NCBI RefSeq assembly: GCF_014643635.1
Contig: NZ_BMJV01000002.1
Location: 62,001 to 126,000 of the forward strand
Direction of reading: 5' to 3'
DNA from: Salipiger pallidus
GTDB taxonomy: Bacteria > Pseudomonadota > Alphaproteobacteria > Rhodobacterales > Rhodobacteraceae
Length of the DNA stretch: 64,000 nt
The position numbers and the translations under genes are program-made. Positions within the stretch are counted from its first letter, which is position 1. Every line of letters starts with the position of its first letter. Of this stretch, positions 1 through 64,000 are shown piece by piece. The notes under the pieces were generated by a model. It saw only the letters and a list, made by a program, of their open reading frames with translations. It ran no database searches and was not told the origin of the DNA.

Positions 1-108
1 GGCCTGGCCATCATTGTAGGTCTCGACCTCGAAGCCTTCGGCCTCCAGGGTCATCGAAACGGACGTCAGGATATTCCTGTCATCGTCCACAAGGGCGATC
101 TTCGACAT
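1..108 (-). CDS. chvI: ChvI-type response regulator (N-terminal fragment, runs off left edge)
   Basis: The complement of the first 108 bases reads from an ATG as [16 protein letters not shown], with a C-terminal part YNDGQA at the edge. This is the first beta strand and acidic pocket (DDD) of a response-regulator receiver domain; the phospho-acceptor Asp and the DNA-binding domain lie outside the window. ChvI is the regulator of the ChvG/ChvI envelope and acid stress system of alphaproteobacteria, and a chvI gene divergent from pckA is the usual arrangement there, which is why I prefer ChvI over another OmpR-type regulator. Only 36 residues are visible, so the assignment rests largely on context. 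Confidence 0.8.
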
Positions 109-467
109 GCTTGTTACCTTTACTGCTCGTTATTGACCGACTTTTTGCCCCAGTATGCTGGACTACAGCCGCACCAACAACTCTTAATAGCGAATCACGC
201 CTTAGTCCTGCCTCATTCCAGACGAAATTCGGAAAGGAATGGCTAAAATGTCTCAGCACACCACCATGACGGATCAGGCTTGTGCAATGTTACCCAAATG
301 CTAACGCTAAACGAAATTTGGTTGCGCTAACGTTGATTTGTGTCCTGTTCCAGCCCTGATTTACCGTGCTAAGCCCGCTGATGCCGGTGGCGACAACACC
401 GGCGGACGGCAGCCTTGCCGCCCCGAAGGAACTGCCGCACCACGCGCGGCTACCAGGAGCTTGGAAG
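109..467. other. divergent intergenic region between chvI and pckA
   Basis: This 359-base region is AT-richer than its surroundings and must hold the promoters for both flanking genes. It contains two GCTAACG motifs (near 300 and 330), one of them inside GCGCTAACGTT, but I cannot assign a clear -35/-10 pair or a named operator. A reading frame starting at 366 runs into pckA but lacks a good ribosome site, so the region is treated as non-coding. Confidence 0.5.
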
Positions 468-2066
468 ATGACATTTGGACGGGTGAACCCGGCATACCGG
501 CTGGAAGATCAGGGGATCGCAGAGCTGGGCAATGTCTATTACAACCTGACGGAGCCCGCGCTGATCGAGGCCGCCCTCAAACGCGGCGAAGGCACGCTTG
601 GCAAGGGGGGCGCCTTCTACGTCACCACGGGCAAGTTCACCGGGCGGTCGCCGCAGGACAAGCACGTCGTGCGCACCCCATCGGTCGAAGACAACATCTG
701 GTGGGAAAACAACCGCCCGATGACCCCCGAGGGCTTCGACGCGCTGCATGCCGACATGCTCGAGCACATGAAGGGCGGCGACTACTACGTGCAGGATCTC
801 ATCGGCGGGGCTGATCCGGCCTACTCGATCAAGGTCCGCATGGTGACTGAACTGGCCTGGCACGGCCTCTTCATCCGCCACATGCTGCGCCGTCCCGACC
901 GGGACCAGCTGGATGATTTTATCGCCGATTTCACGGTCATCAACTGCCCCAGCTTCCAGGCGGATCCCGCCAAGCACGGCTGCCGCAGCGAAACCGTGAT
1001 CGCGATGAACTTCGACAAGAAGACCATCCTTATCGGCGGCACCGAATACGCGGGCGAGAACAAGAAGTCGGTCTTTACCTTGCTCAACTACATGCTGCCG
1101 CTCAAGGGCATCATGGCGATGCACTGCTCGGCCAACCACGCGCCGAACAACCCGGTCGACACCGCGGTGTTCTTCGGCCTCTCCGGCACCGGCAAGACCA
1201 CGCTGTCCGCGGACCCCGAGCGCGTGCTGATCGGCGACGACGAACACGGCTGGTCGGATCGCGGCACCTTCAACTTCGAAGGCGGCTGCTATGCCAAGAC
1301 CATCAACCTCTCGCCCGAGGCCGAACCCGAAATCTACGCCACCACGTCGAAGTTCGGCACGGTGATCGAGAACATGATCTTCGACCCCGAGACCTTCGAT
1401 CTCGATTTCGACGATGACAGCCTGACCGCCAACATGCGCTGCGCCTACCCGCTCGAGTACATCTCGAACGCCTCGAGCACGGCGCTTGGCGGGCACCCGA
1501 AGAACATCATCATGCTGACCTGCGATGCCTTCGGCGTTCTGCCGCCCATCGCGCGGCTGACCCCGGCGCAGGCGATGTACCACTTCCTGTCGGGCTTCAC
1601 CTCGAAGGTGGCCGGCACCGAGCGGGGCATCACCGAACCGCAGCCGACCTTCTCGACCTGCTTCGGCGCGCCCTTCATGCCGCTGCGTCCCGAGAAATAC
1701 GGCAACCTGCTGCGCGACAAGATCGCCAAGCACGGTGCCACCTGCTGGTTGGTGAACACCGGCTGGACCGGCGGCGCCTACGGTACTGGCAACCGCATGC
1801 CCATCAAGGCCACCCGTGCGCTGTTGCACGCTGCGCTCAACGGGTCTCTGTCGAAGGTCGACTTCCGCAAGGACCCCAACTTCGGCTTCGATGTCCCGGT
1901 GAACGTCGAGGGCGTGCCGACCCTGCTTCTGGACCCGCGCAAGACCTGGGACGACAAGGCCGCGTTCGACGTGCAGGCCGAGAAGCTGGTCAAGATGTTC
2001 TCGGACAACTTCGAACAGTACCTGCCCTACATCGACGAGGACGTGCGCGCCGCCGCCATCGGCTGA
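468..2066 (+). CDS. pckA: phosphoenolpyruvate carboxykinase (ATP)
   Basis: This 532-residue protein is the ATP-dependent PEP carboxykinase that converts oxaloacetate to PEP, the first committed step of gluconeogenesis, in the cytosol. The P-loop GLSGTGKTT lies at about residue 236 and the kinase-2 motif GDDEHGW at about 256, followed by the family's conserved C-terminal half (NTGWTGG, GTGNRM). The ATG at 468 has AGGAG eight bases upstream and gives the family's normal length; an in-frame ATG at 366 would add 34 residues without a ribosome site. The gene is divergent from the chvI-like gene and is followed by a strong hairpin, so it is probably monocistronic. Confidence 0.97.
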
Positions 2067-2091
2067 ACCCGCCCGCGATGATGTTTAAAGA

Positions 2092-2120
2092 GACGCCCGC
2101 CCCATCCGGCGGGCGTCTTG
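2092..2120 (+). terminator. hairpin terminator after pckA
   Basis: A perfect 10-bp stem (GACGCCCGCC and GGCGGGCGTC, loop CCATCC) starts 26 bases after the pckA stop and is followed by TTG rather than a long T run. It is likely a rho-independent terminator with a weak tail. Confidence 0.75.
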
Positions 2121-2210
2121 CTGCCGGAAACACCGGGTTTCGGGGCAGGGGGCTTTCGCAGGACAGGGCCATGCCGTAAGCCGCAAGGGTCCCCCGAGGA
2201 GCTCCGTTCC

Positions 2211-2765
2211 ATGCCCCGTACCCGCCTTGTCCTGTCTGTCCTCCTTGGCCTGTCGCTTGCGATGGGGCCGGCCCATGGCGCGATGGCAGAGGATTTCGTG
2301 CGCGATCCTGCGGTGCTTATCGATCACGGGGTGATCTGCCAGATCTCGTCCGAAGGCTCGCGCCCGGCGCCGGACACCATGGTGGGTCAGATCAACCTGA
2401 TCGAACAGACCCGCGACCTGGACGTCACCACGCAGCTGGTGCCCGCGACGGCCGGGATCAGCTTTGGCATCAAGTTCATGCTGGCGCCCGGCGCGGGGAC
2501 GCGCGAGGCCACGGTGATCGTCACCCACCCGCCCATGGGTGAGGCGGGCATTACGCGCGAGACATGGCTGTCGACGGTGGACGAGTTCAGCCCGAGCCTG
2601 AACCTCTTCACCTTCGAATTCCCCTACGAGATGGTGCCCGGCCCCTGGGTCATGGCGCTTGAACTGGATGGTGAGCGCGTGCTCGAGCAGTCCTTCGAAG
2701 TGGTGTCTGAACTGGCGGCCCCCGCGGTTCTGTCGGTCTGTTACGGGCAGGATTTCGTGTCCTGA
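2211..2765 (+). CDS. exported DUF3859-like protein
   Basis: This 184-aa protein opens with a signal peptide (RTRLVLSVLLGLSLAMG, predicted cleavage after the AHGAMA stretch). The mature part is a single beta-rich domain with the phrases LIDHGVICQ, FEFPYEMVPGPWVMALELDG and a C-terminal VLSVCYGQ, which resembles the DUF3859 family of periplasmic proteins; two cysteines (in VICQ and SVCYGQ) could pair. The start at 2211 has GAGGAG nine bases upstream. Function is unknown. It stands alone between the pckA terminator and an intergenic region with DnaA-box-like repeats. The family assignment is from memory of motif pattern and is moderate. Confidence 0.75.
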   Translation: MPRTRLVLSVLLGLSLAMGPAHGAMAEDFVRDPAVLIDHGVICQISSEGSRPAPDTMVGQINLIEQTRDLDVTTQLVPATAGISFGIKFMLAPGAGTREATVIVTHPPMGEAGITRETWLSTVDEFSPSLNLFTFEFPYEMVPGPWVMALELDGERVLEQSFEVVSELAAPAVLSVCYGQDFVS

Positions 2766-2788
2766 CGCCCCACAGGATTCACGCGGTT

Positions 2789-2859
2789 CCATCCACATAT
2801 CCACAGCAGACGTCGTGGGCAGAATCACCCTCTGTCCACAACTTATTGCGTTGTCCACA
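2789..2859. promoter_or_regulatory. cluster of DnaA-box-like TNTCCACA motifs
   Basis: Within 71 bases there are four same-strand matches to the DnaA-box consensus TTATNCACA with one or two mismatches: CCATCCACA (2789), ATATCCACA (2797), CTGTCCACA (2832) and TTGTCCACA (2851). They lie in a 234-base AT-richer gap between the DUF3859-like gene and the YbjN gene. The gap also has a TTATTGCG stretch. Confidence 0.5.
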
Positions 2860-2999
2860 AATATTTCGCTTTACAGAGAGTCACTGCCACAGGCACGATA
2901 TGTGGTGAGCAGAGTGAGAATAATCCCACATGCTTGAGCAGTCATCTAGCGCTTGGGGCGCTGCCAAACCCAAGGTGCTACAATCATAAGAGGTGGCGC

Positions 3000-3500
3000 A
3001 TGGCACTGTCCGAAGACTATCTGAGCGACGACATTCACCCCATCGACATTGTCGAGACGCTGGCCGAACGCCACGAGTGGGATTTCGACCGCATTGCCGA
3101 GGACCAGATCGCCATGGCGGTCGAGGGCCAGTGGCGTACCTATTCCATCACCCTCGCCTGGTCGCCCTACGACGAGACGCTGCGCCTGATCTGCACCTTC
3201 GAGATGGAGCCGCCCGAGCACTCCATGCCCGATCTCTACGAGGGGCTCAACTCGATCAATGACCAGTGTTGGGCGGGCAGCTTTTCCTACTGGGCCGAGC
3301 CCAAGCTCATGGTCTACCGCTATGGGCTGGTGCTGAGCGGCGGACAGATCGCCTCGCCCGAGCAGATCGACACCATGATCGGGGCCGCGGTCACCGCATC
3401 CGAACGCTACTACCCGGCGTTCCAGCTGATCGCCTGGGCGGGCAAGACCCCGAACGAGGCGCTTCAGATCGCAATCGCCGAAGCCTACGGCCGCGCCTGA
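3000..3500 (+). CDS. YbjN domain-containing protein
   Basis: This 166-aa cytosolic protein matches the YbjN family (type III secretion chaperone-like fold), with the N-terminal IDIVETLAERHEWDFDR segment and the conserved central region SITLAWSPYDETLRLICTF. YbjN proteins are linked to stress and motility regulation in enterobacteria, but their biochemical role in alphaproteobacteria is not established. The ATG at 3000 is preceded by GAGGTGG. In Rhodobacteraceae this family is commonly found just upstream of proC; here a tannase gene separates the two. The last residues AEAYGRA form a basic tail. Confidence 0.88.
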   Translation: MALSEDYLSDDIHPIDIVETLAERHEWDFDRIAEDQIAMAVEGQWRTYSITLAWSPYDETLRLICTFEMEPPEHSMPDLYEGLNSINDQCWAGSFSYWAEPKLMVYRYGLVLSGGQIASPEQIDTMIGAAVTASERYYPAFQLIAWAGKTPNEALQIAIAEAYGRA

Positions 3501-3607
3501 CGACGATCTGAAGACAAGTCGCGGCTGACACCATCCGAGCCTTGCTCTTGGCGCCGAACGGGCCAATTCTGGGGGGGACAGGATTGAAGGCTCCGGGAGG
3601 TCCAGAA

Positions 3608-5110
3608 ATGAAAGCGATCGTACCGGCCATGGCGCTTGCCATGGCCGCTGCCGTTCCGGCACAGGCGCAAGAGGGGGCAGAGCGCTCCGAAGGCCAGTGC
3701 AGTGCGCTGCGCAACACGGTGATGGACGCGGCCTATGTCACCTCGGCCCGGGTCATGCCCGCTGCGGACACGCTGCCTTCCTATTGCGAAGTGCGCGTCT
3801 CGGCGCGGCCGGCGATCTCGATCGAGGTGCGGCTGCCGATGGCGGGCTGGAACGGCAAGTACTACCAGGCCGGCTGCGGCGGCTTCTGCGGCATCCTCGG
3901 GCGGGCCGATGCGGGCGGTGGCTGGGTCAATGCCATGCGTCCCGGGCTCGAGCGCGGCTATGCCACGGCGACCTCCGACAGCGGCCACCATGCGCTTGGC
4001 GTGACTGACGGCACCTGGGCCATGAGCAACCCCGCCGCCGAGCGCGACTGGGGCTGGCGCTCCATCGGGGAAACCCACCGCGTGGCGCAGGCGCTGATCG
4101 GCGAGTTCTATGACGGCGCGTCGGACCAGTCGATCTTCCAGGGCTGCTCCACCGGCGGGCGTATGGCAGTGAAGGCGGCGCACCGTTATCCTGACCTCTT
4201 CGACGGCATCATCGCGGGCGCGCCGGCGCTGGATTACACCGGGCTTGTGGGCACGGCCATGTCCTGGATGGTGCAGGCCAACACCGATGACGAGGGCAAA
4301 CAGATCATCGGCCACAAACAAGCCGACATCATCGGGGCCGAGGTCATAGCGCAGTGCGATGATGTCGACGGCTCGACTGACGGTGTTATCGCTGACCCGC
4401 GCGCCTGCGAGATTGACTATTCCGTCCTGGAATGCGGCAGCGACAACCAGAACGCCTGCCTGACCGATGCGCAGTTCGAAACGCTGGCGAAGTGGCGGCA
4501 GGGGCCGCAGAACAAGGCCGGAGAGCAGCTGTATCCCGGCGGCATTCCCGAGGGCTCGGAGCCGTTCTGGTGGCTTTGGCTGACCGGCAACGAGCAGGGC
4601 GCGGGCCGCGTCGGTCCCGCCTTTGCCGAGAACTTCGGGCGCTACATGGCCTTTGCGAATGATCCCGGCAGCAGCTGGACGCCGCTTGATTTCGATTTTG
4701 AAACCGACCCGGCGGCCATGAACGACGCGGCCTGGACCTATAATGCCGACAGCCCGGACCTGTCCGCCTTCCGCAACCGTGGTGGCAAGATGATCGTCTG
4801 GCAGGGCTGGGCCGATGCCATCGTGACGCCCTACAAGACTGTCGAATGGTTCGAACACGCAGGCCGCCTTGCGGGTGGGGCCGACAACCTGTCGGAGAAC
4901 GTGGCACTGTTCATGGTGCCGGGCCTCGACCATTGCGGCATTCTGCCGGGAGCGAATGGGATCGGGGCCGATGCGCTCGATCCCATGACCCCGCTCGAGG
5001 CGTGGTTGAACGAGGACGTCCCCCCGACTTCGATCATGGCGCGCTCGCCGATGGGCGCGCCGGTCGAAGCGCCGTCCGAGACCACCGAGGACGCGCCGGT
5101 CGCCGATTGA
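3608..5110 (+). CDS. exported tannase/feruloyl esterase family protein
   Basis: A 500-residue secreted esterase of the tannase/feruloyl esterase family (alpha/beta hydrolase). A signal peptide (MKAIVPAMALAMAAAVPAQAQ) leads into a domain with the nucleophile motif GCSTGG, the DLFDGIIAGAPAL segment after it, the acid-bearing WQGWADAIVTPYKT segment and the His-bearing LDHC, the family's CS-D-HC arrangement. Substrates in the family are esters of gallic, ferulic or related phenolic acids with sugars or polyols, so a periplasmic role in using plant or algal phenolics is plausible. GGGAGG precedes the ATG at 3608. It sits between the YbjN gene and proC, which are usually adjacent in related genomes, suggesting an insertion. 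Confidence 0.9.
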   Translation: MKAIVPAMALAMAAAVPAQAQEGAERSEGQCSALRNTVMDAAYVTSARVMPAADTLPSYCEVRVSARPAISIEVRLPMAGWNGKYYQAGCGGFCGILGRADAGGGWVNAMRPGLERGYATATSDSGHHALGVTDGTWAMSNPAAERDWGWRSIGETHRVAQALIGEFYDGASDQSIFQGCSTGGRMAVKAAHRYPDLFDGIIAGAPALDYTGLVGTAMSWMVQANTDDEGKQIIGHKQADIIGAEVIAQCDDVDGSTDGVIADPRACEIDYSVLECGSDNQNACLTDAQFETLAKWRQGPQNKAGEQLYPGGIPEGSEPFWWLWLTGNEQGAGRVGPAFAENFGRYMAFANDPGSSWTPLDFDFETDPAAMNDAAWTYNADSPDLSAFRNRGGKMIVWQGWADAIVTPYKTVEWFEHAGRLAGGADNLSENVALFMVPGLDHCGILPGANGIGADALDPMTPLEAWLNEDVPPTSIMARSPMGAPVEAPSETTEDAPVAD

Positions 5111-5199
5111 TGCGCATTTGGCGGGGGACTTCTGTCCTCCGCCTTGCACTCAGGAATGTGGCGCGACAGATTGGCGCTGAAACACGGAGAGAGAGTGCC

Positions 5200-6015
5200 A
5201 TGCAGAATGGAGAAATCGCAGCGCGGGGCCTGGTTCTTCTGGGCTGCGGCAAGATGGGATCGGCCATGCTCGAGGGCTGGCTGAAACGCGGCCTCCCCAC
5301 CAGTTCGGTGTGGGTGATGGACCCGAACCCGTCGGACTGGCTCAGGGGCACCGGGGTGGCGATCAACGAAGAGCTGCCCGAAGACCCCGCCATCGTGCTG
5401 GTGGCGGTCAAGCCGCAGATGATGGGCGATGCGCTTCCAGTGCTGGTGCCGCTGGGCAACGGGTCAACCATGTTCCTGTCGGTGGCCGCAGGCACGCTGA
5501 TCTCCAGCTTTGAGACGGCGCTTGGCCCGGACACGCCCATCGTTCGCGCCATGCCAAACACCCCCGCAGCGGTGGGGCAGGGCATCACCGCCATCGTGGG
5601 CAATGCCAATGCCAGCGCCACCCACATGGACCAGGCCGAGGAGCTCCTGTCCGCCGTGGGCGAAGTGGTCCGCCTCGAGGGCGAGGCGCAGATGGATGCG
5701 GTCACCGGGGTGAGCGGCTCCGGCCCGGCTTATGTCTTCCACATGATCGAATGCCTCGCCGCCGCCGGAGAGGCCGAGGGGCTGGCCCCCGAGCTGGCGA
5801 TGCAACTGGCCAAGGCTACCGTGGCGGGTGCAGGTGCGCTGGCGATGCAGGCGTCCGAGGATCCCGCACAGCTGCGCCGCAACGTGACCTCGCCCAACGG
5901 AACCACTCAGGCGGGGCTCGAGGTGCTGATGGACGAGGGTAACGGCCTGCCGCCGCTGGTCAGGGCCACCGTGGCTGCCGCTGCGGGCCGCTCGCGCGAG
6001 CTGGCCAATGGATGA
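5200..6015 (+). CDS. proC: pyrroline-5-carboxylate reductase
   Basis: This 271-aa enzyme reduces pyrroline-5-carboxylate to proline with NAD(P)H, the last step of proline synthesis. The N-terminal Rossmann motif [15 protein letters not shown], the VKPQMM segment, the RAMPNTPA motif and the C-terminal family signature ([17 protein letters not shown], then [16 protein letters not shown]) are all intact. The ATG at 5200 follows a GGAGAGAGAG stretch; upstream frame extension lies over the tannase 3' end and is not needed. The stop overlaps the start of the next gene by eight bases, so translation of the two is coupled. Confidence 0.96.
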
Positions 6016-6361
6016 CGGCCCCGCGCCGCAGATCGGCATCGAGGATTTCCTCAAGGTCGACATCCGCGCGGGCCGGGTGATCCGGGCCGAGCCCTTCCCC
6101 GAGGCGCGCAAGCCCGCCATCAAGCTGTGGATCGATTTCGGCCCCGAGATCGGCGAGAAAAAGAGCTCGGCCCAGATCACCGTCCACTACACCCCCGAGG
6201 CGCTGGTGGGCCGCTTGGTCATGGCGGTGGTGAACTTCCCGCCCCGCCAGATCGGGCCGGTCATGTCGGAATGCCTCGTGCTCGGCTACGCCGACGAGGC
6301 GGGCGCCATCGTTCTCGCGGCCCCGGATGCGGACGTCCCAGAAGGAGCAAGACTATGCTGA
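6008..6361 (+). CDS. CsaA-like tRNA-binding domain protein
   Basis: A 117-residue stand-alone OB-fold protein of the CsaA / tRNA-binding (EMAP-II-like) family. Family signatures are [18 protein letters not shown] at the N-terminus, KKSSAQIT in the middle and [17 protein letters not shown] near the end. CsaA binds tRNA and has been described as a protein-export chaperone in Bacillus; which role applies here is not shown by sequence. It overlaps proC by eight bases and the following dehydrogenase by seven bases, so the three genes form a tightly coupled operon. Confidence 0.92.
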
Positions 6362-7314
6362 GCAAGGTCCTCATTGGCCGCAACCTGCCGGACAGGGTCG
6401 TCGCCGAAGCGCGGCAGCTGTTCGACGTCACCTACCGGGACGAGCCCGGCGCCCTGAGCAAGGACGAGATGGTCGAGGCGCTGGGTGCCTATGACGCCAT
6501 CCTGATGACGCTGGGCGACCGCTTTGACGCATCGGTCTTCGAGGCGGTGGGCACGCCCCGCGCCAAGCTGCTGTCGAACTTCGGCGTTGGCTTCAACCAC
6601 ATCGACGTGGCCGCCGCGGGTGCCGCCGGGGTCACGGTGACCAACACGCCCGGGGCCGTCACGGATGCCACCGCAGACATCGCCATGACGCTGCTGCTGA
6701 TGACCTGCCGCCGCGCAGCGGAAGGCGAGCGGCTGGTGCGCTCCGGCGACTGGCAGGGCTGGCACCCTGTACAGATGCTAGGCCAGCATGTCACCGGCAA
6801 GAAGGTCGGCATCCTGGGTATGGGCCGCATCGGTCAGGCCATTGCGCGGCGTTGCCATTACGGTTTCGGCATGGATGTGGCCTATGCCAGTCGTTCCGAA
6901 AAGGCGCTGGACTACCCTGCGACCCGCTACGACACCCCGCAGGCGCTTGCCGCCGAGGTGGACGTGCTGGTGGTCTCCGTCCCGGCCTCGCCCGAGACCC
7001 ACCACATGGTCGATGCCTCGGTGCTGGGCGCGATGAAGCCCACCGCGCATCTGGTGAACATCGCCCGGGGCGACATCGTTGACGAAATTGCGCTGATCGA
7101 GGCGCTGAAGGCCAAGCGCATCGCGGGGGCGGGCCTTGATGTCTACGAACACGAACCGCATGTCCCCGAGGCGCTGCGTGCCCTCGACAACGTCACGCTG
7201 CTGCCCCACCTCGGCACCTCGACCCTCGAGGTGCGCGAGGACATGGGGCGCATGGCGGTGGACAACATCCGCGCCTTCTTCGCGGGCGAGGAACTGGCCT
7301 GCAAAGTCGGCTGA
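6355..7314 (+). CDS. D-2-hydroxyacid dehydrogenase (glycerate dehydrogenase-like)
   Basis: A 319-aa NAD(P)-dependent D-isomer-specific 2-hydroxyacid dehydrogenase. The nucleotide-binding motif [10 protein letters not shown] lies near residue 151; the catalytic trio is visible as Arg in [10 protein letters not shown] (about 236), Glu in YEHEP (about 265) and His in LPHLGTS (about 284). The sequence is closest to glycerate/glyoxylate/hydroxypyruvate reductases, so a role in glyoxylate or serine-related C2 metabolism is likely, although substrate cannot be fixed from sequence. The start at 6355 has GAAGGAG eight bases upstream and overlaps the previous gene's stop. Confidence 0.9.
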
Positions 7315-7328
7315 CCCCAAGTGAGAGT

Positions 7329-7360
7329 CCTGTGAGATCTGGACTGACAGACCTCACAGG
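7329..7360. terminator. inverted repeat between convergent genes
   Basis: Arms CCTGTGAG (7329-7336) and CTCACAGG (7353-7360) pair perfectly across a 16-base loop between the convergent dehydrogenase and dtd genes. There is no T run, so bidirectional termination is only an inference. Confidence 0.4.
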
Positions 7361-7366
7361 TGAGAC

Positions 7367-7810
7367 CTAAAGCGTGTCGGTGTCCATCCAGATGGTCACC
7401 GGCCCGTCATTGACCAGCGCCACCTGCATGTCCGCGCCGAAGCGCCCCGTGGCCACGGGCACTCCCTCGGCCTGAAGCTTTGCGGCGAAGTATTCATAAA
7501 GGCGGTTGCCGTCGTCTGGCGGCGCAGCGGTGGAAAAGCCGGGACGGTTGCCCCGCGTCTCGGCGGCTAGGGTGAATTGGCTCACCACGAGGGCCGCGCC
7601 GCCGGTGTCGCGCACCGACAGGTTCATGCGGTCCGCGTCATCGCGGAAGATGCGCAGCTTGGCGATCTTGGCGGCCAGCTTGTCCGCCTGCGCCTCGGTG
7701 TCGCCCTGCATGGCGCAGACCAGCACCAGAAGGCCTGGACCGACCTCTCCGATCACCGCGTCCTCGACGATGACGCGGGCCTCCGTGACGCGCTGGACAA
7801 GCGCCCTCAT
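7367..7810 (-). CDS. dtd: D-aminoacyl-tRNA deacylase
   Basis: This 147-aa enzyme hydrolyses D-amino acids mischarged onto tRNA and so protects translation. The family start [15 protein letters not shown], the catalytic-site SQFTLAAET motif and the C-terminal NDGPVTIW (cross-subunit Gly-Pro motif region) are intact. An in-frame ATG nine codons further up exists, but the MRALVQRV start at 7810 matches the family and overlaps the upstream kinase stop by four bases (ATGA), which indicates coupled translation. Confidence 0.95.
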
Positions 7811-8718
7811 GCGTCTGCCTCCAGCTCCTCGACCCAAGGCGGATTGGCTCCGGCGCGGGACACGGTAACCGCCGCCGCCTTCGCGCCAAGCGCCACGGCG
7901 GGGGTGATGTCGTCCAGCGACGCGTCCTTCAGCAGGGTGCGCGACAGCAGCCCGGCGCGGTGCAGCCCGGCCAGAAGCCCAGCGTTGAACGTGTCACCGG
8001 CGCCGACGGTGTCGATCACCTCGGCCACCTCGGCGGGCACCTGCCGCTGGCCACCGGCGGTGTAGGCCACCACGCCCTCGGCGCCCCGGGTCTCCAGAAC
8101 CAGTGTCACCCCGCCCTGCAGAAGCTCAGCGGGGGCGGTGCCCAGCCACGCCATGTCCTCGTCCGACACCTTCACGATGTCGGCACGGCCGAGCATCGCG
8201 TCGAGGCGGGCACGATAGCGGGCCTCGTCACGAATGAAGCTGGGGCGGATGTTCGGGTCAATCATCACCACCCGGTCCCCGGCCTGCGCACAAAGCGCGG
8301 CATAGGCGTCGGCCCCGGGTTCCGACACGAGGCTGATGCCGCCGAAGAACAGCGCGTCGATGTCCGCGCCAAGCTCCGGCAGGTTGGCGTCCGTCAGCAT
8401 CCGCCCGGCGGTGTTCTCATCGTAGAAGGCGTATTGCGCGTGGCCGTCGGTCAGGGTGACGAAGGCCAGTGTCGTGGGCCGGTCCGACCGCGGCGCAAGC
8501 GAGGCATCGACGCGGCTTGCGGTCAGCGCCTCGGACAGGATCGCCCCGAAGAGATCGGTCGAGATGCCGCCGAAATACCCCGCCGGCGCGCCAAGGCGTC
8601 CCAGCGCAATGGCGGTGTTGAAGACCGCGCCGCCCGCAACTGGTGAAAACGCCGGCTCTCCGGTGGATGCGGTCCGGGGCAGCATGTCGATCAGCGATTC
8701 GCCGCAGCACAGGATCAT
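7807..8718 (-). CDS. PfkB-family carbohydrate kinase (fructokinase-like)
   Basis: A 303-residue ribokinase/PfkB-family sugar kinase. It starts [15 protein letters not shown], has the first family signature [15 protein letters not shown] at about residue 29 and the second, [14 protein letters not shown], at about 236, including the catalytic Asp of GAGD. The pattern is closest to fructokinases, which phosphorylate fructose to fructose 6-phosphate, but ribose, adenosine or 2-keto-3-deoxygluconate are other family substrates. GGAGGA lies just upstream of the ATG at 8718. It is the first gene of a two-gene unit with dtd. No sugar transporter is adjacent, so context does not narrow the substrate. 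Confidence 0.88.
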
Positions 8719-8971
8719 GGGAACTCCTCCTAGATGTTAGCGCCGAAACTACCCTGCCGGGCCCGTGGCGCACAAGGCCAGAGTCGCTGGCCGGATTTGC
8801 ACCAAATTCAAGGAGCCCGCTGGCCCGCCATGCCATTCTGACGGCATGAGGGAGCGCTTTGGTCATCCACCGAAGGCAGTCCCGGTTCATCGGGATACAG
8901 AACGTGACGCGCCGGGGGGCCAAGGAGGGGAGATCCCGGTCTCGTTCTTGTCCCAGCGATCGCCGTCAGGC

Positions 8972-8998
8972 CGGGGTGGTCTTTGCGGACCCACCCCG
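8972..8998 (-). terminator. hairpin downstream of the zinc-ribbon gene
   Basis: CGGGGTGG (8972-8979) and CCACCCCG (8991-8998) form an 8-bp stem with an 11-base loop, eight bases past the stop of the minus-strand gene ending at 9006. No T tract follows, so this is a weak terminator candidate. Confidence 0.35.
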
Positions 8999-9005
8999 TG
9001 ACGCC

Positions 9006-10091
9006 TTACTGCGATTGCGCGAAGACATAGCCAAGACCGCCGGCCAGGATCGCGCCGATGATGACCGCGATGGCGATTTTCCACGCGGACCACGGCCGTT
9101 CGCCCTGCACCCGTCCAGTGGTGCCGTTCACCACGAACCGGTAGGTTTCGCCCCGGTACTTGTAGGCGGCCAGCCAGACCGGCAGCAGCACATGCTTGAA
9201 GGTCACCGCAGACACGGACGTGTCCACGTGCTGGATGCGCTGGCGGTCGCCGCCGATGTCGAATTTCACATCCCGCTCGATCTGGCGGTCCATGATGGCG
9301 CGGGCCTCGACGAAGCCCTCGTCGAGGTCGACCTGGTAGCCCTCGGACCGGAACCCGGCAAGGAACTCGGGCCGGTAGGGCTCGAGCCGGCTGAGATCCC
9401 AAGGCTGCAGGGCGTCGGTGAATTTCTTCGGCAGCGAACGGGAGGCCAGCACCAGCACATCGTCGAAGAACCGCGACACCCGCCCCGATACGGGCCGCCA
9501 GCGGATTTCCGTGTGGCTGACCGTCTGCATCTTTCCGTCGCGCATGACGCGTCGGGTGGTGCGGTGGGCTGTGCCGCGCTGGCCGCGATACTGCGAGGCG
9601 GTCTGGGCATCGAAGGTCCAGTAGGGCACATATATGCCCTGCATCCGCCGCCCCTTGCGCGCGTATTCCTTCAGCCCGTTCGGCGCGAACCACAGGCCTC
9701 CCATCCAGTCGCCCATGGCCTTGTGCGCGGCCGTCTCGTCAAGGGCAAAGGGCAAAAGGCCCCGCGGTTTGATCTGTCGGTGGATGCCGGTGTCGGTCAC
9801 CACCGGAGTGGCGCAGAACGGGCATTCCGTGGCGTGGGTATCGGGCTGGAATTCGACTTCGGCACCGCAGTTGGGGCAGCGGGTGACGCGCAGGTCTTCC
9901 ATCTCCTGCAGGGGCAGCAGATTGTCGATGGCCTGCCGGAAATCGAGCTCGCGGATGCTGCCACCCCAGGGGCCGGCTTCGGCCATGGGTTCGGTGTGGC
10001 CGCAATGGTCGCAGACCAGCTGGCCCTTGTCGGGATCAAAGCGGTAGTCGGCGCCGCATTGCTCGCAGGGAAAGCGGTGTTCTTCGGTCAT
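9006..10091 (-). CDS. double zinc-ribbon membrane protein (YdjG-like)
   Basis: A 361-aa protein with two N-terminal four-cysteine zinc ribbons: Cys9/12 with Cys27/30, and Cys72/75 with Cys90/93. A central beta-rich region (MQGIYVPYWTFDAQTASQY, then HVLLPVWLAAYKYRG) and one C-terminal transmembrane helix (IAIAVIIGAILAGGLGYVF) follow. Databases often call such proteins TFIIB-type zinc-ribbon or, misleadingly, primosomal protein N prime. The architecture recalls B. subtilis YdjG, which is encoded with an SPFH protein (YdjI) and a PspA-like protein in a membrane-stress operon. Here an SPFH/GYF_2 gene lies 0.7 kb away on the same strand, with one plus-strand gene between. Role inferred: membrane adaptor in a YdjGHI-like complex. 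Confidence 0.8.
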   Translation of the reverse strand: MTEEHRFPCEQCGADYRFDPDKGQLVCDHCGHTEPMAEAGPWGGSIRELDFRQAIDNLLPLQEMEDLRVTRCPNCGAEVEFQPDTHATECPFCATPVVTDTGIHRQIKPRGLLPFALDETAAHKAMGDWMGGLWFAPNGLKEYARKGRRMQGIYVPYWTFDAQTASQYRGQRGTAHRTTRRVMRDGKMQTVSHTEIRWRPVSGRVSRFFDDVLVLASRSLPKKFTDALQPWDLSRLEPYRPEFLAGFRSEGYQVDLDEGFVEARAIMDRQIERDVKFDIGGDRQRIQHVDTSVSAVTFKHVLLPVWLAAYKYRGETYRFVVNGTTGRVQGERPWSAWKIAIAVIIGAILAGGLGYVFAQSQ

Positions 10092-10220
10092 CAGGGCCCC
10101 GTCGCGTGAGCATAGGTTTGCCGCCAGATCCTAGGCGCGGGCGCGGGGGGATGGAACCCGGTTTTCCTTTGCCCCGAGGCTGGCTAGGGTGGCGCGAAGC
10201 GGCGCAGCATTGGAGGAAAC

Positions 10221-10766
10221 GTGGTGAGATCAGGCATATGGGCGATGATCCTGCTGCCGCTGCTTGGCGGCGCGGCAGGGGCCGAGGACGTGGCCTTCCG
10301 TTTCACTTGGGAGGGCGGCAACGGCTATGAGATGACCGGTGCCCTGTCCTTCGACTCTGCTCTACTGGAGCGCGGAGAAGTGCGCGAGGGGGATCTCACC
10401 TGCTTTGTCGCGGAAGGCACGCAAGGCGGCGCGTCGGTAGGACGCTGGGCCCTAGGGATGCGGACCGAGGACACCACGTGGCACATGACCTTCCTGCCGC
10501 AGCAATCGGAGTTTGCCGTCTTTGGTCCGCGTTACCCGATGCCGCAGGCGTGGAACATGGACGGGTTCGGCACCGATTGCGGGGCGGGAGGCTTTGGTTT
10601 CAACATCGGCAACGCGGCGCAGGACCTGTGCATCGACGGGGCGCTGGTGGTGCCGTCGCAGGTGCCGCCCGACCAGCCGTTCCCGGCCGTTCGCGACGAC
10701 GATGTCGCGTTTCCCCCCGACGCCTGCATCGGCCCGATGCTCATGAGCCGCCTCGAGGGGCCTTGA
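10221..10766 (+). CDS. exported hypothetical protein
   Basis: This 181-residue protein begins with a signal peptide (the segment IWAMILLPLLGGAAGA) and continues as a small beta-rich domain with five cysteines, including LTCFVAEG, FGTDCGAGG, DLCIDGA and DACIGPM. I do not recognise the family. The start is GTG: either 10221 or 10224 fits, with GGAGGA three or six bases upstream, and the second has the better spacing. It is the only plus-strand gene inside the zinc-ribbon/SPFH/TelA cluster and converges on the SPFH gene with a 13-base gap, so it is transcribed separately. Confidence 0.75.
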   Translation: MVRSGIWAMILLPLLGGAAGAEDVAFRFTWEGGNGYEMTGALSFDSALLERGEVREGDLTCFVAEGTQGGASVGRWALGMRTEDTTWHMTFLPQQSEFAVFGPRYPMPQAWNMDGFGTDCGAGGFGFNIGNAAQDLCIDGALVVPSQVPPDQPFPAVRDDDVAFPPDACIGPMLMSRLEGP

Positions 10767-10779
10767 GCGCGACGCCGGT

Positions 10780-11907
10780 TTACGCGCCCGGCGGCGGCGG
10801 CGGCATTACCGTGAACAGCTGCGCCAGCTCGGCGACATCCTCGGCCTTCTTCCAGCCATCTTGTCCTTGGGTCCAGACGAAGGTTTCGCGCGTCAGCCCG
10901 CCTTCGGTGACCATGCGGCCCAGACGGGCCTTTGAGAAGGGACCCGAGGTCTGGCCGTTCTCGGCCAAGTGCCAGACATGTTCCACCGGGGGCGGCGGAG
11001 GCGGGGGCGGAGCAGAGGCCGCAGGCGCGGGGCGCGCGCCCCACGGGCCGGGTTGGGTGGCCTGACCTGCGGCCTGCTGGCCCATGGCCATGCCCATGGC
11101 AGCGCCGTAGCCCATGCCCATGGATTGCGCGGCGGCCGAGCCTTCGGCCCCCAGCGCCTCGGCGGCCTGGAATTTCGTGTAGGCGTCGAGGTTGCCGATA
11201 ACTCCCATCGAGGTGCGCTTGTCCAGTGCCGCCTCAACCGCTGCGGGCAGCGAGATGTTCTCGATGTAAAGCTCGGGCAGGGAGAGGCCGTAGTCGGCGA
11301 TGGTGCCCGAGATCCCCTCGGCCAGCATCTTGCCCAGCTCCTGTGTGTTCGCCGCCATGTCGAGCACGGGGATGCCGGACCCGGCAATCAGCCGCGAGAA
11401 CTCCTGCACGATGATGTTGCGTATCTGGAAGCTGATCTCGTCGGCGGTGAACTCACCATCGGTGCCGACGATCTCGGACAGGAACTTCGCCGGATCGCTG
11501 ACCTTGGTGGAATAAGTGCCGAAGGCGCGCAGGCGCACCGGGCCGAATTCGGGATCGCGGCACATGATAGGGTTCTTGGTGCCCCATTTCAGCCCGTTGA
11601 ACCGCGTCGTGTTGACGAAGTAGATCTCGGACTTGAAGGGCGACTTGAAACCGTGATCCCAGTGCTGCAGCGAGGTCATGATCGGCATGTTGTTGGTCTC
11701 GAGCATGTAGAGACCGGGGGTGAACACGTCCGCCAACTGGCCTTCGTGGACGAAGATTGCCGCTTGTCCTTCGCGAACGGTCAGCTTTGCGCCGTACTTG
11801 ATCTCGTGACCGTAGCGTTCGAAGCGGGACACCATGGTGTCCCGTGTGTCGTCGGTCCAGTGAATGACGTCGATGAACTGGCCCGAGAGGAAGTCGAGAA
11901 TGCCCAT
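10780..11907 (-). CDS. SPFH domain protein with C-terminal GYF_2 domain (YdjI-like)
   Basis: A 375-residue SPFH (band-7/virion-core-like) protein. The SPFH region covers about residues 20-235 (KLTVREGQAAIFVHEGQ, then FGTYSTKVSDPAKFL), followed by an Ala/Gly/Met-rich linker, a run of eight prolines and a C-terminal GYF_2 (DUF4339) domain with WHLAENGQTSGPFS and the closing WKKAEDV. Its architecture matches B. subtilis YdjI, which recruits a PspA homologue to membranes under envelope stress. No N-terminal transmembrane helix is seen, so membrane association would be peripheral or via partners. With the zinc-ribbon gene downstream and the TelA/XpaC genes upstream on the same strand, it is likely part of one stress system. 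Confidence 0.88.
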   Translation of the reverse strand: MGILDFLSGQFIDVIHWTDDTRDTMVSRFERYGHEIKYGAKLTVREGQAAIFVHEGQLADVFTPGLYMLETNNMPIMTSLQHWDHGFKSPFKSEIYFVNTTRFNGLKWGTKNPIMCRDPEFGPVRLRAFGTYSTKVSDPAKFLSEIVGTDGEFTADEISFQIRNIIVQEFSRLIAGSGIPVLDMAANTQELGKMLAEGISGTIADYGLSLPELYIENISLPAAVEAALDKRTSMGVIGNLDAYTKFQAAEALGAEGSAAAQSMGMGYGAAMGMAMGQQAAGQATQPGPWGARPAPAASAPPPPPPPPVEHVWHLAENGQTSGPFSKARLGRMVTEGGLTRETFVWTQGQDGWKKAEDVAELAQLFTVMPPPPPGA

Positions 11908-12237
11908 GGTGGTCCCCGCAATTGTGCTGACAGGGGCAATCTAACCACCCTTTGCCGGGAAACAAGCAATTGGCCGCTATGGCCGGTTGCGGCGCCGGGC
12001 CGTCGGTCGCTTGACGGTCAGCTCCTGCTGGTTACCGCCCGTCCGGATCGGGAGTTTCCCTCACCGCTCCTGTATTATCAGAGCGGTATCATTGGCCTTG
12101 AGCGTTCAGCCCCGTGTGACCGGCCCGTTGCCATATGTCGGGGGTGAACGGTCCGGTATGAGCCGCCCCTTGCCAGCAAACCTTGCCACGCAGCCGCGCT
12201 TGCCGGACCTTGCCCTCCCGTCGGTGTGCGAATGGCC
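11908..12237. other. intergenic region upstream of the SPFH gene
   Basis: These 330 bases hold no convincing gene. The only structure I see is a perfect 7-bp hairpin, ACCGCTC (12063-12069) and GAGCGGT (12081-12087) with an 11-base loop, which may be an operator or the terminator of the upstream globin gene. The SPFH promoter should lie here, near 11910-12000, but is not evident. Confidence 0.4.
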
Positions 12238-12663
12238 TCAGCTGCCGGTGGCCTGAACGTCGCGGGCGCCGGTGATCATCAGGTCGGCGACGAAGCCGAT
12301 CAGCTCTTCCCATGCCTCTCGGTCGCGGTCATTCCAGCCGTCGACGTTGTCGGCCAGCGTTGCAATCAGCTGTTCGGTCAAGATCGGATAATGCTCGTCC
12401 TTGACGCCGTAGCCGGCGTGGCGACACCCCAGCATCTCGAGCTCGGGCACGAGGGGCTGCATGTCGTCGAGCGCCTGCACAAGGGTAAGGATCATGTCGT
12501 AAAGTTTGTCAGCTTGCGCCTGCATGTCATCGCGAAAGAGCAGCCGCAGATCAGGGGCGGCCCGGAACAGCCGGTTGTAGAAATCCACCGTAAGAGCCGA
12601 GGTTTTCGTCCGAAGCCGGAAAACCGTGGAAACGATCTGTGATTTCATCTCTGGTGAAAACAT
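12238..12663 (-). CDS. globin domain protein
   Basis: A 141-residue single-domain globin. FYNRLFRAAPDLRLLF matches the B-C helix region of bacterial haemoglobins, and LGCRHAGYGVKDEHYPIL contains the probable proximal haem-ligand His (RHAGYGV) and the following conserved pattern. Such globins bind O2 or NO or act in redox sensing; no reductase domain is fused. An ATG ten codons upstream (12693) would extend it, but neither start has a strong ribosome site; MFSPEMK fits the family better. It lies downstream of the TelA/XpaC operon on the same strand, 92 bases after the DUF2927 gene, and may be co-transcribed. Function in that context is unknown. Confidence 0.8.
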   Translation of the reverse strand: MFSPEMKSQIVSTVFRLRTKTSALTVDFYNRLFRAAPDLRLLFRDDMQAQADKLYDMILTLVQALDDMQPLVPELEMLGCRHAGYGVKDEHYPILTEQLIATLADNVDGWNDRDREAWEELIGFVADLMITGARDVQATGS

Positions 12664-12755
12664 GGCCCCGCCCTGCTGTGTGGCATATGCCATACCGGAC
12701 GGGAATGAAGGTGCAGTTAAGCGCCGGCTATCAAGCCCGCGTCAGCCCTGAGGCC

Positions 12756-13730
12756 TTAGCTTTGACCACCCAGCAGCGTCGATGCCTTGGCGGTATAGAT
12801 CGGGCGGGCTTCGTCGGCGGTCATGCCGGGGCGCAGGGCCGGGTCGTAAAGCATCTGCAACAGCAGCTCGTCATGCGTGGTGAGCAGGGCAAACTCGTCA
12901 TCGTCGTTGAAGATCGACGGCCGCGCCCTCGGGTGATCGTTGCCGAGGCCGAGGCCCTGGGCCACCTCTTCATGGATACAGGACCGGCGCAACAGGTCAG
13001 GGTGTTCCGATCGGATGACGGCGATCGCCTGATTGTAATCGCTGCCGCCGGGGGTCGCCGAGAATGCCATGACAAGGCAGTGAATCGAGCGCGGCAGGTC
13101 GTCGAACAGATCAAGCGCCGACGGAGTGACGTTCGGAACGATCTCGCGGATGCGTGGGGCGATCATGGCCTTGTCGTCTTCGGACATGAACAACACGTGG
13201 AAATTCGAAACGCCCCCGGTCATCGTAATGGGATGGCCGGTGATGCGAGACAGGCGGTCGACGTATTGGGTCACCATGTTGGTGTCCTGCACACGCTGAT
13301 CCTCGGGAACGAGATCGCCGAATTCCACGGCGACACGCACCGGCTGAGTCCATTTCTTGATCGCACCATAGCCGCCACGAGACGGGCGCAGCCCTTCGCC
13401 GCGTTCGTATTCCTCCGCTAATGCGATGCGTTCAAAATTGCGCGCCAGCATGGTGTCGGTGAACGGGGTGTCCGGGCCGCCGCCATCGGTGCGCAGCAGA
13501 CCGCGCGCCAGCGAGTCGGTTTCGAACTGGGCATAAAAGCGTTCGAGGTCGAGGCTTGCCAGCGACCGGCGCTTGGGCGGCGCAACGGCGGGCGGCTCGG
13601 GCTTGAGCCCATCGGGTCGCTGGTGCGGGGCGACGTCGGTGTTGCGCGGGGCAAGGTCAGAGGTCTCGCAGGCCGCAAGGCCCGCAAGCAGCCCGAGGGC
13701 ACATCCCAGACGGCGCAGCCCCGCGCCCAT
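12756..13730 (-). CDS. DUF2927 lipoprotein
   Basis: A 324-aa protein whose start MGAGLRRLGCALGLLAGLAACETSD is a lipoprotein signal with lipobox LAAC; an earlier in-frame ATG would spoil it. After a proline-rich linker, the DUF2927 domain occupies about residues 95-300 and holds the motif SCIHEEVAQGLGLGND, which looks like a degenerate metallopeptidase helix (HEExxQ rather than HExxH). Its ATG comes one base after the TelA stop, so it is translationally coupled to telA. I infer an envelope-anchored partner of the TelA/XpaC system, possibly with hydrolase activity; neither is shown by sequence. Confidence 0.82.
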   Translation of the reverse strand: MGAGLRRLGCALGLLAGLAACETSDLAPRNTDVAPHQRPDGLKPEPPAVAPPKRRSLASLDLERFYAQFETDSLARGLLRTDGGGPDTPFTDTMLARNFERIALAEEYERGEGLRPSRGGYGAIKKWTQPVRVAVEFGDLVPEDQRVQDTNMVTQYVDRLSRITGHPITMTGGVSNFHVLFMSEDDKAMIAPRIREIVPNVTPSALDLFDDLPRSIHCLVMAFSATPGGSDYNQAIAVIRSEHPDLLRRSCIHEEVAQGLGLGNDHPRARPSIFNDDDEFALLTTHDELLLQMLYDPALRPGMTADEARPIYTAKASTLLGGQS

Positions 13731-13731
13731 G

Positions 13732-14934
13732 TCAGGCGCTTTTCGGCACGGACGTGCCAGTGGTGTCGCCACGGCCATCGCCACGGGACTTGGCTGACGC
13801 CAGGGTATCGCGAAGTTCGTTTTCCATCTTCTTCAGCTCCGTTTCGGCGGCGGCGCGGCGGGCCTTTCCCTCGTCGGCTATCTGCAGGCTTTCCTGAATC
13901 GTCGCGACAAGGTCGGCGTTGGCCTGCTTTACGGCTTCGATATCAAACACGCCACGCTCCATCTCGTTCCGGATCATGGTGTTGCTGTCACGCAGATTCT
14001 TCGCGTTGGCCGTAAGAAGATCGTTGGTGAGGTCATTTGCATCACGCACGGCGGCGGCTGCCTCGGCCGAACGCTGAAGCGTGACCGCCTGCGCCAGTTG
14101 GGTTTCCCAAAGTGGCACGGTGTTCACGAGAGTCGAGTTGATCTTGGTCACCAGTGACTTGTCGTTTTCCTGCACCAGCCGGATCGACGGCAGCGACTGC
14201 ATCGTCACCTGCCGCGTCAGCTTCAGGTCGTGCACCCGGCGTTCGAGGTCGTCGCGGGCGGCGCGCAGGTCGCGCAGCTCTTGGGCGCGCATTACCTGGT
14301 CGTTTTCGTCTGCGGCCTGCACTTGCGTGTCCTTGGCGGGGATGTCGACGGTGTCGAGCTGCTTCAGCTTTTCCTCGCCCGCCGCGATATAAAGCGCGAG
14401 TTCGTCGTAGAACTGCAGCGTCTTGTCATAGAGCAGGTCCAGCGACTTGATGTCCTTCAGAAGGACATGCTCGTGCTTGAGCAGGTTGTCGGTGATGCGG
14501 TCGATCTGGGCCTGCACCTCTTCATAGCGGGCGGTGAACTTGGCGAAGGGAGCAGTTTTTCCGAGCAACTTTTCCCACCAGCTGCGATCACGGCGCACGT
14601 CGAGTTCTGAAATCGAAAAGCCCCGGATCGTCGCCACGATGTCACGCAGCCCGTCGCCTGCGGGGCCCACGTCCTTGTTGCGCACGCCGGTCAGCATGGC
14701 TTGGCTGATCTCCTGCAACTCCCCCTGCGCGGCAGAACCGAAGGACACGATGGAGTTGGTGTCGGACATATCGATCTCGTCCATGCGCGACCGAATCTCC
14801 TCGCGGACCTCGGGGGAGGCGGTTTCCAGCGGCACCACGGCACTGGCCTCTCCGGGTTCGGGCAGGACGACGGCGTTAACCTCGTCCACCATGGTCTCGG
14901 TCATCTGCGCTTCGGACTTCACTTTGTCGGACAT
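13732..14934 (-). CDS. toxic anion resistance protein, TelA family
   Basis: A 400-residue TelA/YaaN-family protein. It is almost entirely helical and coiled-coil forming, with family landmarks WWEKLLGKTAPFAKF, the LLYDKTLQFYDELALYIAAG segment, LPSIRLVQENDKSLVTKI and NTVPLWETQLAQA. TelA proteins were found through tellurite resistance but broadly belong to membrane or metal stress systems and are typically encoded next to XpaC, as here (and as in B. subtilis xpaC-yaaN). It is soluble and probably membrane-associated through partners. AGGGAAG precedes the ATG. The gene lies between XpaC (38 bases upstream) and the DUF2927 lipoprotein (one base downstream). Confidence 0.93.
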   Translation of the reverse strand: MSDKVKSEAQMTETMVDEVNAVVLPEPGEASAVVPLETASPEVREEIRSRMDEIDMSDTNSIVSFGSAAQGELQEISQAMLTGVRNKDVGPAGDGLRDIVATIRGFSISELDVRRDRSWWEKLLGKTAPFAKFTARYEEVQAQIDRITDNLLKHEHVLLKDIKSLDLLYDKTLQFYDELALYIAAGEEKLKQLDTVDIPAKDTQVQAADENDQVMRAQELRDLRAARDDLERRVHDLKLTRQVTMQSLPSIRLVQENDKSLVTKINSTLVNTVPLWETQLAQAVTLQRSAEAAAAVRDANDLTNDLLTANAKNLRDSNTMIRNEMERGVFDIEAVKQANADLVATIQESLQIADEGKARRAAAETELKKMENELRDTLASAKSRGDGRGDTTGTSVPKSA

Positions 14935-14972
14935 TGTGCTTCCCTAATTTTCGGTGTGTGCGCGCCGCGGCC

Positions 14973-15872
14973 TCAGCCGAGCCGGACGCCTTCGCGTTGC
15001 AGACGCTCGCGCAGGACGTCGATTTCGACGTTCAGGTCGGCGTTGTTGTCGAGCAGCAGCGCATGCGTCTTATTGCCGAAGCTCTCTTCGAGATCGGTGA
15101 GCAGGGCCATGTAGGCGCTGCGGGCATTGCGGTCGCGGCTGCGGCTGTAGATGTCGGCGAACCGCACGGAGGCATCCCTTGCGCCCATGAGATAGACGCC
15201 AAGATACTTGCGCGCCGCACTGAGATCGCGCGGATCTTCTTCAACGGTGCGGATCAGTTCGGTGACCTTGACCGAGAACCGTTCAACCCGGGCCTCGACC
15301 TCGCGGTCCTCGGCGCGGTGGACGGCTTGTTTCATCTCGGCAAGGTAGGTCTGGGCCTCGTCCACAACCCGGGAGACGCGATCCTTCTGGAAGCTGTCGA
15401 CGCCGCCGAGCCCCTTGCTTTTCAGCGGGTCAATTCCGAAGGCGGCAAGGTGCAGCGCACCGGCGCAGGCGCCCCAGATCAGAGGCGCAATGGCGCCCGG
15501 TTCGGTCTTGAAGGTGGCGATGGCGACCCCGACGCCGGTGGCGGCAGCGGCAAAGATCTTGCGCGGGATTGCCGGTCGGCGCGCCACGCGGCGTTCGTCG
15601 AAGGCGGCCTGCGCCCGCAGCCCGTCTCGCAGGAGCCAGGCGCCAAGCACCAGCGCCCCTGCGCCGACCAGCCCCATGGCGAGGCCAGCGGCCCCGTCAT
15701 TGAGGGAGGTCGCCGCCAACACGATCGGCGGCACGAACATCAGGTTGGATCGCGCCCCTACCGGATCGACCTTGGCCCCGCGATAATGGCTTGGGCGGAT
15801 GCGTTCGCTGGGTGCGTCGTCAAGAAGGTCGGACGTGTCGGGGCTGTACTTGCCGCCATAGCGCTGTGCCAT
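14973..15872 (-). CDS. XpaC-like membrane protein (5-bromo-4-chloroindolyl phosphate hydrolysis family)
   Basis: This 299-aa protein belongs to the XpaC family, named for hydrolysis of an indolyl phosphate dye but of unknown true function. After about 45 polar residues it has four membrane segments in two pairs (LMFVPPIVLAATSL, AMGLVGAGALVLGAWLL, then IFAAAATGVGVAIATF and LIWGACAGALHLAAFGI), the motif FGIDPLKSKGL, and a 150-residue cytosolic helical C-terminus. GGAGGG lies eight bases before the ATG, inside the tiny gene immediately upstream. A second, divergent copy is encoded 200 bases upstream. With TelA it probably forms a membrane-bound stress complex. Confidence 0.9.
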   Translation of the reverse strand: MAQRYGGKYSPDTSDLLDDAPSERIRPSHYRGAKVDPVGARSNLMFVPPIVLAATSLNDGAAGLAMGLVGAGALVLGAWLLRDGLRAQAAFDERRVARRPAIPRKIFAAAATGVGVAIATFKTEPGAIAPLIWGACAGALHLAAFGIDPLKSKGLGGVDSFQKDRVSRVVDEAQTYLAEMKQAVHRAEDREVEARVERFSVKVTELIRTVEEDPRDLSAARKYLGVYLMGARDASVRFADIYSRSRDRNARSAYMALLTDLEESFGNKTHALLLDNNADLNVEIDVLRERLQREGVRLG

Positions 15873-15874
15873 GA

Positions 15875-15964
15875 TCAGAGCCCTCCGAGCGTGCCGGAGC
15901 TTACTCCGAACAGCAGCACGATAAGCAGAACATATGCCACCTTCTGAAGGGTGCTGCCAGCCAT
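15875..15964 (-). CDS. 29-aa predicted single-pass membrane microprotein
   Basis: A short gene not normally called: 30 codons including stop, encoding MAGSTLQKVAYVLLIVLLFG followed by VSSGTLGGL. The middle is one hydrophobic helix of about 14-16 residues (VAYVLLIVLLFGV). Support for translation is good for its size: GGAGA lies five bases upstream of the ATG, its stop is two bases before the XpaC-like ATG, and its own 3' end (GGAGGG) supplies that gene's ribosome site. It is probably a small subunit or regulator of the XpaC/TelA complex, by position only. Chance occurrence cannot be excluded without comparison to relatives. Confidence 0.65.
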   Translation of the reverse strand: MAGSTLQKVAYVLLIVLLFGVSSGTLGGL

Positions 15965-16069
15965 GACGTCTCCGGTTTCCTGTCGTTTCCTCGGTCTTTC
16001 GAGGGGAAACCTAGGCACTGCGACGGTAACTTACCAGTGCAAAGCAGGTCGGGAAAAGCCTACCCGGCC

Positions 16070-16942
16070 TCACCCGGCCTGTTGCAGGGGCATACGGTTC
16101 CACAGCAGGTCGGCCTCGAGCTCGAAGGCATCGCCGCCGGTCTTGGCAATGGTCTTGCGGGCGCGATCCTCGAACGTGTCGCCAAGGGCGTGGATTCGAG
16201 CGATATAGCGGCGCCGGGCCAGGGGCTGGTCCACGTCATCCCAAGAGGTGATCAGCCGGTCGTTTTCGCGCTGAAGCAGCTCGACAAGCTTGATAACCGG
16301 CTTTCGCAGGCGTCGGATCCCGTCCGCATCGCGGCACAGCGCCCGGATCAGGCCCATGACGCCACATTTCAGCGCCTCGACATCGCGGGTCAAATCGGCA
16401 TCGCCAAGGTCGGCGATATCAAGGACCATCTCATCAAGCCGCTCGTCGATGCGGTTGAGAGAGGCAAGGACGCTTTCCGGCAGGCCGTTCGGGCCGGTGG
16501 CCTCGGAGACGTGCTTGTAGGGAAACCCCTTGTCCTTGAGCGGGTCCATGCCGAAGGCGACGATGCTGAGCGCCGTTGCCAGCACGCCAAAGCCAATGGG
16601 CATGTAGAGTTCGGTGAAATGATGCCCCGCCAGCAGCGTCACCATGATGCCGATCAGCATCGCACCAAGGATCTTGCGCGGCGGGCGCGGGGCGCGGGCA
16701 TGTTCAGCGGCGTGGTATTCGTTCTGGATCTGCTGGCCGCGATGGATGAGGCGCAGGCCGGCAAGGAACAGCGCCAGTTGCAGCAGCGCAGCAAAGGCGG
16801 ACAGGCCGCTACCCTTGAACAGAAGCAGGATCATCGGGAAGGCTGACAGGAACAGGACCCCCAGTCCTGAATCAAGCAGGGCAAGATTGGTGTCTTGGTT
16901 CCGCCGGGTGGCAGAGTTCGACTTGGTCTTCGACTGTTCCAT
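16070..16942 (-). CDS. second XpaC-like membrane protein
   Basis: A 290-residue paralogue of the neighbouring XpaC-like protein. It shares the layout of a polar N-terminus, four membrane segments (GVLFLSAFPMILLLF, SAFAALLQLALFLAGL, ILGAMLIGIMVTLLAG, IGFGVLATALSIVAFGM), and the diagnostic FGMDPLKDKGF (FGIDPLKSKGL in the other copy) plus a helical cytosolic tail, but is otherwise strongly diverged. GGGGGA precedes the ATG. It lies between the 66-aa and 29-aa membrane microprotein genes, all on the minus strand. Two XpaC homologues could form a heteromeric membrane scaffold for TelA; this is inference. Confidence 0.82.
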   Translation of the reverse strand: MEQSKTKSNSATRRNQDTNLALLDSGLGVLFLSAFPMILLLFKGSGLSAFAALLQLALFLAGLRLIHRGQQIQNEYHAAEHARAPRPPRKILGAMLIGIMVTLLAGHHFTELYMPIGFGVLATALSIVAFGMDPLKDKGFPYKHVSEATGPNGLPESVLASLNRIDERLDEMVLDIADLGDADLTRDVEALKCGVMGLIRALCRDADGIRRLRKPVIKLVELLQRENDRLITSWDDVDQPLARRRYIARIHALGDTFEDRARKTIAKTGGDAFELEADLLWNRMPLQQAG

Positions 16943-16992
16943 CGCACATCCCCCATGCGAACCGGTTGCGTCCCGCCAGTCAGGGTGACTGG

Positions 16993-17193
16993 TCAGAGAA
17001 AGTAGCTGAGGGCGAAGATCAGGACCCAGAGGGTGGCAAACGCCAGCTTGCCGCCAGGGTTGTTGCCTTGGCGCAGCTTCGACGCAGCAGAGGACAGCGC
17101 GTCAAAGGTATCCTGAGCCACCATGCGCAGGTTCCCAATAACCAGGAAGGTGGTCAGGCAGAGAATCGAAAGGGCCAGGATCGTCGTCATCAT
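16993..17193 (-). CDS. 66-aa predicted membrane protein
   Basis: A 66-residue protein starting MMTTILALSILCLTTFLVIG with a second hydrophobic segment at the end (KLAFATLWVLIFALSYFL); a polar loop (MVAQDTFDALSSAASKLRQGN) lies between. Two adjacent ATGs (17193, 17190) are possible starts, neither with a clear Shine-Dalgarno. It reads as the most upstream gene of the XpaC/TelA operon, 50 bases before the second XpaC-like gene, and the frame extends upstream only through non-coding-looking sequence. I do not recognise the family. Position suggests a membrane component of the same stress system. Confidence 0.7.
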   Translation of the reverse strand: MMTTILALSILCLTTFLVIGNLRMVAQDTFDALSSAASKLRQGNNPGGKLAFATLWVLIFALSYFL

Positions 17194-17332
17194 GGGTCTG
17201 AAGCTGACGGCGAAACCGGGCGAAAAAGCGGCAGACCTCGGGAGAAACAAAGATTGTTTCCCAATGGTTAACCGATGTTTAGGCCTTGTCGGATTGGGGT
17301 CCGGGAGGCATTTCTGCATCCCGGTGCTGTAG

Positions 17333-18649
17333 TTAGCGGCCGCGCTTGCCGCCACCGCCGTCCCGACCGCCGCGTGGTGCAACGCCGGGTTTGTTGCCAC
17401 GTGTGTTCGGACCGGAGCGGCCGAAGGGCTGTCCACCGCCGCCACTGCGCGGGCCAGATTTGGGGCCGGACTTGGGACTAGCCTGGGGACCTGCTTTTGC
17501 ACCTGCTTTCGGGCCGCTCTTCGGCCCCGAAGAGGACCCGGATCCGCCACGCCCCGCGCCGCCGCCCGAAGAGAAGGCGCCTCGGTCCGGCCCGCCATTC
17601 CACGGCTTGCCGCCGGCCTTGGGCTTGCCGGTGCGGGCGCTTCCTGGTCGCGACGGCGATGCCGGCGCATCAGACGGCACCTTCGCGCCGAACGTCTTGC
17701 CACCGGACACCTTGGCCCCGAAGGTCCGGCCACCCGGTGCGCTCGCCGATGCAGGTGCGGGGCGGCCTCCGGGCTTGGGGCCGCTTTTCGGAACCGAGTT
17801 CGCCCCGGCTTTTGGACCAGTTTTAGACCCGCTTTTGGGGCCGGGTGCCTGGTTCGGCTTGCGCCGGCGCTGCGATTCTGGGCGCTCGGTCTTTGCACCT
17901 TCAAGGCCAAGCTGGTCGCGCACCACCTTCGGACGCAGCTCCACCACTTCGCCGGATTTCAGGTCGCCCAGCTGGAAGGGGCCGTAGGACACCCGGATCA
18001 GCCGGTTCACCGACAAGCCGATGTCGGTCATGGCGCGGCGGATCTCGCGGTTCTTGCCTTCGCGCAGGCCCACGGTCAGCCAGGCGTTCGCGCCCTGCTG
18101 ACGGTCAAGGATGACCTCCATGGGCTGGAACGCCTGCCCTTCGACCACGAGCCCCGCGCGCAGCGGCGCGAACATATCGTCGGTGGGCCGCCCGTTCACC
18201 CGCACCCGGTAGCGCCGCAGCCAACCAGTGGACGGCAGCTCAAGCTTGCGCTTGATGCCGCCGTCGTTGGTGAGAAGCAAAAGCCCCTCTGAGTTGAGGT
18301 CGAGCCGCCCCACGGTCATCACCCGGGGCAGATCCTCGGGCAGCTTGTCGAAGATTGTCTCTCGCCCCTGTTCGTCCTTCGTGGTGGTCACGAGGCCGAC
18401 GGGCTTGTGATAGAGCCACATGCGCGGGGCCTCGGGCTTGTCCACGGGCTGGCCGTCGACGGTGATCCGGTCCTTGTCGGTCACGTTGAGGGCCGGGCTC
18501 TCGATGAGCTTGCCGTTTACCGCGACCCGTCCTTCCTCGATCATCTTTTCCACCTCGCGGCGGCTGGCAACGCCGGCACGGGCGAGCACCTTGGCGATGC
18601 GGTCGCCGGGAACGGGGGAAGAAGCGGAGGGGGAGGGGGGCTTTGTCAT
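17333..18649 (-). CDS. RluB-type 23S rRNA pseudouridine synthase with long low-complexity tail
   Basis: A 438-aa protein. An S4 RNA-binding domain (DRIAKVLARAGVASRREVEKMI) is followed by the RsuA/RluB catalytic domain with the active-site motif [17 protein letters not shown] and the motif LREGKNREIRRAM. The catalytic Asp is in GRLD. Up to about residue 260 it matches RluB (23S rRNA U2605 modification in E. coli). The last 170 or so residues are Lys/Pro/Gly/Ser-rich repeats of the PKSGPK type with no fold, likely an RNA-binding or disordered tail. The MTKPPSP start at 18649 has GAGG upstream; an earlier in-frame ATG overlaps tadA on the other strand. Confidence 0.88.
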   Translation of the reverse strand: MTKPPSPSASSPVPGDRIAKVLARAGVASRREVEKMIEEGRVAVNGKLIESPALNVTDKDRITVDGQPVDKPEAPRMWLYHKPVGLVTTTKDEQGRETIFDKLPEDLPRVMTVGRLDLNSEGLLLLTNDGGIKRKLELPSTGWLRRYRVRVNGRPTDDMFAPLRAGLVVEGQAFQPMEVILDRQQGANAWLTVGLREGKNREIRRAMTDIGLSVNRLIRVSYGPFQLGDLKSGEVVELRPKVVRDQLGLEGAKTERPESQRRRKPNQAPGPKSGSKTGPKAGANSVPKSGPKPGGRPAPASASAPGGRTFGAKVSGGKTFGAKVPSDAPASPSRPGSARTGKPKAGGKPWNGGPDRGAFSSGGGAGRGGSGSSSGPKSGPKAGAKAGPQASPKSGPKSGPRSGGGGQPFGRSGPNTRGNKPGVAPRGGRDGGGGKRGR

Positions 18650-18737
18650 GGCCGCCTCATACAGCAAGGCCCTCGCGCTGGGAAGCGTCTCGAAAGGCGG
18701 CTCGCCAAGGCTTGCCGCACGCGGTATCAGCGGGTCC

Positions 18738-19187
18738 ATGAGCTTTCGCAGTCACATGCACGAGGCCCTGTCCGAGGCCCGCGCCGCCGCCTCCCGCGGC
18801 GAGGTGCCCGTGGGCGCAGTGGTGGTCGGCCCGGATGGCGCGGTGCTGGCGACTGCGGGCAACCGCACGCGCGAGCTGAATGACCCCACCGCCCATGCCG
18901 AAGTACTGGCGATCCGCGCCGCCTGCGCGGCGCTCGGGGCCGAGCGGTTGCCGGGCTGTGACCTCTACGTGACGCTCGAGCCGTGCCCCATGTGTGCCGC
19001 CGCCATATCCTTTGCCCGGATCGCGCGGCTTTATTACGGTGCGGCGGACCCTAAGTCCGGCGGCGTGGCGCAGGGGCCGCGCCTCTATTCCCATGCCCAA
19101 TGCCACCACGCGCCCGAGGTCTACGACGGCATCAATGCCGCCCCCTCCGAGGCCTTGCTGCGCGATTTCTTCCGCGAAAGGCGCTAG
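18738..19187 (+). CDS. tadA: tRNA-specific adenosine deaminase
   Basis: This 149-aa enzyme deaminates A34 to inosine in tRNA-Arg(ACG), an essential wobble modification. The zinc site is intact: [10 protein letters not shown] supplies His and the proton-shuttling Glu, and [10 protein letters not shown] supplies the two Cys ligands. The C-terminal [10 protein letters not shown] is typical. The start at 18738 gives normal length; an alternative ATG six codons on ([12 protein letters not shown]) is possible. It is divergent from the RluB-type gene with 88 bases between starts, and its stop is one base before the next start. Confidence 0.93.
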
Positions 19188-19188
19188 G

Positions 19189-19728
19189 ATGCTGATCCTT
19201 TTCAACAAGCCCTTCGGCGTGCTCACCCAGTTCACCGACAAGGGTAACGCGGGCAGCGAGCGCCCCACGCTTTCGGGCTTCATCGACGTGCCGGGGGTCT
19301 ACCCGGCAGGTCGGCTCGACAAGGACAGCGAGGGGCTGCTCCTGCTGACCGATGACGGGCGGCTGCAGGCGCGCATCGCCCACCCGAAGTTCCGCAAGCC
19401 CAAGACCTATCTCGTTCAGGTGGAGGGCGAGCCCAGCGACGCCCAGCTCGAAGACCTGCGCCGGGGCGTGACCCTCAAGGACGGCCCGACCCGCCCCGCC
19501 AAGGCACGCCGCATCCCGCCGCCCGACCTCTGGCCCCGGGTGCCCCCGGTGCGCTACCGCAAGTCGGTGCCGGATGCCTGGATCGAGATCACCATCACCG
19601 AAGGGCGCAACCGTCAGGTGCGCCGCATGACAGCCCACGTGGGCCTTCCAACGCTGCGCCTCGTGCGCTGGTCCATCGGTGAGTGGTCGCTGGACGGCAT
19701 CGCGCCGGGGGAGTGGCGGGCGGTCTGA
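19189..19728 (+). CDS. RluE/RsuA-type pseudouridine synthase
   Basis: A 179-residue pseudouridine synthase lacking an S4 domain, as in RluE (23S rRNA U2457). It begins [16 protein letters not shown] and has the catalytic motif [17 protein letters not shown] (Asp in GRLD) and the family motif [17 protein letters not shown]. Length fits the S4-less RluE group. The ATG directly follows the tadA stop with one base between, so tadA and this gene are coupled. Which uridine is modified cannot be determined from sequence alone. Confidence 0.88.
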
Positions 19729-20340
19729 CACAGTCGTCCTGTGGACGTGTTAAGGGTGCGCCTCGGTGTGAAGCACTAGGTCCTCGTCGCCGTGCGAAAT
19801 GCTCCGAGCCCCAAGGTGCCCGCGTCGTGCGCCGCCCTTGGCCGGCTGCTGGAAAAGGTGCGAGAACTGCGCATCTCTTTCCCGCTCGTCAGCCCCCGAT
19901 GCGCCGCATTTGCATCAGCTCGATAAGAGGGACCAAGATGTAACGCAATTTCGCGTCGAAATGGTGATGCCTGACTGTTTTTGGCAGCCCGCCAGGGGCC
20001 TGCGTGGCGCTCCACTACGGATGTCGCGTGGGACGGCCTGCCTCCGGCGGGCGTATTTGGAAAGAGAAGAAGGGATGGGCGCAAGGTCGATGCCGCGCTT
20101 TCGTTGAGGGAACGGCCTTGCGCGATGGCGCGTCCAGCTGCGCCTGTTCGCCACGCCACGCCACGCCACGGTTGCCGTTCGCGCCGCGCTCTTCTTCCAT
20201 TTTAGCGCTGATGCTTTCTTCTCTTCGGAAAAAAACTCTTCGGAAAAAAAAACGCCGGGGGAGCCCCGCAGGGGCGGGGCAAAGCCCCCATCGGCGCTGT
20301 GCTATGGTCATTTCTGTACGAACGGGGCATAGCGATTTGC
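19729..20340. other. 612-base intergenic region with repeat elements
   Basis: No convincing gene. It holds a copy of the recurring TATTT...AAAG element (20033-20073), four CCACG units (20151-20170), two tandem copies of CTCTTCGGAAAAAAA (20221-20235 and from 20236), and GC-rich hairpins GCCCC-GCA-GGGGC (20263-20275) and GGGGC-AAA-GCCCC (20276-20288). It looks like a patchwork of repetitive spacer sequence before the transporter gene. Confidence 0.6.
20033..20073 (+). repeat. recurring intergenic element, core copy 1
   Basis: A GC-rich stem-like part (GCCTCCGGCGG) is followed by GCGTATTTGGAAAGAGAAG. The same core recurs on the minus strand at 36031-36050, 44371-44395 and, degenerately, 56216-56235, and in a related form at 35970 and 39659. 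Confidence 0.65.
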
Positions 20341-21243
20341 ATGGACCTGTGGATCGCCGTCACCCTCTCTGCCGCCTTCTTCCAGACCTTGCGCTTCATG
20401 CTGCACAAGGTGCTGAGCATGGGCGCGCTGACCTCGACCGGCTCCACCTTCGCCCGCTTTGCCTATGCCATGCCGCCCGCGCTGCTGTTCACCAGCCTTT
20501 ACATGGGCAGCACCGGGCAGGGCTGGCCGGGCCTCAGCCTTGCCTTCTGGCTTTACGCGTGGATCGGGGCGCTGGGGCAGATCCTTGCCACGATCTGCGT
20601 CGTCGCGTTGTTCCGGCAGCGCAATTTCGCCGTGGGCATCACCTTCAAGAAGACCGAAGTGATCCAAACCGCCATTCTTGGTGTGATCGTCCTCGGTGAG
20701 GCGATCTCCCCCGCGGGTTGGGGCGCGATCCTGATCGGCCTTGTCGGCGTGCTGCTGCTGTCGGACACGCCCGAGATCACCGGTTCCTTCCTGCGCCGCA
20801 TCGCCAGCCGGGCGGTGCTGCTGGGGCTTGCATCGGGCTTCTTCTTCGCTTTCTCGGCGGTGGGCTACCGCGCCGCATCGCTCGAGATTGCCGCCGAAGA
20901 TCCGATCCTGCGGGCTTCGGTGACCTATGTCTGTGTCGTCGTGAGCCAGGTCATCGCCATGGCGCTGTGGCTGAGGGCACGGGAGCCGGGACAGATCGCG
21001 GCAGTCTGGGGCGCGCGCAAGGTGGCGGTGTGGCTGGGCCTCACCTCCATGGCGGGCAGCCTGTCGTGGTTCACCGCCTTCACGCTGCAGACAGCCGCCT
21101 ATGTGCAGGCGCTGGGGCAGGTGGAGCTGCTGTTCTCACTTGCCGCCTCGGTCCTGTTCTTCCACGAGCGCATCAGCCGGCGCGAGCTTCTGGGCATCGG
21201 CTTTCTGACCCTGTCGATCCTCGCATTGGTGCTCGTGCTCTGA
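20341..21243 (+). CDS. DMT-superfamily (EamA-like) transporter
   Basis: A 300-aa inner-membrane protein with about ten transmembrane helices in two EamA-type halves, beginning MDLWIAVTLSAAFFQTLRFM and including the conserved KKTEVIQTAILGVIVLGE at the end of the first repeat and QALGQVELLFSLAASVLFF in the second. Family members export amino acids or other small metabolites, or import them; substrate cannot be told here. The ATG at 20341 lacks a strong ribosome site; an upstream in-frame ATG (20299) would add fourteen residues overlapping repetitive sequence. It is followed by xth 58 bases downstream. Confidence 0.88.
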   Translation: MDLWIAVTLSAAFFQTLRFMLHKVLSMGALTSTGSTFARFAYAMPPALLFTSLYMGSTGQGWPGLSLAFWLYAWIGALGQILATICVVALFRQRNFAVGITFKKTEVIQTAILGVIVLGEAISPAGWGAILIGLVGVLLLSDTPEITGSFLRRIASRAVLLGLASGFFFAFSAVGYRAASLEIAAEDPILRASVTYVCVVVSQVIAMALWLRAREPGQIAAVWGARKVAVWLGLTSMAGSLSWFTAFTLQTAAYVQALGQVELLFSLAASVLFFHERISRRELLGIGFLTLSILALVLVL

Positions 21244-21301
21244 ACCTTGCGCCCGGGCGCTCCGGGTGCGATCAGGAAGGGCAGTCAGGAGACCAAAGCC
21301 C

Positions 21302-22090
21302 ATGCCCTTCACCCTTGCCACCTGGAACATCAACTCGGTCCGTCTTCGTGAGCCGCTGGTCTGCCAGCTGCTCGAGCAGGACGCGCCCGACGTGCTGTGC
21401 CTCCAGGAATGCAAGAGCCCGGTGGACAAGATCCCCATGGAGCGCTTCCGCGAGCTGGGTTACCACCACATCGTGGCGCGCGGGCAGAAGGGCTACAACG
21501 GCGTTGCCATCCTGTCGAAGCTGCCGCTGCGGGATGTGGGCGACCGTGATTTCGCCGAGCTTGGCCATGCCCGCCACGTGGCGGCAGAGCTCGAGAACGG
21601 CGTCACCATCCACAACTTCTACGTCCCCGCGGGCGGCGATGTGCCCGACCGTGAAGTAAACGAGAAGTTCGGCCAGAAGCTCGACTACCTTGCGGGGATG
21701 CGCGACTATTTTCGCGATGAGGCGCCGAGCAAGGCGATCCTTGTGGGCGATCTGAACATCGCCCCGCGCGAGGATGATGTGTGGTCCCACAAGGCGCTGC
21801 TGAAGGTCGTCTCGCACACCCCCGTCGAGGTCGCGGCCCTGGCCGAGACGCAGGCGGCGGGCAGCTGGGTCGATGTCACCCGGCAGGATATCCCCGAGGG
21901 GCAGCTCTACAGCTGGTGGTCCTACCGCGCACGGGACTGGAATGCAGCAGACAAGGGCCGCAGGCTCGACCACGTTTGGGCCACGCCGGACATCTCGAAC
22001 GCCGCCCACGGCAGCCGCGTGCTGCGCGATGCGCGCGGGTGGGAGAAACCGTCGGATCACGCCCCGGTCTTTGCCACCTTCGACCTCTGA
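21302..22090 (+). CDS. xth: exodeoxyribonuclease III
   Basis: A 262-aa AP endonuclease / 3'-5' exonuclease of the ExoIII (EEP) family for base excision repair. Conserved segments are LATWNINSVRLR, CLQECKSP with the metal-binding Glu, GYNGVAILSK, the VGDLNIAPREDDVW catalytic motif with Asp and Asn, RRLDHVWATPD, and the terminal SDHAPVF with the catalytic Asp-His pair. The ATG at 21302 begins MPFTLATWNIN as in relatives. It is the first of three plus-strand genes with cls and a second EEP protein, with 55 and 11 bases between them. Confidence 0.94.
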   Translation: MPFTLATWNINSVRLREPLVCQLLEQDAPDVLCLQECKSPVDKIPMERFRELGYHHIVARGQKGYNGVAILSKLPLRDVGDRDFAELGHARHVAAELENGVTIHNFYVPAGGDVPDREVNEKFGQKLDYLAGMRDYFRDEAPSKAILVGDLNIAPREDDVWSHKALLKVVSHTPVEVAALAETQAAGSWVDVTRQDIPEGQLYSWWSYRARDWNAADKGRRLDHVWATPDISNAAHGSRVLRDARGWEKPSDHAPVFATFDL

Positions 22091-22145
22091 CCGGAACCCG
22101 CAAGGCCTTGAGGTCGTTGGGGGCCGGCCAATACGAAAGCAGCAC

Positions 22146-23564
22146 ATGTCCCAAGATCTTCATGTCCTCTGGTCCGTCGCGATCGCCATCCTGCTGCCAT
22201 TGGGCGTCGCTGTGGCGATCTGGCGGGTCGTGACCAACGCGCGCACACCGCAGGGCTCGGTTGCATGGGTGGTGTTTTTGCTCGCAGCGCCGTGGTTCGC
22301 ACTGCCGGCCTACCTGTTCTTCGGTCACCACAAGCTGCACGGTTTCAAGAAACGCCGCCGCATCAGCCACAAGGTCATGAAGACCTTTGGAAGCTACGCC
22401 CGCACCGTGGAACCGGCAACGCCGCTGCCGGTGCACAAGGCCTTCGCCCGGCTGGCCGAGATGCCAGTCACCGGGGGCAACGGCTTTCGTCTGCTGGTCA
22501 ACGGGGACGAGACCTTTCCCACCATCTTCGACGCCATCGACAGGGCCGAGGATTATGTCCTTGTCCAGTATTACACAGTGGTCGACGACGACACCGGCCG
22601 CGGCTTGGCGGACCGTTTGATGGCCGCCGCGGAGCGGGGGGTCGAGGTGCGGATGCTCTATGACGGGGTGGGCAGCTACGGGCTGTCCTCCGCGTACCGC
22701 GACCGGCTACTGAAGGCGGGTGTGCGGATACTCGATCCCGGCAGCACCGCCGGGCCGACCTCGCGGCTGCAGATCAACTTCCGCAATCACCGCAAGACGG
22801 TCATCATCGACGGCAAGCTGGGCTTTACCGGTGGGCTGAACATGTCCGACACCTATCGCGGGCTCGGGGAGACCTTCGACCACTGGCGCGACACCCATGT
22901 GGAGCTGACCGGCCCTGCCGTGGCGCAGCTTCAGCTGGCCTATGTCGAAGATTGGCACTGGGCCACGGACGAGGCGCTGGGCGCCAAGCTGTTCTGGATG
23001 CCCGAGCCGGTCGAGAACGGGGCCGACGCGGTTGTCGTGCCCTCCGGGCCGGTGGACGAGCTGGACAGCGGCGCGCTGTTCTACTGCACCGCGATCAACG
23101 CGGCGCGGTCCCGTGTGTGGATCGCCACGCCTTATTTCGTTCCCGACGGCGAGGTGATGGCGTCGCTTCAGTCGGCGGCGCTGCGGGGCTGCGACGTGCG
23201 GGTTCTGCTGCCCGAGGGGCGCGATCACTGGCTGACTTGGCTGGCCGCCTTCTCGCATTTCCCCGAAGCACGGCGCACCGGGGTGCAGATCTGGCGCTAC
23301 CAGCCCGGCTTCATGCATCAGAAAGTCATCCTCGTGGATGATGACTTCGTAGGCATTGGGACGGCGAACCTCGACAACCGGTCGTTCCGGCTCAATTTCG
23401 AAACCATGGTGGCGGTGTTCGACAGTCGTTTTGCGGAAAAGGTCGAACATATGCTCGAGCTTGATTTCACCCGGTCCCGGCTGCTGGAAACGGACCTGCC
23501 CGACGAGCCTCTGTTGCTGCGCGGCGGAGCAGCGGTGTCGCGCCTTCTCGCGCCGATCCTCTGA
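22146..23564 (+). CDS. cls: cardiolipin synthase (PLD family)
   Basis: A 472-residue membrane enzyme that joins phosphatidylglycerol molecules to make cardiolipin. Two N-terminal helices (VLWSVAIAILLPLGVAVAIW and VAWVVFLLAAPWFALPAYLFF) precede two HKD phospholipase-D motifs: NHRKTVIIDGKLGFTGG and MHQKVILVDDDFVGIGTANL. Both copies carry the His-x-Lys-x4-Asp catalytic pattern. Architecture and length match bacterial ClsA-type synthases. The ribosome site is weak (GAAAGCAGCAC). It precedes an EEP-family gene by 11 bases, a pair often seen together in proteobacteria. Confidence 0.93.
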   Translation: MSQDLHVLWSVAIAILLPLGVAVAIWRVVTNARTPQGSVAWVVFLLAAPWFALPAYLFFGHHKLHGFKKRRRISHKVMKTFGSYARTVEPATPLPVHKAFARLAEMPVTGGNGFRLLVNGDETFPTIFDAIDRAEDYVLVQYYTVVDDDTGRGLADRLMAAAERGVEVRMLYDGVGSYGLSSAYRDRLLKAGVRILDPGSTAGPTSRLQINFRNHRKTVIIDGKLGFTGGLNMSDTYRGLGETFDHWRDTHVELTGPAVAQLQLAYVEDWHWATDEALGAKLFWMPEPVENGADAVVVPSGPVDELDSGALFYCTAINAARSRVWIATPYFVPDGEVMASLQSAALRGCDVRVLLPEGRDHWLTWLAAFSHFPEARRTGVQIWRYQPGFMHQKVILVDDDFVGIGTANLDNRSFRLNFETMVAVFDSRFAEKVEHMLELDFTRSRLLETDLPDEPLLLRGGAAVSRLLAPIL

Positions 23565-23575
23565 AGGGTGCGCGC

Positions 23576-24247
23576 ATGAAGGTGGCAAGTTACAACATCC
23601 GCAAGGCCATGGGCACGGACCGCCGCCGCGATCCCGCGCGCATCCTGCGGGTGCTGAACGAAATCGGCGCCGACGTGGTGCTGCTGCAGGAGGCGGACCT
23701 GCGCCTTGGCCCGCGCCCCACGGCGATCCCGAGGTTTCTCATCGAGCAGGAAACCGATTACGAGGTCGCGGACGTGGCGATCAACGAGGTCAGCATTGGC
23801 TGGCACGGCAACGCCATTTTCCTGCGCAAGGGGATGAAGGTGACGCGCACCGAACGCATCCCGCTTCCGGGGCTGGAGCCGCGCGGCGCCGTGTTGGTCG
23901 AGGCGGGGGGCGTGTGCTTCGTGGGGGCTCACCTGGGCCTTATGCGGCGGTTCCGGCTGTTGCAGATGACCGCCATCCGCGAACATCTGAAGGGCTGCGA
24001 GGCGACCTCTCTGATCGCAGGCGACTTCAACGAATGGTCCGACGTGCGCGGTTACGAGCCGTGGGAGAAGGACTTCACCCTGCACCTGCCGGGGCCGAGC
24101 TTTCACGCCCGCCGGCCCTTCGTTGCGCTGGACGGGATCGCCCACGGACAGGGGCTGCGCATCGACGACATGGGGGTGTGGCGGACCGGCAAGGCGCGTG
24201 TCGCGTCGGACCATCTGCCGATCTGGGCCGATATCACCCGCTCCTGA
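23576..24247 (+). CDS. endonuclease/exonuclease/phosphatase family protein
   Basis: A 223-aa EEP-fold protein. It starts MKVASYNIRKAMGTDRRR, with the metal-binding Glu in LLQEADLR, the GDFNEW motif (Asp and Asn of the active site) and a C-terminal SDHLPIW with the catalytic Asp-His. Members act on DNA, phospholipids or sugar phosphates. Being 11 bases downstream of cls suggests a link to phospholipid metabolism, as for the EEP proteins found beside cls elsewhere, but this is inferred. GAAGGGTG supplies the ribosome site. No signal peptide is seen. Confidence 0.88.
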   Translation: MKVASYNIRKAMGTDRRRDPARILRVLNEIGADVVLLQEADLRLGPRPTAIPRFLIEQETDYEVADVAINEVSIGWHGNAIFLRKGMKVTRTERIPLPGLEPRGAVLVEAGGVCFVGAHLGLMRRFRLLQMTAIREHLKGCEATSLIAGDFNEWSDVRGYEPWEKDFTLHLPGPSFHARRPFVALDGIAHGQGLRIDDMGVWRTGKARVASDHLPIWADITRS

Positions 24248-24347
24248 CTTGGGTTTCCGCTCCTTCCCGGCGCCCTCGGCCCTTGCAAGACCGGCAACCA
24301 TGGGCCATCTGTCAGGCTGATGTGACCGCAAGGCAGCGGAGGACGAT

Positions 24348-25268
24348 ATGCTGGAACTGGGTAGTACGAACACGGCGCCGAAGGGCGACTATGTCAAGGA
24401 CGTGAGCGAGGCCGATTTCATGGCCGAGGTGGTGGACCGCTCGCAGCAGGTTCCCGTCATCGTCGATTTCTGGGCGCCTTGGTGCGGCCCCTGCAAGACG
24501 CTGGGCCCGGCGCTCGAGAAGGCGGTGAACGAGGCGGGCGGCGCAGTCGTCATGGCGAAGGTCAACGTTGACGAGAACCAGATGATCGCCGGTCAAATGC
24601 GCGTGCAGTCGATCCCCACGGTCTACGCCTTCTACAAGGGCCAACCGGTGGACGGCTTCCAGGGCGCGCTTCCGGCGTCCGAGATCAAGGCTTTCGTGGA
24701 CCGGTTGGTCCAGCAGGCGGGCGGCGAAGCAGCCGGTGACGGCGGCCTCGAAGAGGCGGTCGCCGCTGCCGACGAGATGCTCGAGGCCGGCGCCGCGGAC
24801 GATGCACTGCAGACCTACGCCGCCATCCTCGAGGAAGCGCCCGAGCACGCGGGGGCCTACGCGGGCCTCGTGCGGGCACAGGTGGCGCTGGGTGATCTCG
24901 ACCAAGCCGAGGCAATCCTGAACGGCGCCCCCGAGGCGATCTCGAAAAGCCCCGAACTGGATGCGGCCCACGCTCAGCTGGAGCTGGCCAAGCAGGCGGC
25001 GGACGCCGGCCCCGTGGCCGAGCTGACCTCCGCAGTCGAGGCCAATCCCGACGATCATCAGGCGCGCTTTGACCTTGCCCTGGCGCTGCATGCCAAGGGC
25101 GATGCAGAAGGTGCCGTGGCGCAGTTGCTTGAGCTTTTCCGCCGCGATCGCGAATGGAACGACGGGGCCGCCAAGACCCAGCTTATCACCGTCTTCGAGG
25201 CGCTCAAGCCGAACGATCCGGTGGTGCTGAACGGTCGCCGGAAACTCAGCTCGATGATATTTGCCTGA
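24348..25268 (+). CDS. thioredoxin-TPR protein (CnoX/YbbN-like)
   Basis: A 306-residue protein with an N-terminal thioredoxin domain (VDFWAPWCGPCKTLGP, the CGPC active site at about residues 46-49, then SIPTVYAFYKGQPV) and a C-terminal tetratricopeptide-like region from about residue 130. This is the architecture of CnoX/YbbN, a chaperone-redox protein that protects clients from oxidation and hands them to GroEL/DnaK. Unlike E. coli CnoX, which has SXXC, the redox motif here is a full CGPC, so it may be an active reductase. GGAGGA lies a few bases upstream of the ATG. It is followed by a Lon-N-domain gene. Confidence 0.92.
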   Translation: MLELGSTNTAPKGDYVKDVSEADFMAEVVDRSQQVPVIVDFWAPWCGPCKTLGPALEKAVNEAGGAVVMAKVNVDENQMIAGQMRVQSIPTVYAFYKGQPVDGFQGALPASEIKAFVDRLVQQAGGEAAGDGGLEEAVAAADEMLEAGAADDALQTYAAILEEAPEHAGAYAGLVRAQVALGDLDQAEAILNGAPEAISKSPELDAAHAQLELAKQAADAGPVAELTSAVEANPDDHQARFDLALALHAKGDAEGAVAQLLELFRRDREWNDGAAKTQLITVFEALKPNDPVVLNGRRKLSSMIFA

Positions 25269-25295
25269 CGGCTGCGGCGGGCTAACTCGGTGGTC

Positions 25296-25940
25296 ATGTC
25301 CAGACGCTTTGATCTGCCCGGCCTGATCCCGGTTTTCCCCCTGCCCGGCGCGTTGCTTTTGCCACGCTCCCGGCTGCCGCTTCATATCTTCGAGCCTCGC
25401 TATCTTGCGATGCTCGAAGACGCGCTCAAGACCGAGACGCGGATCATAGGCATGATCCAGCCCGACCCGCTGTCGGGCAGCGACAAGGGCCTGCACCGCA
25501 TCGGCTGCGCCGGGCGGGTGACGCAGTTCTCGGAGACCGAGGATGGCCGATACATGGTCACCCTCACCGGGCTGTCCCGGTACCGCATCGAGAGCGAGGT
25601 CGAGAGCTTCAGCCCCTACCGGCGCTGCAACGTGTCATGGGCCGGGTTCGAGTGTGATCTCGACGGTGCCGAAAGTGACGATCTGTTCGACCGCGACCGT
25701 TTCATGGCCATGCTCGACCGGTTCTTCGCCACCAAGGACCTGTCCGCGGACTGGTCGACGCTGAAGGATGCGGATGACGAGTTGCTCATCAACTCGCTGT
25801 CGATGCTTCTGGAGTTCGACCCCGAGGACAAGCAGGCGCTGCTCGAGGCGCCGTCGCTGCAGACACGGCGCGAGACGCTGATGACCCTGATGGAATACGC
25901 CATGCGCGGAGGCGGTGGCTCGGAGGACAGGATACAATGA
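25296..25940 (+). CDS. Lon substrate-binding (LON-N) domain protein
   Basis: A 214-residue protein consisting of the Lon N-terminal substrate-recognition domain without ATPase or protease parts. Signatures are [27 protein letters not shown] and the GCAGRVTQF segment. In Rhodobacteraceae such proteins are encoded between a thioredoxin-like gene and Trm112, as here. Their role is not settled; binding of unfolded proteins is a reasonable guess. ATG at 25296 is preferred over GTG at 25290. Its stop overlaps the Trm112 start by four bases (ATGA). Confidence 0.9.
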
Positions 25941-26143
25941 CCGACACCGATACCTCGCCCGTGGCGCCCGTCGCCTTCGACCGCCGCATGCTCGAGATCC
26001 TCGTGTGCCCCGCCTCGCAGGGAACGCTGGACTACGATGCCGACCGGCAGGAGCTGATCAGCGCGTCGGCGGGCGTGGCCTACCCGATCCGCGATGGCAT
26101 CCCGGTGATGCTCATGGACGAAGCCCGCCGCCTCGAGGACTGA
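25937..26143 (+). CDS. Trm112 family protein
   Basis: A 68-aa zinc-ribbon-derived protein of the Trm112/UPF0434 (YcaR) family. [17 protein letters not shown] and the closing [18 protein letters not shown] are typical. Only one Cys (in VCPAS) remains, as in many bacterial members that lost the zinc site. Trm112 activates SAM methyltransferases in eukaryotes and archaea; the bacterial role is less clear. It is the last gene of the thioredoxin - LonN - Trm112 operon and is followed by a strong terminator. Confidence 0.92.
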
Positions 26144-26208
26144 CGCCCGAAATCACGCGGTCGTTAGCACTTGATGGGCAGCAGTTCGTCGTCTGCGCGC
26201 CAAATGAA

Positions 26209-26242
26209 AACGCCCCCGGCAGGATGGTCTGCCGGGGGCGTT
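26209..26242. terminator. bidirectional rho-independent terminator
   Basis: A perfect 13-bp stem (AACGCCCCCGGCA and TGCCGGGGGCGTT) with an 8-base loop lies between convergent genes. It has AAAA on the left side and TTCTT on the right, so it can stop transcription from both directions. Confidence 0.85.
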
Positions 26243-26277
26243 CTTGCATGACCCTGCGCTTATCCTGCGCCTTGGGC

Positions 26278-27243
26278 TCAAGCGCCGATGGCGCGAGCGA
26301 GCACCGCCGGGTCCACGTTACCGCCAGATATAGTGCAGATCACCGCGTCGCCCTCGATCTCGTTGCCGCGGAAGAGGGCCGCGGCCAGCGCCACCGCGCC
26401 GCCCGGTTCGGCCACCACCTTGAGATGCTTCAGCGCGAGGCCCATGGCCCGCAGCGCCTCGTCCTCGGACACGGCAAGGCCCGGACCGCAGAGGCGCTTC
26501 ATGATCGGGAAGGTCAGGTTGCCCGGCTGAGGTGTCACGATGGCATCGCAAAGGCTGCCCGACAGGGCCGGGTTGCGCTCGATCTCGCCCGAGGCAAGCG
26601 AGCGGCGCACGTCGTCGAAACCCTCCGGTTCGGCCGGGCGCGCCCGCAGGCCCGGTGCCGTCGCCTCGAGCGCCAGCGCGATCCCCGAGGTCAGCCCGCC
26701 GCCGCCGCAGCAGACCAGCACGTCCGCTGTGGTGACGCCAAGCTCGGCCGCCTGCTCGGCGATCTCGAGCCCGCAGGTGCCTTGCCCGGCGATCACCATA
26801 GGCTCGTCGAAGGGCTTGATGAGGGTCAGGCCACGCTCTGCGGCGATGCGCGCGCCGATGGCATCGCGGTCCTCGGTGGCGCGATCATAGGGCACCACCT
26901 CGGCCCCGAGGCCAAGGGTGCCATCCACCTTCGCCTGTGGCGCGTCTGCGGGCATGACGATGACGGCGGGTACCCCGTGCAGCCTTGCGGCGGCAGCGAT
27001 GCCCTGTGCGTGGTTGCCCGAGGAGAACGCGATCACACCGCGCGCGCGGGTGTCGGGATCAAGCGCGGCCACCGCGTTGTAGGCGCCCCGGAACTTGAAG
27101 CTGCCGGTGTGCTGCAGGCACTCGGATTTGACCAGCACGCGGCGGCCTGCAATCTCGTCGAGGAAAGGTGAGGACAGCAAGGGCGTGCGGCGGGCGTGGC
27201 CGGCCAGCCGCCCTGCGGCGGCTTTGATGCTGGCGATATCCAT
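26278..27243 (-). CDS. threonine/serine dehydratase (PLP-dependent)
   Basis: A 321-aa fold-type II PLP enzyme of the threonine dehydratase/serine racemase group. The Schiff-base Lys is in GSFKFRGAYNA at about residue 49, the substrate loop is SSGNHAQG, and the phosphate-binding loop is CCGGGGLTSG. It lacks a regulatory ACT domain, so it is a short catabolic-type enzyme; threonine ammonia-lyase, serine racemase or 3-hydroxyaspartate dehydratase are all possible. Where relatives usually read VEPEGFDD the sequence has RPAEPEGFDD. It is divergent from the DUF1643 gene with 130 bases between and ends against the shared terminator. Confidence 0.88.
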   Translation of the reverse strand: MDIASIKAAAGRLAGHARRTPLLSSPFLDEIAGRRVLVKSECLQHTGSFKFRGAYNAVAALDPDTRARGVIAFSSGNHAQGIAAAARLHGVPAVIVMPADAPQAKVDGTLGLGAEVVPYDRATEDRDAIGARIAAERGLTLIKPFDEPMVIAGQGTCGLEIAEQAAELGVTTADVLVCCGGGGLTSGIALALEATAPGLRARPAEPEGFDDVRRSLASGEIERNPALSGSLCDAIVTPQPGNLTFPIMKRLCGPGLAVSEDEALRAMGLALKHLKVVAEPGGAVALAAALFRGNEIEGDAVICTISGGNVDPAVLARAIGA

Positions 27244-27373
27244 TGGGGCGGGTCCTTCCGGCGGTAGGAGCGAAAACTGGCGGGAACGTGCGCCACTGGC
27301 AGGGGGGTGTCAATCTGCGGCATCCGCTTGGCCACCTTGAAGCCGGCGCGCCAAGACGGCAGAATGGCGGCCC

Positions 27374-27925
27374 ATGATCGAACGCAGCCACCAGTCGGAC
27401 GGCATCCTGTCACGCGCCCTTTATTCCCCGTGCGAACGCTATCGCTACGGATTGGAGCGGCGATGGAGTGATGGGCGGCTGCTGCTGTACGTCATGCTCA
27501 ACCCTTCCACCGCCGATGAGCTTCGCAACGATCCCACCATCGAGCGCTGCCAGCGCCGGGCGGTGCAGCTGGGCTTCGGAGCGCTGCGCATCGCCAACCT
27601 CTTTGCCTGGCGCGCCACGAGGCCCGAGGACCTGCGCCGCACGGATGCCCCCGTCGGTAAAGACAACGATGCCTTGTTGCTTGACTGGCACTGCTCTGCG
27701 GACATGACGCTGGCCGCATGGGGCGTGCACGGGGCCCACATGGGGCGCGGCCCGCAGATGACGCAAACTTTGCCCGGCCCGCTGCATCACCTCGGCCTGA
27801 CCCAAGGAGGCCACCCGCGCCATCCGCTTTACGTGCCCTATGCCACGCGCCCGGTCCCCTGGGAACTGCCGGTCGACGGTAACAATTCGATCAATTGCGC
27901 CCCGCCGGCCTTGGCCCGGAGTTAA
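27374..27925 (+). CDS. DUF1643 domain protein
   Basis: A 183-residue protein of the DUF1643 family, whose core signature LLYVMLNPSTADELRNDPTI followed by ERCQRRA is clear, as are RIANLFAWRATRPEDL and the LHHLGLTQGGHPRHPLYVP segment. Members are widespread in bacteria and phages and have unknown function. The ATG at 27374 is divergent from the dehydratase gene. The C-terminal twenty or so residues (after WELP) are family-atypical. No conserved partner gene is adjacent. Confidence 0.88.
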   Translation: MIERSHQSDGILSRALYSPCERYRYGLERRWSDGRLLLYVMLNPSTADELRNDPTIERCQRRAVQLGFGALRIANLFAWRATRPEDLRRTDAPVGKDNDALLLDWHCSADMTLAAWGVHGAHMGRGPQMTQTLPGPLHHLGLTQGGHPRHPLYVPYATRPVPWELPVDGNNSINCAPPALARS

Positions 27926-28005
27926 CCTTTCAGGGTGATAACCCTTGAACGGATAGGACGCCCGGGCGACCATCCGGCTTTCGCGTTACGTGGTGGGATT
28001 GGCCG

Positions 28006-28974
28006 ATGCTGTGGCTTGCCGGTTTGATGGGGATGATGGTGCTGGGATCGGTTGCGGTCATCGGCACACAGGACGTGTCGGCCGGCGGCGATCTGGACGA
28101 GGATCCCGGTGCCGACCGGGACGGGCCAGACGGACCAGTGGGGGACGCGGCGACGACCGGGCCCACGGGGCAGATCTTCGGCGGAAGTGATGGCGCGGAG
28201 CAGATTGTCGGCAGCGACCGCACGGACGTGATTGCGGGCGCCGAGGGCGACGATCTGATCGACGGACTGGGCGGTGATGATGAGATTCATGGAGGTGACG
28301 GTGCTGATACGCTGATCGGCGGCTCCGGTGCGGACACCCTGCACGGCGGTGCAGGAAGCGACCTGCTGCAAGGGCAGGCCGGGGATGACCATCTTTTCGC
28401 ACATGACGGTGGCGATCGTCTCGACGGTGGCGACGGCGCGGACGAGCTGCAGGGCGGGCTGGGCGATGACGAGCTGACCGGCGGCGTGGGAAACGATGCC
28501 CTTCATGGCCGCGAGGGCGCTGACACGCTGAACGGGGGGGCGGGGAGCGACACGCTTTTCGGAGGCGTGGGCGATGATCTTTTGTCCGGCTCGGGGCCTG
28601 CAACCGATGCAGCCGCGCTCGATTTTCTCAACGCCGGAGACGGGGACGATACGCTTCTGATCGGGGCCGGTGACATTGCCACTGGTGGCGCGGGGGCGGA
28701 CCTCTTTGCACTGGCGCATGAGGCGGCCGGAGGTGATGCAGCGACGTTGATGGATTACGACGGGGCCGAGGATCAGATCGTTGTCATTTTCGACGACAGC
28801 GGTGGCGACGCCGCGCCAGAACTCGACATACGCTCCAGCGACGCGCACGAGGGCATGGCCGAGCTGCTTCTTGATGGCGACGTGATTGCCATGATGCCCG
28901 CCGAAGATGCCCCGCCGCTTGAACAGATCGCCCTGATCGGTCAGAGCGCCGCATCGGAGCTTGGGGCGGCCTGA
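28006..28974 (+). CDS. N-terminally anchored RTX-type calcium-binding repeat protein
   Basis: A 322-residue protein with an N-terminal hydrophobic helix (MLWLAGLMGMMVLGSVAVIG), an acidic linker, and a block of about fourteen RTX nonapeptide repeats (GGxGxDxLx, for example GGSGADTLHGGAGSDLLQG) spanning about residues 60-215. A C-terminal domain of about 100 residues (LADLFAL-like GADLFALAHEAAGGD, then DYDGAEDQIVVIFDD) resembles the end of type I secreted proteins. The repeats bind Ca2+ in a parallel beta roll. Having a leading transmembrane helix is odd for RTX proteins, which are normally secreted by a C-terminal signal; no type I secretion genes are nearby. It may be surface or periplasm anchored. 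Confidence 0.85.
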   Translation: MLWLAGLMGMMVLGSVAVIGTQDVSAGGDLDEDPGADRDGPDGPVGDAATTGPTGQIFGGSDGAEQIVGSDRTDVIAGAEGDDLIDGLGGDDEIHGGDGADTLIGGSGADTLHGGAGSDLLQGQAGDDHLFAHDGGDRLDGGDGADELQGGLGDDELTGGVGNDALHGREGADTLNGGAGSDTLFGGVGDDLLSGSGPATDAAALDFLNAGDGDDTLLIGAGDIATGGAGADLFALAHEAAGGDAATLMDYDGAEDQIVVIFDDSGGDAAPELDIRSSDAHEGMAELLLDGDVIAMMPAEDAPPLEQIALIGQSAASELGAA

Positions 28975-29252
28975 AGGCGGGCTGCTCTATATGGTTGCTG
29001 CCCGACCTGGCCGCCGCCTGACATGCCGTTATCTGATGTGGGGCCTGTCGGGGGGACGGCCTCGGGGAATGGAGAGATTGAAAAGCTGACGTCTTTCCGA
29101 ACCGGAGGTCTTGCGGAACCGCGGCCCTTCTGCGCTGAGGGCTGAGCGACATAGCACTGCCGGAGAGGGGGGCGTCAGGTTCGCCCGCGGGAGGCCTGGG
29201 CATTGGGGTCTGCCGCTACGCCTGTTGCCATTCAATGGCGGTGATGCTGACT

Positions 29253-29364
29253 TCAGTCTCAGTCTCAGTCTCAGTCTCAGTCTCAGTCTCAGTCTCAGTC
29301 TCAGTCTCAGTCTCAGTCTCAGTCTCAGTCTCAGTCTCAGTCTCAGTCTCAGTCTCAGTCTCAG
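29253..29364. repeat. TCAGTC hexanucleotide tandem array (18.7 copies)
   Basis: A perfect tandem array of the six-base unit TCAGTC covers 112 bases with no interruption. It lies about 190 bases upstream of rpsO and 280 bases after the RTX gene. Such long perfect microsatellites are rare in bacteria and usually vary in copy number by slipped-strand mispairing. Confidence 0.95.
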
Positions 29365-29465
29365 CCGGCCCCGTATCCTGAGTGCAAACTTTGCTTGCCC
29401 GCCGAACAAGCAGCCGACCGCAGGTTTTTCTTTCTTCCTGACCGGAATCGCCTTATAGGCGCCTA

Positions 29466-29484
29466 TCCGTCCGTCATGGACGGA
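29466..29484 (+). promoter_or_regulatory. hairpin in the rpsO leader
   Basis: TCCGTCC (29466-29472) and GGACGGA (29478-29484) form a perfect 7-bp hairpin with loop GTCAT, 72 bases before the rpsO start. S15 represses its own translation through leader structures in several bacteria, including an alphaproteobacterium, so this is a candidate S15-binding leader element. The structure is seen; the function is inferred. Confidence 0.4.
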
Positions 29485-29555
29485 GCTCTCCACGGGCCCT
29501 GCTGGACGACATCCCGGCTTGCGCCATCCACACAAACCTTACGAAGGAGACCCCG

Positions 29556-29825
29556 ATGTCGATCACCGTCGAAGAAAAAAACCGCCTGATGAAGGAATAC
29601 GCTACCAAGGAAGGCGACACCGGTTCGCCCGAAGTCCAGGTGGCAATCCTCACCAGCCGTATCACCACCCTGACCGAGCACTTCAAGACCCACAAGAAGG
29701 ACAACCACTCCCGTCGTGGCCTTCTGAAGCTGGTCGCACAGCGCCGCAAACTGCTGGACTACCTCAAGTCCAACGATGAAGGCCGCTACCAGAAGCTGAT
29801 CGCGAGCCTCGGCATCCGCCGCTGA
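29556..29825 (+). CDS. rpsO: 30S ribosomal protein S15
   Basis: The 89-aa primary 16S rRNA-binding protein S15 of the small subunit. The family signature is intact ([17 protein letters not shown], then [20 protein letters not shown] and [17 protein letters not shown]). GAAGGAGA lies seven bases before the ATG. It is followed by a strong terminator, and pnp comes about 1.1 kb downstream; rpsO and pnp are usually adjacent, but here two unknown genes lie between them. A structured leader and a tandem hexanucleotide array lie upstream. Confidence 0.98.
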
Positions 29826-29849
29826 TCTCGTCCGGTTTTCGGAATACGG

Positions 29850-29878
29850 AACGCCCGCTCCTCAGGAGCGGGCGTTTT
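29850..29878 (+). terminator. rho-independent terminator after rpsO
   Basis: AACGCCCGCTC (29850-29860) and GAGCGGGCGTT (29866-29876) form an 11-bp stem with a 5-base loop, followed by TTTT and starting 24 bases after the rpsO stop. Confidence 0.9.
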
Positions 29879-29894
29879 GCGTTTCGGGGGCCGC

Positions 29895-30404
29895 TCAGGG
29901 AGTGCCGGCCAGCACCCGGTTGTCGATCAGGAAGTCCATCCCCCGGACCCACGCGATGTCGGTATTGCCCCTGATGTCGGTCTGGTAGAGGGCGATGACC
30001 TCGCCGGTCGCGGCATCGCGTTCCCGCAGGATCACGGTCTGTACCAGCACTGACAGTTTCTGAACGGCGCCGCTGAAAGACCGCTCGGCCCCCACAGCGC
30101 GGGTCAGCCTGGCTTCGCAGGCGTTGCAGGTGAAGACCTCGCCATGCATCCGCAGCTCGGGCCCGAGCTGCGACAGATCCACAAGGCGATAGCGCCCGCT
30201 GTTCACCAGGCGCTGGCGCAAATGATCCGACAGCATGGCGATGCGGGTGTGTTCAACCTCGTTGCGGGCACCGTAGTCCACCTCCTGGCTGAAATTGATG
30301 AAACTCAGGTCAAAGACGGCCACCGGTATTGGATCGGCGATTGCCGGGCCGGAGGCTGCCATGAGCAGGCACATCCATGAACGCATGAGGGTCTTCTTTC
30401 GCAT
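29895..30404 (-). CDS. DUF3280 exported protein
   Basis: A 169-residue protein with a signal peptide (MRKKTLMRSWMCLLMAASGP, cleaved after AIA), then a domain of the DUF3280/DUF2380 type with VAVFDLSFINFSQE, a two-Cys segment (FTCNACEARL), VQKLSVLVQTVILRERDA and the closing DIAWVRGMDFLIDNR. This family is exported and of unknown function, sometimes encoded near quinoprotein dehydrogenases. The ATG at 30404 is preferred because it gives a clean signal peptide; an upstream in-frame start adds fifteen polar residues. It is divergent from a DUF6525-like gene across a region containing a long AT-rich palindrome. Confidence 0.8.
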   Translation of the reverse strand: MRKKTLMRSWMCLLMAASGPAIADPIPVAVFDLSFINFSQEVDYGARNEVEHTRIAMLSDHLRQRLVNSGRYRLVDLSQLGPELRMHGEVFTCNACEARLTRAVGAERSFSGAVQKLSVLVQTVILRERDAATGEVIALYQTDIRGNTDIAWVRGMDFLIDNRVLAGTP

Positions 30405-30478
30405 GTGCCAAGTCTCGCACGGGGCCATCACCTCGTCGTCACAGACCAAGGTATCGGGGCTTGATCACCCTCTTTTTG

Positions 30479-30499
30479 ATACGTTATATCATAACTTAT
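30479..30499. promoter_or_regulatory. 21-bp near-perfect palindrome, Zur-like operator candidate
   Basis: Arms ATACGTTAT and ATAACTTAT flank a central ATC, pairing at eight of nine positions per arm. It stands out as AT-rich in a GC-rich region, sits 18 bases before the start at 30517 and 75 bases from the divergent start at 30404. The core GTTAT-ATC-ATAAC resembles published alphaproteobacterial Zur boxes, but the regulator is inferred only. Confidence 0.6.
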
Positions 30500-30516
30500 T
30501 TGCGAGAGAGGCGGCT

Positions 30517-30768
30517 ATGAGCACAGGGCACAACCGCGGCACCACCAGGCTGAAGCGCAGTCGCCGGGCGGGGTGCCCAATGCAAGGCTACGACCGGCTG
30601 CCACCGCCGTTGCGTGGGTGGATGGCCACCGCCGCGCTACCATGGTCGGCGCGGTCCTGCCTCGCGCTGTGGCAGCGCGCTCTGAAGGAGGGTGCGAGCC
30701 ACCGTGAAGCGCTGGATCGGCTGGATCGTGCCGAAGCCGCGCTGCTCGCCCGCGACGCTGCGCTGTAG
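30517..30768 (+). CDS. DUF6525-like small protein
   Basis: An 83-aa basic N-terminus protein (MSTGHNRGTTRLKRSRRAG, then PMQGYDRLPPPLRGWMATAALPW and SARSCLALWQRALKEG). It resembles the DUF6525 family, small proteins found in Rhodobacteraceae with the RLPPxLRxWLxxAALPWS pattern. Function is unknown. The start at 30517 has GAGAGGCGGCT upstream. It is divergent from the DUF3280 gene and sits immediately downstream of a 21-bp palindrome, so it may be tightly regulated, perhaps by metal. Family assignment is from memory and moderate. Confidence 0.78.
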   Translation: MSTGHNRGTTRLKRSRRAGCPMQGYDRLPPPLRGWMATAALPWSARSCLALWQRALKEGASHREALDRLDRAEAALLARDAAL

Positions 30769-30820
30769 AGGCCGTTCGGGGCGGTTTTTCTTTCAATCGC
30801 CTTCAAAACACTGTATCGCG

Positions 30821-30896
30821 CCCTCATCTGAGACGTGACGCCTCCAGCCCCCGGGCGCGTGCAAGAGGATGAGGGGGCGGCGACAATGGGGTCGCC
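30821..30896 (+). promoter_or_regulatory. structured pnp leader
   Basis: CCCTCATC (30821-30828) can pair with GATGAGGG (30868-30875), and GGCGAC (30879-30884) with GTCGCC (30891-30896). Leader stems cut by RNase III mediate autoregulation of pnp in E. coli, so this may be an equivalent; this is by analogy. Confidence 0.4.
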
Positions 30897-30951
30897 ACGA
30901 CACACGGGAGACGCGGGAGGGCCCGCGAGCGCTCCCTCACAGGATACGCAT

Positions 30952-33090
30952 ATGTTCAACATCTCGAAGAAAAGCATGCAGTGGGGCGAAGAAACCCTCA
31001 CTCTTGAAACGGGCAAGGTTGCCCGTCAGGCCGACGGTTCGGTCATCGCCACTCTTGGCGAGACCTCGGTCATGGCGAACGTGACGTTCGCTAAGGAACC
31101 CAAGCCCGGTCAGGATTTCTTTCCGCTGACCGTCCACTACCAGGAAAAATACTACGCCGCGGGTAAAGTGCCCGGCGGCTTCTTCAAGCGCGAGGCGCGT
31201 CCGACTGAAAAAGAGACGCTGACCGCACGCCTGATCGACCGTCCGATCCGCCCGCTGTTCGTGTCCGGCTTCAAGCATGAAGTGCTGGTCATGTGCACGG
31301 TGCTGTCCCACGACCTTGTCAACGATCCCGACATCGTCGCGATGATCGCAGCCTCCGCAGCGCTGACCATTTCCGGTGTGCCCTTCATGGGCCCGATCGC
31401 CGGTGCCCGCGTCGGCTACGAGGATGGCGAATACGTGCTGAACCCGACCGTCGACGACATGCAGGGGCTGCGCAACAACCCCGACCAGCGTCTCGACCTC
31501 GTGGTCGCCGGCACCAAGGACGCCGTGATGATGGTCGAATCGGAAGCCTACGAGCTGACCGAAGACGAGATGCTGGGCGCCGTGACCTTCGCGCACGAGC
31601 AGATCCAGCCGGTCATCGACCTCATCATCTCGCTGGCCGAAGATGCCGCGAAAGAGCCGTTCGACTTCCAGCCCCCGGATTATTCCGAGCTTTACGGCGT
31701 GGTGAAGGGCCTTGGCGAAGCGCAGATGCGCGATGCCTATGCCATCACCGACAAGCAGCAGCGCGTTGCCGCCGTCTCCGCCGCGAAAGAGGCGATCAAG
31801 GCCCAGCTGAGCGAAGAGCAGCTTGCGGATGCGAACCTCGGCCCGGCGTTGAAGAAGCTCGAATCGACCGTGCTTCGTGCCGACGTGGTCCGCAACAAGC
31901 GCCGCATCGACGGACGTGCACTTGATCAGGTCCGACCGATCGTCGCCGAAACCAAGGTGCTGCCGCGGACCCACGGTTCGTCGCTGTTTACCCGCGGTGA
32001 AACTCAGGGCCTCGTGGTGACCACGCTTGGCACCGGCGATGACGAACAGATCATCGACGCCCTGCACGGCAACTCGCGTAGCAACTTCCTGCTGCACTAC
32101 AACTTCCCGCCGTACTCGGTTGGTGAAGTGGGCCGCGTCGGCTCCCCGGGCCGCCGCGAGATCGGCCACGGCAAGTTGGCATGGCGTGCGCTTCAGGCCG
32201 TGCTGCCTGCGGCAACCGACTTCCCCTACACCATCCGCGTCGTGTCCGAGATCACCGAATCGAACGGCTCGTCCTCGATGGCGTCGGTCTGCGGTGGTTC
32301 GCTGTCCATGATGGACGCGGGCGTTCCGCTGAAGGCGCCGGTGGCCGGTGTGGCCATGGGCCTCGTGCTGGAAGATGACGGCGAATACGCAGTCCTTACC
32401 GACATTCTCGGCGACGAGGATCACCTCGGCGACATGGACTTCAAGGTCGCAGGCACCGAGAACGGCATCACGTCGCTGCAGATGGACATCAAGGTCGCGG
32501 GCATCACCCCCGAGATCATGAAGCAAGCCCTCGCCCAGGCGAAGGCAGGCCGTCTGCACATCCTCGAAGAGATGTCGAAGGCGCTGACCGAGGCCGGCGA
32601 ATTCTCGGTCCACGCTCCGCGCATCGAGACCATGCAGATCCCGACTGACAAGATCCGTGAAGTGATCGGCTCGGGCGGCAAGGTGATCCGCGAGATCGTC
32701 GAAGTGTCGGGTGCCAAGGTCGACATCAACGACGAAGGCATCATCAAGATCGCATCCGCCAACGGCGAGGCCATCCAGAAGGCCTATGACATGATCTACT
32801 CGATCGTTGCAGAGCCGGAAGAGGGCAAGGTGTACAAGGGCAAGGTCGTGAAGATCGTCGATTTCGGCGCCTTCGTGAACTTCTTCGGCAAGCGGGACGG
32901 CCTCGTGCACGTGTCGCAGATCGAGAACCGTCGCCTGAACCACCCCAGCGACGTGCTGAAGGAAGGCCAGGAAGTCTTCGTGAAGCTGCTGGGCTTCGAC
33001 GATCGCGGCAAGGTTCGTCTTGCCATGAAGATGGTCGACCAGGAAACCGGCGAAGAATCCGTCGGCAACAAGGAAGAGACCGCCGACTAA
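30952..33090 (+). CDS. pnp: polyribonucleotide nucleotidyltransferase (PNPase)
   Basis: A 712-residue 3'-5' phosphorolytic exoribonuclease of the RNA degradosome. Two RNase PH domains flank an all-alpha domain; conserved parts include [34 protein letters not shown]-type [34 protein letters not shown], and [13 protein letters not shown] with catalytic Asp residues. A KH domain ([15 protein letters not shown], about residues 563-577) and a C-terminal S1 domain ([22 protein letters not shown]) bind RNA. AGGA lies eight bases before the ATG; an earlier frame through the leader lacks a ribosome site. It is followed by a terminator. Confidence 0.98.
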
Positions 33091-33114
33091 GGCGTCTCAC
33101 CCTGTTGAAATGCG

Positions 33115-33145
33115 AAACGCCCCGGCCAGTCGGTCGGGGCGTTTT
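33115..33145 (+). terminator. rho-independent terminator after pnp
   Basis: AAACGCCCCG (33115-33124) pairs with CGGGGCGTTT (33135-33144), with further G-C pairs inside around an AGTC loop and T residues at the end, 24 bases past the pnp stop. Confidence 0.9.
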
Positions 33146-33195
33146 CATGTGGCCTGTGCGCTGCGGCGCGCGAGATGCGGCGGTTGCGGGCCCGG

Positions 33196-34005
33196 TCAGT
33201 TCCGGGCCAGCGGTGGCGGCGCGCCCTCGGGGGCGAAAACTACCGAGGTGGTGGCCGCATCGGCCCAGAAACCTTCGAAGAACTCCGCCGGATCTACCCG
33301 TTCGCGCATCTCGTCCGTGAGGGCCAGAAGACCCGCCACGTCATCATAGGCCCAGCTCATCATCATCCCAGGCGCACTGACTGCCGACAGCTTTTCTCCG
33401 GGCAGCTCCGTTGCCGGGTTCAGCCGCGAGAACGACGACACCGGGCAGGGCCGCGACAGATCGCGCCATTCGCTCCAGAGCGTGACGTTGCTGATGCCGA
33501 GCGCCCGGAGATAACGTTCAACGTTCGGCTCGTAGATCGGCGGCAGCACGTCCTCTTCTGGCATGTAGAGGCCGGAGGTGGCGCAATGAGCCACCAGACG
33601 GTCGGCGATGTCGGTATCGTCGGGGTCGAGTTCTTGCGCCGTGACCTCGCGCCAGACGGTGCGTGCGAATTGGTGAAAATCGAAGGCGCCGATCTCCTGC
33701 GCGACGCGGGTCCAGGACACCGGGCTTCCGGTCTGCTTGATGAGATCGCCGAACCCCGGAGGCGCCGCGTTCTCGCGTTCTGGCATGCTGGCATCCATCA
33801 GCTCGGACGGATCGACGGAGAGCCGCATCGGGGACCACGCCGCGCTTTCGGGGGTATAGCCCGGCACCCGGAAGAACGGGTTGAGCACGATGAAGACGTG
33901 ATCGTAGTCGTAGCGCCACCAGTCGAGGATCGGCACGTTCTCGAACGGATGCTCGAGCCTGCGCGGCACGGCGGGCTCGAAATGGTCTTCGGGGTCTTTG
34001 TACAT
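33196..34005 (-). CDS. hypothetical protein, 269 aa
   Basis: A 269-residue soluble protein that I do not recognise. It starts MYKDPEDHFEPAVPRRLEHP, is rich in aromatic and acidic residues (VPILDWWRYDYDHVFIVLNPFFRVPGY, shown here only in part), and has no signal peptide, transmembrane helix or cysteine-rich motif; one HFEP- and several Trp-containing segments recur. Codon use is like the neighbours. AAGGGG lies six bases before the ATG. It is convergent with pnp and lies downstream of a candidate small RNA on the same strand. Such proteins appear to be restricted to relatives of this organism, by impression rather than search. Confidence 0.7.
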   Translation of the reverse strand: MYKDPEDHFEPAVPRRLEHPFENVPILDWWRYDYDHVFIVLNPFFRVPGYTPESAAWSPMRLSVDPSELMDASMPERENAAPPGFGDLIKQTGSPVSWTRVAQEIGAFDFHQFARTVWREVTAQELDPDDTDIADRLVAHCATSGLYMPEEDVLPPIYEPNVERYLRALGISNVTLWSEWRDLSRPCPVSSFSRLNPATELPGEKLSAVSAPGMMMSWAYDDVAGLLALTDEMRERVDPAEFFEGFWADAATTSVVFAPEGAPPPLARN

Positions 34006-34134
34006 CGGCGCCCCTTATCACGTGCGCATACGGCTTGACAGGTGCAACAGCACGGCAAACGCGGCGCATTGCGCTAAAATCGGCGCAGCTTGCGGCGTGA
34101 GACAGCTTTCGGGGGGGGGATTTCAGCGGGGCGG

Positions 34135-34207
34135 AAAAAAAGGCCGGGCACGAAGCCCGGCCAAGTCCAACAGGGAGGTGCATGTGAAACCGCACATGCA
34201 ACGGATA
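34135..34207 (-). ncRNA. candidate small RNA with exposed anti-Shine-Dalgarno stretch
   Basis: On the minus strand a sigma-70-like promoter is followed by about 73 bases with a clear two-stem layout: TGCATGTG and CACATGCA (8-bp stem, 34193-34200 with 34179-34186), a single-stranded CACCTCCCTG-containing linker, then GGCCGGGC and GCCCGGCC (8-bp stem, loop TTCGT, 34142-34162) ending in seven T residues. Promoter, stems and terminator together look like a stand-alone trans-acting sRNA; the CCTCCC stretch could pair with ribosome binding sites, as in the CcsR/cuckoo RNAs of Rhodobacter. It overlaps no convincing gene. Expression is inferred. Confidence 0.65.
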
Positions 34208-34212
34208 GGGGG

Positions 34213-34240
34213 CATATATATCCTGTGTTTCCGCAAGCAA
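34213..34240 (-). promoter_or_regulatory. sigma-70-like promoter for the small RNA
   Basis: Reading minus: TTGCTT (34240-34235), 16-base spacer, TATATG (34218-34213). Transcription would start near 34207, six bases before the first stem of the candidate RNA. Confidence 0.5.
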
Positions 34241-34400
34241 TGTGCAACTTGGCCGCAGGCGATCACGAGATCGGGTTTTCCCGTAGGATCGGCAAGAACA
34301 TGCCTTCGGAACTTCGCGCGGAGCGACGTGTTGAGGTGACAGAGGCGGCCCATCGCGTCGCCACGCCCCTTTTTCCGAATTCCCGACACGCGAGGCCTCC

Positions 34401-35915
34401 ATGTCCACCAAACCGACCCTCACCTCCACGTCTGGCGCTCCGGCCCCTACGAACCGCACCTCGCAGACCGCCGGCAGCCGCGGGCCAGTGCTGATGCAGG
34501 ATCACCAGCTCCTGGAGAAGCTTGCCCACCAAAACCGCGAGCGCATCCCTGAGCGGACGGTGCACGCCAAGGGCTGGGGGCTTCAGGGCCATTTCACCGT
34601 AACGCATGATATCTCGCAATACACTTGCGCAGACCTGTTTTCGCAAGTGGGCAAGACCACCGAAGTCCTGTCGCGCTGGTCCACCGTGGCCGGTGAACGT
34701 GGCGCGGCGGATGCCGAACGCGACGTGCGCGGCTTTGCCCTGAAGTTTTACACCGAGCAAGGCAACTGGGACATGGTGGGCAACAATACCCCCATTTTCT
34801 TTGTGCGTGATGCCTACAAGTTCCCGGATTTCATTCACACGCAGAAGCGCCATCCCAAGACCAATATGCGTTCGCCCGAAGCGATGTTCGACTTCTGGGC
34901 CGGGCAGCCGGAGTCGGTGCACCAGGTGACGATCCTGATGTCGGACCGCGGCATCCCCGAGACGCCCGCGCACATGAACGGCTATGGCTCGCACACCTTC
35001 TCCATGTGGAATGCCAAGGGTGAACGCCACTGGGTGAAGTTCCACTTCAAGACTCAGCAGGGCCATGACTGGCTGTCCGATGCCAAGGCCGCCGAGATCA
35101 TCGGCCAGACGCGCGAAAGCTATCAGGAAGCGCTGTGGAATATGATCGAACAGGGCAAGTTCCCCAAGTGGACCATGTACATCCAGGTGATGAAGGAAGA
35201 AGAAGCGCTTGAGACCGACTTCAACCCGTTCGATCTGACCAAGGTATGGCCGCAGGGCGATTACCCGCTGATCGAAGTGGGCGAGCTGGTGATGGACACC
35301 TTCCCCGAGAACTACTTCCAGATGATCGAGAACGCGGCCTTCAACGTGAACAACGTGGTGCCCGGAATCGGTTTCAGCCCGGACAAGATGCTTCAGGCCC
35401 GCATATTCGCCTACGCGGATGCGCACCGCTACCGCCTTGGCACCCACTACGAGATGCTGCCCGCCAACCAGCCCAAGGCGTCGAAGGTGCAGCATTACCA
35501 CAAGGACGGAGCCATGCGGTTCTTCTCGAACGATTTCGGCAATCCCGACGCCTATTACGAGCCGAACCAGTATGATGGCCCCGTGGCGGATGAAAGCCTG
35601 CAGGAGCCGCCGATGCGCATCGATCCCGAGGCCGTTGCCGCCCGCTTCGACCAGGAAGAAAGCGACATCGACTACGTCCAGCCGCGCGCTCTTTACGAGC
35701 GGGTGCTCAGCGACGAGGAGCGGGATCGCCTCCACAGGAACATGGCAGGGGGCATGGCGCCCTGCACTGACGGCGTGAAGGAGCGCTGGCTCACGGTCCT
35801 GAAAAAGGTGCATCCCGACTACGAGGCCGGTGTGCGCCGCGCGCTCGAAACCGGTGAGCATGGCGATCCGTCGCTTCCGGTGACCGACGACACGCCGATC
35901 CGCGCCGCCGAGTAA
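34401..35915 (+). CDS. katA: monofunctional haem catalase
   Basis: A 504-aa small-subunit (clade 3-type) catalase that disproportionates hydrogen peroxide. The distal His is in ERTVHAKGWGLQGHF, the distal Asn in VGNNTPIFFVRD, and the proximal Tyr ligand in ARIFAYADAHRYRLG; the NADPH-region pattern and the long EVGELVMDTFPENYFQMIENAAF stretch (in part) are as in the family. GAGGCCTCC lies just upstream of the ATG. About 390 bases of non-coding sequence precede it, holding a divergent small RNA candidate; no OxyR site could be identified by eye. It is followed by a repeat element and convergent salvage genes. Confidence 0.95.
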   Translation: MSTKPTLTSTSGAPAPTNRTSQTAGSRGPVLMQDHQLLEKLAHQNRERIPERTVHAKGWGLQGHFTVTHDISQYTCADLFSQVGKTTEVLSRWSTVAGERGAADAERDVRGFALKFYTEQGNWDMVGNNTPIFFVRDAYKFPDFIHTQKRHPKTNMRSPEAMFDFWAGQPESVHQVTILMSDRGIPETPAHMNGYGSHTFSMWNAKGERHWVKFHFKTQQGHDWLSDAKAAEIIGQTRESYQEALWNMIEQGKFPKWTMYIQVMKEEEALETDFNPFDLTKVWPQGDYPLIEVGELVMDTFPENYFQMIENAAFNVNNVVPGIGFSPDKMLQARIFAYADAHRYRLGTHYEMLPANQPKASKVQHYHKDGAMRFFSNDFGNPDAYYEPNQYDGPVADESLQEPPMRIDPEAVAARFDQEESDIDYVQPRALYERVLSDEERDRLHRNMAGGMAPCTDGVKERWLTVLKKVHPDYEAGVRRALETGEHGDPSLPVTDDTPIRAAE

Positions 35916-35930
35916 GGTGGAACGGGGGAA

Positions 35931-35994
35931 GGGGGGCGCTGCCCCCCTCGGCCTGCGGCCTCACCCCACCGGGATATTTGGGGTCAAAGGAAAC
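35931..35994 (+). repeat. recurring intergenic element, full copy A
   Basis: GGGGGCGCTGCCCCC-type stem, then CGGCCTGCGGCC, CACCCC and the core CGGGATATTTGGGGTCAAAG. It follows the catalase gene by 16 bases. A matching copy in the opposite orientation (36031-36086) faces it. Confidence 0.75.
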
Positions 35995-35997
35995 ATG

Positions 35998-36031
35998 AGG
36001 GGCGGCACCGTCATCGCGCGGCGCCGCCCCT
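35998..36031. terminator. hairpin between two facing repeat elements
   Basis: AGGGGCGGC (35998-36006) pairs with GCCGCCCCT (36023-36031) across a 16-base loop, followed by TTCGTCTCTTTC. It lies between convergent katA and the cytosine deaminase-like gene and may terminate either. Confidence 0.55.
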
Positions 36032-36086
36032 TCGTCTCTTTCAAAATGCGCCGGGGGGGGACCGAAGGCCGGGGGCGGAGCCCCCT
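36031..36086 (-). repeat. recurring intergenic element, full copy B (inverted)
   Basis: Reading minus: GGGGGCTCCGCCCCC, GGCCTTCGGTC, a C run, then CGGCGCATTTTGAAAGAG. Same layout as copies at 35931 and 39619. The facing copy A is 36 bases away, so their 3' ends together form the hairpin at 35998-36031. The gap 35916-36297 contains no gene. Confidence 0.75.
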
Positions 36087-36297
36087 CTTTCCATGCTCAG
36101 GCGGGGCCCCTTTGTGGCAGGCGCGGAGCCCTTTCAGGAACCGAGAAATGTGCTGCCCGTTGCTAATTGCTTGCGAAGCCTCTGCTCTAAAGGGACTCAC
36201 AGCTTAAGGGAAATCTGGGCTCCCACGGATGAAAGATGCCTTGCCCATTTTGGCAGGCCGGACCTGTCTGGCGCTTTTCTCCAGAGATCCGACGCTT

Positions 36298-37587
36298 TCA
36301 GCCTTCCGAAATCTTGTGGCGCCTGCGGACGGAGCCGGGACGCCCCGCCAGAGTTAGCCGTGCGTCGTTGCGGGCCTGCCGCGAAACCACCTTGCCCTTG
36401 GAAATCACGCAGAGCCTGTCGGGGCGCAGGCGCAGCGCCTCGATGGCTGAGCCAGCATCCAGCACCACCAGAGACGCGGTATTGCCGGGGGCAAGGCCGT
36501 AGCCCGTGAGGTGCATGATCTTCGCGTTCTCCTCGGTGACCATTGTGAAGCAGCGCTGCATTTCCGCGGGGGAGGTCATCTGCGCCACGTGCAGCCCCAT
36601 GAAGGCCACGTCGAGCATGTCGGCAGTGCCGAGCGAATACCACGGGTCGCGCACGCAATCCTGCCCCCAGCCGACGGTGATGCCTTGGGCCTGCATCTCC
36701 TTCACCCGGGTGAGGCCGCGCCGCTTGGGATAGCTGTCATGGCGGCCCTGCAGGGTGATGTTGATGAGAGGATTGGGGATGGCAGCGATCTCGGCCTCGG
36801 CGATCAGGGGCAGCAGCTTCGAGACATAGTAGTTGTCCATCGAGTGCATCGAGGTCAGGTGCGATCCTGCCACGCGACCCTGAAGGCCCAGGCGCTGGGT
36901 CTCGTAGGCGAGGCTTTCGATGTGGCGTGAGTGGGGATCGTCGGTCTCGTCGCAGTGCAGGTCCACAAGCAGGCCACGGTCTGCGGCGATCTCGCACAGC
37001 TCGCGGACCGAGGCGGCGCCGTCGGCCATGGTGCGCTCGAAATGAGGGATGCCGCCGACGATGTCGACGCCCATGTCGAGGGCGCGGAGCGTGTTCGCCT
37101 TTGCCGTGGGGTCGCGGTAGAAGCCGTCCTGTGGGAAGGCCACCAGTTGCAGGTCGAGGTAGGGTTTGACCGCCTCGCGCACCTGCAGCATCGCCTCGAC
37201 ACCCTTAAGCGTGTCGTCGCAGGTGTCCACGTGGCTGCGCACCGCCAGAAGGCCCATGCTCACCGCCCAGTCGCAATAGGCCAGCGCGCGGTCCACCATC
37301 TCGTCCACGGTGGCCTGCTGCTTCAGCTCGCCCCAGAGTGCGATGCCCTCGAGCAGGGTGCCCGAGGCGTTGATTCTCGGGGTGCCGTAGCTGAGCGTCG
37401 CATCCATGTGGAAATGAGGGTCGACGAAGGGCGGGGACACGAGGTCTCCGGCGGCGTCGATCACCTCGCCCGCGTCCGAGCCGGTGAGATCGCCCATGGC
37501 GGCGATCAGCCCGCCGGTGATGCCGATGTCCTTGACGGTGCCATCGGGCAGCGTGCCGCCTTTTACAAGGATGTCAAAGGTGGCCAT
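36298..37587 (-). CDS. cytosine deaminase-like amidohydrolase
   Basis: A 429-aa amidohydrolase-superfamily enzyme closest to cytosine deaminase (CodA), which converts cytosine to uracil. The metal motif VDPHFHMDATLSYG (HxH), HCDETDDPHSRHIE with catalytic Glu and His, HLTSMHSMDNYYVSKL, and GWGQDCVRDPWYSLGTADML (the CodA GxDxxxDPW region) are present. The first Asp of the last motif lies in GQDC. A composition-metal dependence cannot be read from sequence. GAGGAG precedes the ATG at 37587, which overlaps the upstream permease stop by one base. It is the last gene of the transporter operon and links transport to pyrimidine base salvage. Confidence 0.85.
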   Translation of the reverse strand: MATFDILVKGGTLPDGTVKDIGITGGLIAAMGDLTGSDAGEVIDAAGDLVSPPFVDPHFHMDATLSYGTPRINASGTLLEGIALWGELKQQATVDEMVDRALAYCDWAVSMGLLAVRSHVDTCDDTLKGVEAMLQVREAVKPYLDLQLVAFPQDGFYRDPTAKANTLRALDMGVDIVGGIPHFERTMADGAASVRELCEIAADRGLLVDLHCDETDDPHSRHIESLAYETQRLGLQGRVAGSHLTSMHSMDNYYVSKLLPLIAEAEIAAIPNPLINITLQGRHDSYPKRRGLTRVKEMQAQGITVGWGQDCVRDPWYSLGTADMLDVAFMGLHVAQMTSPAEMQRCFTMVTEENAKIMHLTGYGLAPGNTASLVVLDAGSAIEALRLRPDRLCVISKGKVVSRQARNDARLTLAGRPGSVRRRHKISEG

Positions 37588-38534
37588 CAGCGGTCTCCTC
37601 GGTTGAAGGGGGTCATGAGCGCTGCCGGAACCTCGGCCCGGCGCGACATGAGCACCAGCGCGAGGATCGACAGAAGGTAGGGGATCATCAGGAAGACCTG
37701 ATAGGGCACGATCTGCCCGAGGCCGGTCTGTTGCAGGCGGATCTGAAGGGCGTCGAAGCCCGCGAAAAGCAGCGCGCCCAGAAGCGCCTTGCCCGGCTTC
37801 CATGTGCCGAAGACCACGAGGGCAATGCAGATCCAGCCGCGCCCGTTGACCATCTCGAAGAAGAAGCTCGAGAAGGCCGACATGGTGAGGAACGCGCCGC
37901 CCACTGCCATGAGGCCTGATCCGACGATGACAGCCCCCATGCGGATCGCGCCCACCGACAGGCCCTGCGCCTCGACCGCCTGCGGGTTTTCCCCGGCGGC
38001 GCGGACCGCAAGGCCCAGTGGCGTGCGGGAGAGCACGAAGGCGGTGATCCCGCAGGTGGCAAAGCCGGCCCAGGTCAGCGCGGTCTGCGAGAACAGCGCC
38101 TGCCCCAGCCACGAAATGTCCGACAGCACCGGGATGTGCAGCGGCTGGAAGGGGGTGATGCGCGGCGGGTTGGTGACCTCGGGCAGGGCGAGGCGGTAGG
38201 CGTAATAGGCCGCCGCCGTGGCCAGCATGGTGATGCCAAGGCCGACGACGTGCTGCGACAGGCCAAAGGGCACGGTGAGCAGCGCGTGCATCGCGCCAAA
38301 GCCCATGCCAGCGCACATGGCGGCGGCGACCCCGACCCAGAGCGGCGCGCCCGCGTAGACGGCCATCCACCCGGCGAAGGCGCCCGCGACCATGATGCCC
38401 TCGATCCCGAGGTTGAGCACGCCCGCGCGTTCGCAGATCAGCTCGCCCATCGTGGCGAAGATCAGCGGCGAGGCAATGCGCAGGATCGCCGCCCAAAAGC
38501 TGGCTGACAGAAGAATGTCGACGATTTCGGTCAT
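37587..38534 (-). CDS. BMP/nucleoside-type ABC transporter permease (second)
   Basis: A 315-aa inner-membrane permease of the BPD_transp_2 (branched-chain/ribose-like) family, with about eight to ten helices. The loop GELICERAGVLNLGIEGIMVAG is the signature of nucleoside (BMP-type, NupQ/YufQ) permeases, and the conserved RAAGENPQAVEAQGLSV is the coupling region. It pairs with the upstream permease to form the channel, driven by the double-domain ATPase. Starts four bases inside that permease's end (ATGA) and its TGA overlaps the deaminase ATG. Substrate is likely a nucleoside or purine/pyrimidine base. Confidence 0.9.
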   Translation of the reverse strand: MTEIVDILLSASFWAAILRIASPLIFATMGELICERAGVLNLGIEGIMVAGAFAGWMAVYAGAPLWVGVAAAMCAGMGFGAMHALLTVPFGLSQHVVGLGITMLATAAAYYAYRLALPEVTNPPRITPFQPLHIPVLSDISWLGQALFSQTALTWAGFATCGITAFVLSRTPLGLAVRAAGENPQAVEAQGLSVGAIRMGAVIVGSGLMAVGGAFLTMSAFSSFFFEMVNGRGWICIALVVFGTWKPGKALLGALLFAGFDALQIRLQQTGLGQIVPYQVFLMIPYLLSILALVLMSRRAEVPAALMTPFNRGDR

Positions 38535-39577
38535 CCGCGCACCACCCGGAATTTCGTCAGAAGGATTGCCAGCACCATGAACAGCAGCGCCGTGGCGAGC
38601 AGGATGTCGGCGATGTAGGTGGGCACCTCTGCGGCGCGGGACATGCTGTCCGCGCCCACGAAGATCCCCGCCACGAAAAGCGCCGAGACCACCACGCCCA
38701 GCGGATGCAGCAGCGCCAGCATCGCGACCACGATGCCGGTATAGCCGAAGCTGGCAGAGAGGTCCGTGGTGAGGTTGCCCTCGAGCCCCGCCACCTCGGA
38801 AAAGCCCGCAAGCGCGGCGAGCCCGCCCGACAGCAGCGCCGTCTTGACGATGACGCGGGTGACCGGAATGCCCGCAAAGCGTGCGGCCTCGGGGTTCTGG
38901 CCGGTGGCGCGGATCTCGTAGCCAAGCGTGGTGCGGGTCTGGATGACCCAGACCCCCGCCGCGCAGAGCAGCGCGAGGGCAAAGCCCCAGTGCAGCCGCA
39001 GCCCGTCGACGATGCGCGGCAGGCGGGCATCGCGCGGGATCGAGGGGGATTTGGGCCAGCCCATGCCCATGGGGTCCTTGAGCGGACCTTCGAGCAGGTA
39101 GGAGATGAAGAGCGCCATGACGAAGTTCAGCAGCAGGGTGGTCACCACCTCGTCGACGCCGAGCCGGGTCTTGAGCAGCGCCGGGCCGAGCAGCACAAGG
39201 GCACCGGCAGCGATGGCACCAAGCGCCATGAGCGGGATCGCCAGCGGGCCAGGCAGGCCAAGCTGGGTGCCGATGAGGACGGTGAGAAGCGCACCCGCGT
39301 AGAGCTGCGCCTCAGCGCCGATGTTCCAGAGCTTCGCCTTGAAGGCGACGGCGATGGCGAGGCCGGTGAAGATCAGCGGCGTGGCGCGGTTCAGCGTTTC
39401 CAGCAGAGCGAACTTCGAGCCAAAGGCGCCGGTAATCATGAGACCCAAGGTGCGGGCGGGATTTGCGCCTGCGAGGGCCGAGAGGGCGCAGGCGACGACC
39501 ACCGTGGCGGCAAGGGCCAGCGCGGGAAGACCGATGCGGCGCATGGGGCCGGGGGCGGCGATGGGTTCAAGGCGCAT
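38531..39577 (-). CDS. BMP/nucleoside-type ABC transporter permease (first)
   Basis: A 348-residue permease of the same family (NupP/YufP-like). The coupling region YEIRATGQNPEAARFAGIPVTR and the segment LWNIGAEAQLYAGALLT are as in nucleoside permeases; about ten helices are visible, including IGLPALALAATVVVACALSAL near the N-terminus. AAGAGG lies six bases before the ATG at 39577. A repeat element in the 113-base gap separates it from the ATPase gene upstream, yet order and strand point to one operon. It couples by ATGA overlap with the second permease. Confidence 0.9.
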   Translation of the reverse strand: MRLEPIAAPGPMRRIGLPALALAATVVVACALSALAGANPARTLGLMITGAFGSKFALLETLNRATPLIFTGLAIAVAFKAKLWNIGAEAQLYAGALLTVLIGTQLGLPGPLAIPLMALGAIAAGALVLLGPALLKTRLGVDEVVTTLLLNFVMALFISYLLEGPLKDPMGMGWPKSPSIPRDARLPRIVDGLRLHWGFALALLCAAGVWVIQTRTTLGYEIRATGQNPEAARFAGIPVTRVIVKTALLSGGLAALAGFSEVAGLEGNLTTDLSASFGYTGIVVAMLALLHPLGVVVSALFVAGIFVGADSMSRAAEVPTYIADILLATALLFMVLAILLTKFRVVRG

Positions 39578-39618
39578 GGGGGCCTCTTGGTCTTGGTTTG
39601 CGCTGTGCGTGTGACAGG

Positions 39619-39684
39619 CGGGGGAGGGGGCTCTGCCCCCGTCCCTGCGGGACTCCCCCGGGATATTTGAGGTCAAAGGAAACC
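39619..39684 (+). repeat. recurring intergenic element, full copy C
   Basis: GCGGGGGAGGGGGCTCTGCCCCC stem region (as GGGGGC-TCT-GCCCCC), then GTCCCTGCGGGAC, CCCCC and the core CGGGATATTTGAGGTCAAAG. It is on the plus strand, inside the gap between the minus-strand ATPase and permease genes of the salvage operon. Confidence 0.75.
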
Positions 39685-39690
39685 ATGGGG

Positions 39691-41223
39691 TCAGGCGGCA
39701 TGGTTGAAGCCTTGTCCCGCCATCCACTGGCCCAGCTCGGCGGGCGTTTTCGAGCCGCGCGGGAAGGCGGGCGAGAGGCGGCCGCCGGAGATGACGCGGA
39801 TGCTGTCCGAGAGGGTGAGGATCTCGTCGAGGTCCTCGGAGATCAGCAGGATCGCGGCACCTGCGTCGCGGGCGGCGATGAGCTGCTCCTGCACGTAGGT
39901 GACCGCGCCGATGTCGAGGCCGCGGACCGGCTGGTTGGCGAGGATGATGCGGGGGGCGGCCTCGAGCACGCGGCCGAGGATCAGCTTTTGCATGTTACCG
40001 CCTGACAGTAGGCGGATGCGGGTGTCTGGGCCGGGGCAGCGCACGTCATACTTGTCGATGATGGTTTCAGTGGAGGTCCGGGCGTCGCGCCAGTTCATCC
40101 AGCCTCGTGTTGCCGTAGTGGCGTAGCTTTCGAGCACCGCGTTTTCGGTGAGGGTGAAATCGGCGATGGTGCCGGTTTTGTGCCGGTCTTCGGGAATGCG
40201 GCCGATGCGCCCGTCGAGGGCGGCGCGCGGGGTCCAGTCGGCAACAGGTTCTCCGGCGAGGAGGATGCGGCCTCCGGTGGGGGTCTCCAGCCCCGAGATC
40301 AGGTCCGCGAGCGCGCCCTGCCCGTTGCCCGAAACGCCCGCAAGGCCGGTAATCTGGCCCGCGCAAAGCTCGAGGTCCACGGCGGTGAGGCCGGGGCGTT
40401 CGCCATGGCGGGCGGTGGAGACCTGCTCCAGCGTCAGGAGGGGCGCGCCGGGGCGGGCCTTGGCGGGTGCGGGGGTGGTGATCTCGGCGCCGACCATCAT
40501 GGTGGCCAATTGGTGGCGGTCGGTGTCCGTGGTGGCAACTTCTCCGACCAGCTTGCCGTGGCGCAGGACCAGCACGCGGGACGAGATCGCCATCACCTCG
40601 TGCAGCTTGTGGCTGATGAAGATCACCGACAGGCCCTGCGCGGTCATCTTGCGCAGCGTCTCGAACAGCGCGTCCGCCTCTTGCGGGGTGAGCACGGCGG
40701 TCGGCTCATCGAGGATCAGGACGCGGGCATCGCGGTAGAGCGCCTTGAGGATCTCTACCCGTTGGCGTTCGCCCACCGACAGCGTCGCCACCCGCGCATC
40801 GGGATCGACCGCAAGGCCAAAGTCCCGCGCCAGCTGGGCAAGGCGGGCGCGGGCCTCGGCGCGGCCCGAGGACAGCGACAGCAGTGGCCTTGTGCCCAGC
40901 AGAACATTGTCGAGCACGGTGAGGTTGCCCGCCAGCGTGAAATGCTGATGCACCATCCCGACGCCCGCCTTCAAAGCGGCTCCCGGCTGGCCGGGGGGCA
41001 GGTCGCGGCCCATCACCTGCACGGTGCCCTCATCGGCGGTATAATGGCCGAAGAGGATGTTCATCAGCGTGGTCTTGCCCGCGCCGTTCTCGCCCAGAAG
41101 CGCCACGACCTCCCCGCGTGCAAGCGACAGGGATATCCCGTCGTTCGCGGTGAGGTTGCCGAAGCGCTTGGTTATGCCGGAAAGGCGCAGGACGGGCCCC
41201 TGCGCCGGGGTCTTGGGTGTCAT
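39691..41223 (-). CDS. nucleoside-type ABC transporter, double-domain ATPase
   Basis: A 510-aa ATPase with two ABC domains (RbsA/YufO-like). The first has Walker A LLGENGAGKTTLMN, signature LSVGERQRVEIL and Walker B VLILDEPTAVL; the second has a degenerate Walker A (LAGVSGNGQGALAD, lacking Lys) and signature LSGGNMQKLILGR, typical for this family. It drives the two permeases and receives substrate from the BMP-type binding protein. Its ATG overlaps that gene's stop by one base (TGATG) with no Shine-Dalgarno of its own, so it depends on coupling. The 113-base gap after it holds a repeat element. Confidence 0.93.
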   Translation of the reverse strand: MTPKTPAQGPVLRLSGITKRFGNLTANDGISLSLARGEVVALLGENGAGKTTLMNILFGHYTADEGTVQVMGRDLPPGQPGAALKAGVGMVHQHFTLAGNLTVLDNVLLGTRPLLSLSSGRAEARARLAQLARDFGLAVDPDARVATLSVGERQRVEILKALYRDARVLILDEPTAVLTPQEADALFETLRKMTAQGLSVIFISHKLHEVMAISSRVLVLRHGKLVGEVATTDTDRHQLATMMVGAEITTPAPAKARPGAPLLTLEQVSTARHGERPGLTAVDLELCAGQITGLAGVSGNGQGALADLISGLETPTGGRILLAGEPVADWTPRAALDGRIGRIPEDRHKTGTIADFTLTENAVLESYATTATRGWMNWRDARTSTETIIDKYDVRCPGPDTRIRLLSGGNMQKLILGRVLEAAPRIILANQPVRGLDIGAVTYVQEQLIAARDAGAAILLISEDLDEILTLSDSIRVISGGRLSPAFPRGSKTPAELGQWMAGQGFNHAA

Positions 41224-42242
41224 CAGGAGGACGTGGGCTCGCTGTCGTCGATCTCGACCTCGAACTCGCCGGCCTTGATGGCGGCTTCCTTCTCGGCCAC
41301 GAGGTCGAGCGCGTCCTGCGGGATCTTGCCATCGAACGAGCCCAAGGGGGCCAGCGACGCGCCGCCTTCCTTCATGAAGCTGTAAAGCCCGTAGTTCGCC
41401 GCTTCGAAGTTGCCCGCGTTGATGGCCTCGATGGCCGCGGCCAGCGTCGGGCCGAAGTCCCAGAGCGCCGATGCGACGACCGTGTCGGGGTAATCGGCCT
41501 GCGTGTCGATGACGTTGCCAATGGCCAGCACGCCCTTCTCCTGCGCCGCATCCGAGACGCCGAAGCGTTCGGCATAGAGCATGTCCGCGCCGTTCTCGAT
41601 CATCGCGAAGGCGGTTTCCTTGGCCTTGGGAGGATCAAACCACGATCCGATGAAGCTCACCTGGAATTCCGCCTCGGGCTTCACTTCGCGCACGCCCGCC
41701 ATAAAGGCATGCATGAGGCGGTTGACCTCGGGGATCGGGAAGCCGCCAACCATGCCGATGTTGCCGGTCTCGGACATGGCACCGGCGATGATGCCCGAAA
41801 GGTAGGACGCGTCCTGGATGTAGTTGTCGAAGACCGCGAGGTTCGAATACTCGGGATCGGGCATGAAGGACGAGCCCATGAGGAAGGCGGTGTCGGGGTA
41901 ATCGAGCACCACCTCGCGGGCTTCCTGCTCAACCCCGAAGATCTCGCCGAGGATCAGCTGCACGCCCTGTTCCGCGTATTCGCGCATGACGCGCGGGTAG
42001 TCGGTGTTGGCGGTGTTTTCGGAGTAGGTGTAGGTGATCAGCCCCTCTTCGGCGGCGGCGACGGCGGCCTCGTGAATGCGGCCCGCCCACTGCTGTTCCA
42101 CCGGCACGGTGTAGATCCCTGCGACCGAGATCGGCTCCTGCGCCATCAGCCGCACGGGCATCAGGCTGGCGGTGGCGGCAAGGCCGGCGCTGCTCATAAG
42201 CAGGGCGCGGCGGCTGAGCCCGTCGGTACGGTGGCTGGTCAT
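41223..42242 (-). CDS. BMP-family ABC transporter substrate-binding protein
   Basis: A 339-residue periplasmic binding protein of the BMP/PnrA nucleoside-binding family. The N-terminus LSRRALLMSSAGLAATASLM has a twin-Arg, so export by TAT is likely. The mature domain starts at about residue 35 (ISVAGIYTVPVEQQWAGRIH) and contains the GYPSVNR-like FPIPEVNRLMHAFMAGVREV and NGADMLYAERFG segments. Such proteins bind purine nucleosides or related compounds. With deoC upstream and a cytosine deaminase-like gene downstream, nucleoside import is the likely job. A perfect 14-bp palindrome lies 24-37 bases upstream of the start. Confidence 0.9.
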   Translation of the reverse strand: MTSHRTDGLSRRALLMSSAGLAATASLMPVRLMAQEPISVAGIYTVPVEQQWAGRIHEAAVAAAEEGLITYTYSENTANTDYPRVMREYAEQGVQLILGEIFGVEQEAREVVLDYPDTAFLMGSSFMPDPEYSNLAVFDNYIQDASYLSGIIAGAMSETGNIGMVGGFPIPEVNRLMHAFMAGVREVKPEAEFQVSFIGSWFDPPKAKETAFAMIENGADMLYAERFGVSDAAQEKGVLAIGNVIDTQADYPDTVVASALWDFGPTLAAAIEAINAGNFEAANYGLYSFMKEGGASLAPLGSFDGKIPQDALDLVAEKEAAIKAGEFEVEIDDSEPTSS

Positions 42243-42266
42243 GGTGGTCCCCCTGTGGCCAATTTT

Positions 42267-42280
42267 TTACCAATTGGTAA
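42267..42280. promoter_or_regulatory. perfect 14-bp palindrome, candidate operator
   Basis: TTACCAATTGGTAA lies 24-37 bases upstream of the BMP binding-protein start, between it and deoC. A perfect symmetric site here suggests an operator for a repressor, GntR- or LacI-like; no such regulator is encoded nearby. Structure seen; function inferred. Confidence 0.65.
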
Positions 42281-42381
42281 GGGTTTCCTCGCGCCTGGCA
42301 AAGAAAATCAGCACTGGCCCCCGTTTGTCCACGAACGGCAGCCGGGTATCCGCACAGGAAACAGGCAGCGTGCCCGGGGGC

Positions 42382-43374
42382 TTAGCCCGAGGCGTGCCGC
42401 CATCCGGCCGAATAGGCGCCGGTGACGTGATGCTCCAGCTGCCGTTCGATGTCGCCCAGCAGAGACGAAGCACCAAATCGGAAGAGATCGGGCCGCAGCC
42501 AGCGGTCCCCAAGCTCGTCCTTCATGAGCGACAGGTAGACCAGCGCGTCCTTCGCCTTGGAAATGCCGCCCGCAGGCTTGTAGCCCACCCGGTAGCCGGT
42601 CAGCTGGTGGTAGTCGCGGATGGCCCGGATCATGGTCAGGCTGACAGGCAGGGTGGCGTTGACGGATTCCTTGCCGGTGGAGGTCTTGATGAAATCGGCG
42701 CCCGCCATCATGCAGACCATGGAGGCCTTGGCGACGTTCTGCAGCGTGCCCAATTCCCCGGTGGCAAGGATGGCCTTGACGTGGGCCTCGCCACAGGCGG
42801 CGCGGAAGGCGCGCATCTCGTCATAAAGCCCCTGCCAGTCGCCGGTCAGCACCTTGCGGCGCGAGATCACGATGTCGATCTCGTGGGCGCCTGCCTTGAC
42901 GCTTTCCTCGATCTCGGCCACGCGCAGGTGGAACGGCGACAGCCCCGCCGGAAAGCCGGTGGACACCGCGGCCACCGGAATGCCGCTGCCCTTCAGCGAA
43001 GAGACGGCGGGAGAGATCATGTCGTGGTAGACGCAGACCGCGCCCACGGTCAGCCCCGGCAGCTCCAGGGCCTCGAGCAGGTCCGCCCGTACCGGCTGAC
43101 GCGCCTTGGCGCAAAGCCGTGCCACGCGCCCCGGTGTGTCGTCGCCTGCAAGGGTAGTGAGGTCGATGCAGGTGATTGCCCGTGCCAGCCACGCTGCCTG
43201 GTGGTCCTTCTTGACCGACCGCCGCCCCGGAAGCGCCGCCACCCGCCGCTCGATGGCGGAGCGGTTGGCGGTGCAGCGCATCACCAGATCGAGGTCCAGC
43301 GCCATACCTGGATTGCGCGGCTCGGCCACCTGCGGCAGCAGGTGTGAGACGGGGGCAAGCGTGGTGTCGGTCAT
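42382..43374 (-). CDS. deoC: deoxyribose-phosphate aldolase
   Basis: A 330-aa class I aldolase that splits 2-deoxyribose 5-phosphate into acetaldehyde and glyceraldehyde 3-phosphate, the last step of deoxynucleoside catabolism. The catalytic Lys residues are in GADFIKTSTGK (Schiff base) and GYKPAGGISKAKDAL, with AHEIDIVISRRKVL as the substrate region. It is longer than E. coli DeoC, as in the long-form DeoC group, with an N-terminal extension of about 70 residues. AGGAG precedes the ATG at 43374. It lies 139 bases upstream of the nucleoside transporter operon, supporting a deoxynucleoside role. Confidence 0.94.
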   Translation of the reverse strand: MTDTTLAPVSHLLPQVAEPRNPGMALDLDLVMRCTANRSAIERRVAALPGRRSVKKDHQAAWLARAITCIDLTTLAGDDTPGRVARLCAKARQPVRADLLEALELPGLTVGAVCVYHDMISPAVSSLKGSGIPVAAVSTGFPAGLSPFHLRVAEIEESVKAGAHEIDIVISRRKVLTGDWQGLYDEMRAFRAACGEAHVKAILATGELGTLQNVAKASMVCMMAGADFIKTSTGKESVNATLPVSLTMIRAIRDYHQLTGYRVGYKPAGGISKAKDALVYLSLMKDELGDRWLRPDLFRFGASSLLGDIERQLEHHVTGAYSAGWRHASG

Positions 43375-43441
43375 GGGGCAGGCTCCTGAAGTCGCGCCAA
43401 GGCTGGCATGCGCCCCGGGCAGGGGCAAGAGAAACGGCGCG

Positions 43442-44122
43442 TCAGCGGATGCGGTTGGAAATCCAGCGCATCACCGGGTTCTTCTGGGGCCGCAGCAGCT
43501 CGAGATGCAGGATGCGCGGGCGCGGCGCGTCAGACCAGATCAGCTCGGACGCCTCGAAGACGCGCTTGTTGAACTGCGGTGGGAAGACGTAGAACTGGAT
43601 CTGCGACCGCCACAGCACCTCGCGGAACGACGGCTGGTCGATCCCCATGCCCGAGGCTGCGAAGGTCTCTGCCCAGTCCTCGAAAAACGCCAGCACCCCA
43701 GAGGTTTTACGGTACAAAAGCACGCCGGTGTTGATCTCGGGGAAACTGTCGGGAAGGTCCAGTGCGATGGGCTTCTGGTGGCGCTTGCGATGCCACAGGA
43801 TCACCTGCGTGCCGCACATCTCGTATTTGCGCAGCAGGTCGAACAGGCTCGACAGATCCGCCCGCACCACCGTGTCATTGTCGAGAAACAGCGTTTCGTC
43901 AAACGGGCTCTCGCCCAGCACATTGACCTTTGGCCGTTTAAGCCCTTCGGGAATGTAGAACGCCTGGTCGAAGCCCGCGGTGTCATCGCCGTCCTTGCAC
44001 CAGATCGCGGTCCCAAGGGCGGGGTTCCAGCGCTTTACCGTCGCCGCCGACCGCCGGGCCACCTCCACGTGCTCGCGTCCCCAGGCCACATAGACCACGC
44101 CGCGTGTTGTCTTGCCGTCCAT
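43442..44122 (-). CDS. glycosyltransferase-like protein
   Basis: A 226-residue soluble protein with a nucleotide-diphospho-sugar transferase-like fold. A beta strand near the N-terminus (GVVYVAWGREHVEVARRS) and the DxD-containing segment ETLFLDNDTVVRADLS, which would bind the sugar nucleotide through a metal, support this; FPEINTGVLLYRK is typical of GT8-type proteins. The target is unknown. The ATG at 44122 has GGAG with a six-base spacer; an upstream ATG (44140) is possible. It lies upstream of deoC on the same strand with a 67-base gap. Function in this context is not clear. Confidence 0.78.
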   Translation of the reverse strand: MDGKTTRGVVYVAWGREHVEVARRSAATVKRWNPALGTAIWCKDGDDTAGFDQAFYIPEGLKRPKVNVLGESPFDETLFLDNDTVVRADLSSLFDLLRKYEMCGTQVILWHRKRHQKPIALDLPDSFPEINTGVLLYRKTSGVLAFFEDWAETFAASGMGIDQPSFREVLWRSQIQFYVFPPQFNKRVFEASELIWSDAPRPRILHLELLRPQKNPVMRWISNRIR

Positions 44123-44477
44123 CACAGGCTCCTGTTCCATAGCCCTCGGGATACGCCGCCCCGCCGCGCCTGTAAATCCGCTGCCGCCTGCGCGGGCTGA
44201 CCCCAGGGCGCGCTCCCATCCCACCTGCAAGGCTGCCGGTTGTATCGTGGCACTGCCCCGCCGAGCCAGCTCCGCCCGCGACGCCGTTTTGGCGGGTCTG
44301 ACCTGCCGGTCATGGCTTTCTCTTGACGCGGCGAACACCCTTGCGGCTTCGTCCATTCCGGGCGCGCACCGTATCTTCTTCTCTTTGAAAATACGCAAGA
44401 CTCCCGGCGCTGACACGAACCCGGCGCTTGGCAGGCCGCGCCGGCCCCACCAAACTCCCCAGAAAGGAGGAGCCCAC
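44123..44477. other. intergenic region between divergent genes
   Basis: This 355-base gap separates the glycosyltransferase-like gene and the monooxygenase-fold gene. It contains a partial copy of the recurring element on the minus strand (44371-44410) and the plus-strand ribosome site AAAGGAGG (44463-44470). No gene seen. Confidence 0.5.
44371..44410 (-). repeat. recurring intergenic element, core copy 2
   Basis: Reading minus: GCGCCGGGAGTCTT, then GCGTATTTTCAAAGAGAAG. It matches the core at 20051-20069 at all but two positions; the long GC-rich stem of the full copies is absent. Confidence 0.65.
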
Positions 44478-44822
44478 ATGATTGCCATCATATTCGAAGT
44501 CATCCCCGCAGAGGGGTGCAAGGACGAGTATCTCGACATCGCCGCCGCCATGCGCCCCATGGTCCACGAGGTCGAAGGTTTCCTTTCGGTCGAGCGGTTC
44601 CAGAGCCTGACCAACCCTGAAAAGCTCCTGTCGATCAGCTTTTTCGAGGACGAGGCGGCGGTGGAGCGCTGGCGCACACTCTCGGCCCACAGGGGGGCTC
44701 AGCGGGCCGGGCGCGAGGGGATCTTTGCGGACTATCGGCTCAGAGTCTGCCAGGTTCTGCGCGACTACGGTATGACCGACCGGGCCGAGGCGCCGGGGGA
44801 CAGCCTCGCCGAACATGGCTGA
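44478..44822 (+). CDS. antibiotic biosynthesis monooxygenase (ABM) fold protein
   Basis: A 114-aa protein of the ABM ferredoxin-like dimeric alpha/beta-barrel family, beginning MIAIIFEVIPAEGCKDEYLDIAAAM and including VEGFLSVERFQSL and LLSISFFEDEAAVERWR. Such proteins range from quinone-forming monooxygenases to haem-degrading enzymes and unknown small dimers; nothing pins the reaction here. AAAGGAGGAG gives a strong ribosome site eight bases before the ATG. A rho-independent terminator follows directly. Confidence 0.88.
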   Translation: MIAIIFEVIPAEGCKDEYLDIAAAMRPMVHEVEGFLSVERFQSLTNPEKLLSISFFEDEAAVERWRTLSAHRGAQRAGREGIFADYRLRVCQVLRDYGMTDRAEAPGDSLAEHG

Positions 44823-44832
44823 GAAACGAAAG

Positions 44833-44857
44833 CGGCGCCCCGCAGGGGGCGCCGTTC
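44833..44857 (+). terminator. terminator after the ABM gene
   Basis: CGGCGCCCC (44833-44841) and GGGGCGCCG (44846-44854), loop GCAG, with TTCT following, 10 bases past the stop. Confidence 0.8.
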
Positions 44858-44919
44858 TCAAGGCTCGAGGCCCCGGCCAAGCTCGCAACACTGGCCGCGT
44901 CAGGACCGCAGCTGGATGT

Positions 44920-44956
44920 CCGGAAAGCGGGGCCTGAAACCGGCCCCGCTTTCCGG
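44920..44956. terminator. perfect 15-bp hairpin between convergent genes
   Basis: CCGGAAAGCGGGGCC and GGCCCCGCTTTCCGG pair perfectly with a 7-base loop, two bases before the end of the aminotransferase gene on the minus strand. No T run, yet it is the most stable structure between convergent genes and probably ends the aminotransferase transcript. Confidence 0.7.
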
Positions 44957-44958
44957 GA

Positions 44959-46143
44959 TCAGATCCCGACCTTGGCAATCGCCTGGGCCAGGACCGGTAC
45001 GCTGGTCTTGTTCAGGCCGGCGATGTTCAGCCGCGAATCTCCGACCATGTAGATGCCGTGGTCCTTGCGCAACTGGGCCACCTGCTCCGGCGTGGCACCA
45101 AGGCGCGAGAACATGCCACGGTGCTGCGCGATGAAATCGAACTTGTCCGAGTTGGTAAGCTGGCGCAACTCGCCGGCCAGTTGCTCGCGCAGGCCCAGCA
45201 TGGAGTTACGAACCTCTTCCAGCTCGGCGGCCCAGTCGGCGCGCAGTTCGGCATCGTTCAGCACCATCGTCACCAGCCGCGCGCCGTGATCCGGCGGGAA
45301 GCTGAAGTTCTGGCGGTTGAGATAGGCCAGAGACTGCTGGTTCAGCTTGGTCCGCGACGTGTTCTTGGACACGGTCATCAGCAGGCCGGTACGCTCGCGG
45401 TAGATGCCGAAATTCTTCGAGCAGGACGCCGCGATGATCACCTCGGGCATCTTCTCGGCCACGAGGCGCACGCCGAAGGCGTCCGCGTCCAGCCCGTCGC
45501 CGAAGCCCTGGTAGGCGATGTCGATCATCGGCACCGCTTCCTTCTCTAGAAGCAATTCGATCACGGCCTTCCATTGCGCCTGCGTCAGGTTCGCGCCGGT
45601 GGGGTTGTGGCAGCAGCCGTGCAGCAGGACGATGTCACCGGGCATGACGGCGGTGAGGTCCGCGATCATGTGGACGAAATCGACGCCGCGCGTTTCACTG
45701 TCGAAATAGCGGTAGGGGGTGAAGGGGATCCCCATGTGCTTGAGGATCGACAGGTGGTTCGGCCAGGTGGGGTCGGACACCCAGACGCGCACATCGGGGT
45801 TGGCCATCTTGGCCAGATCGAACGCCTGTCGCACCGCGCCCGTGCCGCCCGGCGTTGCCGCCGCGGCCACCGCCTCGCGCGGGACCGTATCGCCCAGAAC
45901 GAGCTTCACCATGGCATCGGCAAAGCCGGGATCGCCCGCAAGGCCGGTGTAGCTCTTGGTGGTCTCGTCCTCCCACAGCTGTTTCTCGGCGGCCTTGATA
46001 GCGCGCATGATGGGGGTATTGCCGCTGGCATCCTTGTAGACGCCGACGCCGAGGTCGATCTTGTCGCTCCGAGGATCCTCCTTGTAGAGCTGCATCAGCT
46101 CCAGGATCTTGTCGGCGGGTTGTTCCTTGAGGTTCTCGAACAT
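44959..46143 (-). CDS. class I aminotransferase (aromatic/aspartate)
   Basis: A 394-residue PLP enzyme of the AspC/TyrB type. Markers are NLKEQPADKILELMQLYKED at the start, GVGVYKD, SDPTWPNHLSI, HGCCHNPTGANLT (Asn, Pro contacts), the PLP Lys in ASCSKNFGIYRERTG and the closing Arg in GDSRLNIAGLN, the substrate carboxylate ligand. The GIYRERTG pattern and length fit aromatic or aspartate aminotransferases. It would move amino groups between glutamate and aspartate or aromatic amino acids. The ATG at 46143 overlaps the sulfurtransferase stop by one base, so the pair is co-translated. Confidence 0.92.
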   Translation of the reverse strand: MFENLKEQPADKILELMQLYKEDPRSDKIDLGVGVYKDASGNTPIMRAIKAAEKQLWEDETTKSYTGLAGDPGFADAMVKLVLGDTVPREAVAAAATPGGTGAVRQAFDLAKMANPDVRVWVSDPTWPNHLSILKHMGIPFTPYRYFDSETRGVDFVHMIADLTAVMPGDIVLLHGCCHNPTGANLTQAQWKAVIELLLEKEAVPMIDIAYQGFGDGLDADAFGVRLVAEKMPEVIIAASCSKNFGIYRERTGLLMTVSKNTSRTKLNQQSLAYLNRQNFSFPPDHGARLVTMVLNDAELRADWAAELEEVRNSMLGLREQLAGELRQLTNSDKFDFIAQHRGMFSRLGATPEQVAQLRKDHGIYMVGDSRLNIAGLNKTSVPVLAQAIAKVGI

Positions 46144-46997
46144 CAGCTGTCTCCGGTCGCGACGGGAAGGGTGGGGAATTGCCCCCACTCGGTCCAGGAT
46201 CCGTCATAGAGGGAATGGTCGGCCTTGCCCAAGCGTTCCATGGCAAGGTTGAGGATCGCGGCGGTGACGCCCGATCCGCATGTGGTGATCGCGGGGCGCG
46301 ACAGGTCCACGCCCGCGGCCCCGAACGTGGCGCGCAATTCGTCCACCGGCTTCATCGTACCATCCGCCTGCAGCAGCGTGCCGAAGGGCACGTTGCGCGA
46401 TCCCGGAATGTGGCCTGCCCTGAGGCCGGGACGCGGTTCGGGGACCGCGCCGGCAAAGCGCTCGGCGGCGCGGGCGTCGATGATTTCCGTGTCTTTGAGC
46501 TTCGAGGCCGAGGACACTTGCGTGACGTCCCGCACCATCTGGTTCTGGCGGCGCACGGTCATGTGGCGGTCGCGGATCACCGGGGGCATGTCTTCGGTCT
46601 CGCGCCCCTCGGCCTGCCATTTGGGCAGCCCGCCATCCAGCACGGCGATGTCAAACTGGCCCATGAGCCGGAACAGCCACCACACCCGCGCGGCGGAAAA
46701 GATACCGGTGCTGTCGTAGACCACGATCTGGTGGCCGTCACCCACGCCCATGGCGCGGCAGCGGGACATGAACTTCTCGACCGGGGGCACCATGTGCGGC
46801 AGCTCCGAGCGCTGGTCGCTGATTTCGTCGATGTCGAAGAAGCGGGCACCGGGGATGTGGGCGGCCTCGTACTCGGCCTTGGGGTCGCGCCCCGAGCCGG
46901 GCATGTGCCAGCTGGCATCGAGGATGCGCAGGTCGGGATCCTTCAGGTGCTGCGCCAACCAGTCTGTCGAGACCAGCGTCTTGGGGTCGTCTTGCAT
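46143..46997 (-). CDS. sseA: 3-mercaptopyruvate sulfurtransferase
   Basis: A 284-aa rhodanese-superfamily enzyme with two rhodanese domains; the second carries the active-site Cys in TTCGSGVTAAI at about residue 240. The CGSGVTA loop is the signature of 3-mercaptopyruvate sulfurtransferase (CRKGVTA would suggest thiosulfate). It transfers sulfur from 3-mercaptopyruvate, a product of cysteine transamination, to thiols or cyanide. Coupling with the downstream aminotransferase suggests a cysteine-catabolic pair: transaminate cysteine, then desulfurate. Divergent from rocF. Confidence 0.93.
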   Translation of the reverse strand: MQDDPKTLVSTDWLAQHLKDPDLRILDASWHMPGSGRDPKAEYEAAHIPGARFFDIDEISDQRSELPHMVPPVEKFMSRCRAMGVGDGHQIVVYDSTGIFSAARVWWLFRLMGQFDIAVLDGGLPKWQAEGRETEDMPPVIRDRHMTVRRQNQMVRDVTQVSSASKLKDTEIIDARAAERFAGAVPEPRPGLRAGHIPGSRNVPFGTLLQADGTMKPVDELRATFGAAGVDLSRPAITTCGSGVTAAILNLAMERLGKADHSLYDGSWTEWGQFPTLPVATGDS

Positions 46998-47141
46998 CCT
47001 GTGGTGTCCTCCCGTGCGATATCGGTCGGACCTTTTCCTATGCCGCGCAGGAACGCTTTACAAGGGCGAGGGCCGATTGGCTGGCGTCTAACGCCGGTTG
47101 AACGCCGGTCGGGGGCAGGCCGGGCAGCGGCAATCACCACC

Positions 47142-47169
47142 CTGACAATCGCGATGGCCGTGCTAGGCT
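47142..47169 (+). promoter_or_regulatory. possible sigma-70-like promoter for rocF
   Basis: CTGACA (47142-47147), 16-base spacer, TAGGCT (47164-47169), 34 bases before the arginase start. Weak match to consensus; a direct repeat of AACGCCGGT lies about 45 bases upstream. Confidence 0.3.
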
Positions 47170-47203
47170 TTGAAAGACCCACGACCACGAAGGATGACCA
47201 CAG

Positions 47204-48133
47204 ATGGCCGACACCTGCGCGCTTCTCGGCGCTCCGATCGAAACCGGGGCCTCGCAACGGGGCTGCCTCATGGGCCCTGCCAGCCTGCGCACTGCCGGGC
47301 TGGACGAAGAGCTTGCCTCGCTCGGCTGGGAGGTGACTGACCTTGGCGATGTGACCATCCCGCCTCAGGCGCCCATGCCGCACGCCAACCCGGCGCTGCA
47401 CCACCTCGCAGAAACCTCGGCCTGGATCGCGGCACTGGGGGCGCGCGCGCATGAGGCGGGGCAGGTGGCGGATCTGCCGATCTTCATGGGTGGCGATCAT
47501 TCGCTGTCGGCGGGCACGGTTCCGGCAATGGCCCGCCGGGCGCAGGAGGCGGGCAAGCCGCTCTTCGTGCTCTGGCTTGACGCGCACCCGGACCTGCACA
47601 CGCTGCACACTTCGCAAAGCGGCAACCTTCACGGCACCCCCGTGGCCTATTTCACCGGGCAGGAGGGCTTTGATGCCTATCCGCCGCTTGTCGTGCCAGT
47701 GGACCCGCGAAACGTCTGCATGATGGGCATCAGGTCCGTGGATGCGGCCGAGCGCACCCGCATCCGCGACATCGGGATCGAGGTGCACGACATGCGTTCC
47801 ATCGACGAGACCGGCGTTCTGGCGCCTCTGCGCGCCTTCCTCGCGCGGGTGAAGGCGGCGGGCGGCATGCTGCACCTGTCCTTCGACGTGGATTTTCTCG
47901 AGCCGGGCATCGCCCCCGCCGTGGGCACCACCGTCCCCGGCGGGGCCACCTTCCGCGAGGCGCATCTCATCATGGAAGAGCTCTGCGACAGCGATCTGGT
48001 GACTTCGCTCGATCTCGTTGAGCTGAACCCCTTCCTCGACGAGCGGGGCAAGACGGCCAAGCTGCTGTGCGATCTGACGGCGAGCCTGTTCGGGCGGCGG
48101 GTCATGGACCGGATGACCAGCAGCTCGTTCTGA
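47204..48133 (+). CDS. rocF: arginase
   Basis: A 309-aa manganese enzyme that hydrolyses arginine to ornithine and urea. Mn ligands are in GGDHS (96-100), DAHPDLHT (126-133) and SFDVDFLEP (Asp pair). Where most members read DAHxDxNT, this one has DAHPDLHT, with Leu-His for the usual residues after the second Asp; the family allows variation there. The start MADTCALLGAPIETGASQRG is typical. AAGGAT precedes the ATG. It is divergent from sseA and convergent with sitD, with 24 bases between stops. Confidence 0.93.
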   Translation: MADTCALLGAPIETGASQRGCLMGPASLRTAGLDEELASLGWEVTDLGDVTIPPQAPMPHANPALHHLAETSAWIAALGARAHEAGQVADLPIFMGGDHSLSAGTVPAMARRAQEAGKPLFVLWLDAHPDLHTLHTSQSGNLHGTPVAYFTGQEGFDAYPPLVVPVDPRNVCMMGIRSVDAAERTRIRDIGIEVHDMRSIDETGVLAPLRAFLARVKAAGGMLHLSFDVDFLEPGIAPAVGTTVPGGATFREAHLIMEELCDSDLVTSLDLVELNPFLDERGKTAKLLCDLTASLFGRRVMDRMTSSSF

Positions 48134-48157
48134 CAGGCAAGTCCGTCCGGTGCCGGG

Positions 48158-48973
48158 TCAGCCGGGCTGCCTGATGCGGCGGCCTGCAAGGGCCAGCAGG
48201 AACATTCCCGTCAATACCAGAACGATGGTGGGGGCGGGCGCCGCGTCAAGCCAGAAGGCCGCGTAGGTGCCCGTCAGCCCCGCCAAGAGCGCCACCACCA
48301 CCGAAGCCACCAGCATCGCGCCGAAGCTGCGTACCAGCAGGAAGGCGATGGCCCCCGGCGCAATGAGATAGGCCACCGCGAGGATGATCCCCACCGAGGA
48401 CAGCATCGCGACCACTGTCGCCGACAGCGCCACCAGCAGCCCGTAGTGGATCAGCCCCACCCGCAGCCCGATCATCCGCGCCTGCACCGGGTCGAACGCA
48501 TGGGCGAGGATGTCGCGCCAGAAGGCCATCAGCCCCAGCGTCACCGCGCCAGAGATGGCCCCCGCAGTCCAGAGGTCGGCGGATTGCACGCCCAGCATGT
48601 CGCCGAACAGGATGTGGTCAAGGTGCAGCGCGCTGTCGATCTGGGTGTAAAGCACGATCCCAACCCCGAACATCCCCGAGAACACGACCCCCATGACGGT
48701 GTCGCGCTTGACCCGTGAATTGTCTCCGATGACGCCGGTGGCGAGGGCGCAGACCAGTCCCGCAAGAAATGCGCCAATCAGCAGCGGAATGCCCGCCATG
48801 TAGGCCAACACCACCCCCGGCAGCACCGCGTGCGAGGTGGCATCCCCCAGCAGCGCCCAGCCCTTGAGCACCAGAAAACAGCTCAGCAGCGCGGCGGCGG
48901 GGGCGATCAGGGTGACGATGAGAAAGCCGTTCTGCATGAACGGGAACTGGAAGGGGATGAGCAGGTCGGTCAT
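48158..48973 (-). CDS. sitD: manganese/iron ABC transporter permease SitD
   Basis: A 271-residue permease of the ABC-3 family for Mn2+/Fe2+ uptake. It starts MTDLLIPFQFPFMQNGFLIV, has about eight helices and the family segments LLGDATSHAVLPGVVLAYMAG, DHILFGDMLGVQ and RMIGLRVGLIHYGLL. It pairs with SitC as the membrane channel. Its ATG overlaps the sitC stop by four bases (ATGA). No ribosome site of its own is needed given the coupling. The chain ends IRQPG near the arginase stop. Confidence 0.93.
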   Translation of the reverse strand: MTDLLIPFQFPFMQNGFLIVTLIAPAAALLSCFLVLKGWALLGDATSHAVLPGVVLAYMAGIPLLIGAFLAGLVCALATGVIGDNSRVKRDTVMGVVFSGMFGVGIVLYTQIDSALHLDHILFGDMLGVQSADLWTAGAISGAVTLGLMAFWRDILAHAFDPVQARMIGLRVGLIHYGLLVALSATVVAMLSSVGIILAVAYLIAPGAIAFLLVRSFGAMLVASVVVALLAGLTGTYAAFWLDAAPAPTIVLVLTGMFLLALAGRRIRQPG

Positions 48974-49821
48974 GCATCCTCCAGCGCTTCGCGGGCCCGG
49001 CGGCGGGCGGCAAGCGTGCCATGGGTCGGGGCGAAGACGAAGGCGGCAAGGAACAGCAGGGTCTGCAGGCAGACGATGATGCCGCCCGTCGCCCCGTCGA
49101 GAAAGTAGCTGAGGTACGCCCCCACTGCGCAGCTGAGGGTGCCGATGGCCACCGACAGTGCCAGCATCCGACCGAAGCGGTCGGTGAGCAGGTAGGCCGT
49201 CGCCCCCGGCGTCACCACCAGCGCGATGACGAGGAACGCCCCCACGGTCTGCATGGCCGCCACGGTCGAGGCCGACAGCAGCGTGAAGAACAGCAGCTTG
49301 AGACGCGTCACCGGCAGCCCGATGGAGCGCGCATGCGCCTCGTCGAAGAAGACCGCCAGCAGGTCGCGCCATTTCGCCAGCAAGAGGGCGGTGGACACGC
49401 CGCCGATGATCACCAGCTGCATCGTGTCCCCTGGAGAGATGGCAAGGATGTTGCCCATGGTGATGGTCTGGATCGACACCGCCATGGGGTTGAGCGAGAC
49501 CATGAACAGCCCCAGCCCGAAGAAGGCCGAGAAGATGAGGCCGATCACCACGTCCTCCTTCAGCCCCGAGCGGCTGCGCAGGAACAGCATCGCCAGCGCC
49601 GCGAGGCCCCCCGAGAGGAATGCGCCGAGTGCGAAGGGCAGGCCAAGCATGTAGGCCCCCGCCACCCCCGGCACCACCGAATGCGACAGCGCGTCGCCGA
49701 TCAGGGACCAGCCCTTGAGCACGAGATAGGCCGACAGGAAGGCGCAGACCCCGCCCACGAGGGCCGAGACCCAGATGGCGTTGGTCATGTAGCCGTAGGC
49801 GAAGGGCTCAAACAGGATCAT
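48970..49821 (-). CDS. sitC: manganese/iron ABC transporter permease SitC
   Basis: A 283-aa ABC-3-family permease, paralogous to SitD. Conserved parts are LKGWSLIGDALSHSVVPGVAGAY, SIQTITMGNILAISPGDTMQ and DEAHARSIGLPVTRLKLLFFTL; about eight helices. Together with SitD it makes the transmembrane pathway for Mn2+ (or Fe2+). Overlaps sitB by four bases at the start and sitD by four at the end, so the whole locus is coupled. Confidence 0.93.
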   Translation of the reverse strand: MILFEPFAYGYMTNAIWVSALVGGVCAFLSAYLVLKGWSLIGDALSHSVVPGVAGAYMLGLPFALGAFLSGGLAALAMLFLRSRSGLKEDVVIGLIFSAFFGLGLFMVSLNPMAVSIQTITMGNILAISPGDTMQLVIIGGVSTALLLAKWRDLLAVFFDEAHARSIGLPVTRLKLLFFTLLSASTVAAMQTVGAFLVIALVVTPGATAYLLTDRFGRMLALSVAIGTLSCAVGAYLSYFLDGATGGIIVCLQTLLFLAAFVFAPTHGTLAARRRAREALEDA

Positions 49822-50936
49822 TGCCGAGTTTTCTGGTCGGTCTGGTCGGCGGAGGAGGGCCGTCGGTCGGGGTCATCAGAAACCGGCCGCGCACCGGTCG
49901 GAGAGACGGGCCGGTCGGTTGTCGAGGGGGTGGGGTCGGTCATGTCGCCGGTACCGGAAGGCTCGGCTGCACCGTCCGGTCGGGCCGCAAGGCCATCGGT
50001 CGGGTCGGAGCTCGTCGCCGAGCCTGCAGTTGCATGAGGCGGTGCCTTGGCGGGCGGCGCGCCGGTTTCATCGATCTTTGCGGCCCGGCCTCGCGGCGCC
50101 ACCGTGCGCACCCGGTCGTCGTAGACCACCAGCGGGCGCTCGTCGTCCGTATAGATCCCCAGCTGGCGGGGATCCTCGTCGTCGTGGAGGCGCTCACCGC
50201 CCAGCATGAAGTGGCGCAGCACACCGCCGAAGGCTTCGCGCAGGTTGTCCGCAGTGAACACATCGGGGGTCGGGCCGTGGGCCAGCACCGTGCCCTTGAC
50301 CAGCACCACCCGGTCGCAGAATTCCGGCACGGAGCCAAGATTGTGCGTGGCGACCAGCATCACCCGACCTTCATCCCGCAGGGCGCGCAGAAGGGCGATG
50401 ATCTGCTCTTCGGTCTTCACGTCGACGCCGGTGAAGGGTTCGTCGAGCAGGATCACCTTTGCGTCCTGCGCCAGCGCGCGGGCAAGGAAGACGCGCTTTT
50501 TCTGGCCGCCCGAAAGCTCACCGATCTGGCGGTGGCGGAACTCGGTCATGTTGACCCGCGCCAGCGCGCTGGCCACGGCCTCGCGGTCGGCGGCGCGGGG
50601 GCGGCGGAAGAGGCCCATGTGGCCATAGCGCCCCATCATCACCACGTCTTCGACAAGCACCGGGAAGGACCAGTCCACCTCTTCGGCCTGCGGGACATAA
50701 GCCAGCGCCTGCTGTTTCATCATCTCGGCAACCGGGCGTCCGAGGATCTCGACCGTGCCCTTCGACACCGGCACGAAGCCCATGAGCGCCTTGAACAGCG
50801 TTGACTTGCCGGCGCCGTTCACCCCCACGAGGGCGGTGATGGTTCCGGTGGGGATGGCAAAGCTGGCATCGCGCAGGGCGGTGTGACCGTTGCGGTAGGT
50901 GACGGTAACTCCTTCTGCGCGGATGCCGGGGGTCAT
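49818..50936 (-). CDS. sitB: manganese/iron ABC transporter ATPase SitB with low-complexity tail
   Basis: A 372-residue ATPase. The ABC domain (about 1-250) has Walker A VGVNGAGKSTLFKA, the Q-loop VPQAEEVDW, signature LSGGQKKRVFLARAL, Walker B VILLDEPFTGVD and the H-loop ATHNLG. The last 75-100 residues are a low-complexity tail rich in Asp, Thr, Pro and Arg (DPTDGLAARPDGAAEPSG and similar), encoded by DNA with about nine GGTCGG motifs (49830-50010). The tail is unusual for this family and may be strain- or lineage-specific. Overlaps sitA by four bases. Confidence 0.93.
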   Translation of the reverse strand: MTPGIRAEGVTVTYRNGHTALRDASFAIPTGTITALVGVNGAGKSTLFKALMGFVPVSKGTVEILGRPVAEMMKQQALAYVPQAEEVDWSFPVLVEDVVMMGRYGHMGLFRRPRAADREAVASALARVNMTEFRHRQIGELSGGQKKRVFLARALAQDAKVILLDEPFTGVDVKTEEQIIALLRALRDEGRVMLVATHNLGSVPEFCDRVVLVKGTVLAHGPTPDVFTADNLREAFGGVLRHFMLGGERLHDDEDPRQLGIYTDDERPLVVYDDRVRTVAPRGRAAKIDETGAPPAKAPPHATAGSATSSDPTDGLAARPDGAAEPSGTGDMTDPTPSTTDRPVSPTGARPVSDDPDRRPSSADQTDQKTRQ

Positions 50937-51823
50937 TGCGACAGACCTTTTACGATGGTTTCCGACGTCACCCGCAGCAGGTCGAGATAGGTGGGCACCG
51001 GCCCGCCCTCTTCGGACAGGGAGTCGACGTAAAGCACCCCGCCATAGGCCGCGCCGGTTTCCCGCGCGACCTGTTTCGCCGGGCGGTCAGACACAGTGGA
51101 TTCCGAGAACACCGCCGGGATGTCGTTGTCCCGCACCCCGTCGATCACCGCCCGCACCTGGGATGGGGTGCCCTGCGCGTCGGCGTTGATCGGCCAGAGA
51201 TACAGCTCGGTCAGGCCGAAATCGCGGGCAAGGTAGGAAAACGCGCCCTCCGATGTCACCAGCCAGCGGCGATCGTCGGGCAGGGCCAGCGCCGCGTCGC
51301 GCAGCGGGCCAATGGTGTCCGCGATCTCGGTCTTGTAGCGTTCGGCGTTGGCGGCATAGGTCTCGGCATTGTCCGGATCGACCTCGGTCAGCGCATCGCG
51401 GATGTTGTCCACGTAGATTTCGGCTGAGGACAGCGCCATCCAAGCGTGGGGGTTGGGCCTGCCGTCATACTCGCCCCCCGAGATCGAGATCGGCTCGACA
51501 CCGTCTGACACCACCGCCGAGGGCACACCTTCGAGGTTGCCGAAGAACTGTTCGAACCAGCGTTCGAGGTTCAGCCCGTTCCACAGCACGAGGTCCGCAT
51601 CCATCGCGCCGACGAGATCGCGGGGGGTGGGCTGGTAGCCGTGGATCTCGGCTCCGGGACGGGTGATCGACACCACCTCTGCCGCGTCGCCGGCCACGTT
51701 GCGCGCCATGTCGGCGATCACCGTGAAGGTCGTGGCAACCTTGATGCGGTCCTGCGCGGCGGCAGGTCCGGCGAAAACGCCCGCTGCAAGCAGCGCGGCA
51801 AGGATCGTACGACGTGTGTGCAT
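50933..51823 (-). CDS. sitA: manganese/iron ABC transporter substrate-binding protein SitA
   Basis: A 296-aa cluster A-I metal-binding protein exported by a signal peptide (TILAALLAAGVFAGPAAAQ). Ligands are visible as His in RPGAEIHGYQPTPRD and in NPHAWMAL, Glu in TSEGAF and Asp-like positions in FSESTVSDRPAKQ, the usual His-His-Glu-Asp set of Mn/Fe-binding proteins. The NPHAW motif favours Mn/Fe over Zn proteins, as no His-rich loop is present. GGAGGA lies before the ATG at 51823. First gene of the sitABCD operon, divergent from the regulator; upstream repeats look like its operator. Confidence 0.94.
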   Translation of the reverse strand: MHTRRTILAALLAAGVFAGPAAAQDRIKVATTFTVIADMARNVAGDAAEVVSITRPGAEIHGYQPTPRDLVGAMDADLVLWNGLNLERWFEQFFGNLEGVPSAVVSDGVEPISISGGEYDGRPNPHAWMALSSAEIYVDNIRDALTEVDPDNAETYAANAERYKTEIADTIGPLRDAALALPDDRRWLVTSEGAFSYLARDFGLTELYLWPINADAQGTPSQVRAVIDGVRDNDIPAVFSESTVSDRPAKQVARETGAAYGGVLYVDSLSEEGGPVPTYLDLLRVTSETIVKGLSQ

Positions 51824-51848
51824 AAGTCCTCCAGTCACCAGATGCATG

Positions 51849-51892
51849 TAGGAATGATTTGCAACAGTCAAGCCAGTTGCGAATGATTTGCA
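51849..51892. promoter_or_regulatory. duplicated Fur/Mur-type operator candidate
   Basis: Two identical 12-mers GAATGATTTGCA start 29 bases apart (51852 and 51881). The second is inside TGCGAATGATTTGCA (51878-51892), a 15-bp palindrome with one mismatched pair. They fill the region between sitA and the divergent Fur-family gene, as for manganese-responsive Mur/Fur sites. Confidence 0.75.
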
Positions 51893-51935
51893 GGAAAGGG
51901 CTTGCGTGGGCGGGGGTTTCGCGCAAGAAAACGGC

Positions 51936-52370
51936 ATGGCGGCGATCGATCAGCGAACAGAGGAACTGACCCAGGCCCTGCGCACCGCGGGCGTGCGGAT
52001 CACGCGGCAGCGTAAGGCGCTGCTCGAGGTCGTGGCCGGGGCAGAGGATCATCCTGACGCGGTCGAACTGCACCGCCGCGCGGTCGAGAAAATGCCGGGC
52101 ATTTCGCTGTCCACGGTCTATCGCACCCTTACCGAGCTCGAGGCGCAAGGCGTCATCCAGCGCCTGCAGTTTGAGGGTGAGGCGGCCCGGTTCGAACACA
52201 CCGAGACCGACCACCACGACCACATGATCGACGTCGAAACCGGCGAGGTGGTGGAGTTCCGCAGCGAACGGATCGAAGCGCTTCAGGCCGAGATCGCCGC
52301 TGCCATGGGCTACGAGATCGTGCGCCACCGGCTGGAACTTTATGTGCGCCGCAAGCCCTCGGGGGGATGA
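51936..52370 (+). CDS. mur: Fur-family metal-responsive regulator (Mur-like)
   Basis: A 144-aa Fur-superfamily repressor. The winged helix covers about residues 10-85 (LRTAGVRITRQRKALLEVVAGAEDHPDAVELH, then ISLSTVYRTLTELEAQGVI), and the dimer/metal part has HHDHMIDVETGEVVEF and a final LELYVRRK. The HHDH segment holds regulatory metal ligands; no CxxC zinc site is present, as in alphaproteobacterial Fur/Mur rather than Zur. Being divergent from sitABCD, it most likely senses manganese and represses it, so I call it Mur-like. The start at 51936 lacks a strong ribosome site; an in-frame ATG 16 codons upstream would lie inside the operator. Confidence 0.9.
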   Translation: MAAIDQRTEELTQALRTAGVRITRQRKALLEVVAGAEDHPDAVELHRRAVEKMPGISLSTVYRTLTELEAQGVIQRLQFEGEAARFEHTETDHHDHMIDVETGEVVEFRSERIEALQAEIAAAMGYEIVRHRLELYVRRKPSGG

Positions 52371-52441
52371 TCGCGCCGAGGACCGGATGGGCGGGGCACA
52401 GGCCGGACGGAACTGCGCGCTCCACGCAGCTCTCCTTCAGG

Positions 52442-53911
52442 TTACTGCGTTGGGGTGAGCGGGATCAGCACAACCGGATGGCGGCCATGTTGAACGACCT
52501 GCATGGCGCCGGGCCGTGGTTGCGGGACGTTACCAAGACCCTCCGCCTCGCAGGCTTGGGGGGCGATGTCGCACAATACAACCGGCCTGCCTGTAAGTTG
52601 CCGCAGCCGTCCTGACAGCCCCAGCGGGTGCTGAATGCCCGCGCCCTCTGCCCCGGGGTAGGTCATGATATCGCCGATCACGAAGACAGGCTCTGGCCCG
52701 GCACCGATCTGTTGCGCGATTGCACGGGTTTCTGCCTGCCAGCCGCGAAAAAGGCTCCACTGGAAACCCAGCTGCACGAGATAGCTGAGCGTGATGAGAA
52801 GGACGGCATTGCGGGCCAGTCGGCCTGCAAGCGTGGGTGTCGTGGACAGGATCTCGGCCGCCCGCACAATGAGGATCGCGTAGATCAGCCACGCGAAGAT
52901 GAAGGCCCGAGCGGCGATGTAGATGCCGTATTTCAGGGACGGCGCCACTCCGAGTGCAAGGCCGATGGCAAGAGCGGTCACGAGGTAGAGCATCTCGAGG
53001 CGGCTGTCGCGGCCATGCCGGGCCATCACGATGATAGACCCGCCCAGCATCGCAACGTGGAACCACACCAGGGGACGGAATTCGTAACTGGTGCGCAGCA
53101 GGAACGACGAGAATGTCTGGCCAGCCCGGTCGAGATTGGCCAGCAGGCCGGCCAGACCACGTGCCGGCTCGGGCGCGCGCGACATGTCGGCCACCACCCC
53201 GAAAACGCCATGTGCCTGCCAGTTCAGGGCATAGATGCAAAGCAGTGACAGTCCGATGCTCGCGACGAACAGGCCCGCAAGCCCGGCAAGGTTGAGCAGG
53301 CTGCGCTTCGGGGTTGCGAGGATACAGGTGATCAGAAGAATGATCGGAAGCGTGGTGTAGGCCATCAGCCCCGCGACCGTAAAGGGCGGCAGCAGCAGCC
53401 ATATGCTGCGCTGCGGCAGGTAGAGCGCCAGCACCGCGTAGAGCGTCACCACGGCCAGCCCCGGCATCAGCGTGTTGAACCACGGTGCGATCAGCATGGT
53501 CGGAGGTGACACCAGCATCGTGAGGGCGGCGACGCCCGCGAACCAGCGTCGATCCGTTCCCGGAAATGCAAGAGCCGCGGTGGCTGCGCATAGCACCGCC
53601 CAGCATGCCTGGAAGGCGGCGAAGTTCAGCCACGAGGGGGTGACGATGCCTCGCAGGTGCCACGCATAGTTCAGCCAGCGTCCTTCCGAGAGGGTCTTGC
53701 CCCAGAACCCTTCTGGTTCGGCGAACAGCGCAGGAAAATCGTCGTAGCGAACCATTGGGTCCGACAAGTTCCCCGCAGAGGCAATCAGGATTGCGACGAG
53801 GCAGATCAGCATGAGGGCTGCGAACCCAACGGGGCGCAAGCAAAGGGCCCGTGACAACCGTGACCGACCGGACAGGGAGGCGCGGTGTATGGTCGAACCA
53901 GACTGGCTCAT
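52442..53911 (-). CDS. polytopic membrane protein, possible GT-C/GtrII-type transferase
   Basis: A 489-residue inner-membrane protein with about twelve helices, including FAALMLICLVAILIASAG near the N-terminus and IYIAARAFIFAWLIYAIL in the second half. An early extracytoplasmic loop holds a YDDFPALFAEPEGFWGKTL segment (Asp-Asp after the first helix) and the phrase EGRWLNYAWHLRG, as in GtrII-like or other GT-C glucosyltransferases that use a lipid-linked sugar. A soluble C-terminal part (VFVIGDIMTYPGAEGAG) follows. The specific function is not known. No operon partner is adjacent; it is divergent from the opgD/G gene with a 550-base gap. Confidence 0.7.
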   Translation of the reverse strand: MSQSGSTIHRASLSGRSRLSRALCLRPVGFAALMLICLVAILIASAGNLSDPMVRYDDFPALFAEPEGFWGKTLSEGRWLNYAWHLRGIVTPSWLNFAAFQACWAVLCAATAALAFPGTDRRWFAGVAALTMLVSPPTMLIAPWFNTLMPGLAVVTLYAVLALYLPQRSIWLLLPPFTVAGLMAYTTLPIILLITCILATPKRSLLNLAGLAGLFVASIGLSLLCIYALNWQAHGVFGVVADMSRAPEPARGLAGLLANLDRAGQTFSSFLLRTSYEFRPLVWFHVAMLGGSIIVMARHGRDSRLEMLYLVTALAIGLALGVAPSLKYGIYIAARAFIFAWLIYAILIVRAAEILSTTPTLAGRLARNAVLLITLSYLVQLGFQWSLFRGWQAETRAIAQQIGAGPEPVFVIGDIMTYPGAEGAGIQHPLGLSGRLRQLTGRPVVLCDIAPQACEAEGLGNVPQPRPGAMQVVQHGRHPVVLIPLTPTQ

Positions 53912-54464
53912 GCGGATGTTCCGATGTTTCTAGCGAACAGGTTGCCAAAACGCCTGCTCAGAACGCACCGCGCCGCGTTTTGCATGGTTTCGCATGGGGG
54001 GCGGCAGGAGGCTGCAATCCCGTCAGTTGCCGACATACTGGCGAACCGGGGCCGTTGAACAAACACGTACAATGCCGGGACCTTTCATCCATAAGGCTGC
54101 GCTAACCGCACAATCCACCGGGACTGCGTCAGAATTGAGCCGATGCTTTGCTTCAAATTGGAAAATTCACCCTGACAGGCTCACCGCAAAGGGGTATCTG
54201 GCGGCTTTCCGCCGCATTGCCCGGATCGTCCGGGGCCGGCCTCAGCATATCGCGGGACCGGGCCGCGCATGACTGGCCGAGGGCGGATCTGAACGGGGTA
54301 TCGTCCGCTGCCGGGGCAGTGAGCGATGCGCCGAGGCGGCTTCATGCTCTGGTCGCGCCACGTTCCTTGCGCGGGAAACTGCCACGTCTCGGGATCGGAA
54401 TTTGTCCTTTCCCCGGCGGCACCCAAATGCAGACCAAAGTATGCATGTAGCCAGAGTGGTGCCG
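53912..54464. other. 553-base divergent intergenic region
   Basis: No gene seen. It contains an inverted repeat CAAAACGC (53946-53953) and GCGTTTTG (53975-53982) with a 21-base loop close to the membrane-protein start, and the promoters of both flanking genes must lie here. It shows no copies of the recurring element. Confidence 0.45.
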
Positions 54465-56078
54465 ATGACCCGTTCGATATTGAACCGACGACAGATGCTT
54501 GCCTCCGGCCTTGGTGCCGGGGCGTTCTTCCTGCTGCCCGAGGTGGCGCGGGCCCAACAGCAGATGAGCGAAGAGGGCATGGCCCTCGGCCCCGGTCGCG
54601 AGTTTTCCTTCGAAGGGCTTCAGGATCTGGCCAAGGCCTTGGCAGAGGGAGAGTACTTCCCCATGGAGGTGGCCGACGCGGACATCCTCGAACAGGTGGA
54701 TTACGACTACCACAACCAGATCCGCTACCGTGCTGACCAGACGCTGTGGAACGACGAGAACCGCTCGCCGGTGCAGTTCTTCTTCCCGGGCCGCTATTTC
54801 CGGGAGCCGGTCCACATCTACGCGCTGGATGATGGCATCGCCCGCGAGGTGCCGTTTTCGACCGAGCTGTTCGACATCCCCGACGACAACCCGGCCCGCC
54901 GTCTGACCCAGACCGAAGGCTTCGCGGGCTTCCGGGTGCAGGACGAACCGGGCGGCAACGACTGGATGGCCTTCCTCGGGGCGTCGTACTGGCGTACCTC
55001 GGGCTATTCGGGGCAGTTCGGCCTGTCGGTCCGGGGCCTTGCACTTGATACCGCGATCCCGGACGGTCCCGAGGAATTCCCGCGCTTCACCCGCTTCTGG
55101 CTCGATGAGCATGGCACGGGCGAGCTAACCGCCTATGCGCTGTTGGAAAGCCCCAGCGCCACGGGGGCCTACAAGATCTCGTCCCTGCGCGAGGAGCGCG
55201 GCGTGCTTCAGGACGTGGAGGCACATGTCTTCCTGCGCAGCGGGGTCGAGCGGCTTGGCCTCGCGCCGCTGACGTCGATGTACTGGTACGGCAAGCCCAA
55301 TGCCCACGTGGCCGCAGACTGGCGGCCCGAGGTGCATGACAGCGACGGGCTGGAAATCCACATGGCCAGCGGCGAGCGTATCTGGCGCCCGCTCAACAAC
55401 CCGCCGCGCACCACCGCCAACAGCTTTGTCGCGCCCGGTGTGAAAGGCTTCGGCCTCATGCAGCGCGAGCGCGCGTTCGACGAATATCAGGACGACGGCG
55501 TGTTCTACGAAAAACGCGCCTCGGCCTGGATCGAGCCCAGCTACGATTGGGGCGATGGCGCGGTGACGCTGATCGAGCTGCGTACCGATGATGAGATCCA
55601 CGACAACATCGTCGCCATGTGGACTCCCGACGCGGGTGCCGAACGGGGGGCCGAGCATCACTTCGGCTACCGCCTGACCTGGTTCGAGGACGCACCGGTG
55701 CCGCCCAATGCGGCGCGCTTCATCTCCACACGGATGGGGGCAGGCGGCGTTCCCGGCCAGCCGCGCCCCGAAGGCGTGGTCAAGATCGTCTGCGATTTCG
55801 ACGACATGGGTTTTGCCGGGCTTGGCCGTGACGACGGTATCACCCCGGTGGTCACCACCTCGCGCGGCGAGATCTCGGGCGAGACCGCCTATCCGGTGGT
55901 GGGCGAGGATTACTGGCGCGCGATCTTCGATCTCGACTTCTCGGAGATTCCAGAGGACGACGATGATCCCATCGACCTGCGCATGTACGTGGACGTGGAT
56001 GGCCGCGCGGGGACCGAAACGTGGCTGATGCAGCTCTTCCCCAGCCAGCTGCGCAGCCTTCTGTCGTCAAAAGCCTGA
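54465..56078 (+). CDS. periplasmic glucan biosynthesis protein (OpgD/OpgG family)
   Basis: A 537-aa MdoG-family protein for osmoregulated periplasmic glucans. The N-terminus SILNRRQMLASGLGAGAFFL is a twin-arginine signal, which favours OpgD (OpgG usually has a Sec signal). The family segments FSFEGLQDLAKALAEGEYF, DDNPARRLTQTEGFAGFRV, ASYWRTSGYSGQFGLSVRG and the C-terminal VKIVCDFDDMGFAGLG are intact. The OpgH synthase is not encoded in this window. The ATG at 54465 follows a weak GTGGT; an earlier ATG at 54441 is possible. It is divergent from the polytopic membrane protein. Confidence 0.9.
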   Translation: MTRSILNRRQMLASGLGAGAFFLLPEVARAQQQMSEEGMALGPGREFSFEGLQDLAKALAEGEYFPMEVADADILEQVDYDYHNQIRYRADQTLWNDENRSPVQFFFPGRYFREPVHIYALDDGIAREVPFSTELFDIPDDNPARRLTQTEGFAGFRVQDEPGGNDWMAFLGASYWRTSGYSGQFGLSVRGLALDTAIPDGPEEFPRFTRFWLDEHGTGELTAYALLESPSATGAYKISSLREERGVLQDVEAHVFLRSGVERLGLAPLTSMYWYGKPNAHVAADWRPEVHDSDGLEIHMASGERIWRPLNNPPRTTANSFVAPGVKGFGLMQRERAFDEYQDDGVFYEKRASAWIEPSYDWGDGAVTLIELRTDDEIHDNIVAMWTPDAGAERGAEHHFGYRLTWFEDAPVPPNAARFISTRMGAGGVPGQPRPEGVVKIVCDFDDMGFAGLGRDDGITPVVTTSRGEISGETAYPVVGEDYWRAIFDLDFSEIPEDDDDPIDLRMYVDVDGRAGTETWLMQLFPSQLRSLLSSKA

Positions 56079-56215
56079 GTGTCCGCGGGGGCCGCCGACA
56101 TGCCACTGCGGCCCCCGCGCGTCTTCGACCAAAAGGGGCGCGAGGTCTTTTCCGCACCACCCAGCGGAGAATCATTGCAAAACTTCGCGGACTGCTTCAT
56201 AGAGAGGGGGCTAAC

Positions 56216-56235
56216 GTTCTTCTCTTTCGAAATGC
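56216..56235 (-). repeat. degenerate copy of the recurring element core
   Basis: Reading minus, GCATTTCGAAAGAGAAGAA matches the core GCGTATTTNNAAAGAGAAGAA with a short deletion. It lies in the cspA upstream region. Confidence 0.35.
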
Positions 56236-56330
56236 TGCTACCGCTTACCCGGTTTCGGTTGATCGGCTTTGATCGACTTTCGCCGGGCTGCCGCGATTTT
56301 GCGGGCAGCATTTACTAAGGAGACACGGAT

Positions 56331-56537
56331 ATGGCCAATGGCACCGTGAAATGGTTCAACGCAACCAAAGGCTTCGGCTTCATTCAACCGGAAAGCGGCA
56401 GCAAGGACATCTTCCTGCACATCTCCGCTGTTGAGCGCGCTGGCCTCAGCCGCATCGAAGACGGCCAGGCTGTGACCTTCGACATCGAGACCGGCCGTGA
56501 TGGCCGCGAGTCCGCCAGCAACCTGGCCCTCGCTTGA
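56331..56537 (+). CDS. cspA: cold shock protein (CspA family)
   Basis: A 68-residue single cold-shock domain. RNP1 is KGFGFI and RNP2 is DIFLHIS; the start MANGTVKWFNATKGF is canonical. Such proteins bind single-stranded RNA or DNA and act as RNA chaperones, in the cold or constitutively. AAGGAGA precedes the ATG by nine bases. The TGA stop overlaps a TTG start of the next small gene (TTGA), coupling them. A 252-base upstream region may hold a leader; no obvious cold-box identified. Confidence 0.96.
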   Translation: MANGTVKWFNATKGFGFIQPESGSKDIFLHISAVERAGLSRIEDGQAVTFDIETGRDGRESASNLALA

Positions 56538-56755
56538 AGCCGTCGCTGGAAGACCTCCTGAGCGGTGTTCCGGCGCAAGAGGGGAACGGCGGGACACCCC
56601 GCGGTTCCTCCACCCAGAAGGCGTCAAAGCCGCTGACCACGCTCGAAAAAACGTCCGCCAACGCCAAGCAGGTGTTGGAGGAGGAAGCCGAGGAGCGCGC
56701 CGAGAAGATGGCACGCCTGAAGGCCGCCCGCGAAGCACGGGACAAGACGGCGTAA
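56534..56755 (+). CDS. small helical protein coupled to cspA
   Basis: A 73-aa protein starting at a TTG that overlaps the cspA stop (TTGA). After a short N-terminal part (KPSLEDLLSGVPAQEG), it is a Lys/Glu/Ala-rich likely coiled coil (KQVLEEEAEERAEKMARLKAARE). Third-position GC use matches real genes in this genome. I do not recognise the family. Coupling to cspA suggests a co-regulated partner, possibly an RNA or ribosome-associated protein, by position only. Confidence 0.65.
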   Translation: MKPSLEDLLSGVPAQEGNGGTPRGSSTQKASKPLTTLEKTSANAKQVLEEEAEERAEKMARLKAAREARDKTA

Positions 56756-56931
56756 TCGTCCAGTCTCGTCCGTACCGGGCACAGGATACCTTAAAATCCA
56801 GACAAGCGCGTACAGCGGTGCCGCCCCTTGCGGGGCGCGCCACTTTCATCGTGCCTGCAGGACCCTCCGCGACGGGCCGAGCCCTGTCGTGTTCCGTATC
56901 CGTTCCCCGAAATTGTCTCGAGGAGACAGAC

Positions 56932-57099
56932 ATGGGCTATTCGCCCCCCAAGAAGCAGCTGGACCTCAAGGATTTCCTGAGCAAGCCGGCGAAGAAACGA
57001 TCCGGCGCCAAGGGCTTCGGCTATCGCAAGTTCCCGACGAACCCGGTGAAGCCGGCCACCGAGGCCGATTTCAAGACACCGGACCCCAAAACCGACTGA
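56932..57099 (+). CDS. small basic hypothetical protein, 55 aa
   Basis: A 55-residue protein MGYSPPKKQLDLKDFLSKPA followed by KKRSGAKGFGYRKFPTNP and a short acidic end. It is basic and proline-rich with no fold signature that I know. CGAGGAGACAGAC gives a clear ribosome site for the ATG at 56932. It lies 176 bases after the cspA-coupled gene on the same strand. It seems a real small gene of unknown function. Confidence 0.6.
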   Translation: MGYSPPKKQLDLKDFLSKPAKKRSGAKGFGYRKFPTNPVKPATEADFKTPDPKTD

Positions 57100-57315
57100 C
57101 GGCCTTCGCCCGTCACCAAGGGTGGGCCATCCGGGTCCGCCACACGAACGGTCGGTCCGCGTGACCGACAGCGCCCGCCAGACCGGCGGGTGGCACTGAT
57201 CTCGGGCCCGGGGCAGGGGCTCCGCCCGAACGATCCGGACGCCTGGCACATCTGCCGGAGCGACCGCCCTGCAATGCGTGGGGCGTGGATCGACAGAACA
57301 TTGAAAGATATCAGA

Positions 57316-57558
57316 ATGATGGAAATACATTGGGGCGAACCGATCGCCCTTGTCACGCCCGAGGGTGATGACATCGAACGCTTCAGCACGATCGAAAAGG
57401 CCCGTTACTGGCTGCGTCGCCGCTGGCCGGTGTCAGGTCGCATGAGGGACCGCGCGCTTGCGCAGGTCGAATCGGCGATGGATTGCATGAGCCCGGTCGA
57501 AGATGCGCGCAGCGCCTTCATTCACGCGGCGCGTCAGGCGGGTTTTGCGCCCGCCTGA
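57316..57558 (+). CDS. DUF982 domain protein
   Basis: An 80-aa protein of the DUF982 family: MEIHWGEPIALVTPEGDDIE, then TIEKARYWLRRRWPVSGRMRDRAL and the closing VEDARSAFIHAARQAGF. Family members are small, widespread in rhizobia and relatives, and of unknown function, often plasmid- or symbiosis-associated but also chromosomal. Two adjacent ATGs (57316, 57319) are possible. Convergent with smpB, 30 bases between stops. Confidence 0.8.
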   Translation: MMEIHWGEPIALVTPEGDDIERFSTIEKARYWLRRRWPVSGRMRDRALAQVESAMDCMSPVEDARSAFIHAARQAGFAPA

Positions 57559-57588
57559 TCCTATCCCAACGTGACCCTTGCCTGAGCC

Positions 57589-58059
57589 TCAGCTTTGTTT
57601 GAGGAGCCGCTGCTTCTGGCGGTTCCAGTCGCGCTTGGCTTCGGTTTCACGCTTGTCGTGGTTCTTCTTACCCTTGGCGATGCCGATCTTCAGCTTCGCT
57701 ATGCCCTTGTGGTTGAAGTACAGCACCAGCGGCACGAGGGTCATGCCCTTGCGCTGGGTCTCGTTCCACAGGCGGGCAAGCTCCTTCTTCGAGGCCAGTA
57801 GCTTGCGGCGGCGGCGTTCCTCGTGACCGAACATGGCGCGCTCGTAGGGCGCGATGTAGCTGTTCACCAGCCACAACTCGCCATTTTCCACCGCGGCATA
57901 GCTTTCGGCGACGTTCGAGGTGTTCTCGCGCAGCGACTTCACCTCCGAGCCCGTGAGGATGATCCCGCACTCGAGATCGTCCTCGATCGCGTAATCGAAA
58001 CGGGCACGCCGGTTTTCGGCGATCACCTTGTAGTTCGGGTCTGTCTTCGGTTTGGCCAT
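57589..58059 (-). CDS. smpB: tmRNA-binding protein SmpB
   Basis: A 156-aa protein that delivers tmRNA to stalled ribosomes in trans-translation. [32 protein letters not shown] and [12 protein letters not shown] (C-terminal basic tail) are family signatures. The start at 58059 (MAKPKTDPN) is used; an ATG three codons upstream (58068) is possible and neither has a strong ribosome site. No tmRNA gene is visible in the window. It lies downstream of the histidine kinase on the same strand with a 37-base gap. Confidence 0.95.
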
Positions 58060-58096
58060 TGCGTGCATGTAATGCGGCAGGGGCCGCCTGTCCATA

Positions 58097-59434
58097 TCAG
58101 GAAGACGGCAGCACCAGTTCTGCGCATTCGCCGCCACCGTTTTGGGGCGACAGCACCAGCGTACCGCCCATGCGTTCCATGGCCACCGCGACGATGGACA
58201 GGCCCAGCCCGCTGCCGTCGCCGGTGCTGGCGGTGCTGCGGTAGAAGCGCTGGGTGACGTGGGCACGGTCCTGCGGCAGGATGCCGGGGCCACGATCCGC
58301 GACGCGATAGCGTACCTGTTCGCCGTCCTTATGCAGCGACACGTCCACGCTTGCCCCGGCGGGGGACACCTGTATGGCGTTTTCCACGAGGTTGCGCAGG
58401 GCCGCGCGCAGCAGGGTCGGGCTTTGGGTCTGCCAGAGCCCCTCCTGTGCCTGCATTCGGACGCTGACGCCACGCGGCCCGGCCAGCGCGGCAAGGTCGG
58501 CCACCACCTCGGACAGCAGCAGCGCGCCGTCTCGGGGGGCGTCGCTGGCGGAGGGGGCGGTTTCCACGGATGTCATCTCGAGCAGCTGTTTCACCATGCG
58601 GTCGGTCCGCTGCACCCCGCGGGCAATCTGGTCGAGTGCATGCTGGCGTGTCGGCGCGTCGGGCGCGAGCGAGGCGATCTCGGCCTGCGTCTTCAGCCCT
58701 GCCAGAGGCGTCTTGAGCTCATGCGCCGCGAAGGCGGTGAAGCTGCGTTCATGTTCGCGCGCAAGGCCGACACGGCGCAGCAGGGCGTTGAGCGCGCCGA
58801 CCATGGGGGCCAGCTCGCGCGGCATGTCGGGGGCGCGGATCGGGCTGAGGTCGTCGGCGGGCCGGGCGTGCAGTGCCTCGCCCAGCCGGTCGAGTGGGCG
58901 CAGCCCGCGGCCCACGGTCCACCAGATCAGACCGCCCAGCAGCGGCAACAACAGCAGCGCGGGCACCAACAAAGCCAACGTCACGCCGCGCACGAGGTGA
59001 TCACGCATGGCCTGCGCGTCGCCGACCATGACCCGCACCCCCGACTCTTCGTCGATATGGGTGAAGACGCGCCAGCGCTCGCCTCCGACCTCGTTCTCGC
59101 TGAAGCCGGCTGTGCCGTCGGACAGGCTGCCTTCGGGCGCGGCGGCAGACCCGCTGATGAACCGCCCGTCGAGACCCCAGACCTGGCAGGACAGCTGGTG
59201 GCGCTTTTCCATCGGATGCGTGCTGCCCAGCGGTACATCGAGAGGGTCGTCCGGTGCGAGCCCGCCCGAGCCCATGAGTGACGCGACCATGCGCGCCGAC
59301 TCCTCGAGCCTGCGGTCGAGCACGTGGATCACCTCGGCCCGGGTGGCGTGCTGGATCCACAGCACCGCCGTGAGCCAGACAAGTCCCGTGGCGGTCAGCA
59401 AAATCAGCAGAAGGCGGCCACGGATCGAGTTCAT
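58097..59434 (-). CDS. sensor histidine kinase (QseC-like)
   Basis: A 445-residue two-pass membrane kinase. Helix 1 ([21 protein letters not shown]), a periplasmic part of about 115 residues, helix 2 ([20 protein letters not shown]), a HAMP-like linker, then the dimerisation/phospho-acceptor motif [13 protein letters not shown] (His) and the ATPase motifs [11 protein letters not shown] (N box), DRGPGI (G1) and GSGLGLSIV (G2). It would sense an unknown periplasmic signal and phosphorylate the regulator encoded just upstream (ATGA overlap). Being in an operon with uraH suggests a link to ureide metabolism, though this is inferred. Confidence 0.92.
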
Positions 59435-60096
59435 GTTGCCTCCGGGGCCAGCCGGTAGCCCGCGCCGCGCACGGTCTGGATGAAGGCGCTGCCCAGCTTG
59501 GCGCGCAGGTGGTGGATGTGGACCTCGACAGTGTTGCTGCCCACGTCCTCCTGCCAGCCGTAAAGCCGTTCCTCCAGCGCCTGCTTGCCAAGGATCGCGC
59601 CGGGGCGTTCCATCAGCGCGGCCAGCACACCGAATTCGCGGCGGGAGAAGGCGATCTCGCGCCCCTCCAGCTGCCCGGTCATGCGCGCCGGATCAACCCT
59701 CAGCCCGTTCCAGGCCATGTCACTGACGGCCCGGCCCTGCGCCCGGCGCAGCAGGGCGCGCAGGCGGGCGGACAGTTCGGGCAGCTCGAAGGGTTTGCCA
59801 AGGTAGTCGTCCGCCCCAGCGTCCAGCCCCGCCACCCTGTCACCCAGCCCGTCGCGGGCGGTGAGCATCAGCACCGGCAGATCGCTGCCCCGGTCTCGCA
59901 GGTCGCGCAGCAGATCGAGCCCCGATCCGTCGGGCAGCATGAGGTCGAGCACCATCGCCTCGAAGCGGTCCGCCCCGAGCGCGTGACCCGCATCGGCGCA
60001 GGTGGCGACCGCCTCGGGCGAAAAGCCCTGCAGCCGCAGTCCGACGGTCAGCCCGTCCGACAGCACCTCGTCATCCTCGACGATCAGCACCCGCAT
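59431..60096 (-). CDS. OmpR-family response regulator
   Basis: A 221-aa regulator with an N-terminal receiver (MRVLIVEDDEVLSDGL with the acidic pair, phospho-Asp in VLDLMLPDGSG at about residue 51, Lys in LGKPFE) and a C-terminal OmpR/PhoB winged helix (SRREFGVLAALMERPG, NTVEVHIHHLRAKLG and VRGAGYRL). It is encoded seven bases downstream of uraH and overlaps the kinase by four bases, so uraH-RR-HK is one transcript. The DNA target is unknown. Confidence 0.93.
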   Translation of the reverse strand: MRVLIVEDDEVLSDGLTVGLRLQGFSPEAVATCADAGHALGADRFEAMVLDLMLPDGSGLDLLRDLRDRGSDLPVLMLTARDGLGDRVAGLDAGADDYLGKPFELPELSARLRALLRRAQGRAVSDMAWNGLRVDPARMTGQLEGREIAFSRREFGVLAALMERPGAILGKQALEERLYGWQEDVGSNTVEVHIHHLRAKLGSAFIQTVRGAGYRLAPEAT

Positions 60097-60103
60097 GACG
60101 GCC

Positions 60104-60463
60104 TCAGCTGCCCCGGTAGGTGGAATAGCCGTAGGCCGACAGCAGCAACGGCACGTGGTAATGCGCCTCGGGGTCGGCCATGCCGAAGCGCAGCGGGATC
60201 TGGTCCAGGAACAGCGGATCGTCCCCCGATTGCCCTGTATCGCGCAGGTAATCCCCGGCGAAGAACACCAGCTCATAGGTGCCGGTGGCGAAACCGGCGG
60301 TGGGCAGGATCGGGCTGTCGGTGCGGCCATCGTCGTTGGTGACGGTCTCGGCGATCTTCTCGCGCGTGTCGCCGTCGATGGCATAGAGCGCGATCTTCAC
60401 CCCTTTGGCGGGCACCCCCTTGGCGGTGTCGAGCACATGGGTGGTCAGGTAGCCTTCGGCCAT
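60104..60463 (-). CDS. uraH: 5-hydroxyisourate hydrolase
   Basis: A 119-aa transthyretin-like enzyme (HIUase) that hydrolyses 5-hydroxyisourate to OHCU, the second step of urate breakdown. The signature [14 protein letters not shown], the active-site His in HVLD, Arg in DGRTDSP, His in [11 protein letters not shown] and the C-terminal YRGS are all present. AAGGAG precedes the ATG at 60463. It is divergent from the PuuE-UraD gene (125 bases) and heads an operon with a two-component system, a combination I do not know from elsewhere. Confidence 0.95.
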
Positions 60464-60587
60464 TTCTCTTGCTCCTTTTCGCGGCAGTGCTGATAAAAGC
60501 GCCGATCTTGAAGTGCTTTGCGGTTCCACCCCGACTAGAGCGCGATTATCCGAATAAGACAACGACCCCAAGAGGCAGGAGCGGACA

Positions 60588-62000
60588 ATGCATCGTTATC
60601 CCCGCAACATGATCGGCCACGGCCCGAACCGTCCGGACGCAGGCTGGCCGGGCGGCGCGAAGATCGCGGTGCAGTTCGTGCTGAACTACGAAGAGGGCGG
60701 CGAGAACAACGTCCTGCACGGGGATGCCGCCTCCGAGGCGTTCCTGTCGGACATTCCCGGCGCGGCGCAATGGCCCGGTCAGCGCCACTGGAACATGGAA
60801 TCGATCTATGAATACGGCGCGCGGGCCGGGTTCTGGCGGCTGCATCGCCTGTTCACCGGGCGCGGCATTCCTCTGACCATCTACGGCGTCGCCACCGCGC
60901 TGGCCCGCAACCCCGAGCAGGTGGAGGCGATGAAGGAAGCCGGCTGGGAGATCGCCAGCCACGGTTACAAGTGGGTCGAACACAAGGACATGCCCGAGGC
61001 GGACGAACGGCAGGCCATCGCTGACGCCATCGCCCTGCACACCGAGGTCGTGGGCCAGGCCCCTCGCGGCTGGTACACCGGGCGCTGTTCCGAGAACACC
61101 GTGCGGCTGGTCGCGGAGACCGGCCAGTTCGACTACATCTCGGACACCTATGACGACGATCTGCCCTACTGGCTCGAGCACGGGGGCAAGGATCACCTCA
61201 TCATCCCCTACACGCTCGAGGCCAACGACATGCGCTTCTCGGTCAGCCCCGGCTGGATCGAGGGCGAGCAGTTCTTCACCTACCTGAAAGACACGTTCGA
61301 TATCCTCTATGCCGAAGGGCAGCAGGGGAAGGCGGCAATGATGTCGATCGGTCTGCACAACCGCCTGATTGGGCGGCCGGGTAAGATTGCCGGGCTGATG
61401 CGGTTCCTCGATTATATCGCAGGGTTTGACGGCGTGTGGTGCCCCCGCCGCATCGAGATCGCGCAGCACTGGGCCGCCGCCCATCCCCCGGTCCGCAAGG
61501 ACCGCCCGAGCCTGATGGACAAGGACGCCTTCATAGATCGGTTCAGGGACGTGGTGGAGCATTCCCCGTGGGTGCCCGAACGCGCTTGGGCGCTGGAGCT
61601 AGGGGCGGCCCACGACACCCCCGCGGGGCTGGCCAACGCCTTTGCCCGCATCCTGCGCCGCGCCTCGCGCGAGGAGCGGATGGCCGTGCTGCGCGCCCAC
61701 CCGGACCTCGCGGGAAAACTTGCGGCGGCGAAGCAGCTGACCCCGGGCAGCAGCGACGAACAGGCGAGTGCGGGGCTCGACGCGCTTACCGATGAGGAGA
61801 GAGACCGCTTTACGCAGCTCAACACTGCCTATATGGACAAGCACGAATTCCCCTTCATCATTGCCGTGCGCGATCACGACAAGGCCGGAATCCTCGCGGC
61901 GTTCGAACGCCGGATCGAGAACGACACCGAAACCGAGTTTCTCGAAGCCTGTCGTCAGGTCGAACGGATCGCACGTCTGCGGCTGGAGACCATGCTTTGA
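60588..62000 (+). CDS. allantoinase (PuuE) fused to OHCU decarboxylase (UraD)
   Basis: A 470-residue bifunctional enzyme. Residues 1-310 are the polysaccharide deacetylase-like allantoinase PuuE ([28 protein letters not shown] and [15 protein letters not shown]), which opens allantoin to allantoate without metal. Residues from about 315 on are the OHCU decarboxylase UraD ([16 protein letters not shown] with the catalytic His, [25 protein letters not shown]), converting OHCU to S-allantoin. Fusion makes two consecutive steps after uraH. AGGAG lies about eight bases before the ATG. Its stop overlaps the next gene's TTG start (TTGA). Confidence 0.95.
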
Positions 62001-62842
62001 AACACGACCCAATCGTCACCTATGCCTTCCCTCCCGGCGGCCTGCCCGGCCAGTCCGGCAACCCCGAAGGCTCTGCGATTTTCAGCGATGCCTACGCGGT
62101 GATCCCGTCCAACGTGATGCGCGACATCGTCACCTCGTTCCTGCCCGGCTGGGTGGGAACGCGGGCCTGGATTCTCGCGCGGCCCCTGTCGGGCTTTGCC
62201 GAAACCTTCGCGCAATACGCGGTGGAACTGGCGCCCGGCGGCGGCAGCAACGAACCCGAACCGGACCATGATGCGCAGGCGGTGATCTTCGTCGCCCATG
62301 GCGAGGCGAAGCTGACACTCGGGCGCGACACCTATGATCTGCGGGCGGGCAGCTATGCCTATCTTCCGGCAAGCTCGGTCTGGACGCTGTGGAACCACGG
62401 TGACGTGCCCTGCGGCTTCCATTGGGTGCGCAAGCGCTGGACACCGGCGCCGGGCATCAAGCCGCCAGAGGCCATCGTCACCCACGAAACCGACGTGACC
62501 CGTGTTGCCATGCCCGATTGCGACGGTGTCTGGGCCACGCAGCGCTTTGCCGACCCGCTCGACATCCGGCACGACATGCACGTGAACATCGTGAACATCG
62601 AAAGCGCCGGGCGCATTCCCTTCGCGGAAACCCACGTGATGGAACACGGCCTTTACGTGCTGTCGGGCTCTGCGCGCTATCTGCTCAACAAGGACTGGGT
62701 CAACGTTGGCCCCGGCGATTTCATGTGGCTGCGCGCCTTCTGCCCGCAGGCCTGCATCGCCACGGGGGACGAAACCTTCCGCTACCTGCTTTACAAGGAC
62801 GTGAACCGCCATCCGCTCCTGACCCTCGGCGGCGGCGCATGA
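61997..62842 (+). CDS. allE: (S)-ureidoglycine aminohydrolase-like bicupin
   Basis: A 281-aa two-cupin protein of the UGlyAH/AllE family that deaminates S-ureidoglycine to S-ureidoglycolate. The start is TTG inside TTGA (61997), with GGAGA about eight bases upstream, and no in-frame Met for 25 codons supports it. Cupin 1 includes IFVAHGEAKLTLG; cupin 2 has HDMHVNIVNIESAGRIPFAETHVMEHGLYVLSG with the His/Glu metal ligands. It overlaps the ureidoglycolate lyase by four bases. It fits a bacterial ureide pathway after allantoinase and an allantoate amidohydrolase that is not in this window. Confidence 0.9.
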   Translation: MKHDPIVTYAFPPGGLPGQSGNPEGSAIFSDAYAVIPSNVMRDIVTSFLPGWVGTRAWILARPLSGFAETFAQYAVELAPGGGSNEPEPDHDAQAVIFVAHGEAKLTLGRDTYDLRAGSYAYLPASSVWTLWNHGDVPCGFHWVRKRWTPAPGIKPPEAIVTHETDVTRVAMPDCDGVWATQRFADPLDIRHDMHVNIVNIESAGRIPFAETHVMEHGLYVLSGSARYLLNKDWVNVGPGDFMWLRAFCPQACIATGDETFRYLLYKDVNRHPLLTLGGGA

Positions 62843-63324
62843 GCGCTGCCGTCCATGCCGCCCCTCTGACCGCCGCAGGCTTCGCGCCCTATGGCAACGT
62901 GCTCGAGCTGGCCGGGGAGGCGGACAAGATCATCAATCAGGGCCTTTGCGGGCGGTTCCACGACCGTGCGGCGCTGGATTTCGGCCCCGAGGGGCGGGCG
63001 GGCATCAGCCTGTTCGATGCAGAGCCGAGGGCGCTGCCCTACCGGCTTGAACTGGTCGAACGCCACCCCGAGGGGAGCCAGGCCTTCATACCCATGCACC
63101 GGAACCCGTGGCTGGTGATCGTCGCGGGCGCTGGTGACGTGCCAGGCGAGATCCGCGCCTTCCTTGCCGGGCCGGGGCAGGGGATCAACTTCCATCGCGG
63201 CACGTGGCATGGGGTGCTGACGCCCCTGCATGCGCCGGGGATGTTCGCGGTGGTGGACCGTATCGGCGACACGCCGAACTTGGAGGAATACTGGCTGCCC
63301 GAGCCGGTGACCGTCACCGCCTGA
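62839..63324 (+). CDS. allA: ureidoglycolate lyase
   Basis: A 161-residue cupin-like lyase splitting ureidoglycolate into glyoxylate and urea. It starts MSAAVHAAPLTAAGFAPYGNVLE and holds MERHPEGSQAFIPM-like VERHPEGSQAFIPMHRNP, with the catalytic GQGINFHRGTWHGVLTPL motif and VVDRIG near the end. It overlaps the upstream gene by four bases. A hairpin with T tail follows 14 bases after the stop. The glyoxylate product could feed the D-hydroxyacid dehydrogenase, though that gene lies far away. Confidence 0.94.
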   Translation: MSAAVHAAPLTAAGFAPYGNVLELAGEADKIINQGLCGRFHDRAALDFGPEGRAGISLFDAEPRALPYRLELVERHPEGSQAFIPMHRNPWLVIVAGAGDVPGEIRAFLAGPGQGINFHRGTWHGVLTPLHAPGMFAVVDRIGDTPNLEEYWLPEPVTVTA

Positions 63325-63337
63325 AGGAAGACAGTGC

Positions 63338-63361
63338 ATCCGCCGCCCGAGCGCGGATTTT
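63338..63361 (+). terminator. terminator after the ureide operon
   Basis: ATCCGC (63338-63343) and GCGGAT (63353-63358), 9-base loop, followed by TTTT, lies 14 bases past the ureidoglycolate lyase stop. Short stem, so moderate support. Confidence 0.5.
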
Positions 63362-63495
63362 GCAACCACGACCTGAAGGCTGGTCTTGCAAAAATGCGGC
63401 ACGCGCCGGGCGCTCAGGTCCCAACGCGTGCCTTCGGAAGACGGACGACGGGTCAGAGCCGCCGCCTCCCGGTCCCTGTCGGACCTCGGTATGTC

Positions 63496-64000
63496 TCAGT
63501 CGCGGCGCCAGAAGGTTCCGCCGTTGCCGCGATGGCCCCAGCCCTGACCGAAGGTGCCGTCCCCGCGGTTGCCCCGGCCAAAGTTCCCCTGACCAAAATT
63601 CCCACGGCCATCCTGCCAGCGCGGGTCAAAATTGCGGCCCCAGCCCGGGTGGCGGCGGTTGCCGATCCGGAACCCCTCGCTTTGCAGGCAGCGCAGGCTG
63701 AGAGCCTTCTCCTCATATTTGCCGTTGCGGATCTTGAATTCGCAGCGGTCGGGAAGCCGCGCACCGCGCCAGTTGACCTGCTTGAGGCACCGGTTCGATA
63801 CCGCGAAGCGTTCTCGTCCGCCGCGCAGCTCGACCACGCAGTGACGGGGCAGCACAAGGCTCAGTTCCCGGCGCTTGTCGTAATCCCGGCGCGGATCGAC
63901 GACACGGGGCACGCTGTCCACCCGCCGTACGCCAGCCAGCCCGCCGTCGTGATCCCGGAGCTTCTGGCCGATGATGGCGGCGGCGACGCTGGTGCCGAGC
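63496..64000 (-). CDS. cysteine-containing hypothetical protein with Gly/Asn/Phe-rich tail (N-terminus off right edge)
   Basis: The frame is open to the right edge, so the first part is missing; 167 codons are visible. The portion nearest the edge reads SVAAAIIGQKLRDHDGGLAG, a likely transition from a membrane or signal region. The middle has a Cys-rich domain (PRHCVVELRGG, SNRCLKQVNW, LPDRCEFKI, LSLRCLQSEG), four Cys that may form two disulfides, and the end is a low-complexity tail with repeats of GNFGRG / GQGNFG type. Stop at 63496. I do not recognise the family. A GTG codon at 63921 could mimic a start but is internal. Confidence 0.7.
   Translation of the reverse strand, partial: LGTSVAAAIIGQKLRDHDGGLAGVRRVDSVPRVVDPRRDYDKRRELSLVLPRHCVVELRGGRERFAVSNRCLKQVNWRGARLPDRCEFKIRNGKYEEKALSLRCLQSEGFRIGNRRHPGWGRNFDPRWQDGRGNFGQGNFGRGNRGDGTFGQGWGHRGNGGTFWRRD

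Follow-up and report, generated by a model that had tools for sequence, protein, structure and literature searches.

SorX of Rhodobacter sphaeroides is a standard example of a small RNA (sRNA) cut from the 3′ end of an mRNA, and in that species it functions in the repression of potA and in resistance to singlet oxygen. According to the available parts of the source papers, its precursor is the ompR1 (RSP_0847) mRNA, whose 3′ end yields SorX by a cleavage in which RNase E is involved (PMC6238624, PMC8625941). An RNA named RSs2461 is described, in the accessible text of another source, as a processing product of an RSP_0847 co-transcript that arises from an RpoHI/II promoter (PMC3320616); RSs2461 is therefore SorX. 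ChIP-seq of FnrL in R. sphaeroides located a binding site where the RSs2461 promoter is presumed to lie; as far as the available text states, a regulatory effect was not established (PMC4263372). FnrL binding at SorX is thus already known from that species.

Here, we compare this system with a locus of Salipiger pallidus (genome G000) that lies in a 64-kb window, meaning the whole stretch of 64,000 nucleotides that was analyzed. Our main reading, to which we assign a probability of about 85%, is that SorX at this locus acts in trans, has been freed from ompR1, carries its own promoter and terminator, and has lost the class II FnrL box of its relatives. Transcription from the window's promoter, the targets of the RNA, and its physiological role are what we infer from these comparisons.

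Identity and structure of the window's SorX

The Rfam SorX family (RF02784) matched positions 34136–34206 of the minus strand with 84 bits (cut-off 46.6, E = 3.1 × 10⁻¹⁹), and the match spanned the whole model, positions 1–73 of 73. When the 64-kb window was searched against Rfam, this was the sole match above a family's cut-off; at a permissive threshold, the runner-up was SorY, with 38.6 bits against a cut-off of 111. Within the window's genome, the SorX cut-off was reached at this one place only, and the next SorX-like place, on contig C1, scored 46.4 bits and was more SorY-like (59.2 bits, below the SorY cut-off). A survey of the family identified a SorX match at E ≤ 0.001 in 379 of 394 genomes and above the cut-off in 311 of them, and SorX exceeded the cut-off in all 20 genomes of the genus survey. 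The place itself is orthologous, sharing the same 269-aa gene and pnp as neighbors with genus members in which ompR1 precedes SorX. As judged from sequence, the window RNA is a real sRNA and the orthologue of the already named SorX. The initial annotation had described a Rhodobacter-type stress sRNA, divergent from a catalase gene, in which an unpaired segment could base-pair with ribosome-binding sites, and this description is right. It had likened the RNA to the CcsR/cuckoo sRNAs of Rhodobacter; the family is SorX and not CcsR.

By the Rfam model and the fold, SorX is a 71–72-nt RNA at 34135–34206 (minus strand), its 5′ end being placed at about 34206 by the model. Folded from 34206 to 34135, it reached −31.7 kcal/mol (z = −4.43), and none of 200 shuffled sequences was as good. 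The fold and covariation both delineate a 5′ stem-loop of 8 bp (34179–34200, minus strand), in which 34200–34193 pair with 34186–34179; across 61 sequences, six of the seven tested pairs had changed on both sides and 98.4% of cells were paired. An intrinsic terminator (34135–34162, minus strand), predicted from a terminator scan, the fold, and covariation, consists of eight G–C pairs (34162–34142) and a T7 run ending at 34135. The scan of 33500–34900 recovered it among three terminator-like sites, against 1.3 expected in shuffles. For both stems together, 97.7% of cells in the 61-sequence SorX alignment were paired and double changes were observed in 11 of 15 pairs. Double changes occupied 98 cells, whereas 500 shuffles gave 20.6 on average and never as many, and the signal was lost when the stem partners were slid. 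Every element of the initially annotated layout (TTGCTT, a 16-nt spacer, TATATG, an 8-bp stem, a linker, a further 8-bp stem, and seven U residues) was recovered, all on the minus strand. Compensatory changes in the two stems, which the same annotation had named as a check and whose absence it would have counted against the RNA, are strong.

Between the stems lies a single-stranded linker, ACCTCCCTGTTGGACT (34163–34178, minus strand), which is the likely region of pairing with target mRNAs given the conservation of CTCCCTGTTGGA, invariant across the 61 aligned SorX sequences. The linker contains CCTCCCTG and is also seen as the ACCTCCCTGTTGGAC linker of the minus strand. Stem 1 ends within the first CA of CACCTCCCTG, and the single-stranded part starts at ACCTCCC. 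The RNA of about 73 nt with a linker that had been annotated thus stands as a small RNA, with its length and the start of its linker revised. The target-pairing role of the linker is one that we presume by analogy with SorX and its relatives; the exposed ACCUCCCUGUUGG segment would pair with the ribosome-binding regions of target mRNAs. The potA query TIGR01187 yielded 26 matches in the window's genome and 21 in G051, from which an orthologue was not singled out. Of sixteen candidates fetched, four lacked an identifiable start codon; the other pairing energies fell inside the background of 72 window starts, with the exception of one R. sphaeroides candidate, for which 8% of the background was as low.

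Other RNAs of related appearance were observed in the same genome. The SorY-like RNA on contig C1 (168438–168505, L002; 59.2 bits for SorY and 46.4 for SorX) has counterparts in relatives (L058–L067), which suggests that Rfam's model of SorY is overly stringent here in this genus. These RNAs are preceded by a conserved stretch, CTTGATCGACTCA...CATATT. Two weak SorX-like places below the cut-off, C1:67955–68017 (L003, 29.8 bits) and C5:386127–386203 (L004, 29.5 bits), are possibly further RNAs of the SorX kind; the former shows CTTCCTCCCTGTCAGAC before a terminator.

Gene order around SorX and the window's promoter

A catalase gene (34401–35915, plus strand; 504 aa; Pfam PF00199, 582.7 bits) diverges from SorX. 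Downstream of SorX lies the 269-aa gene (33196–34005, minus strand), a neighbor that is conserved at most genus loci for which a wide stretch was examined, and facing it is pnp (30835–33090, plus strand), encoding polynucleotide phosphorylase as named from its sequence. The latter marks a conserved neighborhood and was present at all ten wide SorX loci of the genus. Neither Pfam nor NCBIfam gave a match for the 269-aa protein at E 0.001, and it is 47–63% identical to its genus counterparts.

We compared gene order across 130 SorX loci, comprising the window, 30 supplied loci, 19 genus loci (each the top match of its genome), and another 80 loci among the matches listed. This is a non-random set that leaves out the other listed places, including those located on short contigs, as well as every match with a lower score; the family genomes each come from a different genus or nearly so, yet they are related and not independent draws. 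Within the stretch examined, ompR1 lies upstream of SorX on the same strand at 123 of the 130 loci, at a distance within 200 nt in 122 cases and farther away in one. The seven loci without an upstream ompR1, the window included, all come from the window's genus. In G401, presumably S. marinus, and in G408, the order is ompR1, SorX, and the 269-aa gene, with pnp facing. G088, G398, and G397 (all three taken to be S. bermudensis) and G411 (taken to be S. thiooxidans) have the same order, except that ompR1 and SorX are separated by a catalase gene that converges on the former and diverges from the latter. The window and G407 retain catalase, SorX, the 269-aa gene, and pnp in this order, and ompR1 is absent from the place, being found instead at C3:232657 in the window's genome and at C1:581541 in G407. 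Catalase thus takes the place of ompR1 beside SorX in the window and five other genus genomes. In the window's genome, SorX is on contig C2 and ompR1 on contig C3, and inspection by eye revealed a G+C-rich hairpin-like stretch with a T run, and no SorX, behind the displaced ompR1. The two genes are also about 4.5 kb apart in G409, which we take to be Citreicella sp. C3M06 and which is without such a catalase gene, and about 0.7 kb apart in G396. In a tree of ompR1, the six catalase-linked genomes fell inside one group of 11 (support 87/88), with two changes needed; a single origin of the catalase insertion is compatible with this tree but not demonstrated by it.

Two further observations were made at these places. 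In G397, ompR1 and pnp are each in two pieces in different frames (L172:4189–4871 and 7938–10183); both are whole in its near relatives, and the breaks are either sequencing errors or true damage. A TPP riboswitch (L169:6897–7012, minus strand, contig C3 of the window's genome; 69.5 bits, cut-off 54.3) lies a few kb from the displaced ompR1.

Since ompR1 is elsewhere, SorX of the window cannot come from an ompR1 transcript, and, with a divergent catalase gene on its upstream side, it needs a promoter of its own. The two marks of the 3′ UTR-derived form, a position behind ompR1 and excision from its mRNA, are therefore absent here. A −10 element, TATATG (34213–34218, minus strand), with a presumed promoter function, occupies −12 to −7 relative to the 5′ end of SorX, and a putative −35 element, TTGCTT (34235–34240, minus strand), agrees with the consensus at three of six positions. 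Together they match TTGACA/TATAAT at 7 of 12 positions. In an alignment of six catalase-linked loci, the TAT of the −10 element (34218–34216) is invariant and the −35 element is not conserved. A promoter scan of 33500–34900 listed none, and among 2000 shuffles 3.4% scored as high at the fixed −10 position. The case for a promoter belonging to SorX thus comes from gene order, from position, and from partial conservation rather than from strength; the one proposed in the initial annotation is demanded by gene order and weak by consensus taken alone. A promoter of the RpoH type seems unlikely, as by eye the distance from CTTG to TATATG is too short when set against that seen ahead of the genus's SorY-like RNAs. 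The 194-nt region shared by SorX and catalase would allow their co-regulation, which is possible, and no co-regulation site was identified within it.

SorX might still be cut from a longer RNA, for example one that starts upstream and runs antisense through the start of catalase, with no promoter at the SorX 5′ end. Processing is the published route in R. sphaeroides, according to the accessible text (PMC6238624, PMC8625941), and the promoter in the window is weak; however, the intergenic 194 nt upstream contains no gene in the SorX orientation, the catalase gene that follows is transcribed in the opposite direction, and the −10 TAT is conserved at the right distance in six loci. We regard such processing as unlikely at this locus.

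Far less credible is a CcsR-type RNA acting on C1 metabolism, the identity and role that had initially been suggested. Both kinds of RNA share an exposed CCTCCC stretch, but the window RNA matches SorX over its full length and above the cut-off. It is also a single copy with the 269-aa gene, pnp, and catalase, and apparently no ccaF1-like gene, as neighbors, whereas the CcsR RNAs are described, in the available part of the source, as four in a row behind ccaF1 (PMC8625941). The Rfam match and the neighbors thus speak against a CcsR identity, and the link to C1 metabolism gives way to the role reported for SorX in the accessible text, the repression of a polyamine transporter subunit (PMC9438474). 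We give the least credence of all to a small protein from the GTG-started 51-codon frame at 34184 (plus strand), originally offered as a weaker alternative. The frame is open in the window, but it is not conserved: early stops interrupt it in all five catalase-linked relatives, its best tblastn match among the examined loci had E = 0.46, and the region covaries as an RNA of the opposite strand.

An FNR-type box before SorX in relatives

Many relatives carry TTGA-N6-TCAA upstream of SorX, commonly in the form cTTGACnCAGATCAAAG. With its center at −60 to −35, the exact box was found at 40 of 130 loci, against a mean of 0.07 in 200 shuffles, and a box with at most one mismatch at 56, against a mean of 1.8; the remaining 74 loci had none of this kind at −60 to −35. 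A control scan 500 nt upstream gave 0 of 130, and downstream there was no exact box and one with a single mismatch among the 130. When the box is taken as centered at −41.5, TA falls exactly at −12/−11 in 43 of the 56 box loci, compared with at most 16 at the other scanned offsets. Box and TA at class II spacing, searched over 130 nt, occurred together at 44 of 130 loci, against a mean of 0.14 in 100 shuffles. The start predicted at these 44 loci is the SorX 5′ base in 18, lies 1–15 nt upstream in 25, and lies 29 nt upstream in one, R. sphaeroides; as a simple rule, the best fit to NTCCC, defined the SorX 5′ end at every locus, these offsets may err by at least one base. The box with at most one mismatch was present at 51 of 107 loci whose ompR1 stop lies 31–200 nt away, at none of 15 with a distance of 30 nt or less, and not at the one locus beyond. 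These box statistics and distances indicate that two routes to SorX, 3′ UTR processing and an own promoter, probably both exist.

FnrL is encoded in the window's genome (NF045989, 463.5 bits, cut-off 300), with FNR-type boxes between fnrL and hemN (TTGACCCAGATCAA) and before ccoN (TTGATGCAGATCAA), where hemN and ccoN are names that we assigned presumptively from sequence. From the conserved box, we infer that SorX is under FnrL control in the relatives. In G051, SorX is located at 2598225 on contig C4 (L035), which fits the 5′ end of 2,598,224 given in the available text (PMC6238624), and on this ground we take G051 to be R. sphaeroides. There, TTGCGTGAGATCAA is followed by TATAAA at class II spacing, and the start predicted from them, 2598196, disagrees with the end of the 116-nt pre-SorX reported in the same text, 2,598,182 (PMC6238624). 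Within the accessible portions of the literature searched, we found no account of the conservation or spacing of the SorX FnrL box or of the Salipiger split, and no description of a SorX promoter outside Rhodobacter. Seven genus loci (L040, L044, L045, L050, L051, L054, and L055) have another conserved block in place of the FNR box; located between ompR1 and SorX, it comprises ACTTGGTGATA and a sequence resembling a hairpin, CCTAGCCTTTyGGATAGG.

In the window, a decayed remnant of an FNR-type box (34249–34262, minus strand) aligns with the box of five relatives. The best box within 130 nt of SorX has three mismatches of eight, and TTGA-N6-TCAA at −41.5, the class II arrangement, is absent. G407 retains the exact box, and each of the four other catalase-linked loci has one with a single mismatch. 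A scan for the strict pattern TTGANNNAGATCAAAG gave a single occurrence in G407, the one at SorX, and none in the window's genome. Because the box has decayed here and is kept in the catalase-linked relatives, FnrL input to SorX has probably been lost in this genome.

We propose that SorX of the window would be an independent transcript, with its own promoter driving a start near 34206 and its own terminator ending it. Members of this lineage have a catalase gene that separates ompR1 from SorX and is directed away from the latter, and in this genome ompR1 is found elsewhere. The promoter is probably not new, as many relatives in which SorX follows ompR1 nevertheless appear to possess a class II promoter of the FnrL type directly ahead of SorX; the copy in the window would have kept the −10 element and lost the FnrL box. 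A broader proposal, to which we give slightly better than even odds, is that SorX is independent and oxygen-regulated through a class II FnrL promoter in many Rhodobacteraceae, with a start that coincides with the SorX 5′ end or lies no more than about 15 nt from it, and with the 3′ UTR route as only one of two; in logic, this would make SorX a counterpart of E. coli FnrS. Such a ready promoter would have let the Salipiger lineage part SorX from ompR1 by a catalase gene, and the subsequent loss of FnrL input in the window would have left two divergent genes, SorX and catalase, that may be regulated together. By these gene orders, SorX has persisted after separation from its host gene, and, to judge from the box statistics, a promoter of its own that answers to an oxygen sensor may be available to SorX in many species. 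This raises the questions of how 3′ UTR-derived sRNAs become independent genes and why FnrL would switch an sRNA of oxidative stress.

Comparison with known systems

FnrS of E. coli resembles SorX of the relatives in being a stand-alone sRNA probably switched by an FNR-type regulator; the window's SorX differs in lacking the FNR box, and the available text reports no sequence similarity between FnrS and RSs2461 (PMC4263372). SorY (RF02651) has a linker and a terminator of the same type as the window RNA and, according to the accessible part of the source, its own promoter (PMC6238624), as we propose for SorX here; the window RNA nevertheless falls short of the SorY cut-off, and the RNA on contig C1 is the better SorY candidate. 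The closest likeness is to SorX of R. sphaeroides (RSs2461), with which the window RNA shares sequence and structure over the whole model; the two stems, the linker with CTCCCTGTTGGA, and the terminator are all common to them. The two differ in their setting: the R. sphaeroides RNA lies behind ompR1 and, in the available description, is cut from its mRNA (PMC6238624), whereas the window's SorX diverges from catalase and requires a promoter of its own.
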